Positions 1 to 64,000 of a stretch of DNA of 64,000 nucleotides are shown here, piece after piece. Position numbers and translations under genes: made by a program. How positions within the stretch are numbered: the first letter of the stretch is position 1; each line of letters opens with the position of its first letter. Origin of the DNA: Halichondria panicea (Eukaryota > Porifera > Demospongiae > Suberitida > Halichondriidae); contig NC_087384.1 in NCBI RefSeq assembly GCF_963675165.1, positions 2,804,315 to 2,868,314 on the forward strand. The letters run 5' to 3'. Under the pieces are notes generated by a model. That model had not been told where the DNA came from. It did no database searches and saw only the letters and a list, made by a program, of their open reading frames with translations.

Positions 1-24
1 ACCGTCCCTGACGGGAGGTCGGGG

Positions 25-49
25 GACACGCTTATATAGGATTTGTACT
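25..49 (+). promoter_or_regulatory. TATA-containing 25-bp sequence, inverted copy of the helicase promoter region
   Basis: These 25 bases, with a TATATA core near 33-38, are an exact reverse complement of 2770-2794. The copy at 2770-2794 lies about 110 bases upstream of the helicase start codon on the minus strand, so it is a likely core promoter. Here the same block points toward the zinc-binding exon on the plus strand. Promoter function is inferred from the TATA-like core and the position before each coding region. Confidence 0.45.
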
Positions 50-110
50 TGTGTATTATGTAATACTGCTTGGAGCATCATGAATATAATCATTTTAAGT
101 GGGTGTTAAA

Positions 111-472
111 CGCAATATGCACCGCACTGCACCACATGCACACTGGCTGGCACTGAAAACAACATGACTTTGCTACTAAATTAAAAGAGCAAGAATGGCC
201 CAAGTGCTACAATGTTTTGGATGTGGGGATGAGCTATCGGCCTGGTAACAGGAGAGCTCTTGATGGTCCAGCTGGAAAGGAAGTGTTTTCGGTTTCGCAA
301 TATGCACCGCACTGCACCACATGCACACTGGCTGGCACTGAAAACAACATGACTTTGCTACTAAATTAAAAGAGCAAGAATGGCCCAAGTGCTACAATGT
401 TTTGGATGTGGGGATGAGCTATCGGCCTGGTAACAGGAGAGCTCTTGATGGTCCAGCTGGAAAGGAAGTGTT
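111..472 (+). repeat. Direct tandem duplication, 177-bp units
   Basis: Bases 111-287 are repeated at 296-472 (offset 185), separated by an 8-base spacer. The copies look identical by eye. Each contains the start of the plus-strand zinc-binding exon, so the 5' end of that exon is doubled. This points to a recent local duplication. Confidence 0.85.
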
Positions 473-622
473 GGACCTGTGGACAATGCTACTGGAGAAT
501 GAGGAAGAACAGATGTGTGCTGATGTCGACATTAACAGTATTGTAAATGGCAGTGATAAAAACAGATTGCCCAAAATGTGCAGGAAATGTTTCGGTAGAT
601 ATAGCAGCTTTCTTGAAGCACA
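380..622 (+). pseudogene. Zinc-binding (CxxC...CxxC) N-terminal exon, apparently frameshifted
   Basis: The readable stretch runs through SYRPGNRRAL, then GPAGKEVLDLW, and ends with a PKMCRKCFGRYSSFLE segment followed by a GT donor at 623 (CAG/GTAATA). The pattern of a first CxxC, an SYR.xNRR block, a LDLWxxLL helix and a final MCRKCF resembles a zinc-binding N-terminal domain that I recall from many uncharacterised sponge and cnidarian proteins. In this copy the first pair (CFGC, about 395-408) lies in a different frame from SYRPGNRR, so a one-base indel appears to break it. No downstream exon is visible on this strand before the helicase. The domain assignment comes from memory of the family. 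Confidence 0.45.
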
Positions 623-659
623 GGTAATAATGAAAATAAAATTTGTGATTAGCTGAAAG

Positions 660-2663
660 AAGTAACTAAGTCTTAGGTCACACTGTCCACATAAACATGA
701 CTTAGAACAAATATCACAGCACAAGCAATTGAAACCGAGATCAACATGTTTGTAATTGTCAATATTTCGGAAAAGACTATCCCTTCTACAATCTGTAGTG
801 TTGAAGTTTGAAGCATATTCATTATTAACTTGATGGTAAATTCTTGCCTTTAAAAGGGTTACACGTGATGGTTTACCATCTCGACCTGCTCTACCAGTCT
901 CTTGTACATAGCTACTGATATCGTCTGACAGGCCAACATGACAAATGTTGGGACAATCAACACCCATACCAAAATTAATGCCATAGTAGCTACAACAATG
1001 CAAAGATTGCCAAATAAACGAATGATTTCAGATTTATGGGCTGGATCAGTGACACTTGTAAACATGTCCACGAGGCAAAATTCAGGAAAATCAGGTGTAT
1101 CATCAGGATTTGTGAATGCAGCTCCAAGGTAATCCTTAAAGAAGAGGTATATACATGTCACCACACACTCCAAAAGAACGTCCATATAATTATGATTGTT
1201 TTGGGAAACTTGTTTCTCTCGATTACCAATTTCTGGGCCAAGTTTTGGAATGTCTCTGGTATACTTTTGAACAATCCAACAGCATAAATCAAATTTGGGA
1301 TTACTGGGACTCTCGTAATGACAAATGGGTTTCTTAGGCCAACAATACGAGAAATGAATGAAATGTCACTTCGGGTAGCTGTTGCTGTTAGCGCCATCAC
1401 ATGAACTGATGTTGGAATGAGGCTGCGCACTTCTCTAATTCTCAACAGCATTTGCCTGAAAGTCTCACCCTAGCCTCCTTCTCAAGGCCTAAACAATTAG
1501 GCCTGCTACTGACTGCTTGCGCATGCGTCAAATTATTGGATAATATTCCCGTAATATTTCCATTAAACTGAATTTTTACCCGAATTATATCCTGAATAAC
1601 ATATACAGACAAAGAATACTCTTCATAAAGTCAGACACAGAGCTATATAGCTAGCTAGCTAGAGACAGAGCTGTATTGGTTACAGCAGCAATTTCTTTCT
1701 GATAGAGTCGACTTTCACCAAGGTTAGTGTCAGATGGGCGTGGCCTATCCATATAGGCTATTGTCAGCCTTCCCCTCCGTTCAGAGGATTGTTATCCACA
1801 CGGTTGCAGGCTGTGAGTCCTTTGTTAACATAGTAGGCTAAGGGTAGCTATTAGAATGCTATCACACGGGCTACAATCACACTTCTATCCACTTTCTTCA
1901 ATCCACTTCTGTTTGTTGTGACGTCATTGTTTTACTGAGCAAAATACAATGGTATCCGAATTACCCACTTTCTGGGTAATAGGTGGCGCATGCGCAAACA
2001 GTCGATACCAGGCCCTCTCTTAGCGGCCTGGAATCGAGGCTAGTCTCACCCCTGCAATAATATTATTGGTACACATGTTAATAAAAAACAATGAGTCAAA
2101 TACATACCATTTCTTCACACAATGAGCTTCATCGATTATCAAAGCCTTGAGTCTATTAGCATACACATCTCCCCCCAGAAGTCTTCTCCAATGCTTCTTG
2201 CTGATGATCATTTCAGGTGTAAAGAGTACTAGCTGATACTTTCCATGGAAGATCGCATCCATTGTAGCTGCATCAGACATCTCGCCCGAGACATATGTGC
2301 TAGAGATGCCTTTAGAACAATAGATGGCTACCTATATATAGAATAAAAGCATCCAGCTTAGAATGATCTAGTTATACGTGTAAACAGCTCATATGCACAT
2401 GTACGTATAATTATATGTATGTTCTATCTAGCCTTACATACCTGATCATGAATGATGGCCAGCAGAGGAGTGACTACTACTACAATAGAATAACCTTTCT
2501 CCTTCTCCAATATTTTGTCAAATGCTGCAGGCAAACAAGCATAGCAAAGGCTCTTTCCAAATCCAGTAGGCAATACAGCAAGACATCTCTGCCTCTCAGA
2601 AAAGAAGTGACTACTTCCAAGCTCGTTAGCAGCTTCTGTGACAGCTTGTGTAACTTTCTCCAT
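660..2663 (-). pseudogene. RecQ-like superfamily 2 DNA helicase, disrupted
   Basis: The exons read 2663-2442, 2331-2108 and 2051 onward with GT-AG introns. Visible helicase motifs in order are Walker A (LPTGFGKSLCY), an AxxHDQV segment, the DEAH box (IIDEAHCVKKW), motif III (ALTATAT), a VDMFTS block, motif V (FGMGVD) and motif VI (QETGRAGRDG), followed by a Cys-rich CLCCDICSK...CGQC tail. RecQ-like enzymes unwind DNA 3' to 5'. This copy is damaged. A MITE interrupts exon 3 at 1471-2042. The frame shifts near 1185 (after FPKTII) and near 975 (around AFGMG, with about five extra bases). About three residues are missing before GLSDD near 935. It could belong to a multicopy helicase family or to a mobile unit. 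Confidence 0.8.
1471..2042. mobile_element. MITE with 9-bp target duplication, TAGCCTC...GAGGCTA ends
   Basis: The 572-bp element begins TAGCCTCCTTCTCAAGGCC and ends GGCCTGGAATCGAGGCTA. Both sides carry the 9-base direct repeat GTCTCACCC (1462-1470 and 2043-2051). An inverted relative lies at 45398-45986, also with a 9-bp duplication. Nine-bp duplications are typical of Mutator-like elements, but no transposase is present and the superfamily is inferred. It sits exactly nine bases into helicase exon 3. Confidence 0.9.
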
Positions 2664-2769
2664 TTTGCTCAAGGCAGCTCTGCCCAGCTGCACACCCACC
2701 TAGCTAAGTGGGTGTTAACCAACCACTTGCAATACTGCAATCTGATTGGGCTGCACTCCTCAGTGCAGC

Positions 2770-2794
2770 AGTACAAATCCTATATAAGCGTGTC
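2770..2794 (-). promoter_or_regulatory. Putative helicase core promoter (TATA-like)
   Basis: On the minus strand this block reads as a TATATAGG-containing sequence 107-131 bases upstream of the helicase ATG at 2663. It is the exact inverted partner of 25-49. Assignment as a promoter is inference from position and the TATA-like core. Confidence 0.4.
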
Positions 2795-3117
2795 ACCCGG
2801 CCACCTGTTGGGAATGGGTGCCGGGCTCCGCCCAGCTAGCCTTGAGTCTCCGCCCAGCTAGCCTTGAGTCTTGAAGTGTGTGTAAGAGGTGTGGTCGATC
2901 TACCACTTCTTTCCCTGTCTTCATTTATTGTCATGTGCAATGCATGGGCATGCGGCATGCATGTGCACAGCTTACAGAGGCATGTGCAAGGCAAGGGCCC
3001 TTGAATATGACCACCAGATCAGATCCAGTACCAGATCAGAGACCACGGAGATCGAGACTAGACTAGTGACTGAGGTGTGAGTAGGTCTCCCAGGAAGTTG
3101 TGTCACAAGAACCCCGG

Positions 3118-6100
3118 ATGGTGAGTTTAATAGGTGTCAAGCTAGCACAAGCTAAAATCATTCTATTTTCAGTTTGGTAGTAGGCTTTGTGTGTAGTTTG
3201 GTTATTAAACAATGTACTTTTCTCTTCAGTCATTCATGGAACTCATAGAAGCTTCCAAGATCGGTAATGTGGGTGTGGTTCAGTTGGCACTGGAAGGAGG
3301 GGCAGATCCAAACCAGACCAATGAGGTGAGGATCAATGGGATCACTAACGGCATTTGCCTCCAACATTAAGTTGCTTCCGGAAGCAGGGGCGGGGCCGTG
3401 TCTAAAAGGGATACTAGCATAATGACCTTTGACCTTGGTGTATCACTGCCACTATCCTGACTGAGTCTGAGATCTTTGTACACACGTACACTGTACTAGT
3501 CTAATGAACATGTCAATAGTTTCAGGAGATGATACTATCAGTTACATGTATTTAGGGGGCGCTTGCAACTGTATGAGGCATCATAAATAAACACAAATGT
3601 GTACAAAACTAAACACTAACAAACAATAAATATAACGAGTGTTGCGAGCGTGTGCTTGCTAATGCCTCTCGCCATGTTATGCTTTCGCTCTAGAGTGTTT
3701 TAGTAGATCTAGTTTCTATAATGAATTTTACATTAAAGTTAGCTTATCTATATAAACCTACTGAAAAGAAAAGACTTGTTTAATTACATGCATATTTTAT
3801 TATTGTTGTTATCTTATTATGGTATCATTGTAGTGGTTTGTGGCCTCAAGAAAGAAGATCTTCCAGAATCTGGAGTTCAGTGCATATTTATATCTATCAT
3901 AACTGAGAAGATAGAAAAGACTTGTGTACATTCATATTGTTATATCTAGCTGTTGTATATGTATATGGTAGCTTACCAGGCCCTCTGGCTCAAGAAAAGA
4001 TATAGCTGTCTCTGCTCTGGATTTTATTCTCGCGCATGCGCATTACGTACACAGAAATAAGGGGTGTGTCTGCAAGGTCAAAAAAAAAAGTCTGCAAGGT
4101 CAATGACTGCTACAGTATAGCTAGTTTTACAGCTCTTTTCTAACTCTTGTAGCTAGCAAAAAGCTAGCGCTTTAGTGCAAAACTAACTTATAAATTGAAT
4201 AGAAACTTTGTGCGAACAGATAATTCTACGAAAGATTCTGAAGAGACTACAACAGCCTTCAATGTGAGTCAAACTAGCCATAACTCGAGAAAGAAGCTTT
4301 AGTTTGCTAATCCACGAATCAAAATCCAAGAGAACGTGGCTAGAAGCCTATAGAAGCTGTTAGTTTTCGTCGCATTACAACCGTTGAGCAGTTACAGTTG
4401 GAACAGACACAGACACACACACACAGTCAGCTTTACCGTATCCCTCCTGCGGCTACGCCTCGAGGCATAAAAATAGGTACACTGTTCCCATGATCAAACG
4501 GTGAAGATCTTCAATAGGGTCGGATCGCGTCTGTTAATTGGTGGTCAGTTTTTTTTTGCAACATCACCAACAGTGCTTGGTAGCCATCCTCCTGTGGTCG
4601 TCCACAAAATACCCAGTGACACACATGGCAATGGAGGCTGAGACCAGGCACTGGTTGTGGTCTATGAGAGTTGAATAGTATCAAAAGAAAACAAATTTTC
4701 TGTGGTATGAGGCGGCGGCGGCTATACCTCGAAGGTGGCGACAGGTGTTAGTTGGTGGTGTGGCGGCGGCGATTATGTTAAGATGGCCGTGAATATAGAT
4801 GAGGTTAGAACCAGTTTACCTTAGCTAATAAAGTAACAGAGGGTGCTCTTGTGCTAGCCTCGAAACTATGAGCGGCCTGATATCAGGTCAGCGCTAGATG
4901 GTGCTGACCACTCCCACCCAGACACTAAAAACTAGGCTAGAAGTATATAGTCTGTCGAAGTAGTTCCAACCCCACCCTTATTTTATTCATAGCCACCTTA
5001 ACATTTTTGAGGTTAAGCCACCGCCTCCACATTTTGGCACTATTATTTTAGTGATCCATTCAACTGACTGTTATAAATTTGCCTTGGACACTGGGAGCTG
5101 GTGTTATTGTCCGTTTCTGCTTCTGTTATTATCTACCTGTACTTATCCAAAGAAATAATGGCATGTCAAAGGTAATTGCGCTAGTACCCATATAGGCATG
5201 GATTGAAGCCCCGCCCCCGATTCCGGAAAGCAATTAAATATTGGAGGCGAATATCGTTAGTGATCCGATCAATGTGCGTGGTGTAGTGGGTATCAGTGTA
5301 ACAGTGTACTAGCTGATTCCATTCTCTGTGTGTATACTCTCATCTCTGTCAATGAGTGAACTGCATGAGTACTTGAAAGTGGATGCTTTCTTTGCCGTGT
5401 ATTTATAGAATGTCTTTTCCTAACTATAGAACAACGTGACAGCTCTCCACATGGCCTGTGGGAATGGACATGATGAGGTTGTGAGGGTCCTCTTAGCAGC
5501 CAAGGCTACGGTCAACACGCAGAGCAAGGTCAGTTAAGGTTAAGATGAACCATTTGCACTGGTAATGGCTAGTGCAAGAGTCACAGGGTAGTAAGCAATA
5601 GTTACTTAGTGAGTCCGCTTAAGTAAGCAGCAAATTCTTGGTAGTATATCTATCTAGTATTCAATAGTGTGCAGATCGATGTAGCCACGTTCTGTTGTAT
5701 TCATTGTATCAGCACAGTGTTCTGTTGTAAATAACACCGTGCCGATACAATGAATACAAACCTACATTTGATATAACGGTACAGTAGCTGATTCCATTCT
5801 CTGTGTGTACTCTCATCTCTGTCAATGAGTGAACCGAGAGTGGATACTTACCCATGTGGTGTTTTTAAACAGTCTGTTATGTCAAACGCCGCTTACGCAA
5901 ATAATGAAATAATTAATTACTGACCAACTTAAAGCCAATTCTAGATAAACTAATGCATGTCTATGAATAAGAATGAACATGGATAAGTAGACTCTAAACC
6001 TTTTAACTTGCATACAATGTCCAGCTACTTAAGAAAGACGGAATCTAATATGTTTTGCAGTGTGATCACAGCCTCTCTTTGTAGAACACACAAGCCATTA

Positions 6101-9100
6101 GATCGAGCCGAAACTATTATATAAATAAATCTACTGCCTTCCTTCAAATGAGCTTCTGATAACATACACAACGCTTCCATATGATCCACAGTAAGGTGTG
6201 GATACAGTCCAGGCCTAAGAATCACGTATAGGAGCTTTGAATAATAGTAAAATTTTTTCCCGCTAGTAGGCGAAACAGGGATCAAACAAAACACCGTAAA
6301 TATGTGCACATACTCTGTTTCTAATTCCCTCCCTCTTCTATGGTTAAAAAAATGATGTTTTGTTTACGCTAGCAAACACTTGTTTCACAACATCTTGTTT
6401 ATGTACTGCATATACAGTCGGGAGAGTCCCCTCTCTTGGCGGCCAGTTTCAAAGGTCACCTGAAGTGTGTGGAGCTCCTAATCGATGCTGGAACCAATGT
6501 TGATACACAAAGAGAGGTAAGTGTATCTAGCTGTAAGCTGTACACATCTCAGAGATTGGCTAGTCATAGACCTCACTATGTCCTGATGATGTGATATACC
6601 GTATATCGCAACAATTTCTTGGATTTCGTGGGTTAGCAATCGTACACGGAAATAAAGTCCACTAAAATTGTTCTTTAATTAGGATTATCTGCTATAACGT
6701 GCAAAGATTTAAAAGCGTGGTTTTCGGTAAGCAGCGAATATTGTGCAACGAAATGCTTTTAAGGCCAATCCACGAAATATAAGTGCCTCGAAAATTTCGT
6801 GCTATACGGTATACAGGGTGTCATCAAGGGCGTATACAGAGAAGAGGGCATGCAACTCGCCCTATTCTCAGAATCATCCGACTTCGTATTGAGCTATTTT
6901 TAGAACTGCCCACAAAAACGCCCATGCGTAACCTTTGACCGCACAAGGTAAATCAAAGTCTTTTTTATATCTGTGCTAGCTATCTAGCTAGCTCGATTGC
7001 AGCATAGTAAAACTAGTTCTCAGCAGCAGTATGGCTCGTACTAGCAATGTCAAAGGCAAAGGCAAACCATCCAAACAGTTGCAACTCCAAGAAGATGAAA
7101 CCTAGGTACAATAAACCTGTCTTCCTGAGTGTCTGGTACTTCTTAACAATACGCCCAGCACTTAACTTCCCGCTCAAAGGGGTTGTCTTGGACCTGGCTG
7201 GACTAGGACTGGTCATGACACTTCTCTAAAATAACACTGCACTGTTAGCTAGCTATAGCTCTGATGTACACGCCCATAATTATAACTCCGTAAACAACAC
7301 TGCCCACTTGTTCATGTCCGTATACTGGATTCTATTTTTAGCATATCCGGTCTCTGATACGAAGTCGGATGAGTACGTAGGGTACATAGCGAGTTGCATG
7401 CCCTCTTCTCTGTATACGCCCTTGGTGTCATACAGGATTTTGAAGTAGAGGGGGGAAATGAGAAAAGTAACCAGAAAATGTTGCTAAAAAAGGTCAACTG
7501 TTAATTCAATACCCAGCTATGGACACTCGGTCATAATTGAAAGGGTTTTTCATAGCCAGGCCGATGAGGTGAGGATCAATGGGATCACTAACGGTATTCG
7601 CCTACAACATTAAGTTGCTTCCGGAAGCGGGGGCGGGCGTGCTAAAATGGGCACTAGCATAATGACCTTTGACCTTGGTGTATCACTGCCACTATCCTGA
7701 TTTATCAGACTGAGTCTGAGATCTTTGTACACACGTACACTGTACTAGTCTAACGAACATGTCAATAGTTTCGGGAGATGGTACTATCAGTTACATGTAT
7801 TTAGGGGGCGCTTGCAACTGTACGAGGCATCATAAATAATGCAAATGTGTACAAAACTAAACACTAACAAACAATAAATATAACGAGTGTTGCGAGCGTG
7901 TGCTTGCTAATGCCTCTCGCCATGTTATGCTTTCGCTCTAGAGTGTTTTAGTTTCTATAATGAATTTTACATTAAAGTTAGCTTATCTATATAAACCTAC
8001 TGAAAAGAAAAGACTTGTTTAATTACATGCATATATTGTTGTTATCTTGTTATGGTATCATTGTAGTGGTTTGTGGCCTCAAGAAAGAAGATTTTCCAGA
8101 ATCTGGAGTTACAGTGCATATTTATATCTATCATAACTGAGAAGATAGAAAAGACTTGTGTACATTCATATAGCTGTTGTATATGTATATGGTAGCTTAC
8201 CAGGCCCTCTGGCTCAAGAAAAGATGATAGCTGTCTCTGCTCTGGATTTATTCTCTTACACGTGGTGCATGCGCATTACGTACACAGAAATAAGGGGTGT
8301 GTCTGCAAGGGGAAAAAAAAGTCTGCAAGGTCAATGACTGCTACAGTATAGCTAGTTTTACAGCTCTTTTCTAACTCTTGTAGCTAACAAAAAGCTAGCG
8401 CTTTAGTGCAAAACTATCTTATAAATTGAATAGAAACTTTGTGCGAACAGATAATGCTACGAAAGATTCTGAAGAGACTGCAACAGCCTTCAATGTGAGT
8501 CAAACTAGCCATAACTCGAGAAAGAAGCTTTAGTTTGCTAATCCACGAATCAAAATCCAAGAGAACGTGGCTAGAAGCCTATAGAAGCTGTTAGTTTTCG
8601 TCGCATTACAACCGTTGAGCAGTTACAGCTGGAACAGACACAGACACACACACAGTCAGCTTTACCGTATCCCTCCTGCGGCTACGCCTCGAAGCATAAA
8701 AATAGGTGCACTGTTCCCATGATCAAACGGTGAAGATCTTCAACAGGGTCGGATCGCGTCTGTTAATTGGTGGTCAGTTTTTTTTTTGCAACATCACCAA
8801 CAGTGTTTGGTAGCCATCCTCCTGTGGTCGTCCACAAAATACCCAGTGACACACATGGCAATGGAGGCTGAGACCAGACACTGGTTGTGGTCTATGAGAG
8901 TTGAATATTATCAAAAGAAAACAAATTTGCTGTGGTATGAGGCGGCGGCGGCTATACCTCGAAGGTGGCGACAGGTGTTAGTTGGTGGTGTGGCGGTGGC
9001 TTAATCTCGATTATGTTAAGATGGCCATGAATATAGATGAGGTTAGAACCACTTTACCTTAGCTAATAAAGTAACAGAGGGTGCTCCTGTGCTAGCCTCG

Positions 9101-12100
9101 AAACTATGAGCAGCCTGATATCAGGTCAGCGCTAGATGGTGCTGACCACTCCCACCCAGACACTAAAACCTAGGCTAGAAGTATATAGTCTGCAATTAAT
9201 TAGCTAAAGGTCAAAGTAGTCCCAACCCCACCCTTATTTTATTCACAGCCACCTTAACATTTTTGAGGTTAAGCCACCGCCTCCACATTTTGGCACTATT
9301 TAGTGATCCAAGTGTTAGTGACTGTTATAAATTTGCCTTGGACACTGAGGAGCTGGTGTTATTGTCCGTTTCTGCTTCTGTTATTATCTACCTGTACTTA
9401 TCTAAACAAATAATGGCATGTCAAAGGTAATTGCGCTAGTACCCATTTAGGCATGGATTGAAGCCCCGCCCCCGATTCCGGAAAGCAATTAAATATTGGA
9501 GGTGAATATCGTTAGTGATCCTATCAATGTGCGTGGTGTAGTGGGTATCAGTGTAACAGTGCACTAACTGATTCCATTCTCTGTGTGTGTGTACTCTCAT
9601 CTCTGTCAATGAGTGAACTGCATGGGTACTTGAAAGTGGATGCTTTCTTTGCCGTGTATTTATAGAATGTCTTCTCCTAACTATAGGACAACTGGACAGT
9701 TCTCCACGCAGCCAGTAACAATGGACATGATGAGGTGGTGAGGGTCCTCTTAGCAGCCAAGGCTACAGTCAACATGCAGAGCAAGGTCAGTTATGGTTAC
9801 ATGAACCATTTGCACAGCTGGTGTTTGATCCTATCAATGTGCGTGGTGTAGTGGGTACCAGTGTAACAGTGTACTAACTGATTCCATTCTCTGTGTGTGT
9901 ATACTGAGTCCACTTAAGCAAGCAACTTGGACAGCAAATTCTTTGTAGTACCGTACCCTCGCGAAAATACGCCCATCCTTTTCTGCAAGAAGTCTAGGCT
10001 TATTAGGGGACTGGGCGTTTAATCGCGAACGGCAAGTTTTCATTCGAATATACGCCCACTCGCGGCCTCAAATCGAGGTTTACACTTTGCTCTATAATTA
10101 ATTATGACCATTTTTAGTAATACAGTAACATAGTATGAACATTTCATTGACAACAACAATTTCATAAAAACTAATGCATGAGTATGATCAAGGGCGTATA
10201 CAGAGAAGAGGGCATGCAACTCGCCCCATTCTCAGAATCATCCGACTTCGTATTGAGCTATTTTTAGAACTGCCCACAAAAACGCCCACGCGTAACCTTT
10301 GACCGCACAAGGTAAATCAAAGTATTTTTTATATCTGTGCCAGCTAGCTAGCTCGATTGCAGCATAGTAAAACTAGTTCTCAGCAGCAGTATGGCTTGTA
10401 CTAGCAGTGTCAAAGGCAAAGGCAAACCATCCAACAGTTGCAACTCCAAGAAGATGAAACCTAGGTACAATAATCTGTCTTCCTGAGTCTTTGGTACTTC
10501 TTAACAATGCGCCCAGCACTCAACTTCATGCTCGAAGGGGTTGTCTTGGACCTGGCTGGACTAGGACTGGTCATGACACTTCTCTAAAATAATACTGCAC
10601 TGTTAGCTAGCTAGCTAGCTAGGCAGCTCTGATGTACACGCCCATAATTATAACTCCGTAAACAACACCGCCCACTTGTTCACGTCCGTATACTGGATTC
10701 TATTTTTAGCATATCCGGTCTCTGATACGAAGTCGGATTAGTACGTAGGATACATAGTGAGTTGCATGCCCTCTTCTCTGTATACACCCTTGGTATGATT
10801 AAAGCATGACAAGAGAATGAACATGAAGAAGTGGACTCTTGACTCTATTCGTTGCTTGTCACTTGTGTCGATGTCAGATGTAGCAGAAACTTCCCAAAGG
10901 ATGGTAGGTCATACTCCTACAGAGCAGCTATCAGGTACTTTGTTTCAGAAAACCAAGGCAAGGTAACCTGCATGTGTGACAACTTTTTTGGACTTTGTGT
11001 TTTCTTTTCTCTGCATATAGGACTACTTGTTCCCTGCATATACATCTTCAAGGGCAAACAGATCCATACAGAGAAAGTTATATGTCTGATCTTGGTCCAG
11101 CAAGGAGTATAGTCGTACTAGCTACTACCTAAAACTTCCTTTCTTCACTAGTCAACATGTGGCATTTAGCTACTGCGCATGCTCAAACTCTTCATTCTGG
11201 GTGGGCTTATAATCGAGTGAAAATACCCTTGTGCAAGAACTTCGAAGCAAAAGAGGGGATGGGCGTTTATTCAAGATGGGCTTATTTTCGCGAGGGTACG
11301 GTACGTATATCTATCTAGTATTCAATAGTGTGCAGATCGATGTAACTACGTTCTGTTGTATTCATTGTATCGGCACCGTGCTGATACAATGAATACAAAC
11401 CTACATTATATATAACAGTGAACTAGTTGATTCCTTCTCTGTGTGTACTCTCATCTCTGTCAATGAGTGAACCTATAGTACTTGAGAGTGGATACTTTCC
11501 CATGTGGTGTTTTTAAACAGTCTATTATGTCAAACGCCGCTCTAACGCAAATTATTATTATTACTGACCAACCTAAAGCCAATTCTAGTAGTTGATTTTT
11601 ACTTGCATACAATGCCCAGCTACTTAAGAAATTAAAGAGGGAATCCATAATGATAATTTGCAGTGTGATCACAGCCTCTCTTTGTAGTAGGTACACCCGA
11701 AACGATTATATAACTAAAATACACTGCATGCCTTCAAATGAGCTTCTGATGACATACACAACGCTTCCATATGATGCACAGTAAGGTGTGGATACTGCCT
11801 AAGAATCACGTAAGGGAGCTTTGAATAATAGTAACATTTTTCCTGCTGGTAGGCGAAACAAGGATAAAGCAAAACACCGTAAATATGTGCACATACTCTG
11901 TTTATAAGGTTAAAAAAAGGATGTTTTGTTTACACTAGCAAACACTTGTTTCACAACATCTTGTTTATGTACTGCATATACAGTCGGGAGAGACCCCTCT
12001 CTGGTCAGCCAGTTTCGAAGGTCACCTGAAGTGTGTGGAGCTCCTAATCGATGCTGGAGCCAATGTTGATATGCAAGAAGAGGTGAGTGTATCTAGCTGT

Positions 12101-15100
12101 ACACATTGGCTAGTCATAGACCTCACCATGTCCTGGTGATGTGATATACCGTATATCGCAACATTTTCGTGGAATTCGTGGGTTAGCAATCCTACACGGA
12201 AATAAAGTCCACTAAAATTGTTCTTTATTTAGGATTATCTGCTATAACGTGCAAAGATTTAAAGGCGTGGTTTCCGGTAAGCAGTCATTCTGCGAACATT
12301 GTGCAACAAAATGCTTTTAAAGGCCAATCCACGAAATATAAGTGCCTCGAAATTTTCGTGCTATACGGTATACTGGGTGTTATATAGGATTTTGAAGTAG
12401 AGGGGGGAAATGAGAAAAGTAACCAGAAAATCTTGCTAAAAAAAGGTCAACTGTTAATTCAATACCCAGCTATGGACACTCAGTCATAATTGGGAGGGGG
12501 AAATGAAGATATCCCCCTTCCCCCCCCCCTGTGTGACACCCTGGGTATATGATGTTACTGGTGGTGTATCGTGGGTAACCTTGTATAAAAGTTGGTCTGT
12601 GAGCTGGTGTTTGTGTGTGTTCACCTGCTCATCACTTCTCACCTAACTCTGTACAGGATGGAACCACTGCGCTGTTTGTAGCTGCTCAGAATGGTCACTT
12701 GAGGGTAGTTGAAGTGTTGATTGCGGCTAAAGCTCAGGTGGACATTCAACAGAAGGTGAGGTTTAATACCACTTTAGTGTTGTATTTCATAAGCATTAAT
12801 CCTTTATCTCTGTACATTTGCTTTTAAGACTCATGATTCGTACCTTTCACTGTATCATAATAATTATTATCTACTGGTACTTGTCCAAAGAGAAATAATG
12901 GCAGGTCAAAGGTCATCACGCTAGTACCCATTTTAGGCATGGATTGAAGCCCCGCCCCCGCTTCCGGAAAGCAATTAAATATTGGAGGCGAATACCGTTA
13001 GTGATCTGATCAATGTGCGTGGTGTAGTGGGTATCAGTGTAACAGTGCACTAACTGATTCCATTCTCTGTGTGTGTATACTCTCATCTCTGTCAATGAGT
13101 GAACTGCATGAGTACTTGAAAGTGGATGCTTTCTTTGCCGTGTATTTATAGAATGTCTTCTCCTAACTATAGGACAACGTGACAGCTCTCTACATGGCCT
13201 GTAGGAATGGACATGATGAGGTGGTGAGGGTCCTCTTAGCAGCCAAGGCTACAGTCAACATGCAGAGCAAGGTCAGTTATGGTTACATGAACCATTTGCA
13301 CTAGCAATGGCTAGTGGAAGAGTCACAGGGTAGTAAGCAATAGTTACTTAGTGAGTCCACTTAAGTAAGCAGCAAATTCTTGGTATCTAGTATTCATTTG
13401 ATCCCATTTGAGTGTATTTAGCAGGGAACTATGAGCTATAGTACCGGTACTATAGATTGCTCTGGGCTACAAACTACAACATTGTACATTGTATTGTGAT
13501 TTACAAGACATGTAATGACATAAAAATTATTGTAGCTAGATGCTTTGTCTAATAATAACAGAACTAGAATGAAAGAGAGAAGCTCTAGTTTCTTTTTTTG
13601 GATTTGTTCAAGAGTAGTAGGAGACGCTCGTTTTTTGGGCAGTGTGCTGTGCTTTTTTACTGCAAGGCTGCATGGGGGAGGAGCTGGATGTATGGAAGTG
13701 CTGGGATTCTAGCTTTGGCTTCTTCCTAAAGTTCCTTTCGCTTTGTTCAAGAGTAGTATAGGAGCCGCTCGTTTGCTGGGCTTGTTTGCTGCAAATTCTA
13801 GCTTAGGTGTCTTCCTTTCGCTTTGTGAGAGTAGTACGAGCCGCTTGTTTCTTGGAGTGTGCTGGGCTTGTTTGCTGCAAAACTGGGGGAGGAGCTGGAT
13901 GTTTCCGTTTTGTGGGTGGAGCTAAGACTATACTTTTGTCCATCAAACTGAGGTGGAGGAACAAAGTTGACTTGAATAGAGACCACAGATTTAGTAGAGA
14001 CACAGAGATGCCAACATCAGATATTAGTTATCAAAAGAATAATGATGCAGTTGCTAGGTTGGCTGTTTATATAGGTTGACTGATGCTAAGCTAGTGCATT
14101 TCTAGTAGCCAATAGGTTTTGGGATCTAAATCAGTTAGAACATGTGCATTCGGTATCTATGGTTATAGTGTCCCTCATCCCTCGGGCTAAAGCCCTCGAG
14201 CTTTGGGACACTATAACACATAGATACCTCATGCCCATGTTCTAACTATAACATAGTGTGCAGATCGATGTAACCACGTTCTCATTGTATCGGCACGATG
14301 TTTTTTACAACAGAACACCGTGCGGCACGGTGTTCTGTTGTAAAAAACATTGTGCCGATACAATGAATACAAACCTACATTATATATAACAGTGAACTAG
14401 CTGATTCCTTCTCTGTGTGTACTCTCATCTTTGTCAATGAGTGAACCTATAGTACTTGAGAGTGGATACTTTCCCATAATTATGGTGTTTTTAACCCTTT
14501 AACCGTCGGATTCTTAATTAACAGTGAAGTGAAATGTCTGTAAATTCTCTATCGGGTTTCCAGAGCAATAAAATGCCTAGCAACCATATACCAATAGAAT
14601 GCCCATACAACAAGGAAATAAAATGGTGCAACATGTGTTGCCATAACAACCACGGTTATTACGCTCACCCGTTTTTATCATTTTAAATGCTCGGCCAGCG
14701 GTGAGATAAAATCCAAAAATTTTTTTTTATGGATCAGCCTGTCATATGGTATAAAGGCTTGACTAAGCTTGATTTTCACATCATATAAATGTAACAGTGC
14801 TAAGATAATATCAATTTGAAGTACAATACGTACATGTATTACTATCAGTGAACGATCTATGAAATTTACAAGCTCACATAAAGACTGTTCATTACTGCTA
14901 ATTCTATTTTAGCTATACTATACTTACACTACTGATATTCTAGCTATACTATACTACTTGCCAGAGTCACACAGTGAGCCCTCTCCTGGTCTTTCACCGT
15001 CCTGGTCCATAGCTCTAGCGTCTAGGTCCATGTCATGCATGTCCTCAGTCCCAGACAGTTCATCAGCGTCTGGCATAAAGCTGGTAGCCTTTGGGAGGTA

Positions 15101-18100
15101 TCCTACTATCCCCTCTCCTTCATAGGCACTGTCATCACCAGAGGAGACATCGCCATTGCTGTCCTCAAGCTGTTCAAGCACATCGGCACAAGTAAACAAC
15201 CTAGCCATAGCTATAAACTTCGTGCGGTAAGATGCTAATGAAATTTTAACATAGCAACGTGGCTTGGAAAGTTCTAGACTAAATTGCACGTGATTCTACA
15301 GCTCTTCCTCTATACAGGGATGTGCGTAGTTCAAGCTACTTCTTAAGTATCGCAGAATTAGAATTTCGCAAAAAAAAGTCACTATTGCGGTTAAAGGGTT
15401 AAACAGTCTGTTATGTCAAACGCCGCTCTAATGCAAATTATTATTATTACTGACCAACCTAAAGCCAATTCTAGTAGTTGATTTTTACTTGCATACAATG
15501 CCCAGCTACTTAAGAAATTAAAGAGGGAATCCATAATGATAATTTGCAGTGTGATCACAGCCTCTCTTTGTAGTAGGTACACCCGAAACGATTATATAAC
15601 TAAAATACATTGCATGCCTTCAAATGAGCTTCTGATGACATACACAACGCTTCCATATGATGCACAGTAAGGTGTGGATACTCAGCCCAGGCCTAAGAAT
15701 CACGTAAGGGAGCTTTGAATAATAGTAACATTTTTCCTGCTGGTAGGCGAAACAAGGATAAAGCAAAACACCATAAATATGTGCACATACTCTGTTTCTA
15801 AGGTTAAAAAAAGGATGTTTTGTTTACACTAGCAAACACTTGTTTCACAACATCTTGTTTATGTACTGCATATACAGTCGGGAGAGACCCCTCTCTGGTC
15901 AGCCAGTTTCGAAGGTCACCTGAAGTGTGTGGAGCTCCTAATCGATGCTGGAGCCAATGTTGATATGCAGAAAGAGGTGAGTGTATCTAGCTGTACACAT
16001 CTCAGAGATTAGCTAGTCATAGACCTCACCATGTCCTGGTGATTATATCACAACGTTTTTGTGGATTTTGTGGGTTAGCAATCCTGCACGGAAATAAAGT
16101 CCACTAAAAAATTGTTCTTTAATTAGGATTATCTGCTATAACGTGCAAAGATTTAAAGGCGTGGTTTCCGGTAAGCAGTCATTCCGCGAACATTGTGCAA
16201 GGAAATGCTTTTAAAGGCCAATCCACGAAATATAAGTGCCTCGAAATGTTCGTGCTATACGGTATACAGGGTGTCCTACAGGATTTTGAAGTAGTGGGGG
16301 GAAATGAGAAAAGTAACCAGAAAATGTTGCTAAAAAAAGGTTAACTGCTAATTCAATACCCAGCTATGGACACTCAGTCATAATTGAAAGGGGAGGGGAA
16401 ATGGGGATATCCCCCTTTCCCCCCCTGTATGACACCCTGGGTATATGATGTTACTGGTGGTGTATCGTGGGTAACCTTATATAAAAGTTGGTCTGTGAGC
16501 TGGTGTTTGTGTGTGTTCACCTGCTCATCACTTGTCACTTGACTCTGTACAGGATGGAACCACTGCGCTGTTTGTAGCTGCTCAGAATGGTCACTTGAGG
16601 GTAGTTGAAGTGTTGATTGCGGCTAAGGCTCAGGTTGATATTCAACAGAAGGTGAGGTTTAATTGCTCATACCACTGTTAGTATTGTATTCTCAAAACCG
16701 TTATCTCTGTACATTTGCTTTTAAGACTCATGATCCTTACCTATCATTCACATTGCGCTTCTCTGTGAATTATTTATTGTGCCACTGTACGTAGTTTTTG
16801 AAAGGCAATAGTATGGTGTGAAAGAATCAGTGGTGTGAAAGAATCAGTGCTGATATTATCACTTCTCACTTAACTCTGTACAGGATGGAACCGCGCTGTT
16901 TATAGCTGTATAAATTTATATATTGTATCATAATAATTATTATCTACTGGTATTTGTCCAAAGAAATAATGGCAGGCCAAAGGTCATTACGCTAGTACCC
17001 ATTTTAGGTATGGATTGAAGCCTCGCTCCCGCTTTCGCAAAGCAATTGAATATTGGAGGCGAATACCGTGTGATGTTTTTAAACAGGACGCAAATTATTT
17101 ATTACTGACCAACCTAAAGCCAATTCTATAGTAGTTGATTTTTACTTGCATACAATGCCCAGCTACTTAAGAAAGAGGGAATCCATATAGTGATAATTTG
17201 CAGTGTGATCACAGCCTCTCTTTGTAGTAGGTACACCCGAAACGATTATATAACTAAAATACACTGCATGCCTTCAAATGAGCTTCTGATGACATACACA
17301 AACGCTTCCATATGATGCACAGTAAGGTGTGGACACTGCCTAAGAATCACGTAAGGGAGCTTTGAATAATAGTAAAATTTTTCCTGCTGGTAGGCGAAAC
17401 AAGGATAAAGCAAAACACCGTAAATATGTGCACATACTCTGTTTCTAAGGTTAAAAAAAAGGATGTTTTGTTTACACTAGCAAACACTTGTTTCACAACA
17501 TCTTGTTTATGTACTGCATATACAGTCTGGTCAGTCCCCTCTCTGGTCAGCCAGTTTCAATGGTCACCTGAAGTGTGTGGAGCTCCTAATCGATGCTGGA
17601 GCCAATGTTGATATGCAAGAAGAGGTGAGTGTATCTAGCTGTACACATCTCAGAGATTAGCTAGTCATAGACCTCACCATGTCCTGGTGATTATATCACA
17701 ACGTTTTTGTGGATTTTGTGGGTTAGCAATCCTGCACGGAAATAAAGTCCACTAAAAAATTGTTCTTTAATTAGGATTATCTGCTATAACGTGCAAAGAT
17801 TTAAAGGCGTGGTTTCCGGTAAGCAGTCATTCCGCGAACATTGTGCAAGGAAATGCTTTTAAAGGCCAATCCACGAAATATAAGTGCCTCGAAATGTTCG
17901 TGCTATACGGTATACAGGGTGTCCTACAGGATTTTGAAGTAGTGGGGGGAAATGAGAAAAGTAACCAGAAAATGTTGCTAAAAAAAGGTTAACTGCTAAT
18001 TCAATACCCAGCTATGGACACTCAGTCATAATTGAAAGGGGAGGGGAAATGGGGATATCCCCCTTTCCCCCCCTGTATGACACCCTGGGTATATGATGTT

Positions 18101-21100
18101 ACTGGTGGTGTATCGTGGGTAACCTTATATAAAAGTTGGTCTGTGAGCTGGTGTTTGTGTGTGTTCACCTGCTCATCACTTGTCACTTGACTCTGTACAG
18201 GATGGAACCACTGCGCTGTTTGTAGCTGCTCAGAATGGTCACTTGAGGGTAGTTGAAGTGTTGATTGCGGCTAAAGCTCAGGTGGACATTCAATGGAAGG
18301 TGAGGTTTAATACCACTTTAGTGTTGTATTTCATAAGCATTAATCCTTTATCTCTGTACATTTGCTTTTAAGACTCATGATTCGTACCTTTCACTGTATC
18401 ATAATAATTATTATCTACTGGTACTTGTCCAAAGAGAAATAATGGCAGGTCAAAGGTCATCACGCTAGTACCCATTTTAGGCATGGATTGAAGTCCCGCC
18501 CCCGCTTCCGGAAAGCAATTAAATATTGGAGGCGAATACCGTTAGTGATCTGATCAATGTGCGTGGTGTAGTGGGTATCAGTGTAACAGTGCACTAACTG
18601 ATTCCATTCTCTGTGTGTGTATACTCTCATCTCTGTCAATGAGTGAACTGCATGAGTACTTGAAAGTGGATGCTTTCTTTGCCGTGTATTTATAGAATGT
18701 CTTCTCCTAACTATAGGACAACGTGACAGCTCTCTACATGGCCTGTAGGAATGGACATGATGAGGTGGTGAGGGTCCTCTTAGCAGCCAAGGCTACAGTC
18801 AACATGCAGAGCAAGGTCAGTTATGGTTACATGAACCATTTGCACTAGCAATGGCTAGTGGAAGAGTCACAGGGTAGTAAGCAATAGTTACTTAGTGAGT
18901 CCACTTAAGTAAGCAGCAAATTCTTGGTATCTAGTATTCATTAGATCCCATTTGAGTGTATTTAGCAGGGAACTATGAGCTATAGTACCGGTACTATAGA
19001 TTGCTCTGGGCTACAAACTACAACATTGTACATTGTATTGTGATTTACAAGACATGTAATGACATAAAAATTATTGTAGCTAGATGCTTTGTCTAATAAT
19101 AACAGAACTAGAATGAAAGAGAGAAGCTCTAGTTTCTTTTTTTGGATTTGTTCAAGAGTAGTAGGAGACGCTCGTTTTTTGGGCAGTGTGCTGTGCTTTT
19201 TTACTGCAAGGCTGCATGGGGGAGGAGCTGGATGTATGGAAGTGCTGGGATTCTAGCTTTGGCTTCTTCCTAAAGTTCCTTTCGCTTTGTTCAAGAGTAG
19301 TATAGGAGCCGCTCGTTTGCTGGGCTTGTTTGCTGCAAATTCTAGCTTAGGTGTCTTCCTTTCGCTTTGTGAGAGTAGTACGAGCCGCTTGTTTCTTGGA
19401 GTGTGCTGGGCTTGTTTGCTGCAAAACTGGGGGAGGAGCTGGATGTTTCCGTTTTGTGGGTGGAGCTAAGACTATACTTTTGTCCATCAAACTGAGGTGG
19501 AGGAACAAAGTTGACTTGAATAGAGACCACAGATTTAGTAGAGACACAGAGATGCCAACATCAGATATTAGTTATCAAAAGAATAATGATGCAGTTGCTA
19601 GGTTGGCTGTTTATATAGGTTGACTGATGCTAAGCTAGTGCATTTCTAGTAGCCAATAGGTTTTGGGATCTAAATCAGTTAGAACATGTGCATTCGGTAT
19701 CTATGGTTATAGTGTCCCTCATCCCTCGGGCTAAAGCCCTCGAGCTTTGGGACACTATAACACATAGATACCTCATGCCCATGTTCTAACTATAACATAG
19801 TGTGCAGATCGATGTAACCACGTTCTCATTGTATCGGCACGATGTTTTTTACAACAGAACACCGTGCGGCACGGTGTTCTGTTGTAAAAAACATTGTGCC
19901 GATACAATGAATACAAACCTACATTATATATAACAGTGAACTAGCTGATTCCTTCTCTGTGTGTACTCTCATCTTTGTCAATGAGTGAACCTATAGTACT
20001 TGAGAGTGGATACTTTCCCATAATTATGGTGTTTTTAACCCTTTAACCGTCGGATTCTTAATTAACAGTGAAGTGAAATGTCTGTAAATTCTCTATCGGG
20101 TTTCCAGAGCAATAAAATGCCTAGCAACCATATACCAATAGAATGCCCATACAACAAGGAAATAAAATGGTGCAACATGTGTTGCCATAACAACCACGGT
20201 TATTACGCTCACCCGTTTTTATCATTTTAAATGCTCGGCCAGCGGTGAGATAAAATCCAAAAATTTTTTTTTATGGATCAGCCTGTCATATGGTATAAAG
20301 GCTTGACTAAGCTTGATTTTCACATCATATAAATGTAACAGTGCTAAGATAATATCAATTTGAAGTACAATACGTACATGTATTACTATCAGTGAACGAT
20401 CTATGAAATTTACAAGCTCACATAAAGACTGTTCATTACTGCTAATTCTATTTTAGCTATACTATACTTACACTACTGATATTCTAGCTATACTATACTA
20501 CTTGCCAGAGTCACACAGTGAGCCCTCTCCTGGTCTTTCACCGTCCTGGTCCATAGCTCTAGCGTCTAGGTCCATGTCATGCATGTCCTCAGTCCCAGAC
20601 AGTTCATCAGCGTCTGGCATAAAGCTGGTAGCCTTTGGGAGGTATCCTACTATCCCCTCTCCTTCATAGGCACTGTCATCACCAGAGGAGACATCGCCAT
20701 TGCTGTCCTCAAGCTGTTCAAGCACATCGGCACAAGTAAACAACCTAGCCATAGCTATAAACTTCGTGCGGTAAGATGCTAATGAAATTTTAACATAGCA
20801 ACGTGGCTTGGAAAGTTCTAGACTAAATTGCACGTGATTCTACAGCTCTTCCTCTATACAGGGATGTGCGTAGTTCAAGCTACTTCTTAAGTATCGCAGA
20901 ATTAGAATTTCGCAAAAAAAAGTCACTATTGCGGTTAAAGGGTTAAACAGTCTGTTATGTCAAACGCCGCTCTAATGCAAATTATTATTATTACTGACCA
21001 ACCTAAAGCCAATTCTAGTAGTTGATTTTTACTTGCATACAATGCCCAGCTACTTAAGAAATTAAAGAGGGAATCCATAATGATAATTTGCAGTGTGATC

Positions 21101-24100
21101 ACAGCCTCTCTTTGTAGTAGGTACACCCGAAACGATTATATAACTAAAATACATTGCATGCCTTCAAATGAGCTTCTGATGACATACACAACGCTTCCAT
21201 ATGATGCACAGTAAGGTGTGGATACTCAGCCCAGGCCTAAGAATCACGTAAGGGAGCTTTGAATAATAGTAACATTTTTCCTGCTGGTAGGCGAAACAAG
21301 GATAAAGCAAAACACCATAAATATGTGCACATACTCTGTTTCTAAGGTTAAAAAAAGGATGTTTTGTTTACACTAGCAAACACTTGTTTCACAACATCTT
21401 GTTTATGTACTGCATATACAGTCGGGAGAGACCCCTCTCTGGTCAGCCAGTTTCGAAGGTCACCTGAAGTGTGTGGAGCTCCTAATCGATGCTGGAGCCA
21501 ATGTTGATATGCAGAAAGAGGTGAGTGTATCTAGCTGTACACATCTCAGAGATTAGCTAGTCATAGACCTCACCATGTCCTGGTGATTATATCACAACGT
21601 TTTTGTGGATTTTGTGGGTTAGCAATCCTGCACGGAAATAAAGTCCACTAAAAAATTGTTCTTTAATTAGGATTATCTGCTATAACGTGCAAAGATTTAA
21701 AGGCGTGGTTTCCGGTAAGCAGTCATTCCGCGAACATTGTGCAAGGAAATGCTTTTAAAGGCCAATCCACGAAATATAAGTGCCTCGAAATGTTCGTGCT
21801 ATACGGTATACAGGGTGTCCTACAGGATTTTGAAGTAGTGGGGGGAAATGAGAAAAGTAACCAGAAAATGTTGCTAAAAAAAGGTTAACTGCTAATTCAA
21901 TACCCAGCTATGGACACTCAGTCATAATTGAAAGGGGAGGGGAAATGGGGATATCCCCCTTTCCCCCCCTGTATGACACCCTGGGTATATGATGTTACTG
22001 GTGGTGTATCGTGGGTAACCTTATATAAAAGTTGGTCTGTGAGCTGGTGTTTGTGTGTGTTCACCTGCTCATCACTTGTCACTTGACTCTGTACAGGATG
22101 GAACCACTGCGCTGTTTGTAGCTGCTCAGAATGGTCACTTGAGGGTAGTTGAAGTGTTGATTGCGGCTAAGGCTCAGGTTGATATTCAACAGAAGGTGAG
22201 GTTTAATTGCTCATACCACTGTTAGTATTGTATTCTCAAAACCGTTATCTCTGTACATTTGCTTTTAAGACTCATGATCCTTACCTATCATTCACATTGC
22301 GCTTCTCTGTGAATTATTTATTGTGCCACTGTACGTAGTTTTTGAAAGGCAATAGTATGGTGTGAAAGAATCAGTGGTGTGAAAGAATCAGTGCTGATAT
22401 TATCACTTCTCACTTAACTCTGTACAGGATGGAACCGCGCTGTTTATAGCTGTATAAATTTATATATTGTATCATAATAATTATTATCTACTGGTATTTG
22501 TCCAAAGAAATAATGGCAGGCCAAAGGTCATTACGCTAGTACCCATTTTAGGTATGGATTGAAGCCTCGCTCCCGCTTTCGCAAAGCAATTGAATATTGG
22601 AGGCGAATACCGTGTGATGTTTTTAAACAGGACGCAAATTATTTATTACTGACCAACCTAAAGCCAATTCTATAGTAGTTGATTTTTACTTGCATACAAT
22701 GCCCAGCTACTTAAGAAAGAGGGAATCCATATAGTGATAATTTGCAGTGTGATCACAGCCTCTCTTTGTAGTAGGTACACCCGAAACGATTATATAACTA
22801 AAATACACTGCATGCCTTCAAATGAGCTTCTGATGACATACACAAACGCTTCCATATGATGCACAGTAAGGTGTGGACACTGCCTAAGAATCACGTAAGG
22901 GAGCTTTGAATAATAGTAAAATTTTTCCTGCTGGTAGGCGAAACAAGGATAAAGCAAAACACCGTAAATATGTGCACATACTCTGTTTCTAAGGTTAAAA
23001 AAAAGGATGTTTTGTTTACACTAGCAAACACTTGTTTCACAACATCTTGTTTATGTACTGCATATACAGTCTGGTCAGTCCCCTCTCTGGTCAGCCAGTT
23101 TCGATGGTCACCTGAAGTGTGTGGAGCTCCTAATCGATGCTGGAGCCAATGTTGATATGCAAGAAGAGGTGAGTGTATCTAGCTGTACACATCTCAGAGA
23201 TTAGCTAGTCATAGACCTCACCATGTCCTGGTGATTATATCACAACGTTTTTGTGGATTTTGTGGGTTAGCAATCCTGCACGGAAATAAAGTCCACTAAA
23301 AAATTGTTCTTTAATTAGGATTATCTGCTATAACGTGCAAAGATTTAAAGGCGTGGTTTCCGGTAAGCAGTCATTCCGCGAACATTGTGCAAGGAAATGC
23401 TTTTAAAGGCCAATCCACGAAATATAAGTGCCTCGAAATGTTCGTGCTATACGGTATACAGGGTGTCCTACAGGATTTTGAAGTAGTGGGGGGAAATGAG
23501 AAAAGTAACCAGAAAATGTTGCTAAAAAAAGGTTAACTGCTAATTCAATACCCAGCTATGGACACTCAGTCATAATTGAAAGGGGAGGGGAAATGGGGAT
23601 ATCCCCCTTTCCCCCCCCTGTATGACACCCTGGGTATATGATGTTACTGGTGGTGTATCGTGGGTAACCTTATATAAAAGTTGGTCTGTGAGCTGGTGTT
23701 TGTGTGTGTTCACCTGCTCATCACTTGTCACTTGACTCTGTACAGGATGGAACCACTGCGCTGTTTGTAGCTGCTCAGAATGGTCACTTGAGGGTAGTTG
23801 AAGTGTTGATTGCGGCTAAGGCTCAGGTTGATATTCAACAGAAGGTGAGGTTTAATTGCTCATACCACTGTTAGTATTGTATTCTCAAAACCGTTATCTC
23901 TGTACATTTGCTTTTAAGACTCATGATCCTTACCTATCATTCACATTGCGCTTCTCTGTGAATTATTTATTGTGCCACTGTACGTAGTTTTTGAAAGACA
24001 ATAGTATGGTGTGAAAGAATCAGTGGTGTGAAAGAATCAGTGCTGATATTATCACTTCTCACTTAACTCTGTACAGGATGGAACCGCGCTGTTTATAGCT

Positions 24101-27100
24101 GTATAAATTTATATATTGTATCATAATAATTATTATCTACTGGTATTTGTCCAAAGAAATAATGGCAGGTCAAAGGTCATTACGCTAGTACCCATTTTAG
24201 GTATGGATTGAAGCCTCGCTCCCGCTTTCGCAAAGCAATTGAATATTGGAGGCGAATACCGTGTGGTGTTTTTAAACAGAACGCAAATTATTTATTACTG
24301 ACCAACCTAAAGCCAATTCTATAGTAGTTGATTTTTACTTGCATACAATGCCCAGCTACTTAAGAAAGAGGGAATCCATAGTGATAATTTGCAGTGTGAT
24401 CACAGCCTCTCTTTGTAGAAAGTACAGTAGCCATCAATAAAAAGTTCCCGTTCCGTTTTTTAAAACGCACGTTTAAACGATCGCGTAAAAACGCATTTGG
24501 AACGGGTGGTTTAGCTCATTAGTACTAAACGGTAAGAAAACGGAAGCAATTGAAACCGCAAACAAGCTAGCTATAGCAACACTAACAACTAGTTTAGCCC
24601 GCGCGTAGCAGAGAGTAGAGTCAATAGAACTTGAAGAGCAAGACGATGGTTTATAACAAGTATTCTAAGCACAGGATACTTTGCTATCGTAGATTAGGCT
24701 ACAGAGCATATATAATCTCAAAGAAACTACGGGAGGAGGGGATACAAACAAGCAGGAGAGGAGTATCTAAGATGCTGACTCGTTTTGAGGAAACAGGGAC
24801 CATTGGAAGAAGAGAGGGCAGCGGTAGGCCCACCAAAATAACACCAGCAGTGAAAGCAGTTGTAGATGGTCAAATGAGGCTGGATGATGAGACAACAGCT
24901 ATTCAGCTCTATGCTCTACTGCAGTTGAAAGGCTTTAACATCAGTCTGGCCACCATTCTTAGAGCAAGGACGACACTTGAGTGGACCTTTTGAGGCTCGG
25001 CGTACTGCCAGCTCATTCGAGAGGCCAACAAACTGAAGAGGCTCGACTGGGCAAAAGCCAATCTAAATACCAACTTTGAGGACGTAATTTGGTCTGATGA
25101 GACTTCTATTCAACTAGAATCACACAGGAGGCACTGCTGTCGGAAGATAGGAAAAGCACCAAAACCTAAGCCAAGGTTATTAATAGTAGTTTTGTTAATT
25201 TGTGTACATATTAAATTAGTGCATCTAATTAGTGTGTTTTAATTATAATTATTAAAAACATTCACAGAGCAAAACACCCCACAAAGGTTCATGTCTGGGC
25301 AGGCATTAGCTGGCGAGGAAGAACTGGGGTGTGCATCTTTGAGGGTAAAATGAATGCCCCATTGTTTGTGGCCATCCTTGATGCTACCCTAAAGCCGTTT
25401 ATCACGGCAGTTTATCCAGCCAACCACCGATTCATGCAGGATAATGATCCTAAACATACGTCCAGATTAGCTCGACAGTTCATGGAGGAGAATAACATCA
25501 ACTGGTGGAAGACACCTGCCGAAAGCCCCGACTGTAACCCCATTGAAAATCTCTGGCACGAAGCCAAAGAATTCCTAAGACGGGAGATAAAGCCGAGAAC
25601 AAAACAGGAACTTATAGATGGAATCTTGTCCTTTTGGGAGACTGTTACGGTGAACAAGTGTCGCAAATATATAGGACACTTAAGAAAAGTACTGCCAAAG
25701 GTCATTGAAATGAATGGAGCAGCAACTGGCTATACTGATCAAGGACTTTGTGCACTGAAGCTTACCATACTATTGATTTTGTAATGCATACACTCTTAAC
25801 AACACCAATGTTGATAGAGTGAAGAGCTGGTTCACAATAACATAACAATAAGAATAACAAGGTGAAATGTTGGTAGAAGAGTGAGCAAGATATGATAAAC
25901 TTTTAATTATTAGGTGATAATTAGACTATAAATAGAAATTATTATAGCAAGGTGATAATTAGCTATAAATAGAAATAATTATACAATAACAAATGTACAT
26001 ACATGTACATGGGGACTATTCATAAGAAAGGGTCTTTTTGTATGCGCTTCGAATCCGTTTGCATGACTGCTCAATGGAGCTAACGCTCTCTGCCCAAAGG
26101 CCCTCAAAAGTGGCAGGGGCTGCCCAATATGTAGGAAACAGCTCAAAAATTGTCAATTTGAGCTGAAAAACCTCTTCTCTTGGTAAGGCTGGAAGGTCCC
26201 TAGCACCATTCGGGGTACATTGGCGCATAACTTCGTCGCCAAAGAATGAGTGTCTCGCAAGTTTTTGGGCCAAGTTTGTTACCTTGCTCTCTACCTGCAG
26301 TTGGCGATTTTTCCCCAGAATAACAGTGACAGGAACTAGATTGTCCTTCTTTATTACACTAGATGGCAATGCATTGTTAACCGTCTTGCTAGGTCGAAGA
26401 GGCATTGGCTTTGCGCTAGCAGCATCTTGCGATGGTAGTGGTTGGTATTGTTGGTTGGGCATGCCTGAGGTGCTGGGTTGACTCTGAGGTTGATACGGGG
26501 GTTGATACAGGGGTTGACGTACATAGTTGTACATAGAGTGAGATTGGATGGTGCTCTTTAATTGTTCTTGCTGCATTAGCACCATCTGCTCAAGATATTC
26601 GACCCTTTCTTGGAGATCATGGATATTCAACCGTGCCTGTGTAAGGTCAGTTGATTCATAACTGCAGATTGACATGTCTTCACTTCCGGAGTCACCGTCA
26701 AGAGATTTTATCCTGAATTGTTTTGGAAACGGCCTCAGAAATGGGTCAAGCTCAGTGGAAAGAGGGGTGGTAAGATTTGTGAGGTCAATAACAGGAGGAT
26801 CAGTTACCACAAGTATAGAGCCAGTGGGTTCCTGCACCTTGATCTTTTTAGTAGAATTTTTCTTTTTGGAGGGAACTTTTTTTTTCTTTTTTGGTGGTGG
26901 TGAAGCTGATGGTGAAGCTGGTGGTGATGGTGAAGCTGGTGGTGATGGTGAAGCTGATGGTGGTGGTGAAGCTGGTGGTGGTAGTGAAGCTGGTGGTGGT
27001 GGTGTGTCGTTGTCGGCTCCAACGTATTCGAGCTCTTTATGCCTCATCTCATCCTTGGAGCCTAAAATATAAAAAGCCCTATTAATTATCGGAAAATGCA

Positions 27101-30100
27101 AGCAAGATACCAATAAATAATACTTTAGTTTGCGAGCTTAAGTACATAAAATAAATGGTGCTAGGGTGATGCAACAATACTTACCGATAGCAAGGACAAG
27201 GGCTTTAATCAGTTTTCTCCCATACTTCACTGGGTAGCTCTCACCGCACACCACACTCTCTGACTTGCCACACTGAATGTGTTTCTCCTCTACTGTTGTC
27301 ACAGAACCATCACATTCCCACTCAACAAGGTAGAATTTCTCTGTACATGTAGGTTAACAAAGTTTTTAGAAATGCAACAGCACAGTCTGATGCTAGACTA
27401 GACTAGCTATGAACATTACACACACAGCTCACTGACTTTGTTGCTGTTGAAGATCCTTTAAAGCTTTTCTAAGGGCCATTCCAGGTAACAGGAGAGGAAC
27501 ACAATACAAATGAACTAGCTGGACAAAGCAGAAGAAGGTCCACTTGCGCGTTGAATCCTAGCTACATATTTACTATGGATACTGTGTATAGCTAACAAAC
27601 GATAAGAAACCGCTTACTCATCAATTTAGCCCCCGCACTATTAAAACGGAAGCGTTTTGTATAATTCAATGCGTTCGTTTTGCGTTTTTTTGGGCGCGTT
27701 TAAACGCAAACAGTGCGTTTTACGCAAACGGAACGGGAACTTTTTATTGATGAGTACTGTACACCCGAAACGATTATATAACTAAAATACACTGCATGCC
27801 TTCAAATGAGCTTCTGATGACATACACAATGCTTCCATATGATGCACAGTAAGGTGTGGATGAGAGGGTGTATGCGCGCCGTACACCTTTGGGTGACCCA
27901 CGGGTATGCCATGTATACTATGATGCTATAGGTACTCTGGGAGAGGGTGTATGCGCGCCGTACACCATTGGGTGACCCACGGGTATGCCACGTACACTAC
28001 GGTGCTATAGGTACTCTGGGAGAGGACTATGCGCGCTGTACACCATTGGGTGACCCATGGGTATCCCACGTATACTACGGTGCTATAGGTACTCTGGGAG
28101 AGGACTATGCGCGCTGTACACCATTGGGTGACCCATGGGTATCCCACGTATACTACGGTGCTATAGGTACTCTGGGAGAAGGCTATATGCGCGCTGTACA
28201 CCATTGGGTGACCCACGGGTATGCCACGTATACTACGGTGCTATAGGTACTCTGGGAGAGGGGCTATGTGCGCCATACACCATTGGGTGACCCATGGGTA
28301 TGCCATGTATACTATGGTGCTAGCTACACAGCATTACTTGAGTGACCCATAGGCATAATTATGGTGGTAGCTATAGGTTACCCATGGGTATGCGACATAA
28401 GGGGATAGCTATATATGCATACACTTGACCCATATACAGTAGCCCTCATATACAAGTTCCCGTTCCGTACCGTTCAATTTGCGTACAACGGTTCGCGTAG
28501 AAACGGAATGAAAACGGAAGCCAGCTCATTAAAATTTAATACGGTACGGAAATAACCGTTTTAATTCTGAAATAACGTTCGCACGTGTAGCTGCATGATT
28601 TGCTCCGTAGCTAGCTGGCTAGTGTTCCAAGAAATCAAGCTGGTGAACTGTTCTACTAAACAAAGAATCCTCATCCTTCACAAACAGCTACGGAGCAAGT
28701 ACAGAATCCCTAAGAAGCAAGGTCAAGGCGAGCTAGATCTAGTTAGAATAATTACTGACATTTAGTTTGAACATTTATATTTATATTTATAGCACTGTAC
28801 ATGAATTTGTTATTCTTTATTTGACATGATGTTTTAATGATACAGGACATTGTATACGATAGTGTATAATTTATAATGAAGTGTTCAACAAAAGTAATAG
28901 TACAATCAGATCATAATATAATGTAGCTGTATCTAAGATTCCAGACTGAGAGATCCGGTTGACTTGCTACTACCAACTTTCTCATCTTCTTCCAGCCTTG
29001 CATGTAAGTTCTGCAGTATTCCCAGTGCTATTTGTATGCCCCTGGATTACACTAGAGAAGTTAGTACATTTGTAGCTTGCTTAGTACATACAGAATAAAT
29101 AAAAATTATTATTGCTAACTCAGCAAACTCCACCCGTTTTTTCTCCTAGAACGGTGTAGGTAATTACGGTGCGTTTATGAATAATACGCTACCGTTTAGT
29201 TAGCGTTTTCTGACTCCGTAAAAACGGGAACGTTACGTGCAACTGAAACGCAACGGGAACTTTTATATGAGGGCTACTGTATGTTGATGGCATTACTGGA
29301 TGGACATGGATGAATGTTGATACACAAAGAGAGGTGAGTGTATCTTGCTGTACACATCTCAGAGATTGGCTAGTCATAGACCTCACCATGTCCTGGTGAT
29401 GTGATATACCGTATATCGCAACATTTTCGTGGGTTAGCAATCCTACACGGAAATAAAGTCCACTAAAAAAATTGTTCTTTAATTAGGATTATCTGCTATA
29501 ACGTGCAAAGATTTAAAGGTGTGGTTTCCGGTAAGCAGTCATTCCGCGAACATTGTGCAAGGAAATGCTTTTAAAGGCCAATCCACGAAATATAAGTGCC
29601 TTCGTGCTATACGATATACAGGGTGTCATACAGGATTTTGAAGAGAGGGGGGAAATGAGAAAAGTAACCAGAAAAGGTTGCTAAAAAAAAGGTCAACTGT
29701 TAATTCAATACCCAGCTATCGACACTCGTCACAGGGTAGTAAGCAAGAGTTACTTAGTGAGTCCACTTAAGTAAGCAGCAAATTCTTGGTATCTAGTATT
29801 CAATAGTGTGCAGATCGATGTAGCCACGTTCTGTTGTATTCATCGTATCGGCACGGTGTTCTGTTGTAAATAACACCGTGCCGATACAATGAATACAAAC
29901 CTACATTTGATATAACAGTGTACTAGCTGATTCCATTCTCTGTGTGTACTCTATCTCTGTCAATGAGTGAACCTAGTACTTGAGAGTTGATACTTTCCCA
30001 TGTGGTATTTTTAAACCGTCTGTTATGTCAAACGCCGTTTACTAATGCGGAAATAATTATTACTGACCAACCTAAAGCCAATTCTCTGTGTGTATACTCT

Positions 30101-33070
30101 CATCTCTGTCAATGAGTGAACCGAGTACTTGAGAGTGGATACTTTCTGTGCTGTGCTGTGTATTTATAGATTGTCTTCTCCTAACTATAGAACAACATGA
30201 CAGCTCTCCACATAGCCTGTTGGAATGGACATGATGAGGTGGTGACGGTCCTCTTAGCAGCCAAGGCTACAGTCAACTCGCAGACCAAGGTAAGTTACGG
30301 TTACATGAACCATTTGCACTAGTTAGCAATGGTTGGTTAGTGGAAGAGTCACAGGGTAGTAATTAAGCAATAGTTACTTAGTGAGTCCACTTAAGCAAGC
30401 AGCTTGGACAGCAAATTCTATCTATCTAGTATTCAATAGTGTACAGATCGATGTAACCACGTTCTGTTGTATTCATTGTATCCGCACCGTGCTGATACAG
30501 TGAATACAAACCTACATTTGATATAACAGTGTACTAGCTGATTCCATTCTCTGTGTGTACTCTATCTCTGTCAATGAGTGAACCTAGTACTTGAGAGTGG
30601 ATACGTTCCCATGTGGTGTTTTTAAACCATCTGTTACTGTATATCAAACGCCGTTTACTAATGCGGAAATAATTACTACTGACCAACCTAAAGCCAATTC
30701 TCTGTGTGTATACTCTCATCTCTGTCAATGAGTGAACCTATAGTACTTGAGAGTGGATACTTTCTCAGGTGCATTAAGGACTGGGGCCAACATAAAAAAG
30801 ACATTTATAAGAGGCACTTCAACCTGCTGTTGTTTACTGTGTATACCAATCTGTGTAAAACTTTTATGATGACTAGCTTCCATTATCTAAGAAATATTAA
30901 AATGAAGCCCCGCCCACTAATTAATCAGTGGGGTGGTCCTTTTTGTCAAAGCACTATTTCACTTTTCTATTGAGAATGCGGCGTTTAAACACTAAGTCTA
31001 CTAGCTATTGCTGCTGCTCATTATACTTAGTTCTATCTAAGCTAACAACTCACTCTTGCGCTTACCCCTTCTGGTCTTTGCAACAGAGAAATAAGAGAAA
31101 GTTGTTTGATGTAGCAGCCTCATCTTGGATAGTAGGCTTCCCAGGGACACGATCAACAATTTTTTTGACAAAGTAGAAGGATAGATCAGCTAAAGAAGGC
31201 TTATGGAAGTTATCTATTGCCTCACAAGCTTTACTAGAGAGTGTTTTTTAAACACCGCATAAGTCACTTCTCTAAACTAACTGATTTACTGCACAATGAA
31301 TAGGGAGTGGTACGTTGAAGTAATGAATGCGTGGGCGGAAACCATGGCGACCGTGTGGGCGTGTCTTAGAATTTGCAGATTCAGCAATAATTGAAGGTCC
31401 CAGTCCTTAATGCACCGGAGTTCCCATGTGGTGTTTTTAAACAGAACGCAAATTATTTATTACTGACCAACCTAAAGCCAATTCTATAGTAGTTGATTTT
31501 TACTTGCATACAATGCCCAGCTACTTAAGAAAGAGGGAATCCATATAGTGATAATTTGCAGTGTGATCACAGCCTCTCTTTGTAGAAAGTACACCCGAAA
31601 CGATTATATAGCTAAAATACACTGCATGCCTTCAAATGAGCTTCTAATGACATACACAACGCTTCCATATGATGCACAGTAAGGTGTGGATACTCAGCCC
31701 AGGCCTAAAAATCACGTATGGGAGCTTTGAATGATAGTAACATTTTTCCTTCTGGTAGGCGAAACATGGATAAAGCAAAACACCGTAAATATGTGCTCAT
31801 ACTCTGTTTCTACCTCTTCTATGGTTAAAAAAAGGATGTTTTGTTTACACTAGCAAACACTTGTTTCACAACATCTTGTTTATGTACTGCATATACAGTT
31901 GGGAGAGTCCCCTCTCTTGGCGGCCAGTTTCAAAGGTCACCTGAAGTGTGTGGAGCTCCTAATCGATGCTGGAGCCAATGTTGATATGCAAGAAGAGGTG
32001 AGTGTATCTAGCTGTACACATCTCAGAGATTAGCTAGTCATAGACCTCACCATGTCCTGGTGATTATATCGCAACATTTTCGTGGATTTTGTGGGTTAGC
32101 AATCCTACACGACTAAAATTGTTCTTTAATTAGTATAATGTGCAAAGATTTAAAGGCGTGGTTTCCGGTAAGCAGTCATTCCGCGAACATTGTGCAAGGA
32201 AATGCTTTTAAAGGCCAATCCACGAAATATAAGTGCCTCGAAAATTTCATGCTATACGGTATACAGGGTGTCATACAGGATTTTAAAGTAGAGGGGGGAA
32301 ATGAGAAAAGTAACCAGAAAATGTTGCTAAAAAAAGGTTAACTGTTAATTCAATACCCAGCTATGGACACTCAGTCATAATTGAAAGGGGGGGGGGAAAT
32401 GGGGATATCCCCCTTTCCCCCCCCCTGTATGACACCCTGGGTATATGATGTTACTGGTGGTGTATCGTGGGTAACCTTATATAAAAGTTGGTCTGTGAGC
32501 TGGTGTTTGTGTGTGTTCACCTGCTCATCACTTCTCACTTAAAACTCTGTACATACCACTGTATTCTCAAAACCGTTATCTCTGTACATTTGCTTTTAAG
32601 ACTCATGATCCTTACCTATCATTCACATTGCGCTTCTCTGTGAATTATTTATTGTGCCACTGTACGTAGTTTTTGAAAGACAATAGTATGGTGTGAAAGA
32701 ATCAGTGCTGATATTATCACTTCTCACTTAACTCTGTACAGGATGGAACCACAGCGCTGTTTGTAGCTGCTCAGAATGGTCACTTGAGGGTAGTTGAAGT
32801 GTTGATTGCGGCTAAAGCTCAGGTTGACATTCAACAGAAGGTGAGGTTTAATACCACTTTAGTGTTATATTTTCATAAGCATTATTTCTGTACGTTTGCT
32901 TTTTAAGACACATGATCCTTACCCTATCATTCACAGTATACGTGCACTTCTATGCGAATTAGTTATTTCCGATGGTGAGGTGTAATTGCTCATATACCAC
33001 TGTTATATAGTATTGTTATACCTCGGTGCGCATGCGCAAACTATACGGTAGTGTGTTTGTGTGTGTGCAT

Positions 33071-33132
<62 letters not shown>

Positions 33133-36100
33133 ACGTGTAGACTGCTACAGGTGCTCAAGGATCAATAAAGTGCAAGTAAAAGTTTCTATAGGCTTCTAGT
33201 CATGTTTACTTGATTTTAATTTGTGGATTTTCAAAATAATGCTTTGTTCTCGAGTTATGCCTAGTTTTGCTTGTTTGCATTGCAGAAGAGTGTGTAGCAA
33301 AATTGTTCACCGACTCTACTTAGTAGTTAGCTCTGCACTAGAACGCTAGCTATTGGTAGCTGCAAGAGTGCATGAGGAGAGAGCTGCAAGGCTCCATTAA
33401 TTTTACAGTTAAAACTTTTGGCATCATCATTTTTAACAACGATCATGGTCGATCATTACCCACTCTTTGAGTTTCCCTGTCAGTGTGATTCTGGATTCTG
33501 CATGCAGCAAAATTTGTTAATTAATGCAAAAATGTTCATCATGACATAATGAGCGTAGCTTGGTACCTCTACCGAGGCATCAGCACCCACGGTGCTTTCA
33601 TATTTCATAAGCATTGCTCCACTTGTCTTTGTACAGGATGGGTCGACAGCATTGCACCTAGCCTGTGACGAAGGTCACTGTGAAGTTGTGGAGTGCTTGG
33701 TGAAGAAAGGCCACTGTCACATCAGTGAGTTTCTACTTTTAGATTCTATGCTTTGTCAGGGGTGTAGCCAGGGGGTGGGCTCATGGTGCTCAAGCATCCC
33801 CTTTCTATATATCTGAGATAGACTGAGATTGTACACAAAATGTACCTGATTATCTATACAGGACTGCATTGGGGGGGGCAAGGGGGGTAATTCGTCCCCA
33901 CACCCCTTGGCACAGTTTCGCCTCCCCCTAGGATCTGGCAGATTCATTTGTACTGCTATAATTCTGATGACTTCGCCCCTCCTACATTTTTAATTTACCC
34001 AATTCCCCCCCCCTGATCCAAAATCCCCTGCTATAGCTGAGCACTCCCTTCTCTTTCAGATCTTGCTGCAGTTAGCTAGCTAGTAGGTAAGCAAAACGAT
34101 TTATACTGTGAGCTTATAGACACTATAGTTAATAAATCTACATGGGAAGTACGTGGGAAAAGTGCCTCAGAGCAGGTATACTATGGGATAGTGACTTGGT
34201 ATACCTGCAACTTACTTCGTATACCTAGTATTCTGTTGTCAAGTAATTGTATTGTAGTCAAACATCGAGGGCAAGGTTTGCACATGCGCACTAGTACAGT
34301 GCACAAAATAAGAATTTGTAAATGTTCAGCCATATGTCCGAGCAAACAACACTTTGGTTGGCCATTAGTTAAAATTGGTAGGACACGTAAATTTTTCTCA
34401 CATGTAATCAGCAAAGACAATGAATCTTTTGATTATGAAAAGTTGTACAAACAAAAAAGTTTCAAAAAAATATAGCAATCAGCTAGCAAATCATCTTCAC
34501 CATGAGTTCAGGCTCATCATTAGTACTGTATAATGATGAATGATGTTGAAATTCTGATTATAATTTATACAGGTTATTATTGTAGGAGGATGAATCTTCT
34601 CTCTACACCACAGGAACAAGGGGTAGCACCATCAGTAACCATTGGATCCTGGACTAGACCTTTCACTATTACTTGATAGGCTAGCAGTATAGTACATGTA
34701 TATGTGGCTAGTTCAGTTTTCAATAAGTTATAGTTATAACACGGGCACGAGGGATGTATGGAATATATTGCACTGAAGCACGAGGGCGCCAGCCCCGAGG
34801 GCTGAGTGCAATATATGCCATGCAGCCCGAGTGCACGTGTTATAACTAGTTTATATCCCGAGGGCATAGCAACATAACACTGTCCTAGTAACACAATATA
34901 AACAGCACAAAAAAAGACAACTCTAGACACAGCTCCATCTCTTCTCTCTTCTAGACGCCAGTATCTGCAGCGTATAAGATTGGCATGACCGACGAATGGC
35001 TTGACACAAAATTGTTGGAGTTCCAACTGAAATCTGCAAAACAGCCCCACCCCACTTCTGGTGCTGCAAAACAGCCCCGCCCCACTTACTGCTGCAAAGA
35101 AACAGCCCCACCCCACTACTCAGTGAATACATGTATTAGCTGCTGGTCTACGCTCGGCCTCATAACCAAGCCAAGAAAGCTCGCTTCTACACTGCTGCAA
35201 AACAGCTCATGCCCCCAGCAAAAAGAGCCACTTCTAGTGCTACGGTGAAGCAGAATTGACATGCATCACGAGGTCGAGGACTAGGTCGATCTAGGAAGAT
35301 TCTTTTTGCACAAAATGAATCTTGGACAATTTTAAAACCTGCATGGTTGCAAGAAGAAACTCCAGCAGTGCTGAACATTCATTCCTGCATGGCTGGACAT
35401 ACTTTGATACTTATTATTTCTCATGCGTATTAATTTAATTTTAATTTAATTGTCTGTCTAATTGCCAGAGGGGCGTTTTGTGGTTAGTGCATTATGACTT
35501 TCAGCAGTGCATTATGCTGCATATTGCACTTGGCAACAACGTAGCAACGGGATATAACAATAATAATTATGCTGACATAGCAATAATTGCCACGAGGATA
35601 AATGCGCATGCGCAATAGTATTTCCAATACTTGAGCAGACAATGAACCAGACAATGAACCAAACAAAAGCTACTTTGCTCGGAAATAAAGCTATTTGTGC
35701 GTAAATTGGCCGATGTCCGACTGTTATTTTGTGCACTGTAGTATCTGAGTTAGACACTGTTCAAATTTTTCTTAGACTTCTCTATGAGATTGGGCCACAC
35801 TGTGATAAGTTACTTATGATGGTCATTAATAAGAGGTGTGGCTTCTGGTCACCAACATTTTGGGGCTGCGCGGCTAATAATCAGGCGCCCTAAACCTTTC
35901 CCAAAATTCTGGCTACACCACTAGACACGGAAATAAAGTCCACTAAAATTGTTCTGTAATTAGGATTATCTGCTATAACGTGCAAAGATTTAAAAGCGTG
36001 GTTTCCGGTAAGCAGCGAATATTATGCAACGAAATGCTGCCAATCCACGAAATATAAGTGCCTCGAAAATTTCGTGCTATACGGTATACAGGGTGTCATA

Positions 36101-37286
36101 CAGGATTTTGAAGTAGAGGGGGGAAATGAGAAAAGTAACCAGAAAATGTTGCTAAAAAAAGGTCAACTGTTAATTCAATACCCAGCTATGGACACTCGGT
36201 CATAATTGAAAGGGGGGGGGGGGAAATGGGGATATCCCTCTTTCTCCCCCCCCTGTATAACATTTCATTGAAATCAGCGTTTAATTAGCAGTTTAGTTCT
36301 CTAATTGATTTTTATTTATTCCACCCCCCTCCCCCCATTGTCTATTTCTGATACTGTGATCATGTAACGATTTTTTATTCAGATGCAAGAGACGGTATTG
36401 GCCTGACTCCCCTCCACAGTGCTTGCTACAATGGGCACAAAGAAGTGGTGGAATACTTAGTGGAGACAGCCAACTGTGACACCAGTGAGTGCGACAGTTC
36501 TATTATTAACCTATTATAGTCACTTTACTGCGCTAAATTATAGGCACGCATCATCATTTCAGATCCCATTTAATTATAATGTACATGTAGTTAGCATTTA
36601 TAATTGTATCACTGATTTAATGTGTATAGGTGCAACTGATGCTGGAGGTTCTACTCCACTTGACTATGCAATACAAAAGGGTCACACTGAAACCATCGAA
36701 TATCTTCAGTCTCTTGGGGCACCATCCGCTGCTCCAATTCAGAGCACTGTCTACCAGAGTCCTCCAGTCGAACAGCAGCCTCAAGGTATATAGTAGGAGA
36801 GCAGTGCTGACAAATTAGGCAAATGTTATGTATTCATAAGACCATGCAATAATTACATGTAAATTATACCCTATAATTTTCGTGAACTGCAAAATTTCGT
36901 GTTTTTCGAGGGCAGAGTATAATGAAAACTTAAAACTTACAATATTTCACATACAAGGCTCTTAGTGGGTGTGGTTTCCTGTCATTGAACTGCAAATACC
37001 GTATAGCAAGTAATTTTCGCTGGTGCAAATTTTCATAAGAACTGCATGCCCAATTAAATATTTCGTGTATAAAATTAATTATTCGTACAGCTTAGTACAG
37101 CTTAGACATTAAACAGAATAATTTTATAGTTTTAATTTTCGTATGATGCTCTACATTCGAAAATTTCCACCATATGAAAATATCCCGCTATTTATGGTAT
37201 TACAACCCACGAACATACAGTTATACGTTACATGTACATGTATGTGCAGCATAATTATGCTCGAGGCGTAGCCGCACGAGGGATAC

Positions 37287-37319
<33 letters not shown>

Positions 37320-40300
37320 TCCAGCTGTAACTACTCAACAGTTGCAATGTAATGAAAACTAACAGCATCTATAGGCTTCTAGCCGCATTCCTTTTTGATT
37401 CCTGGATTAGCAAACTAAATCTACTTTCTCGGGTTATGGCTAGTTTGACTCACATTGAAGGCTGTTGCAGTCTTTTCATCATTGTTCGCATGCACACACT
37501 TTCTATTCAAGAGTCAGCCTTGCACTAAATTAAGTGCTAGCTGTTTGTAAGAGCTGCAAAGCTGCATGCCTACGGTGACAGTACTATCAGAAGCAGCCGT
37601 GAACTCTGACGTCATTGCAGATTCACCCCCTTTTTTAATTATATTGACAAGAAATGCTGTACTACATTGTCAGGGTGCATGTCATACAGGATTTTGAAGT
37701 AGAGGGGGGAAATGAGAAAAGTAACCAGAAAATGTTGCTAAAAAAAGGTCAACTGTTATTTCAATACCCAGCTATGGACACTCAGTCATAATTGAAAGGG
37801 GGGGGGAAATTGGAGCTAGGGGGGTATATCCCCCCTTTCCCCCCCCTGTATGACACCCTGATTGTAGATTAGTCTTGCGCACCAGCCCCGAATGTTTTCT
37901 ATTTGAATGCTAGGTCGATTTTAATCGAGGCTGGTGGAGGACTAATTGTAGATCTGCATGCATTGCTTCTATAAATCCTTGAAGACCATTTATCAAGCCA
38001 TCAAATAGACTTGTGTTGCTCTGACTGTGTGGAATTCATTGTCAAAAATTGAAATCAACGTAAAAGCAAACTATAATTACCTCTTCTATAACATTCCATT
38101 GAGCAAAGCATAGCGAGAGGCATTAGCACAGCGCAGCTTGCAGAATTTGTTATAACTGCTTTTACTCCATAGGGTTGTTAAACAAACTACAAACACCCGC
38201 TATTCAACTGTCAGAGCGTGCACCTCTAACACAAGATGAGATCGATGCTCTACAGAAGCTTATCGAGGGAACAGAAGTGAACATTGATACCTTCATTGCT
38301 ACTGGTCAAGGCATCACTCTTGAAGAAGCTCACCAATTGCTTGCTCAGAAAGGATACATTGAGGACGCAAGGAATCTCAAGACAAGGCTTAAAGAAAGTA
38401 AATACATGTACCACACTAACCTAAAAATACCCCCCCCCCCTCCTGTTTGTGTAGAACTATTGCTTTGAAATCATGGGTGGGCTTAAAATTGAAAACAACC
38501 CCCCCCCCCCCCCAGACACAAACACTTTTAGTATTTATACTGCTTGAGCCTGTGTATATATTCAAACAACCATAACATTTTCACAGTTGCCGAAGAGCAG
38601 CAGCGATATCTCGAGATACTCAAGGATTTGATGACAGCTTCAGACGCCATCAACCTTCGATATTTGAAACTTTTTCTTGTTGGCCCACCATTTGTGGGAA
38701 AGACGACCACTCTAAACCGTCTTCTAAAAATATTTGAAAATATTCATTCAGCAGGAGACAAGGTAAAGCTTCAAAGTACGCTACTCGCTAACTGCATTCA
38801 AGCATTTGCTTTTGTTGGTGACGACACAGCTGAATGGCTATCTTCCAGTGACCTCGACAATGAAACAAAACTTTTGTTCAACTATTTTTGTGGAAATAAA
38901 CTGACGTCTGGGGAACCGCTGGACACACCACTCAGAGAACAACTAAGTGAAGAACACACCACTCCACCCGAACCTGCCAGAACACAGTCACATGTTCAAC
39001 AAAATGAACCCCACACGCACAATTCTGTAGAAAATATTATTTCACAAGTTGATAAACTCCAGACTTCAGATGGAAAAAAAGAAGCTTGCAAAAACCAGAG
39101 AATTAATGATGTTGTAAATCGATTCCAAAAGTTGATCAAGAGTGGTGGGTATTCCAGCCACCTTTTCAGTTCTTTAGGCACATTTTTGAACATTAATGAT
39201 ATAGGAGGTCAGCCAGGGTTTTTAGAAATGCTCCCAGCTCTGAGCACTGGTCCGGCCATGTATCTTGTCTTCTTAGACTTGAGCAAAGAGCTGAACAAGC
39301 CGTACAAAATCCCTTTTAGTCGCGATGACACAATCATCACTCCCTATGATGCTATACACACAGTCAAAGACACAGTGTCTCAAATTCTTTCTTCTATCAG
39401 TAGCATACATAGTAACCCTCAAGTGACTTCGTCATTCAAGACCGATAAAGTTGATGGATTTAGTGAGAAGCTAAAATTATTCCTAAAAGTTAGTCCATTG
39501 GCTGCGTTGATAGGCACTCACAAAGATAAGCTGAATGATCCAGAGAAGGAAATCAAGAAAACAAGCGAGCATTTAAATGACATTGTAAAAAAGTTTGAGG
39601 AAATAATTATTTGTCCTGAAGCTACTGGTTCAAGCAATTCACTGTTTACCGTAGACAACTACAATGGAACTGAGCACTCGGACATAGCCCCTCTTCGTAA
39701 ATTGTTAAGTGAAATCTTTCACAAACGCTTCAAAAATGCTTCATTACCAATTAGACCAAAATGGCTTTTATTTGGACTCATTCTCCGAAGGGAATACAAG
39801 ATTGCCAGTATTGAAGATTGTCTGGAGTTAGGAAAGAAGCTTGAAATGGATGAAAATGAAACGAAATTTTGTCTACGGTATCTTCACGACTGCATTGGCA
39901 CTGTCATGCATTACACAAGCGTTTCAAATGATAAGGAAAAGTGGCTCAAGAATCGTGTGATCTGCTCACCTCAAGTAATCTTCGATAGCATCAGTCAGCT
40001 GATTGTTCCTTCTTTGCGTGTACTTCATTCTGGAAGTACTTTCACTGAGTATGAGCGAAAAGAGTTGATTAGAATGGGGCAATACTCAGCTGAAGCCATC
40101 GAAATGTATTGCAAAACTGCACAAGTTAGCAAAAAGTTGGGAAACAACGAACTTATTCCAGCCAAGGTTCTTATTACACTTCTCCAACATCTAAACCTTC
40201 TCTCTGAAATTGTTCACATAGATGTTAATGATCCAAGCAATTCTCGAAGCACCTATTTAATGCCAGCTATCTTAGAGTGTGCTTCTCAAGACGAGCTGAC

Positions 40301-42460
40301 CAACCCACCTCCACCAGACGCCAACAACCCAGAGCCATTGCTCATCACATTCAGCTGTGGCTACGTTCCAACAGGAGCTTTTTGTGGTCTGATCACTCGA
40401 CTAGTTTCTCGAGGCCCTCATGGAATCCTTGGTTTGACATGGGAGTTAGTAGAAGATGGTGTCAAGCGAAATTATGTATCTTTTCTCGTCGCCAAATCAA
40501 ATAGGCTAACTCTACTAGCACATGATCAATGCTACGAAATTCGAGTTGTCCGCCATCCTGGTCGCATGTCTCTCCATGACCTTTGTACCTATGTTCTCTC
40601 AGTAATGCTCTACACGCTCAAAAGCCTTTACCCACATTTGGTTCCTCAAATTGCCTTCCAATGTCCTTGCCCTGGTCACAAGTCAAGCCGAGATAATTTG
40701 TGTGTTCTCACGAAAGAGATCTGGGTACAATTTCTTTGTGATAGTAAGCCGACTATTCCAACGAAATACCAACAAGTTTGGTTGGGTAAGGTAGGTTATT
40801 TATATTTTAATGTTCTTGTGTTTCATATTTCACATTCATGCAGATCGCTTCTATTGGTCAGAGTGCTAGCTTAGGAGTTCTTCAGTTCATGAAGGAACAG
40901 TCTCTGGAGAAATTCTCTTTCAATTGGAGCAAAGTGGGAAGAACACAGCCTCCAATAACACATCACTGCAAGACCAACAATCTGACGTTTCAGAGTGTGA
41001 GTGAGGAGGACCTGGACTACTACCAGTGTGAGGTTAAGGAGGCTGGGAAAGTGGTCCTCACTGTCTACAGAGCTCTCTACAAAGATGCGTTCAGTAAGTT
41101 TACGATGTGCCAAACCTTCTGCTTCTTACCAAATACTTACGTATAGTATATTATAACTAACACTTAATGACTAACACTTAATGTTCGCATTACAGCTTCA
41201 GTAGTGAGTGAAACATTAATAAGAGAATGCTTAGGAGTAGCTGGTCAGAAGAGAGAACTGTCAGATGGGGAGACGTCCGATGCAAAACGCACACAGTTAA
41301 TATCTCCTCCAGGTGTGTTGCTTTGATCATTAGTATGTATGGATGTTGGTTAATTTTGTTACTATAGCGTTGAATATGATCATGTGTGAGTGTATTATTG
41401 CACCATAACTGTAGGATCATATGCTCAACCAGTGGGTACAACTCGTCAACAGCTGATGGACGAATATCAGCTCAGTACTACCCATATTAACCGTGAAATA
41501 CAACAGGAAGATGTACCCTTTTTGGCTCTCTATTTTGACAACGTGGAATTCTATGTCGATGCTATGAAATTAACCCCTGGCGAGCAAAGTGATGTCCAGT
41601 TGAAAAGAATTGAAAGTAACCACCTAGCTATGATCAAGTGTTTGAAAATCTGGAGAGGAAAACAGCGCTCACAAGCGACATTCAGGGCCCTTCTGGAGAT
41701 GTTAGTATTACTGAAGAAAGAGAAGATTGCTGACCAAGTCTGTCAGTATTTAAAAGGTGGGTACTTTTCTCAGAATAATTATATGTTTATCAATTAGCGG
41801 TATTTGAATGGCCTTACCATTATCCCCATAGTCTTACCACTCGGTGTGTTTGCGTGTCTCTAGCATGCACTATAATGTACTGCTATTTCACTGACAAGCG
41901 TCTGTAACAACTTCCTATACACCCACCAGTCATTGTATGCTCACTGTATTGATCTTGTATCAGAGGAGGTTTAACAGGGTCAATAGGTCACTAATTAATG
42001 ATCACGTGCGACAATGATTTGTGCAGTAAATTTGCAAGTGTGACTGCTTGTCGCGCCCTGATATAATAGCCCCCCTTAATGTTACTGAATTATCATGAGC
42101 TGCTGCAAATTAGTAGTTCACTTTTTTAGCTATACGTACTTCTATGCGCCCCTCCAGAAAAATCATGCAGTTATAAAAGGGGGTGACCTCACACAAAGGT
42201 CGTTGTTCTGTCATGTCAAACTGACCTCTGACCTTTAGAAAGTTAGAAGCTACCGTACTGTAGAGCGAATGTATAGTTTAGCTAGATGTCATGAAAAGTG
42301 GCCTTGCTTGCTAGAAAAGAGCTTGGTAAAAGAGGTTAGAGGTTCAAGGTTCAATATACGTTTGGCTTTGTGTGATTAGCCAACCACTAACTCATTCTTT
42401 ATTGCCTCCATGCACAGATTGCCTCCATGCACAGGAGCTGTGAGGAGGTGCACGTAATAC
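3118..42460 (+). CDS. Ankyrin-repeat / ROC-COR GTPase / Ig-like / Death domain protein
   Basis: The start ATG is at 3118-3120, directly before a GT donor. Coding exons I can place are: 3230-3325; 99-bp ankyrin exons at 5430, 6418, 9687, 11984, 12657, 13173, 15878, 16553, 17526, 18201, 18717, 21422, 22097, 23070, 23746, 30191, 31899 and 32742; then 33637-33724, 36383-36484, 36630-36785, 38173-38397, 38587-40790, 40844-41093, 41196-41312, 41415-41756 and a short last exon near 42418 or 42435. Phases agree throughout, giving roughly 1,790 residues. The architecture is about 21 ankyrin repeats, a ROC GTPase with COR, a partial Ig-like domain and a C-terminal Death domain, so it is probably a cytoplasmic sensor or scaffold. 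It resembles DAPK1 (ankyrin-ROC-COR-Death) but has no kinase. A single transcript over 39 kb is inferred; the ROC-COR-Death part could have its own promoter. Confidence 0.75.
3230..3325 (+). CDS. First ankyrin exon (N-terminal cap)
   Basis: A 96-bp exon between TTCAG and GTGAGG that translates as SFMELIEASKIGNVGVVQL then ALEGGADPNQTNE. It has ankyrin helix spacing and the GADPN loop but lacks the TALH opening, as expected of a capping repeat. Joined to the ATG at 3118-3120 it starts MSFMELIEAS. Confidence 0.8.
5430..6516 (+). CDS. Ankyrin exons 2 (N/C type) and 3 (S type)
   Basis: The exon at 5430-5528 reads NNVTALHMACGNGHDEVVR then VLLAAKATVNTQSK. The exon at 6418-6516 reads SGESPLLAASFKGHLKCVE then LLIDAGTNVDTQRE. 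Each is exactly 33 codons, in phase 0 at both ends, so duplication or skipping keeps the frame. These are the founding examples of two of the three exon types in the array. Confidence 0.88.
5695..5759. repeat. Short foldback (hairpin) repeat
   Basis: About 27 bases starting TTGTATTCATTGTATC are followed, after a short loop, by their near-perfect reverse complement. Equivalent hairpins recur in the introns after other N/C-type exons: 11352-11400, 14282-14368, 19826-19912, 29834-29898 and 30470-30507. They appear to have travelled with the exon duplications. Confidence 0.8.
6597..6812. mobile_element. MITE with TACCGTATA...TATACGGTA ends (R1 family)
   Basis: A 216-bp element with inverted ends built around TACCGTATA and an AAATTTTCG-type subterminal sequence. 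Relatives occur at about 12147-12372, 16030-16264, 17680-17916, 29406-29618, 32060-32266, 35930-36087 and 51590-51828. Most copies sit immediately before an R2 element, so the pair was probably copied together with the ankyrin exons. Confidence 0.75.
6825..7424. mobile_element. 600-bp MITE with 37-bp inverted ends (R3 family), nested in an R2 element
   Basis: It starts CAAGGGCGTATACAGAGAAG and ends with the reverse complement; the inverted ends span about 37 bases. It is flanked by the 7-base direct repeat GTGTCAT (6818-6824 and 7425-7431). The flanking R2 repeat is cleanly split, so intact R2 copies elsewhere serve as the empty site. A second copy lies at 10189-10792. No transposase is recognisable. 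Confidence 0.88.
9687..9785 (+). CDS. Ankyrin exon 4 (N/C type)
   Basis: A 99-bp phase-0 exon reading DNWTVLHAASNNGHDEVVR then VLLAAKATVNMQSK. It is the duplicate partner of 5430-5528 within the 4.24-kb repeat. Substitutions cluster in the first helix (HAASNN against HMACGN), while the second helix is unchanged. Confidence 0.87.
9949..11303. mobile_element. TIR element with TACCGTACCCTCGCG ends
   Basis: About 29 bases at 9949-9977 are matched in inverted form at 11275-11303. It interrupts an intron sequence that is continuous in sister copies (for example near 5640). It contains the nested R3 element at 10189-10792. A 10852-11112 open frame inside has no recognisable domain. Confidence 0.8.
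10189..10792. mobile_element. Second R3-family MITE
   Basis: About 95 percent identical by eye to 6825-7424, with the same inverted ends. It is flanked by the 7-base direct repeat GTATGAT (10182-10188 and 10793-10799). The duplication sequence differs from that of the first copy, so this is an independent insertion. Confidence 0.87.
11984..13271 (+). CDS. Ankyrin exons 5 (S), 6 (D) and 7 (N/C)
   Basis: Exons are at 11984-12082 (SGETPLWSASFEGHLKCVE...), 12657-12755 (DGTTALFVAAQNGHLRVVE... ending VDIQQK) and 13173-13271 (DNVTALYMACRNGHDEVVR...). All are 99 bp and phase 0. This is the first complete S-D-N/C cycle; the same order repeats downstream. The D exon marks the left edge of the 5,544-bp tandem repeat. 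Confidence 0.88.
13397..14229. mobile_element. Insertion with internal degenerate tandem units (unit 1 copy)
   Basis: Relative to sister introns, where TAGTATTCA is followed directly by ATAGTGTGCAG (for example 5658), about 830 bases are inserted here. It contains three degenerate repeats of a block like CTTTCGCTTTGTTCAAGAG (about 13600, 13735 and 13813) and ends with the palindrome at 14133-14247. I see no clear terminal inverted repeats or transposase. The unit 2 copy is at 18941-19773. Confidence 0.55.
14133..14247. repeat. Long palindrome (foldback)
   Basis: Arms of about 45 bases begin AGTTAGAACATG and close with CATGTTCTAACT around a CCCTCGGGCTAAAGCCCTCG centre. The identical copy in unit 2 is at 19677-19791. 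The structure is like the palindromes at 34732-34847 and 47149-47286. Confidence 0.85.
14282..14368. repeat. Extended foldback, about 42-bp arms
   Basis: TCATTGTATCGGCACGATG through GAACACCGTGC is followed directly by the reverse complement with one or two mismatches and almost no loop. It is the longest version of the hairpin family at 5695. The duplicate is at 19826-19912. Confidence 0.85.
14495..15398 (-). mobile_element. Truncated piggyBac-type element (unit 1)
   Basis: This 904-bp element begins CCCTTTAACCG and ends CGGTTAAAGGG, flanked by TTAA at 14491-14494 and 15399-15402. The empty site is preserved in sister introns (TGTTTTTAAACAGTC near 5866 and 11510). CCC...GGG ends with a TTAA duplication are diagnostic of piggyBac. 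A minus-strand frame at 15289-14954 encodes an acidic segment with MARLFTCADVLEQLEDSNGD and GDDSAYEGEG, like the N-terminus of piggyBac transposases. The catalytic core is absent, so it is non-autonomous. Confidence 0.88.
15878..16651 (+). CDS. Ankyrin exons 8 (S) and 9 (D)
   Basis: Exons at 15878-15976 (ending NVDMQKE) and 16553-16651 (ending AQVDIQQK), both 99 bp and phase 0. The pair with its introns forms a 1,648-bp sub-unit that recurs at 17526-18299, 21422-22195 and 23070-23844. Confidence 0.88.
16884..16913 (+). pseudogene. Truncated D-type exon with in-frame stop (copy 1)
   Basis: After a good acceptor (CTGTACAG) the sequence reads DGTALFIAV then TAA, and the remaining two thirds of a D exon are missing. 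The acceptor is the same as that of intact D exons. Copies follow intact D exons at 22428 and 24077. If spliced in, it would end the protein before ROC-COR-Death. It may be plain debris; no expression evidence is available here. Confidence 0.7.
17526..18815 (+). CDS. Ankyrin exons 10 (S), 11 (D) and 12 (N/C)
   Basis: Exons at 17526-17624 (SGQSPLWSASFNGHLKCVE...), 18201-18299 (D type ending VDIQWK) and 18717-18815 (DNVTALYMACRNGHDEVVR...). All are 99 bp and phase 0. The D exon differs from its partner at 12657 only in the Gln-to-Trp codon near its end, and the S exon has Asn where the partner at 23070 has Asp. Confidence 0.88.
20039..20942 (-). mobile_element. Truncated piggyBac-type element (unit 2)
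   Basis: Apparently identical copy of 14495-15398 at the 5,544-bp offset, with TTAA on both sides and the same minus-strand frame at 20833-20498. It arose by tandem duplication of the host region rather than by a second transposition. Confidence 0.88.
21422..23844 (+). CDS. Ankyrin exons 13-16 (S, D, S, D)
   Basis: Exons at 21422-21520, 22097-22195, 23070-23168 and 23746-23844, all 99 bp and phase 0. Truncated D exons with an early TAA follow at 22428 and 24077. The S exon at 23070 reads SGQSPLWSASFDGHLKCVE. The block is two consecutive 1,648-bp sub-units. Confidence 0.87.
22428..22457 (+). pseudogene. Truncated D-type exon with in-frame stop (copy 2)
   Basis: Same structure as 16884-16913: an intact acceptor, nine codons and TAA. 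It sits between the D exon at 22097 and the S exon at 23070. Confidence 0.7.
24077..24106 (+). pseudogene. Truncated D-type exon with in-frame stop (copy 3)
   Basis: Third copy of the truncated exon, after the D exon at 23746. Persistence of the same truncation in three places shows that it predates the sub-unit duplications. Confidence 0.7.
24646..25784 (+). pseudogene. Tc1-like DD34E transposase with one in-frame stop
   Basis: Exons 24646-25175 and 25268-25784 joined by a GT-AG intron of 92 bp give 349 codons, the usual Tc1 length. The N-terminal part is a helix-turn-helix domain (YRAYIISKKLREEGIQTSRR) with a GRP basic motif. The catalytic triad lies in VIWSDETSI, FMQDNDPKHTS and CNPIENLW, with 34 residues between the second Asp and the Glu. 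A TGA at 24991-24993 (after TTLEWTF) interrupts the frame where related proteins have Arg, consistent with a CGA-to-TGA change. The protein is probably inactive unless the stop is read through. Confidence 0.9.
26016..27479 (-). CDS. BEN-domain protein inside the Tc1/mariner element
   Basis: Three exons, 27479-27437, 27340-27185 and 27061-26016, join in frame to 415 codons with no break. The N-terminus starts MALRKALKDLQQQQKKFYLV, followed by an ECDGSVTTVEEKH...KYGRKLIKALVLAIG region like those before BEN domains in other sponge proteins. Next come a Pro/Ser repeat, a KKKKK basic stretch (likely nuclear signal), a coiled coil (LQERVEYLEQMVLMQQEQL) and a C-terminal BEN domain (VPVTVILGKNRQLQVE through FEGLWAESVSSIEQSCKRIR). 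BEN domains bind DNA or chromatin proteins. The role in the element is unknown. Confidence 0.85.
26886..27002 (-). repeat. Trinucleotide-like repeat encoding the Pro/Ser tract
   Basis: An imperfect GGTGGTGAAGCT repeat (plus strand) that encodes alternating PPPAS/SPPAS units in the BEN protein. Its length is likely to vary between alleles. Confidence 0.8.
27862..28325 (+). repeat. Minisatellite, 78-80 bp unit, about six copies
   Basis: Units start at 27862, 27941, 28020, 28098, 28176 and 28256, the last partial. Each holds a GCGCGC-GTACACC block and a TGGGTGACCCA palindrome. There are no unique spacers, so it is not CRISPR-like. It lies in the intron between the Tc1/mariner element and a related MITE. 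Confidence 0.92.
28437..29279. mobile_element. 843-bp Tc1/mariner-like MITE related to the BEN-carrying element
   Basis: Ends CAGTAGCCCTCATATA and inverted partner, flanked by TA (28435-28436 and 29280-29281). The subterminal AAGTTCCCGTT is shared with the ends of 24425-27759, suggesting mobilisation by the same transposase. A plus-strand open stretch at about 28625-28764 (RILILHKQLRSKYRIPKK) has no recognisable match. Confidence 0.85.
29309..29333 (+). pseudogene. 3' remnant of an S-type ankyrin exon
   Basis: Only the end of an S exon (AATGTTGATACACAAAGAGAG then GTGAG) survives, directly after the MITE. The upstream part of this exon was lost in the region taken over by the element, minisatellite and MITE. 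Confidence 0.75.
30191..32840 (+). CDS. Ankyrin exons 17 (N/C), 18 (S) and 19 (D)
   Basis: Exons at 30191-30289 (NNMTALHIACWNGHDEVVT...), 31899-31997 (LGESPLLAASFKGHLKCVE...) and 32742-32840 (DGTTALFVAAQNGHLRVVE... ending VDIQQK). All are 99 bp and phase 0. This is the last complete cycle before the unique 3' part of the gene. Confidence 0.87.
30765..31420. mobile_element. TIR element, GGTGCATTAAGGACTGGG ends
   Basis: A 656-bp insertion interrupting an intron sequence that is intact elsewhere (GATACTTTCCCATG near 11490). The inverted ends match over about 18 bases, and a 3-base TTC duplication is possible (30762-30764 and 31421-31423). A 3-bp duplication would fit PIF/Harbinger, but that is a guess. 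Nested inverted segments (CGTTTAAACAC and partner) lie inside. Confidence 0.75.
32265..32439. mobile_element. R2-family MITE, CAGGGTGTCATACAGG ends
   Basis: About 170-190 bp with inverted ends CAGGGTGTCATACAGG and CCTGTATGACACCCTG and an inner C/G-run palindrome (GGGGATATCCCC). Other copies: 12374-12545, 16267-16439, 17919-18091, 21811-21983, 23459-23632, 36089-36262 (3' end eroded) and 37671-37860. The last two lie outside the duplicated array, so it is a real mobile family. Confidence 0.85.
33013..33600. repeat. Dispersed repeat with long (GT)n tract
   Basis: A GCGCATGCGC-containing left end, a roughly 70-bp GT microsatellite (about 33059-33131), then a CTTCTAGTC...TCTCGAGTTATG block. The same order occurs at about 48700-49100 in a DTL intron. 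A partial inverted relative sits at about 37255-37480 and others at about 4260-4450 and 8510-8690. Confidence 0.75.
33637..33724 (+). CDS. Ankyrin exon 20 (unique type)
   Basis: An 88-bp exon reading DGSTALHLACDEGHCEVVE then CLVKKGHCHI. It ends in phase 1, so from here on the exons no longer belong to the symmetric duplicated set. It is followed by the phase-1 exon at 36383. Confidence 0.85.
34297..35738. mobile_element. 1.44-kb TA-flanked TIR element, CAGTGCACAAAATAA ends
   Basis: The inverted ends CAGTGCACAAAATAA are flanked by TA (34295-34296 and 35739-35740), and further inverted similarity extends inward (GTCCGAGCAAA against CCGAGCAAAG). This is consistent with a Tc1/mariner non-autonomous element. 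It contains the palindrome at 34732-34847 and no recognisable transposase. Confidence 0.8.
34732..34847. repeat. Palindrome nested in the TA-flanked element
   Basis: AGTTATAACACG...GTGTTATAACT arms with a second inner inverted pair (AATATATTGCACT and AGTGCAATATAT) around a GCCCTCGG-type centre. It closely resembles the palindrome at 14133 in layout but not in arm sequence. Confidence 0.8.
36383..36785 (+). CDS. Ankyrin exons 21 and 22 (C-terminal repeats)
   Basis: The exon at 36383-36484 reads ARDGIGLTPLHSACYNGHK then EVVEYLVETANCDT. The exon at 36630-36785 reads ATDAGGSTPLDYAIQKGHT then ETIEYLQSLGAP and a Pro/Gln-rich linker. Both are phase 1. They close the ankyrin solenoid before the ROC region. 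Confidence 0.85.
38173..38397 (+). CDS. Linker exon before ROC-COR
   Basis: A 225-bp phase-1 exon encoding GLLNKLQTPAIQLSERAPL, then helical sequence (IDALQKLIEGTEVNIDTFI and EEAHQLLAQKGYIEDARNL). It is probably a helical connector; I do not recognise a named domain. Confidence 0.75.
38587..40790 (+). CDS. ROC-COR GTPase exon
   Basis: One 2,204-bp exon. The ROC P-loop GPPFVGKTT is at 38682-38708, the G3-like DIGGQPG at 39198-39218 and the G4-like THKD at about 39516-39527. The long insert between P-loop and G3 (about 38880-39130) is Gln/Thr/Pro-rich. COR-type sequence (PIRPKWLLFGLILR, then CLRYLHDCIGTVMHY and VICSPQVIFDSISQLI) follows from about 39750. Near the end, FQCPCPGHKSSRDNLCV is a Cys/His cluster also seen in other animal ROCO-Death proteins. 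ROCO GTPases usually act as dimeric switches in signalling; membrane segments are absent, so it is presumably cytoplasmic. Confidence 0.9.
40844..41093 (+). CDS. Partial immunoglobulin-like domain exon
   Basis: A 250-bp exon whose second half reads FSFNWSKVG, then LTFQSVSEEDLDYYQCEVKE and VVLTVYRALY. The Trp in the C strand, the L.F..V..ED..YYQC run and the following G strand are the hallmark of an Ig-fold. The expected first Cys is not clearly in place, so the domain may be partial or of the I-set/MALT1-like kind. An Ig-like fold inside a cytoplasmic ROCO-Death protein is unusual. Confidence 0.65.
41415..41756 (+). CDS. Death domain exon
   Basis: Reads GSYAQPVGTTRQQLMDEYQL and later LAMIKCLKIWRGKQRSQATF, then ALLEMLVLLKKEKIADQVC and QYLK. 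The W of the WxxxxxSxATxxxLLxxL run and the spacing to the last helix match Death domains, which recruit partners by homotypic contact. The donor is AAAG/GTGGGT at 41757; reading on gives a stop at 41797. Two AG acceptors 17 bases apart (42417 and 42434) could supply the last few codons. Confidence 0.82.
42401..42434 (+). repeat. 17-bp perfect tandem duplication creating twin splice acceptors
   Basis: ATTGCCTCCATGCACAG occurs twice in a row, so there are two CAG acceptors 17 bases apart. From the Death exon in phase 1, the first gives DCLHAQEL then stop, the second GAVRRCT then stop. Both end the protein at once. Confidence 0.65.
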
Positions 42461-42664
42461 AGCACTCCATGAGATATAAATTATCAGAACACAACCCTCA
42501 GCTCAGCTTTATCCCTTATGTGTGGTTATTGTCGTGTACGTTATGTTTTATACATTGTGTGTTGAACAAGAAGAAAAAGTTGTTGTAATTATTTTATATA
42601 CACCAACCTATATACAGTAGTTCAGTAAAAAGCTCTGCTTGGTGGCCTTGTTGGATTTCCAATC

Positions 42665-42837
42665 TAGCCTTGATCCCAGGCCGAGTTTTCGATTTATAAC
42701 GGTTAGGCGAACAACTTGTTCGGCCGAGTTTTCGCTTTTATAACGGTTAGGCGAACAACTCGAACAAGTTGTTCGCCTAACCGTTATAAAAGCGCCGTAC
42801 GTTATAAAAGCGAAAACTCGGCCTGGGATCGAGGCTA
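42665..42837. mobile_element. Foldback element, TAGCCT..GATCCCAGGCC ends
   Basis: Terminal TAGCCTTGATCCCAGGCC is matched by GGCCTGGGATCGAGGCTA. Inside are several inverted copies of GTTCGCCTAACCGTTATAAA. The ends resemble those of the 9-bp-duplication MITEs at 1471 and 45398, but I could not find a clear 9-base duplication here. Confidence 0.75.
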
Positions 42838-42960
42838 TGGTACAATCTTGACACAGAATATGGCCGTAGCCGTGTAATTCTATAAATGCTCAAGTATACT
42901 ACCTATTATATAATGGTCATGCACTCGATCAATTAATCTGTGAACTCTTATTCACTATAA

Positions 42961-43148
42961 CGGGTAATTTTCGTGGGGTAAAATATTCGTTATTTTCGTG
43001 GGCAAGCTGACCTCCACGAAATTTTAACGTAGGCGTGGCTTACCGGAACGTAGGAATGCAGTGCAGGCAATGAGACAAAACGAATTTTTTACTCGCGAAA
43101 ACCACCGTTCTCGAGTTGAACGAATTTTTTACCCCACGAAAATTACCC
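42961..43148. mobile_element. 188-bp MITE, GGGTAATTTTCGTGGGGTAA ends
   Basis: The left end GGGTAATTTTCGTGGGGTAA and right end TTACCCCACGAAAATTACCC are exact inverted repeats. It lies between the 3' ends of the ankyrin gene and DTL. A similar partial block is near 46000-46100. Confidence 0.8.
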
Positions 43149-43343
43149 ACGCTATATACGGTAATAATATTTTTTCAACTCGAGAACAGTGGTTTTCGTG
43201 AGTAAAAATTTGACACATACACACAGAATGGCCGTAGCCATGTAATAGATCTATAATTATACAGATCTGTAAGAGCAGCTGCATCTTATGTTTTGTACAA
43301 ACAGTAATTTGAACAATGCCAATTATAATGTTAAAACACAACT

Positions 43344-46300
43344 CTATTGTGGTTTGAAATAAGTACGCAGAGAAGGCATACATTTGCTACAAGTCTGTGC
43401 AGTTCTTTTAGCAACAGAGTTCTTGCCAGCTAGTGATGGCCCACAAGTTGAGCAACTCTTTCTTACTTTCTTTGTGCTCTGTTTGGCCGACAACATAAGC
43501 TTCCTCTTACGACTACCGAGAGCGGATACATGAGTGGGCGGAGTCTCTTGTTTCAATGTTTGGGGGAGGTTCTCAGAGTCTGTAGTGATTGTTGGTTTAG
43601 GGGTAGCGATGTTACTTGTTGTCATGTCTTCTTGATTAGGGGTTGCTTTTGAATTAGTTGTAGAGGTTGAATTCGAAATTTGAGTTGTGGGGGTCATTGT
43701 AGAGGAGATTGTGGGTTGACTTCGTGAGTTGATTTGAAGAGAGCCTCTCAGAGTTCCTGATTTTGTCTCAGTTTTCGGATTCCATGGGCTTTGAGTAGTC
43801 TTTTTCGTACTGGAGGTGTGATTTTTAGGGGGAGTCTCGGTGGACGGTTGTGCTTTTCTATACATCTCTAGAATCCTTTTTTGAGCCTTCAGATGCTCTA
43901 TGTGAGTAAAGATACGGTTTATGGGAAGTTAAAGTTAAAACACACCTGACTCAACTATCAATCACATTTACACGTACAGAACCAAATTTTATTCAAGTTG
44001 AGGTTCTATTAATTAGTTCTCACCATTTCCACTGTACTGGGTAGTGTCCCCGATGGTGTAGGCCCCTCTCTCCCGACACGCCCACTGCCCACCCCTCATC
44101 ACTCGCCATAGAAACAAGTCGTTGTCATCAGAGCATGTCACCACCTGTAGAGATCGTGAGGAATAATTAATTGGATAGTAGAACACAAGCTGTACAATCT
44201 AAGGTGTAAATACACTTCATGTGTTGTATGTACGTCACTCCATTTTAGGGTGTACTGAGATGAGTATGTACTCTGGACACCAATATTGCACAGTCGTGCT
44301 ATTCTTGCACTCTAATGGGTGGTTACAAGTGTACAGTCTGCAGGTACAACATGCATCTATATATACCGTATATGCTTGATCAGGAGCCGCGGCTACTAAA
44401 TGTTTCATTGTGCTGGAAGAGGAGGCTACAATTCGAGAGAGGCCACTGTTCACGAGCGGCGTTTATTAGCTCCAGCTAATTCAACAACCTTTAGTTTGTC
44501 ATCAAAAGCTATTTTCACCTACATAAACTTGAACTCTGCCATGAGAAAGTCTTTGTGAAGCACTACCTGTACCTAGTAGCTACGTACATATAGCTATAAT
44601 AATTTGTTTTGGCTGCCACGTGCAGAAATGCTAGAGTCAAAGTTCACTGAGGCTACTATTTGAGAGCAGCTACTAAATGTTTCATTTTGCTAGCAAAGGA
44701 GGCTACTATTTGAGTGCGGCCTTTATACAAGAGCGGCCTCTGATTGAGCATATACGGTACATGCATTTGGTACTGATCACTGGACACATGGTTGTCAAGA
44801 TGAGAAACACAAAACTAGCTCACATAATACCAACCTTGCTACTAACACACTATACATGTAGTACATGTAACAAGGAGTATGTGACTGCATATACAACCAG
44901 AAGAAAAACACCATTTCAGTAGCAAGCTACGTACACCACACCGAATATTGAACATTTAGCACATGCCTAATTAATGTTTAAAACAATACCCTAGCTATAA
45001 TAGATCATAGTAAAAGGTAAGTATGGTTGTCCTTAGCAAAAGGGTTCTAAGGCTCCAAGAGTAGTGTTGGTACATGTCTACAAACCTTGTCCAGGTTGGT
45101 GGGACACCAGTCTACAGCTGTCACCTCCTTGCTATGACCCTGGAGCAGTAGAGGGGGAACTCGGGAGTCCCTCACCTAGGGAGGGGGGGTAGGGTATCAC
45201 TTCGTTAGCAGTGTACATCATATTCTAATAGTACAGTCATGAAATGCATCAACTCAATTCTATCTCTACTACTAATGTCACTCGCTACCAATTTGACTGC
45301 ATAGGGGACATGCATGCACAGTACCTTGGTATAGTAACACTAAAACTAGCCAGACGCTGGTAGGTAGACAGATTCTTAGAGTGAGCTACCGTAAAGCTAG
45401 CCTCGATCCCAGGCCGCTCTTCCCCGAAGAGAGGGCCTGGTATCGACTGTTTGCGCATGCACCACCTATTACCCAGAAAGTGAGTAATTCGGATACCATT
45501 GTATTTGCTCAGTAAAACATTGACGTCACAACGAACGGAAGTGGATTGAAGAAAGTGGATAGAAGTGTGATTGTGAAGGTTTCTAGCCCGTGTGATAGCA
45601 TTCTAATAGCTACCCTTAGCCTACTATGTTAACAAAGGACTCACAGCCTGCAACAGTGTGGATAACAATCCTCTGAACGGAGGGAAGGCTGACAATAGCC
45701 TATATGGATAGGCCACGCCCATCTGACACTAACCTTGGTGAAAGTCGACTCTATCAGAAAGAAATTGCTGCTGTAACCAATACAGCTCTGTCTCTAGCTA
45801 GCTAGCTATATAGCTCTGTGTCTGACTTTATGAAGAGTATTCTTTGTCTGTATATGATATTCAGGATATAATTCGGGTAAAAATTCAGTTTAATGGGAAA
45901 CATTATGGGAAAATTATCCAATAATTTGGCGCATGCGCAAGCAGTCAGTAGCAGGCCTCCTTTTTGAGGCCTTGTGAAGGAGGCTACCGTAAAGCAGGTA
46001 ATTTTCGGGGGCAAAATATTCAGTCAGTTGAATTGTTATTTTCGTAGTTGCTGCTTGCACTACAGTCGCTTCATTTGTGGGTAAAATATTCGTGTTCCAC
46101 CGAAAACCACCCCCTCCCCCTCCCCGGAAATTACCAGCTACAAGGTACAGTTGTATATGGTCCCTCCACACACCTTCCAGATATAGGCATAGCCACAGCT
46201 GGAGCCAGTCAGTAGATATTCCCCATCCCCACTTAGACAGGCCTTGGAGTAGAACATAGAGGAGCTCTTGTGTCCACTGTAGCCATCCACAGGTGCCTGC

Positions 46301-49300
46301 CCCAGGGTGCTTGTACTGTACTTGTAGATGCTGTGTAGTGATAAGAGATGGAGGTCATAAGCGCATGTGTACATTGTAATATAGTTTGGGAGAACACAGC
46401 ACAACATGAAAATAGAAATATGGTACTACATGTATCAATTGGAGTGAAAACTCAGTGGCGGATCTAGAATTCTTGAAAGGAGGTTTTCCAGTACCAGTTA
46501 GTTGAGCGGGACAAGGACTCTGAATTTTACCTAAAAAAAGGTTGTCACTTCTACTATATAGCATGCGCATTAAATCATTGACAAAAAAAAGGTCAGCTAA
46601 CAGTCAACATACGCTGGAGAGTTATTAGCCTTTAGTCACTAAAACTGCGCAAACAAACCTTCGCAGGACTCGCAAGAACTAATAAATGCATATGAAGCTA
46701 GTAGGAAAACTAGCTAACTAGTTGCTTAAGCTTCCCACTCACTTATGTCTCAGAGGGGGTTCAATTGAACCTAAAGAACCCCCTCTGGATCCGCCACTGA
46801 AACTGATTCAAAATGTGTATTATGAAGGGATACCTGCTCATTATTATTCTATTTACTACATGTACCAACTGTCTAGCTATACAAACATCTCACATGTCAT
46901 CAGTGGCACTGGCATAGAGAGCGCTCTGATGGGTGTCGGCCACGAGGGAGTTGAAACCGTAGACACGTCCCCCTCTCTCCACAGGGGCAAACGAGTGCCA
47001 GCAGGGGGGTGGGGCACGTTTGTGATTTGTGTAGTATCGTCGCATGTCCCACAGCTTCACAACACTGTAGGGGAGCAGTTGTCACTGTGATCATTAAAGA
47101 TAACATTTTAGGTGCAATGCCAATGCATGCGGAATAAGTATAGGATAGACTACACCTAAGAGTAGAATATGCGTCTACGTAACCTCCGCGGTTGCGGTTA
47201 GCCCGAGGCGCAAAGCCGAGGGAATCTAACCGTAACCAAGGTGGTTACTAAGACGCATATTCTACGAGTGGGTGTGGTCTATCTAACTTGGACTTCATTG
47301 CGCATGCGCGAGGCGTGGTTATAAAAAGCTAGGTTTGGTGCATAGCAACAGAAATTGAATTTGTGCGAGCTGGACGAGCTGTGAGAGACACCAGTTAACA
47401 GAAAAAGACAAGAAGACGGCTTCAAAACAACGAAAAACTACAGTAAAACTTAGTAGAGCTTGTGAAACGCTTCTTGAAGATACTGGAAAGAACAGACAAG
47501 TAAAAAGACTGACTGCAACACTACCAGAAGAAGAATGAAGCTCTGTGGTGGAGTGGAGGGGGTATAGAGCAGACTGGACCGGCTGGAACCTTAAAAAATT
47601 CAATAGAAAGTGTCAAGCGATTGCTGAAGTGTGTTTGATGCTTCCTGGCCCCCCTGCCCATCCCCAACTGGAAAAAGCAATACAAAGCAACAGTGGACAT
47701 GGAAAGAATGGATAGTGACTGAACAAACTATTGCATTCTGTGTTTTTTATAATGTTTTTGTCATCTTCTTGTCACTTTCACTAAAAATTTTATTCCAACT
47801 TTTGAGAACTTCCTGCAAATGTTTGTCACTTCCTGTAGAATATGTGCCCATTTCCTGTAGAATATGTGTCCACTTCCTGTAGAATAGGCGCCCATTTCCT
47901 GTAGAATATGCGTCCACTTCCTGTAGAATAAGTACCTTCTTGTAGATTATGCTTCCATGTAATCTACTGTTTTTAGCCAATCAGATCAATTACAGATGAT
48001 GTAATGTAGTCTAACAAAAGGGAATACTCAAACAATCAGTGATACTAAAATGTTTGCGAGTATCAAATTTGCGAGCGTTAATCACTTTGGAAAAATAAAA
48101 TTGCAAAACCTAAAAATTGGTACTGACACACAATCCTGGCCAGAACGCAATAGTTAGGATTGCAAAGAGTTACACTTTCTGCTGATTTGGCTCATTCGCA
48201 AAGGTTTTCAGCCCTAGTAATAGGGTATACAGTAGTTAGTGCTTAAGTCAGGACACCATATAAAACACACGGAGATCTCCTACACCAGGTTTCCAGTTAT
48301 TCTCTTTGTACATATTTACAAACTCCTCACCCATCACTGGTCCCACAGGAAGCTATCTTGTCTCCATGGAAGAGCACAGCTGTCACACTAGACGCACTAC
48401 ACGTTGCTTTATTGCGGCCATTTTGTCTTCGTCCCTCTTTCTCATGTGCCGAGTGTATGATGTTGATAGGTTTCTGCGATGACCCTTTACCAGTGCACCG
48501 AGTGTCCCACACCATGATACTGCCATCACGACTACCAGACACTATCACACCTACAGGGATATACTATCAATCACAGTCTACATAATCATAGCGAGTTATT
48601 AGGAACATGAAAAGTGAAAGTGAAAGGCACAATGACAAGCAACTGCATGATTACATGTATCTGAGCTCAAAGCCTATACCGCAATCACTTGTTGCTATGC
48701 CTCAATGTGCGCATGCGCAAGCGAGATATACGGTAGTGTGTATGTCTGTGTAGACTGCTATGGCTGCTCAAGGATCAATCAAGAGCAGCTTCTAGTCGTG
48801 TTGTCTTGGATTTCAGATTTGCAAAAATAATGCTTCGTTCTCGAGTTATACATACATGTAGTTTGCTGCCATTGCAGCCTTTTCAGAATATTAGATAGCA
48901 AAACTTGTTCACTGAGTGTTACTACCGTACTTAGTAGTTAGCTCTGCACTAGAACGCTACAAGAGTGAGAAAAAGCTGCAAAGTTGCACTGTTTAGCAGC
49001 CATTAATTATGGACTTTGAACGTTTTTAGCAACAATTATTCCACTTATTAATGTGGTGTATTTTAATGTAATAGCTCCATCAGCACTCGCGGTACTTTCA
49101 TTATGACTATATATCATTGAGAGACCATTTGACTCACTGGGCTCGTTCTTCTTGACACAGACCGACTTGACACTTCCCTTGTGACCAGAGAAAGTGGTCA
49201 GGAGTGTCTCCCCGACCACATCCCATAGACACAGTCGCTGGTCCCCTGAGGCAGTCACCTGATATCAATGTTTAGGAGAGGGAAGTTAACACGTAAGTTG

Positions 49301-50073
49301 CTTACGATGGGCTCAATACTGACATTAACAACAAGTACATTGAGTGACTCACAAGTTGTGTGCCTCCAGGCAACCAAGCAATATCAAACACTGCATTTCT
49401 GTGAGCTTCAAATCCTGAGGCAAACACAGAGACAGCTTCAATTCAAAACAGTATAGCAGTACTGATACGATGGTAAGTCCAGGGTTTCTTTACGATTTTG
49501 CACTTAGGGGGTGATGGACTGGTGTAAGTAGGACATTTAATTGCTGGTAGAAAAATTACCTGCCAACCCACACTAAAAGAAACACTGGTAAACCATGTAC
49601 TCATAACTCGTACTGTACACGAGTATTTTAATCGTACTGGAAAGTTTAGACTCCGATAATTTTCTCCTTGTGTCATACAGTCCTACAATTCCCTCCTCGT
49701 CTGCCACAGCCAGCAGGTTACCATTTAGACCGTCTACGCTGAACTTACACGCCAGAGGAGGAATGTATTCCTGCGAACAAAAAGAAGACCCAGTAGGTGA
49801 TTGTAGACCAAAGGTTAAAGCTCAATTAACTTACATCGTCTGGTCCATAGAACAGTAGATCGTCTCCCTTGAGGCATTTAAAGTCAGACAGGATCCAAAG
49901 GAGATCATTCCCACCTGTGTGTGAAGTTGATGGACATTTATACAATACATGATTTAGAGTCATTGTGCATACTTATTAGTCTTATACAATACGATGTGTC
50001 ATTTACTCTGACCTGTGAATCTTGAAGGGGAGGTCTGCCATTTCTGGACACTGTGTATGATACTCAGAGACAT
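43344..50073 (-). CDS. DTL/CDT2, WD40 substrate receptor of CRL4 ubiquitin ligase
   Basis: Eleven exons join in frame to 590 codons: 50073-50013, 49914-49835, 49770-49638, 49414-49353, 49258-49138, 48550-48331, 47064-46894, 46330-46174, 45175-45086, 44144-44024 and 43897-43344. The start is MSLSIIHSVQKWQTSP. WD40 signatures match human DTL: HRNAVFDIAWLPGGTQL, ASGDQRLCLWDVVGETLL, SGSRDGSIMVWDTRC, VVKLWDMRR, SSCGYAYIWKV, LLLQGHSKEVTAVDWCP and VVTCSDDNDLFLWRV. The Ser/Thr-rich tail ends MPSLRTYFKPQ, resembling the C-terminal PCNA-binding motif of human DTL (MRKICTYF). DTL targets CDT1, p21 and SET8 on chromatin-bound PCNA. The exon 3 donor (49638) is weak but keeps phase. Confidence 0.93.
44364..44759. 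mobile_element. MITE in DTL intron, TACCGTATATGC ends
   Basis: The left end TACCGTATATGCTTGATCAG has the inverted partner CTGATTGAGCATATACGGTA at 44740-44759. Internal GGAGGCTACTATTTGAG-type repeats are present. No coding capacity. Confidence 0.75.
45398..45986. mobile_element. MITE with 9-bp target duplication (second copy, inverted relative to 1471-2042)
   Basis: The 589-bp element starts TAGCCTCGATCCCAGGCCG and ends AAGGAGGCTA. It is flanked by the 9-base repeat CCGTAAAGC (45389-45397 and 45987-45995). It is closely similar to the reverse complement of 1471-2042. It sits in the DTL intron between the exons at 46330-46174 and 45175-45086. Confidence 0.9.
47149..47286. repeat. Palindrome in DTL intron
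   Basis: The outer arms TAGACTACACC and GGTGTGGTCTA enclose inner arms AGAATATGCGTC and GACGCATATTCT around a GCCCGAGGCGCAAAGCCGAGG centre. It is the third member of the palindrome class in this window. Confidence 0.8.
47808..47950 (+). repeat. Minisatellite, about 24-bp unit, six copies
   Basis: CACTTCCTGTAGAATATGTG-type units are repeated with alternating CCA/CCC starts in a DTL intron. The last unit is degenerate. Confidence 0.85.
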
Positions 50074-50279
50074 ATAAAGTCACTGCTGCACTTAGCTTAG
50101 TTTTCAACCTTGTCTTTTGCGTTTACCTCGTGGGCATGGGAGGTGTGGCACAATTGCCGCTGTTCGCCCGCCACTTTTTGCAGATCACGTACGTGTGGGC
50201 GTAAGTATGTCAACCACAGCCAACTACGAGATACGCCCCTTTTTCTGCAAATTGCACACCGAGCTCACATGTACGTACC

Positions 50280-51360
50280 GTTGACATGATAAGCAGAGGG
50301 ACGGTGTGGCCTCTTGATCTTAGCAGTCAACACTCAGAGCAAGGTCAGTTATGTTTTGATATCTTGTTGATCTGTGTTCATGTTAACTGGTCTGTAGACA
50401 GTGTAGTGATAATTATTATGATAGCGCATTTAATATATCGTTGGTGGGTGTTTGTGTGAGTCGGTTCACCTGCTCATCACTCCTAGATCCTCATAGGACT
50501 TTGCATAATCTATCTAAGTTTGTTTGTTGCAAGCCTCTCATCAATTTCAGTAAGGCACTTGAGCTGCTGTGAGCGTATGCATGAATGACTTAAGGTAGTT
50601 AAACCATAGATAGAAGAGAAAGGGATTGGCAACGGAGTGCACTTCCGGTACCATCCGTGTTTCGCCTCGAGGCTTACTTCCAACATGGGAGTCTAAACAT
50701 GAATAATTCATGAGAATTGTTTTTGCCGTCTGTAAAAAAAGTCTACACAACAGTTCTACTGCTAAACATCAACGTCACGTCATTTGTGTGGCGATTTGGG
50801 ACATAGCACACTACTTATAGTAACACAACCTTAGCTATATCATAGGTGCTATAGGAACACAACCATGAAAGAGCCTCTGACAGAGGCTCTTTGTACCTCT
50901 GGCTATACTTCACGAAAATCAAGATTATACTGTGTGTGATGAGTGTGTGTGTGTGTTGTAGCCTCTGTGGATACTGGGGCATTATATTTTATTCATTTCT
51001 AAATGAGACCTACCATCAGGGGGCGTGTGTTTAAGTGTTGGAGGGGTCTTTGAGAAGTAGGCTTTAGTTGACACAATAAGTTTCCCGGGTTTTCGCGGGA
51101 GTTTTAGGGCGAAACACGTACGGATGGTTTCAGGCCCATCTGTGTACATTCAATGTAAAAGTATCACGTGAACTGCCCCCGTTGCCAATCCTTTTCTCTT
51201 CAATCTATGGTTAAACTGTTGATTAGGGATAATTAAAATGACATTCAAGAGGAGGTGACGCTTAATTGCTTATACCACTGCATACAATAACCGTATTAAC
51301 TATTAATTCACTTGCCTCTATACAGAACGAGTGGACAGCATTGCTCATATAGCCAGCCAG
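50280..51360 (+). pseudogene. Decayed ankyrin exon relics (N/C, D and unique types)
   Basis: 50283-50346 aligns with the 3' half of N/C exons (TTAGCAG.CAACAC.CAGAGCAAG then GTCAG). 50435-50500 matches the intron upstream of D exons. 51239-51290 matches the end of a D exon and its intron (GACATTCAAGAGGAGGTGA). 51325-51355 matches the start of the exon at 33637. All frames are broken. This is evidence of a former second copy of the array 3' of DTL. Confidence 0.7.
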
Positions 51361-51589
51361 TGCTAACGTCAGATTAAGACCCGAAAATATGTACAGTATA
51401 TACAACCCCTCTATAACGGACACCTTTTGGGAACAACTGCATGCACGCTCATGTGCACATATTAATTGTAATGCACACTTTGCACATGCCTAGGGTGGTC
51501 CACTATATATTTATGACATGGCTTCAATAATTGGACATTACACACCTGTGACTCTAAAATATTGTTGTTGTTTTTTCTCAGCGTTATAA

Positions 51590-51828
51590 TACCGTATAGT
51601 GCAAAATTTTCGAGGCACTTATATTTCGTGGATTAGCCTCTAAAAGCATTTTGTTGCACAATGTTCGCGGAATGACTGCTTACACCGGAATCCACGCCTT
51701 TAAATCTGTGCATGTTATATATAGCAGATGATTAAAGAAAAATGTTCATGGACTTTATTTTCTTGTAGGATTGCTAACCCAAGAAATCCGCGAAAATTAA
51801 GCCCCTCGAAAATTTCGCGCTATACGTT
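51590..51828. mobile_element. R1-family MITE in duplication copy A
   Basis: Begins TACCGTATAGTGCAAAATTT and ends near CGCTATACGTTAA. Copy B of the duplication lacks it (CTCAGCAATCATC, 55010-55022), so it inserted after the duplication or was lost from B. Confidence 0.8.
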
Positions 51829-52068
51829 AATCATCTTTTTAATGGATGTCTATATTGCAATGCATGCATTTGGGCATCCAACTTTGTGTTAGCTGTGAGC
51901 TATTCAGTTAGTGCTTGATGCATAGATGTGAAATAATAATTATTATTTAGCTATTATTTTTATACCATGACAAGTCCTCGTGCAATAAAAAAACTCGAGA
52001 CATGTTTATAGATTTACACAATCATAATCACATTAATGAGTTCAGTTCAGCTTAAATGTATAGTTGAT

Positions 52069-52749
52069 TCAGACCTTCAAATCACATCCAATAGTGAGAG
52101 TTTTGTCTTCAACTGCTTTGCAATAAGTCACATCTTCTCTTACTCCCCATACTAGAGGACAGTTTTCCTTGAAGCGTACCAGTCGACGTTTAGAAACTGG
52201 ATCACATCTAAACTTCTTTCCTCGAAAGCCAAAACTAAACTTATCGCAAGTGTGCTTTTGTACTTCGATTGTACAGGAAGGCTTGAATCCTCTGCTTTGC
52301 GTCACCGTGATGTTTCTCTTGCTGAGAATTTGTGGCACAACGTGGCAGCCGATCTCTGGTGTACCAAAGTCACAGCTTGGGCAGCACTCTCCAGGTCTTG
52401 TGATAACTGGGTATCCATTGCAATCTTTCTCTTTTAGAAAAAAGCAGTCGATTATACCACAAAACTGTTGATTATTCTCGACATCACACCGACATATTTT
52501 GCAAGGATTTGGCCTCCATTCAGTTCCAAATTCGTCGTTAAAGTTAACGCATCCTTCAAATTTGCAGTTACTGTCGTCGCAAGAAGGACAGCACTCTCCT
52601 GGTGGGGTGACAGGGTTAGCACAAAGTGGTCTCGCACACAAGACTAGACTGCAATCTAAAGGTGGGACCGGACGTTTTTCATTCTGCACAGCAACGCCTA
52701 CTATAATAGCTGGTAGGACCAGAAGTAGTACTAGTTGTAGGCTCTTCAT
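52069..52749 (-). CDS. Secreted VWC-domain protein, copy A
   Basis: A single-exon frame of 226 residues. The N-terminus MKSLQLVLLLVLPAIIVGVA is a signal peptide. Two von Willebrand factor C-type modules follow, each ending GECCPSC (near residues 50-56 and 116-122), then a Cys-containing tail. VWC modules often bind BMP/TGF-beta-like ligands or matrix. A TATA-like ATAAAAG lies about 60 bases upstream (52806-52812). It is paired with a paralogue at 55264. Confidence 0.88.
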   Translation of the reverse strand: MKSLQLVLLLVLPAIIVGVAVQNEKRPVPPLDCSLVLCARPLCANPVTPPGECCPSCDDSNCKFEGCVNFNDEFGTEWRPNPCKICRCDVENNQQFCGIIDCFFLKEKDCNGYPVITRPGECCPSCDFGTPEIGCHVVPQILSKRNITVTQSRGFKPSCTIEVQKHTCDKFSFGFRGKKFRCDPVSKRRLVRFKENCPLVWGVREDVTYCKAVEDKTLTIGCDLKV

Positions 52750-54070
52750 TTCTTAGCAGTTTATAGCTGAAGATTTGCTGATAATTTCTCAGTTTCAACT
52801 GCTGCTTTTATGTGCAGCAAACATATTGCATGGCATGTGATGTGTAGTCTGAACATTAGTTAGATAACCTGTGTGCTTGTAGAGGGTTGTTGATTCTTTG
52901 CAGACATTAACACAAGTCCCACCCGTCAAACAACATGTATACTGTTGTGCCACACATTACGATAATATCGAAAATACTATAGGTTGTTGATAGTTTCAAT
53001 ATCCGTAAAATTATTATAATTTATGTAACCACCAAATAATTTAATCTAATTCTTTGTTGCACATTAATTTGTTATAGCTACATGTAGATTAAAATTAGTA
53101 TTTGGAAACTATGGAGTCTAAACGCCCGCACACTGTACATTTATAGTACGCGCACGGCAATTATACAACTTAGATTACATGACTGCATGATGTGCATGCA
53201 TGCATGCATGGGTACATGCGTATATAGTGAAGCAGTAAATTACTCTGCATGCATGCATGCGCAGCTACATTAATTGTAATTAAGTGTTTATAGTCTCGGG
53301 TCCAGGCCAATCTTTTATAAAGCGCATGTTGCTCCAGTGCAATACATGTATTTGGCAGGTTATATTGTGCTGGGCAATACATAGTATGATGCTCGATCCT
53401 TCCCACATGGCAGAGGCATGCATGTGGAGCATTGACTTTAATTAATAACATCTCGTTGTTCTATGACGCGTATATAATACTACTATCATTGCATGTACGT
53501 CTATTGATCAGTTCACCATTCAGACTGTCTAATGAGATGTTATTACTCTGCATGATGCTCCTTCCCACATGGCAGATCGAGGTATGCATGCATGCATACA
53601 TGCGTGCATATAATTATAGACTGGCCATTGTTCTATATGAAGTGTATAATTATAGGCAATATATACTACCATCACTGCATGTGCGTCCATCAGTTCATGC
53701 ACCATTCAGTCTATAAGCACACACATGCAGTCGTGATGAAAATGTTCACAGTACTGAAGCTGAAAAATCAAAACAATAGTCATGAACACAATAAACAATG
53801 AGCTCCAATGCAGTGCAACAAAAGTCAAATTTTCGAATCTCCAGCATTCTAGTAGGCCTGTGCCAAATATTCCAGAAAATTTGTTTTTAATAATCTTTGA
53901 ATAATACGCACTGTGAAAATAGTTCATTGAGTTGCACATGTGCAGTAGCTCAGAACACGCCCACATTTTACATGGCAGTTTACGATTGTTAGTCCAATCA
54001 ATATATTTTATCCTCACGTGATTTGTGTACTTATGCCATGTGGTTTTTGTGAATTGAGAGTTCTTTGTCT

Positions 54071-54733
54071 CAGGGCCGTAAGAAGATTTTTTAGGTGGGG
54101 GGCAGAAAAAAGGAATAGACCCTCTCCTTGCGATGCAGAGGTGGGTCCGGGAGGGGGAAGTTCCCCCTCCCGTCCCACCGGAAGCGAACTTTTTACATTA
54201 TTATGTTCTCAGAGATAAACAAGAGAAAGATACATAAATGAAATAATCTGCATGTGAGAGCTATGTATAGCAAAATAGTTTATTCGACGTGTGTACTTAG
54301 TGGAAGCAAAGTCACGAGCAGTACTGCTTCCAAGTGACTCAGTTAGCGACTTGTGTATATATATAGTAAGAATAGACGCTGGGGATTCATCAAGCTTTGT
54401 AAGAAGTAGGTCTTAGTTCGCCTACCTTTTTCATCATGGGCAGGCTGAGGTACTGAAGAGAAAAAAGAATGAATACTCCTTGTGCCATAGTGAGGCTCTG
54501 GCTATATAAATTTCAGCTGCATTGGATCAACTTACTTTAGTTACTGCACAGTTGTTACAACAAACCACATGCATTTAACCAATGTGGTTTGATTAAAAGG
54601 CACTAAATATAATAACAGGTGATCTGCTGGACTCTGCAGAGAGCCCCACCTCATTTCACTGTCTGAAAACCCGGGGGGCTCTGCCGCCCTGGTTTTTAGT
54701 TGCCCCCCAGCCCCCCTGGTTCTTACGGCCCTG
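54071..54733. mobile_element. TIR element, CAGGGCCGTAAGAA ends
   Basis: The left end CAGGGCCGTAAGAAG is matched by CTTACGGCCCTG, followed inward by G-rich and C-rich tracts (GGTGGGGGGCA and TGCCCCCCAG). It is about 663 bp between the two VWC gene copies. I see no clear target duplication and no transposase. Confidence 0.75.
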
Positions 54734-55263
54734 TTACTGGGTTATAAACTTATAGGTATAGTTACGAACTATAACTAACTAGCCAAAGCTATAACATCAA
54801 GTTTGTTATTTTGCTGCTGAAATTAAAAGTAATGGCCATTTTTTGGTGCTATATATATAATATACATGTAGGTGTTTTATTTCGCTGCTGTGTATGTCCA
54901 CTATACTTATGGTATGGCTTCAATAAATGGACATTACGCACTCAAGTCTATACAAGTCTATACAACTTTATACAAGCATGCAGTCCTGTGACTCTAAAAT
55001 GTTGTTCTCAGCAATCATCTTTTTAATGGATGTCTATTGCAATGCATGCATTTGGGCATCCAAATTTTTGTTAATGTTTTGCTATAACTGTGAGCTATTC
55101 AATCCTACAAGTTAGTGCTCGATGCATAGATGTGATATTTTATATCATGACAAGTCCTCGTACCATGAAAAAACGACATTTTAGACATAATCACAACAGA
55201 TTATTACAACATTATTACAACATGATTATACGTTCAGTTCAGCTTAAATGTATACTAGTTGAT

Positions 55264-55944
55264 TCAGACTTTCAAATCGCATCCAATAGTGAGAGTTTTG
55301 TCTTCAACTGCTTTGCAATAAGTCACATCTTCTCTTACTCCCCATACTAGAGGACAGTTTTTCTCGAAGCGTACCAGTCGACGTTTAGAAATTGGATCAC
55401 ATCTAAACTTCTTTCCTCGAAAGCCAAAACTAAACTTATCGCAAGTGTGCTTTTGTACTTCGATTGTACAGGAAGGCTTGAATCCTCTGCTTTGCGTCAC
55501 CGTGATGTTTCTCTTGCTGAGAATTTGTGGCACAACGTGGCAGCCGATCTCTGGTGTACCAAAGTCACAGCTTGGGCAGCACTCTCCGGGTCTTGTGATA
55601 ACTGGGTACCCATTGCAATCTTCCTCTTTTAGAAAAAAGCAGTCAATTATAGCACAAAACTGTTGATTATTCTCGACATCACACTGACATATTTTGCAAG
55701 GATTTGGCCTCCATCGAGTTCCAAATTCGTCGTTAAAGTTAACGCATCCTTCAAATTTGCAGTTACTGTCGTCGCAAGAAGGACAGCACTCTCCTGGTGG
55801 GGTGACAGGGTTAGCACAAAGTGGTCTCGCACACAAGACTAGACTGCAATCTAAAGGTGGGACCGGACGTTTTTCATTCTGCACAGCAACGCCTACTATA
55901 ATAGCTGGTAGGACCAGAAGTAGTACTAGTTGTAGGCTCTTCAT
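55264..55944 (-). CDS. Secreted VWC-domain protein, copy B
   Basis: 226 residues, the same length as copy A with about seven substitutions (for example GTEWRP to GTRWRP, KICRC to KICQC, CGIID to CAIID, FKENC to FEKNC). All Cys residues, the signal peptide and the upstream TATA-like ATAAAAG are kept. Conservation of an intact frame in both copies suggests that both work. Confidence 0.88.
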   Translation of the reverse strand: MKSLQLVLLLVLPAIIVGVAVQNEKRPVPPLDCSLVLCARPLCANPVTPPGECCPSCDDSNCKFEGCVNFNDEFGTRWRPNPCKICQCDVENNQQFCAIIDCFFLKEEDCNGYPVITRPGECCPSCDFGTPEIGCHVVPQILSKRNITVTQSRGFKPSCTIEVQKHTCDKFSFGFRGKKFRCDPISKRRLVRFEKNCPLVWGVREDVTYCKAVEDKTLTIGCDLKV

Positions 55945-58060
55945 TTCTTAGCAGTTTATAGCTGAAGATTTGCTGATAATTTCTCAGTTTCAACTGCTGC
56001 TTTTATGTGCAGCAAACACATTGCATGGCATGTGATGTTTAGTCTGAGCAAAGTTCAACATTAGTTAGTCACCGTTAGATAACCTGTGTGCTTGTGGAGG
56101 ATTGTTGATTCTTTGCGGATATTAACACAAGCCCCACCCGTCAAACAACATGTACTGTGGCACCACACATTACCATAATAATTATCGTAAATACTATAGG
56201 TTGTTGATAGTTTCAATATCCGTGAGATTATTATAATTATGTAACCACCAATCCAATTCTTTGTTGCACATAAGTTGTTATAGCTACATGTAGACTAAAA
56301 TTAGTATTTGGAAACTGTGGAGTCTAAACCGCCCACATAGTACGTACTGCAATTATACAACTTGCAGAGAGATTACATGACTGCATGATGTGCATGCATG
56401 GGTACAGTCATGCATGTGTATAATAAATTAGTTAAATTAGTATAATTATTACTCTGCATGCATGCTGCATTGTAATTAAATATAGAGGTGTTTTAATCAG
56501 CTACTGCATTGCATGGACGTATATAGCCTCGATTCCAGCCGCGAAGAAAAAGGCGGTCCTTTACACAGACCTGCCGAGTATACATAGTCTCGGGTCCAGG
56601 CCATTCTTTTCTAAAGCACATGCATGTAGTTGCTCTAGTGCAATATTTGGCATGTTGCATTTGTGCTGGGCAATACATATACTCGCATGGCAGAGGCATG
56701 CATGTGGCAGCATTGAATTGACTGGCTTTAATTATGCATTGTTCTATGAAGTGTACATTTTATAATACTACCATCGCTGCATGCATGTACGTCTATAATT
56801 ATATCGATCAGTTCACCATTGGCATTATTTTTCATTCAGACTGTCTATATACAATTATGTAGTTATAGTGCATGATGCTCCTTCCCACATGGCAGACAGA
56901 AGGCATGCATGCATGCATACATAATATGTGATATATATAATTATACTGGCTTCATTGTTCTATATGAAGTGTATAATTTATATAGCTATATATAGGCAAT
57001 ATATTATACTACCTGTATGTACGTGTGTCCATCAGTTCACCATTCATGCAGTCTATATATAATTATATAAAACACACACATGCATGCAGTGATGATGTTC
57101 ACAGTACTGAAGCTGAAAAATCAAAATGATATTAGTCATCAACACTATATATAAACAACGAGCTCCAATGCAATCTGAAATCTTCGAGCATGTAATACAT
57201 CTTACAACTTTGCCATGATTGTTATAATAATAGGGCTCATAGCTCATTTTTCAGGAGTACGCCACCAAGGAGGGCGATATGGCTAATGTGACGGAGTTAA
57301 CCAATATACACATGCATGCATGAATACACGATTGGACTGTGAGCCAATGTAGTAGCTTACGACCAGCTTCGTCATTCGCACAAACATTAACATCATCTTC
57401 AGTATAGGTGCAGTTAAAGGTACGTGGTTCTGGGTTCTATTAAGTTATGAGGCTGGAGAATAATAATTATACAGAATTGAGATGGAGTACGTATATCCAA
57501 TCTATCAAGTTCATGACGATGGACTGTGTCTGATTTGATTGTCACAATGACTCTGTTTTCAGAGAGCATCTCAATTGAACTTAACTCGATCTATAATTAA
57601 TTTCTGGACGTATATGTATCTTCAGTAATTAATACACCCAATACAGGACCTGTATAATTATAGTATACGTATAATAAATTCCAATTACGACGAATAATTA
57701 TATAGTATTGACAACATTCAACCACATCGATTTCTAGCTGATTATTCTCAATATTATACAGTTACTATACTATCGCCGGACATGCATGCAAGCAATGCAT
57801 TGCTAATTACAGGGTTAATTAGTCACAGCAACATGTATGCAAGCTCCAGCAATACTGGTAGAAAAGAATACCCAGGCCCAATTCACTCATGTAGGTTTTC
57901 AATAAATTAGGTCTCTTTGTACATGCATGTACAACATAAATAAAGTATTATTTGTTCAATGTACATAACAAAATCAAGAATTTGAAATAGTAATACAATT
58001 ATATGAGAATGCCCTGTGTGCAAGTGTTTATCCCTACACGCACAGTCTATTTCCAGGGGA

Positions 58061-59246
58061 TCAAGATTTGGTACCATTATACCCGTAGTCAGCCTTGTTG
58101 TGCATGATGAGTTTGTCATCGACGAAGTAGAAGCTGTCAGATTTGGTCTCAAATGGATTGTCAATCAATTCCTGCACTGTATAGAGACAAGAGCATCATC
58201 AACAATACTGTATGAATGATTTTTAATGAGACTTACTCTCTTCTGGTGTCAGACAAGGCATCTCGTATATGCTCTCACACGTATTGGTACTGTTAGGCAT
58301 ACAGAAACCAAAGTCAAAATCGAAACTCTTGAGAAGTTTTGTTCTGAAGTAGTGCCTCTCAATCATCCGTAGCTTCTTTAACTCGTTGTCACCCACATTA
58401 AACTCCACCCTACAGAGTGGGCAGATTGGTTAGCACTACATGACACCACAAAGTGTTGCCACAAATTGTTGCTATAGATACTGTAATTGACAGGAATAAC
58501 AACCGTTGTATCAGCAGTTGTACATATCAAGCAGACACAGTATTTAAAATACGAATACAAAAATTTGCTTGAATAGTATCATAACAGGTGAAGGAGTGTA
58601 ACAGCTGTACATACCACGACTGTACATAAAGTGCTCTACTCATATACTACACACAGTCACTACAAAACAAAAGGGAATTTACAGAATGCATTTGAACAAG
58701 CAACCTCTTACATAATACTACTCACGTTGCTCCTATGGTTTTGAGGTCAAGGAACTGAGGAGGAAATATGTAGCGAACAAAACGACCAGCATTTGGGGGG
58801 AGATATTCAGGTTCCTCTGGTTCTGGTCGTTTGCGTACTTCGAAGAGCACTGCTTGAGTAGCCATGTCTCTAATTCTGAATCTGATGAACTCTAGTCCGT
58901 AAGTATTGTCGTCAATTGAACATAAGTAATCTGCATATGGGAAATGTTATGATAGAGAGTCACGCCCCCATACTACAATAATTATACTCTTGTACATACG
59001 TACATGTACTGGTTATACTCGGATTTCTATTAGGGTTTTTGCTGCTGAAAAAAACTCACCAGAGGTGGCTGTTTCTAGACCCAGCACATCTTCTGGTGTG
59101 ACTGGGTCTTTTTTTGAGATGAGATCAGCTTCTGTCACTACTTTCTTGTTTGCTTGTCGAGTGAGAAAAACACTTTTGCTTTTAGATCCGCCGCCTGTCG
59201 ATGCTCCCCTGCTGCCATCTTTGGCTGTAGCACTCTTCTGGCTCAT
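58061..59246 (-). CDS. UNC119 homologue, lipid-binding trafficking chaperone
   Basis: Four exons, 59246-59060, 58930-58726, 58409-58237 and 58176-58061, give 227 codons, near the 240-residue human length. Diagnostic stretches are [64 protein letters not shown] and [23 protein letters not shown]119 holds acylated N-termini of cargo such as G-alpha subunits in a beta-sandwich and delivers them to cilia or membranes. The Ser/Gly/Lys-rich N-terminus is the variable part, as in other species. Confidence 0.95.
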
Positions 59247-59631
59247 CTTCTTAATTGCTTTTGATATACAGACATCAACAGAGCTAGAGACTCCACGATC
59301 GCAGCAACTTCACCTTTATATATCACAGCTAGATCTATACAATTTTCGTGGGTCACCCAAATATTTGTGTGGCTTGATTTAGATTATGACGTCAAATTTG
59401 TCATTGAATAGAGCATTATTTTAAAGCAAAATGGCTACAGCAAAGGCATTGTAGTGTTTGGATAGTAAACTTGCCCAGAAGTGGTAGAATTTGAGTGTAG
59501 ACTACACTTGCTGGTCCAAGAAAGTCTTGTGACTGCCTGCTACTGTCCACTGCATCCAAGGAGGGAGAAGAAGAGAGAAGGAAACATAATTCATTAGTGG
59601 AGTCCTTCCTAGACTGTGAAGATAATCACTC
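59247..59631. promoter_or_regulatory. Bidirectional promoter region, UNC119 and PHF12
   Basis: The start codons are 385 bases apart and point away from each other. The interval must hold both promoters and 5' UTRs. I see no clear TATA box, consistent with housekeeping-type promoters. Confidence 0.6.
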
Positions 59632-62600
59632 ATGGATTACAAGACAGATGAAGGACTCATGAGTGTAAATATATTTCTATGTACAACGTAAACTGTCAAA
59701 CTGTGGTCCCTTTGCTCGTTTGAATGACAGGGGACCCACTTTAGTACAGTAATGATTATTAACGAGTATCTCTCATAGAAAACAACTATTAAGTGATCAC
59801 TGTACATTCTTGTATGCCTTGGCATTACAATAGCTAACCCTTTGCTCGCTATGGGTATGGTTGAACATCCCCAAGCAATCGTATTGACTGTATATCTGTG
59901 AGAACGAGTAAAGATAGAACATTCTCTCAGTGTAGTGTACACTCTGTTTTGTTTGTACAAATACTAGTTTATTTTTCACTCTTTCCCTACAGAAAATCCA
60001 CGCTCTTGTTGCCCCTCCTCAAAACAACCAGTCCTCAAAAAACCGTGGGAGTCGAAAGATTAAGACAACTGTTAACGGGCCCACTTCGAGCTCAATCATT
60101 GCCAAGCACCCTGCGATTCAGAACCACCCGTATTGTGATGCTTGTGGGGATGGCGGAAGCTTACTCTGCTGTGACAAATGTCCCAGCTCGTTTCATTTCT
60201 TCTGCTGGTGAGTATGTGTAGGTTGGTACATGGTATGGGAACCGTTGATTTAAACCTCTAGGTTGTTACTTGTAGTCAGTTGCTACACTGTCGTTGGTAA
60301 CCTTAGTGTAACAGTATGAGTTGTGGTAATGTTGACACACAAGTTGGTGTACAGTGTGTAGGCTGATCATCAGTTTGAATGGTTTTCATTTCTCCCAAGT
60401 GAAGTGGCTAAGCTTAACCTTTTAATTGAAGACTTCGATTCATTGCTGTGGGACTGTAGGTACAATGTACGGTAACTGTCTAGCATTCTCCCTTGAGCAG
60501 ACGAAGAGTGGCCTGCTAACACAGGTTGAAACACATGCTTTGGAACTTATCTTTATTGCACCTCAACTCACTCCCTCCCCCCTATCCTAGTGACTTGGAA
60601 TTATACAGTGACCACAATAGACAGGTTCAACTGTAGTGTTCCTTTACTTCGAGTATATCAAAGTGTTAGTTACCTGAAGTCTTGACATACACGCACATGT
60701 ACCAGTAGATGTGTAAGGGTAACGTTAAGTTTTACTACTAATACACAGAAGGTCTGGTTAGCTAATTCCTAAATGTTGCTAATTTCTCCCAATGGAAGTG
60801 GCTAATATCTTAGGGGAGTGATAATTTATTTCCCATTCACTGTGAATATTTTTGTTCTGCCAGTGTGTGGATATTGGAGCCTACATGTACTGCCTGGTAC
60901 ATGTATGTCTTGTAGTTAGTTCAAACCTGATTCAATGTTGACTGTCTACAAGTAGTGTGTGTCAATCTTTATTTGATATTGTTACACCTCATGTGTAACT
61001 AACTTCCTCCCCCCTCCCCTCTGTAGTGACCCTCCACTGGACCCTAAGAATCTTCCCAGTGGTGACTGGCTCTGTAGGCGTTGTAGAGCAGGTTCTGTGG
61101 GGGAGGGGGTGCCCCCTTTATTCAAGCCACTAATCAAAATGGCCACGGAGGCAAATCCTCTGATATTCGACATTCCTCCTACTCTACAAAGAAAGGATGT
61201 TCTGCCTGGGGGCAGTAGGAAAGACCTTCAACCCAGGAATCGTAGACACCCACCCTCCACGGGAGAGGAAAAGCAGAAATTTTGCTTCACCTGCAACAAG
61301 TAAGTGACTTGCATCAGGGTTGATTACATACACAATTTTTGGTCTAGTAGTTTTGCTTTGTGCATGCCCGAAGATAACATTTTGTGCTAAAATTATGCAA
61401 AAAAATTAAAGTCAGTGATTATGTGTCCATTTTGTTGGTCTGTTTTTAGCCCATCTACTGATCAACACAGAACACAATAGAGTGTGATGAGTTTTAAAAG
61501 CAGTAATTTTATACGTGCATGTGTACAATGTACAGGTGTAATTTGTACCACATTCAAACAGGAAACTGAAATTAGGCAAGGGGTCACCACTAAAACATGT
61601 ATTGTAACTTACAGTGACTGCATGTAATCCTTCCCTTTTAGGAGCTCGAGGTTTGGTCCGCTAGTATCATGTGACTTCTGTCCACTTCTGTTCCACCTGG
61701 ACTGTCTGGATCCCCCGATGACCGCCCTACCCACCACCATATGGATGTGCCCTGTTCACCCTAATCACAAGATTGTGAGCAATCGTACTGTTTTTAGCAT
61801 ACTACATGTACTTGTATGACTTTCTGAAAGTTGAAGTACTTTGATTTGTTTGTGTAAGCCCTGTCGCATTCAACGTTTACATAGCAATATGCAGTGTGTA
61901 ATTTGTAGCAAGGTTTTGATTATCTCAATGATTATTTCGTCTGTGTCCAAGGGTTCGTTACTTGCATTTGTAGTTTGAATTTGTACGTGTAATGTTTGTC
62001 ACTCCCCCACCCCCCACCCCACGCCACCCCACCCCTCTAGCCTGGTACTGATCACCCTCGCCTGACCCAGCGCCTTAGGGCCATGGATGAGAGCAGGATG
62101 GATGTGGCACAGCACACCATCAAGATGGACTTTGTTAACTGTGTCAGAAAGTGAGCTACGTACACCGTGCACCTTCAGTATGTATAGTGTAGTTAGTAGA
62201 CGTGTACATGCAGCTTCTGATACATACTGACTGGCTAAAATTCTCGCTCACAGAATCCCTGCTCACAAACGCATCACCAAACACCACAACAGAAGAGTGA
62301 CTGCAGTAAGCTCTTTATTACATGTACTGTGGTGTACATACATGTAGCTACACGTATGTGCACAAATCTAAACCCCCCTCACCTACATGTACTTATACAC
62401 CCCTCAAAAACTATATATAATAATTATTCTTTCATAACTGTGCATATAATTATGCTTGTATGGAGCACGAATCTCTCGGCAGTATTATACATACACACGA
62501 GTACATATATACAGTGTGTGCATTGTTCATTCCACAGGTGCCCCGCCCTATCAAGTCTCTGTACTCACACCCGCTCACGGACGTGTCCCACATTTCTCCC

Positions 62601-64000
62601 CTCTCGTTGACCTTAGTGACCCCTGCCGAAGTGGTTGAGAGACGACGATGTGAAGAGGAGAGAGAGAGGCGTCTGATTGGACGACCACGCCAACCTGCCC
62701 TCACACATGACCAGGATGAGGTGGGTACTGGTGTAAAAGTAGGACATTAATCCTGACAAGCTTATATACAGTTCTGGTGTGCTACATTGATCCTGGAAAA
62801 CTTATAATCTCATTATTGTGTGCTATAATTATGTCTTCATTTTGCTATTTTGTGAACCCCCCTTGAAACCTTGTTGTAGTATTTGCAACTTGACACCTTG
62901 TTATTCTAAAGTGCATGGTGTTCATTACACTGTACACTTCCACTGTACACTTCCTGCAGTGGACCAGACGAACAGTTCTGTGTCATCTAAAGGATCAATC
63001 ATCATCACCCCTCAACAGTCACACTTTTCACCACCCTCTCCACACCTTCAATGATCAGTCCGACACACTTGCTGCCCAGGCATTACTGGAGCTAGCCTCT
63101 AGCGGTCACACGGTTGTCTCAATACCTCTCAAATACTCTCTACATAATGGAATTGTCAAAGCTCAGACAGAAAACAACAGAAATACTTTCTCTGTGGATG
63201 AAAATGCCGCATCCTTGAATAATAAACTCAACGCACCAGCTCTTAATGGAGATATTAGCAATGATAGAATTTTGGATTTCACAATTGAACATTCTCCAGA
63301 ACAAGGAAACGTGCCTCAAGAAACTGTTAAGTCGATGGTTACCGATAATGGTGGGATTGAACCACCAACGTTAGGCTTAGAACACATGGACATTGATGGA
63401 AGTGATGTACTTCAACCCTCGGAGGACTTGCTGGTGAATGGTACCATAGGGTCCAATGGTGATGATGTGGAGGCTATAAAGAAAGAGTGTGACGATCTGG
63501 ATGAAGAAAATGACGATGTTGAAGTCGTAGATGTTGTAGACTGTGATTCACAACTTGATGGGTTAGAGGCAACAAATGAAGAAAGCGACATGGAGGTGGA
63601 TGTGGGTGGACCAAGGACCACCTACAATGTGGGATTTGGTGAGTTATTATACACATTGTACTTTGTTTTGAAGCAGTCAAAAGACATTGTGCCTTCCTTT
63701 CAAGCATGCATTTGTACATAATCAATGGTGGTCATAAGTTATATGTGTACATGCGCACACACACACAGTCCCTGATCTCTCTGTTTTGAATGATGAGATT
63801 ATTCGCCTGCTGGCCACACAGAGATTACAGGAGCTGTTCTCTGGCCAAACCCAATCACAGGCTAATGACAGGGACATATCGGAATCTCCCCCTCACCCCG
63901 ACAATCATTCAGACAAAGGTGTGAGCAGGAGGCGGAATGGGCTTGTACCAGAGCACTCCACCCCCTCCCCTCCCCCTGCCACCAATCAAGACTGTCTTAG
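59632..64000 (+). CDS. PHF12 (PHD finger protein 12) homologue, 3' incomplete
   Basis: Exons 59632-59664, 59993-60207, 61027-61299, 61642-61774, 62041-62150, 62254-62305, 62538-62720, 62960-63638 and 63769 to the window end keep phase. The N-terminus [20 protein letters not shown] parallels human PHF12. The first PHD finger is [17 protein letters not shown]...FHFFCCDPP...WLCRRC. The second, atypical finger is CFTCNKSS...[16 protein letters not shown]...WMCPVHPNH. The block [14 protein letters not shown] and the [17 protein letters not shown] helix (human EKLIKFLALQRIHQLF) confirm orthology. PHF12 bridges chromatin to Sin3-HDAC repression. Any FHA-like C-terminal domain would lie beyond the window. 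Confidence 0.94.

What the first reader, a model, noticed from the sequence alone, without database searches (positions are those of the whole stretch)
24425..27759. Tc1/mariner transposon carrying an intact BEN-domain gene
Exact TA duplication, matching 31-bp inverted ends and a sister empty site define a 3.3-kb element. Besides a DD34E transposase it carries, in antisense, a three-exon 414-residue BEN protein with no breaks, while the transposase has a stop. Tc1/mariner elements normally encode only a transposase. Selection may have kept the BEN protein, either as a DNA-targeting or silencing factor of the element or as a captured host gene. This might help explain any BEN gene expansion in sponges.
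Basis: partly seen in the sequence, partly recalled or inferred. Interest (0 to 1): 0.88.

Follow-up and report, generated by a model that had tools for sequence, protein, structure and literature searches.

The report
Jumping gene with DNA-binding companion gene
A cut-and-paste jumping gene, probably from a sponge, carries besides its cutting enzyme a second intact gene for a BEN-type DNA-binding protein, and relatives of both genes sit side by side in other copies, so the protein looks like a long-standing part of the element.

Summary
In detail: a TA-flanked 3.34-kb Tc1/mariner (DD34E) element with 37-nt ends, a transposase with one in-frame stop, and an antisense three-exon 414-residue BEN gene. 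Six paralogous empty sites lie in the window.

BEN is not a one-off. In this genome 11 of 13 loci with a sizeable transposase match of this clade also hold BEN sequence; no free-standing intact BEN gene of this kind turned up. Two 4.0-kb copies, 99% alike on different contigs, show the pair moving together. BEN and transposase diverged under similar purifying selection (dN/dS 0.085 and 0.070, one pair of subfamilies). A second transposase clade carries a BEN gene in the other relative orientation. Unexpectedly, a CACTA-type element also carries one.

The ends of BEN-bearing mariner families are packed with the CpG-containing motif AACG, nearly absent from the few other Tc1/mariner families read, which have a different companion gene. 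Best reading: BEN is an element-encoded end-binding helper or anti-silencing factor, like TNPA or VANC of plant transposons. Co-mobility and selection are shown; binding and function are inferred. Ten paper searches showed no such element. A BEN expansion in sponges is not shown, and two-gene mariner elements recur in this genome.

The parts
24423..27761 (.). whole insertion incl. TA duplications (element proper 24425-27759)
24423..24458 (+). left terminal inverted repeat with TA target duplication
27726..27761 (-). right terminal inverted repeat with TA target duplication
24423..24572 (.). left subterminal AACG/CGTT cluster (9 in outer 150 bp; window background mean 0.52, max 5)
27612..27761 (.). 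right subterminal AACG/CGTT cluster (10 in outer 150 bp)
24646..25175 (+). transposase exon 1 (HTH part, first catalytic D); in-frame TGA at 24991-24993
25268..25784 (+). transposase exon 2 (DDE_3, DD34E)
27437..27479 (-). BEN gene exon 1 (14 codons + 1 nt)
27185..27340 (-). BEN gene exon 2: ~53-residue N-terminal domain of unknown fold (no convincing PDB match)
26016..27061 (-). BEN gene exon 3: Pro-rich linker, basic stretch, coiled-coil-like stretch (by eye), BEN domain
26040..26321 (-). BEN domain (BEND3-like), approximate borders
31570..31615 (+). closest paralogous empty insertion site (others start at 11672, 15558, 17212, 21102, 22756)
28435..29281 (.). non-autonomous 847-bp element (MITE) with C9-type ends, 0.7 kb downstream

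Best explanation
The window holds one copy of a family of two-gene Tc1/mariner (DD34E) transposons. The transposase cuts and pastes at TA. The convergent second gene encodes a BEN-domain protein that has descended with the transposase through several subfamilies under purifying selection (shown). Most likely it binds the arrays of AACG (CpG-containing) motifs just inside both ends, through its BEN domain and as an oligomer through the coiled-coil-like stretch. There it helps assemble or license the ends and keeps them free of silencing, so that full elements and the MITEs sharing the ends can move (inferred). Likelihoods: BEN is an integral, selected gene of the element 0.93; it is the AACG binder 0.5; its net effect favours transposition rather than self-silencing 0.4.
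For: BEN sequence beside the transposase at 11 of 13 clade loci. Two 4.0-kb copies on contigs C9 and C1, 99.2% alike, each TA-flanked with 26-30-nt perfect ends, both with the open 494-codon BEN frame. dN/dS between subfamilies: BEN domain C9/C1a 0.085 (dN 0.145, dS 1.71), transposase C1b/C1a 0.070. Exon 1 and splice phase kept in three subfamilies. BEN identity by profile against BEND3. A second transposase clade (C11 family: 2,714-bp copy with 37/37 ends; a second copy with a 354-codon open transposase frame) also has a BEN gene. AACG clusters at 9 of 10 BEN-family ends and 4 of 4 ends of two MITEs exceed the maximum of 1,191 window background stretches; the two other Tc1/mariner elements with complete ends (L061, L062) have 0-1 per 150 bp. 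BEND3 and BANP BEN domains select unmethylated CpG DNA (PMC11472053, passages).
Against: No binding, expression or methylation data. The AACG arrays could be sites of the transposase itself: families with and without the motif also differ in transposase, and only two comparison elements have complete ends. The C17 copy is weak (right end 3 AACG, not above shuffles; left end reached by 37 of 500). The BEN link between the two transposase clades is weak by sequence (hhalign probability 30%) and the orientation differs, so BEN may have been gained twice. BEN evolves faster than the transposase (pN 0.32-0.34 against 0.17-0.18 for window pairs). AlphaFold of the window BEN domain was poor (pLDDT 51). 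In none of the four most complete copies of the window's clade is the transposase undamaged, so current activity is not shown.
Confidence: 0.5

Rival explanations
1. The transposase alone binds the AACG arrays; the BEN protein acts on host chromatin away from the ends (general anti-silencing, or cell-state control) and is kept for that.
For: Transposases usually bind their own inverted repeats (general knowledge); AACG presence also tracks the transposase clade.
Against: BEN domains of BEND3/BANP type read CpG DNA (PMC11472053, passages), and the arrays extend past the inverted repeat.
Confidence: 0.22
2. BEN is a self-limiting or host-friendly silencer: bound to the ends it represses the element and its MITEs, lowering host damage.
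For: BEND3 is described as associating with heterochromatin and repressing transcription (PMC11472053 introduction); in 3 of the 4 most complete copies BEN is open while the transposase is damaged.
Against: Too few copies to mean anything (my rough estimate p about 0.1), and two of the three are near identical.
Confidence: 0.15
3. Captured host gene carried passively, without function for the element.
For: No biochemical proof of a function; decayed BEN copies are common.
Against: Low dN/dS across subfamily divergence, like the transposase; BEN genes beside two transposase clades and in a CACTA-type element; no host donor gene found.
Confidence: 0.06
4. Chance neighbourhood or assembly artefact.
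For: none found
Against: TA-to-TA limits, six empty sites, two near-identical copies elsewhere, relatives in other sequence sources.
Confidence: 0.01

Closest known systems
TBE and Tec elements of ciliates (Tc1/mariner superfamily, DD34E)
   Same: Tc1/mariner transposase plus further ORFs, one in reverse orientation; accessory ORFs of TBE under purifying selection (PMC4724952, PMC7325037, passages)
   Different: TBE extra ORFs are a 22-kDa protein of unknown function and a zinc-finger/kinase protein, Tec has a recombinase; no BEN domain is mentioned in the passages I saw
En/Spm (CACTA) TNPA
   Same: second, element-encoded DNA-binding protein for repeated subterminal motifs, required for transposition (PMC2613891, passages); a paper on TnpA demethylation appears in the reference list of PMC10398659 (title only)
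   Different: plant CACTA element, unrelated protein and transposase; binding reported there, only inferred here
VANC of VANDAL elements of Arabidopsis
   Same: element-encoded factor bound to repeated short motifs in noncoding parts, undoing silencing (PMC5735166 abstract; PMC10398659 passages)
   Different: plant element, unrelated protein; anti-silencing shown there, not tested here
TET/JBP-carrying DNA transposons of fungi
   Same: DNA transposons with a chromatin-related companion gene (PMC12730594, start of abstract and passages)
   Different: enzyme that acts on methylcytosine; the word mariner does not occur in the text held
BEND3 / BANP BEN proteins
   Same: BEN domain; closest solved relatives of the profile are BEND3
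   Different: host chromatin proteins, not known to me as mobile
BEN genes of bracoviruses
   Same: BEN genes on a viral vector (PMC4574769, search listing only)
   Different: viral origin; no transposase partner known to me

Membership tests
Tc1/mariner (DD34E) transposon | TA target duplication and terminal inverted repeats | tested here: met
   (empty sites)
Tc1/mariner (DD34E) transposon | DDE transposase with 34 residues between second D and E | tested here: met
   spacing counted by eye
Tc1/mariner (DD34E) transposon | single transposase gene, short element (typical, not defining) | tested here: not met
   second gene, 3.3-4.0 kb
BEN domain | matches curated Pfam model PF10523 above cut-off | tested here: not met
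BEN domain | sequence profile relates to solved BEN domains | tested here: met
   BEND3 7v9g E 3e-5, top 5 of 12 rows all BEND3
BEN domain | five-helix BEN fold | tested here: inconclusive
   AlphaFold pLDDT 51, helical, no fold search run
TNPA-like end-binding helper | repeated subterminal motif in the element | tested here: met
   AACG arrays
TNPA-like end-binding helper | companion protein binds that motif and is needed for transposition | not testable with these tools
   needs EMSA and a transposition assay
VANC-like anti-silencing factor | expression removes DNA methylation from the element | not testable with these tools
   needs methylation data

The most novel reading that the evidence does not exclude
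BEN proteins are a recurrent animal counterpart of TNPA/VANC: unrelated DNA transposon superfamilies (Tc1/mariner and CACTA) have each taken up a BEN gene. The BEN protein reads a short motif array at the element ends (CpG-type AACG in the mariner family; CATG/CAAG in the CACTA-type element) and protects or assembles the ends. Transposon carriage is then one route by which BEN genes spread in early-branching animals.
Probability: 0.3. Interest if true: 0.9.

Novelty: new variant of a known kind. Interest (0 to 1): 0.72.

Why it matters
Tc1/mariner elements are the textbook one-gene transposons. Here, in what is probably an animal genome, families of them carry a second, selected gene whose protein family (BEN) includes readers of unmethylated CpG DNA, together with a dense CpG motif array at their ends. 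If the BEN protein works on those ends, this would be an element-encoded end-binding or anti-silencing system like those described for plant transposons, and BEN genes would gain a mobile source. The first test is simple: bind the protein to the ends, with and without methylation.

Tried and rejected
One-off capture in this copy: rejected (other copies carry BEN). Passive cargo: disfavoured by dN/dS. Other species for gene context: BEN and transposase alignments gave no locus in genome contigs or viral contigs. The search for homologous proteins gave 3, the same 3 and 4 relatives, without context; none of the seven holds a whole BEN domain (sequences). N-terminal domain: no convincing PDB relative (two histone H3 rows, E 0.26 and 1.7). 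L031 transposase (345-codon frame, no BEN): a putative 26-bp end pair (22/26) at 2321/5727 found with a loose threshold, not confirmed. Structure model too poor for a fold search; none was run. Literature: ten searches showed no report of BEN genes in Tc1/mariner or CACTA elements; subscription papers and Repbase are not covered, so 'not in print' is not claimed. 'BEN domain' with 'Amphimedon': 0 papers. The review PMC6431247, opened for accessory ORFs, holds neither 'mariner' nor 'BEN domain'. Left out of the 13-locus count: shorter transposase fragments (among them C1:5685, C6:3686, C1:6349, C1:6122, C13:1669, C12:2986), hits of 22-28% identity from other families, and a second transposase remnant inside the C1:8.446 locus, counted with it.
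Full report
WHAT IS THERE. The window is C8:2804315-2868314 of a 131-Mb, 39-contig genome. The element runs 24423-27761 with TA on both sides and 37-nt arms, 95% complementary. It sits in one unit of a tandem array; six sister units in the window show the uninterrupted site, and the left flank is 98.4% alike over 504 bp in two of them, so the insertion is probably young. The plus strand has a two-exon DD34E transposase with one in-frame TGA (24991-24993); the five other copies C9, C1b, C1a, C12 and C17 have a sense codon there. The minus strand has the 414-residue, three-exon BEN gene, open throughout. The genes converge.

IS IT BEN? Pfam does not call it. A profile of the C-terminal 125-132 residues from five copies hits 12 PDB sequences at E up to 10: the first five, E 3e-5 to 0.07, are all BEND3. 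The C11-type domain alone hits five PDB sequences, all BEND3, best E 0.01. So the name is right but the family is divergent. The model of the window domain is poor (pLDDT 51) and carries no weight.

IT TRAVELS WITH THE ELEMENT. Own-genome searches with three transposase and four BEN queries (9, 21, 22, 48) give 13 loci with a sizeable transposase match of the wider clade; 11 of them hold BEN sequence too (C8 window, C1:6.748, C1:5.705, C12:2.990, C9:1.640, C4:3.277, C1:8.446, C17:4.120, C11:3.902, C1:8.510, C1:3.884), two do not (C16:4.345; C4:7.237, examined only within 1.5 kb and by the genome search). Several of the 11 are decayed or carry only part of BEN. Conversely 18 loci match BEN: 11 with transposase, 2 with an end but no transposase (L045, L046), 1 with subterminal element DNA (L036), 4 BEN fragments only (L028, L044, L047, L050). 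None of the 7 without transposase is an intact gene. The C9 and C1 copies (4,018 and 4,003 bp) are 99.2% alike with perfect 26-30-nt ends and TA flanks: the pair moved as a unit. They differ by 16 substitutions plus indels; 2 substitutions fall in the 1,482-bp BEN frame.

SELECTION. The BEN domain (C9 against C1a) has dN 0.145, dS 1.71, ratio 0.085; the transposase (C1b against C1a) dN 0.093, dS 1.33, ratio 0.070 (Nei-Gojobori, no confidence limits). The other BEN-domain pairs and the other transposase pairs, the window copy's among them, are saturated at silent sites, so no ratio is given; for window against C9 or C1a the BEN domain has pN 0.32-0.34, the transposase (C1b, C1a) 0.17-0.18, so BEN evolves faster. 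The N-terminal domain (52-54 codons) gives 0.21 (C9/C1a), 0.07 (C9/C12), 0.25 and 0.34 (two window pairs). The BEN tree joins C9 with C1a (support 60); the transposase tree joins C1b with C1a and C12 (95), but the place of the window copy is unsupported (43), so congruence is suggestive only. Transposase damage in the four most complete copies: window stop; C9 frameshift; C1b change at the second catalytic D; C1a three-residue insertion. BEN: open in window, C9, C1b; stops in C1a. For C1a the right end was not found. This imbalance is not significant.

A SECOND CLADE. The C11 family (2,714 bp, 37/37 inverted ends; second copy C1:8509119-8516812 split by a nested insertion, with a 354-codon open transposase frame) also carries a BEN gene, but on the same strand as the transposase. 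In the second copy BEN reads as two open frames of 246 and 119 codons; their joining was not tested. The 2,714-bp copy has stops in the transposase and a shortened first BEN frame. The N-terminal domain resembles exon 2 of the window gene weakly (hhalign probability 30%, E 0.00055 for a single comparison). Relatives of the N-terminal frame exist in other sequence sources, 59-97% identical. Either one old BEN gene was inverted or BEN was gained twice.

THE ENDS. The outer 150 bp of the 10 BEN-family ends tested (W, C9, C17, C11 both ends; C1a left, C12 right) carry 3-13 AACG/CGTT (window background without the two elements: mean 0.52, maximum 5 in 1,191 stretches); 9 of 10 ends and 4 of 4 ends of two MITEs exceed the maximum. 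Against dinucleotide shuffles, which keep the CpG richness, 7 of 10 BEN-family ends are reached in at most 10 of 500, the others in 14, 37 and 285. Among CpG contexts AACG is enriched four-fold, the next 1.7-fold (MITE ends included). Other Tc1/mariner elements here have 0-2 (L058, L060, L061, L062), but only L061 and L062 show complete ends. The putative ends of BEN-less L031 have 0 and 1. BEN domains of BEND3 and BANP select unmethylated CpG motifs (PMC11472053, passages). This is the ground for the mechanism; it does not exclude the transposase as the binder.

CONTROLS THAT SURPRISED. Elements fetched as one-gene controls were two-gene too: L058/L060/L061 (one family, three copies), L059 and L062 have a convergent companion ORF, homologous to each other (E 2e-16 to 2e-5), not BEN. 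For L059 no inverted ends were found, so that its two genes form one element is not shown. So a convergent second gene recurs among Tc1/mariner elements of this genome, and BEN is one kind of it. Five such copies were read; the genome has 96 DDE_3 matches (a lower bound), so how common this is stays open. Also, two of the three Pfam-BEN genes of the genome lie in a 5,584-bp segment repeated at 99.8-99.9% on C11 and C1, ending in CCCTATTA / TAATAGGG, beside a 601-codon ORF with Transposase_21 (tnp2, CACTA) E 8.8e-12; its target duplication was not determined. Its outer 300 bp hold 9 CATG each side and 12 and 18 CAAG/CTTG (0 of 500 shuffles each); CATG is the motif reported for another BEN group (NACC1, PMC11472053). 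The window has a 250-bp stretch with 12 CATG, so CATG density alone is not unique, and this BEN domain had no BEN hit among solved structures, though Pfam calls it.

VERDICT. Integral, selected companion gene: shown as far as sequence can. End-binding helper or anti-silencing role: inferred, about even odds for the binding. Likeness to TNPA or VANC is an analogy, not membership.

Noticed in passing
L063:1084 to L065:3266 (C11:1202683-1208266); same on C1 (L064, L066): 5,584-bp CACTA-type element (Transposase_21 ORF) carrying a Pfam-positive BEN gene on the opposite strand, two copies 99.8-99.9% identical; CATG and CAAG arrays at the ends; a third diverged BEN copy at C15:5247292 (L056).
   Followed up: partly
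L061:707-3185; L058, L060; L059; L062:864-3167: Other Tc1/mariner families with a convergent companion ORF of 274-314 codons (in L059 two overlapping ORFs, with a SHOCT-like C-terminus below the Pfam cut-off), no BEN, no AACG arrays.
   Followed up: partly
window 28435-29281: MITE with C9-type ends; about 20 places in the genome match the C9 end with nearly the same score as this one (18 rows at 98.7-103 bits), which suggests a recent burst.
   Followed up: partly
L031:3422-4456 (C16:4.345 Mb): Open 345-codon transposase frame of the same clade without BEN, apparently beside RasGEF/PDZ-like coding pieces (my reading by eye); domesticated or a low-copy element, unclear.
   Followed up: no
window about 11500-31700: Tandem array of near-identical units (up to 98.4%) around the insertion, by eye ankyrin-repeat-like; the array itself was not studied.
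   Followed up: no
window 27871-28351: Tandem array of a 78-80-bp unit just beyond the right flank of the element.
   Followed up: no
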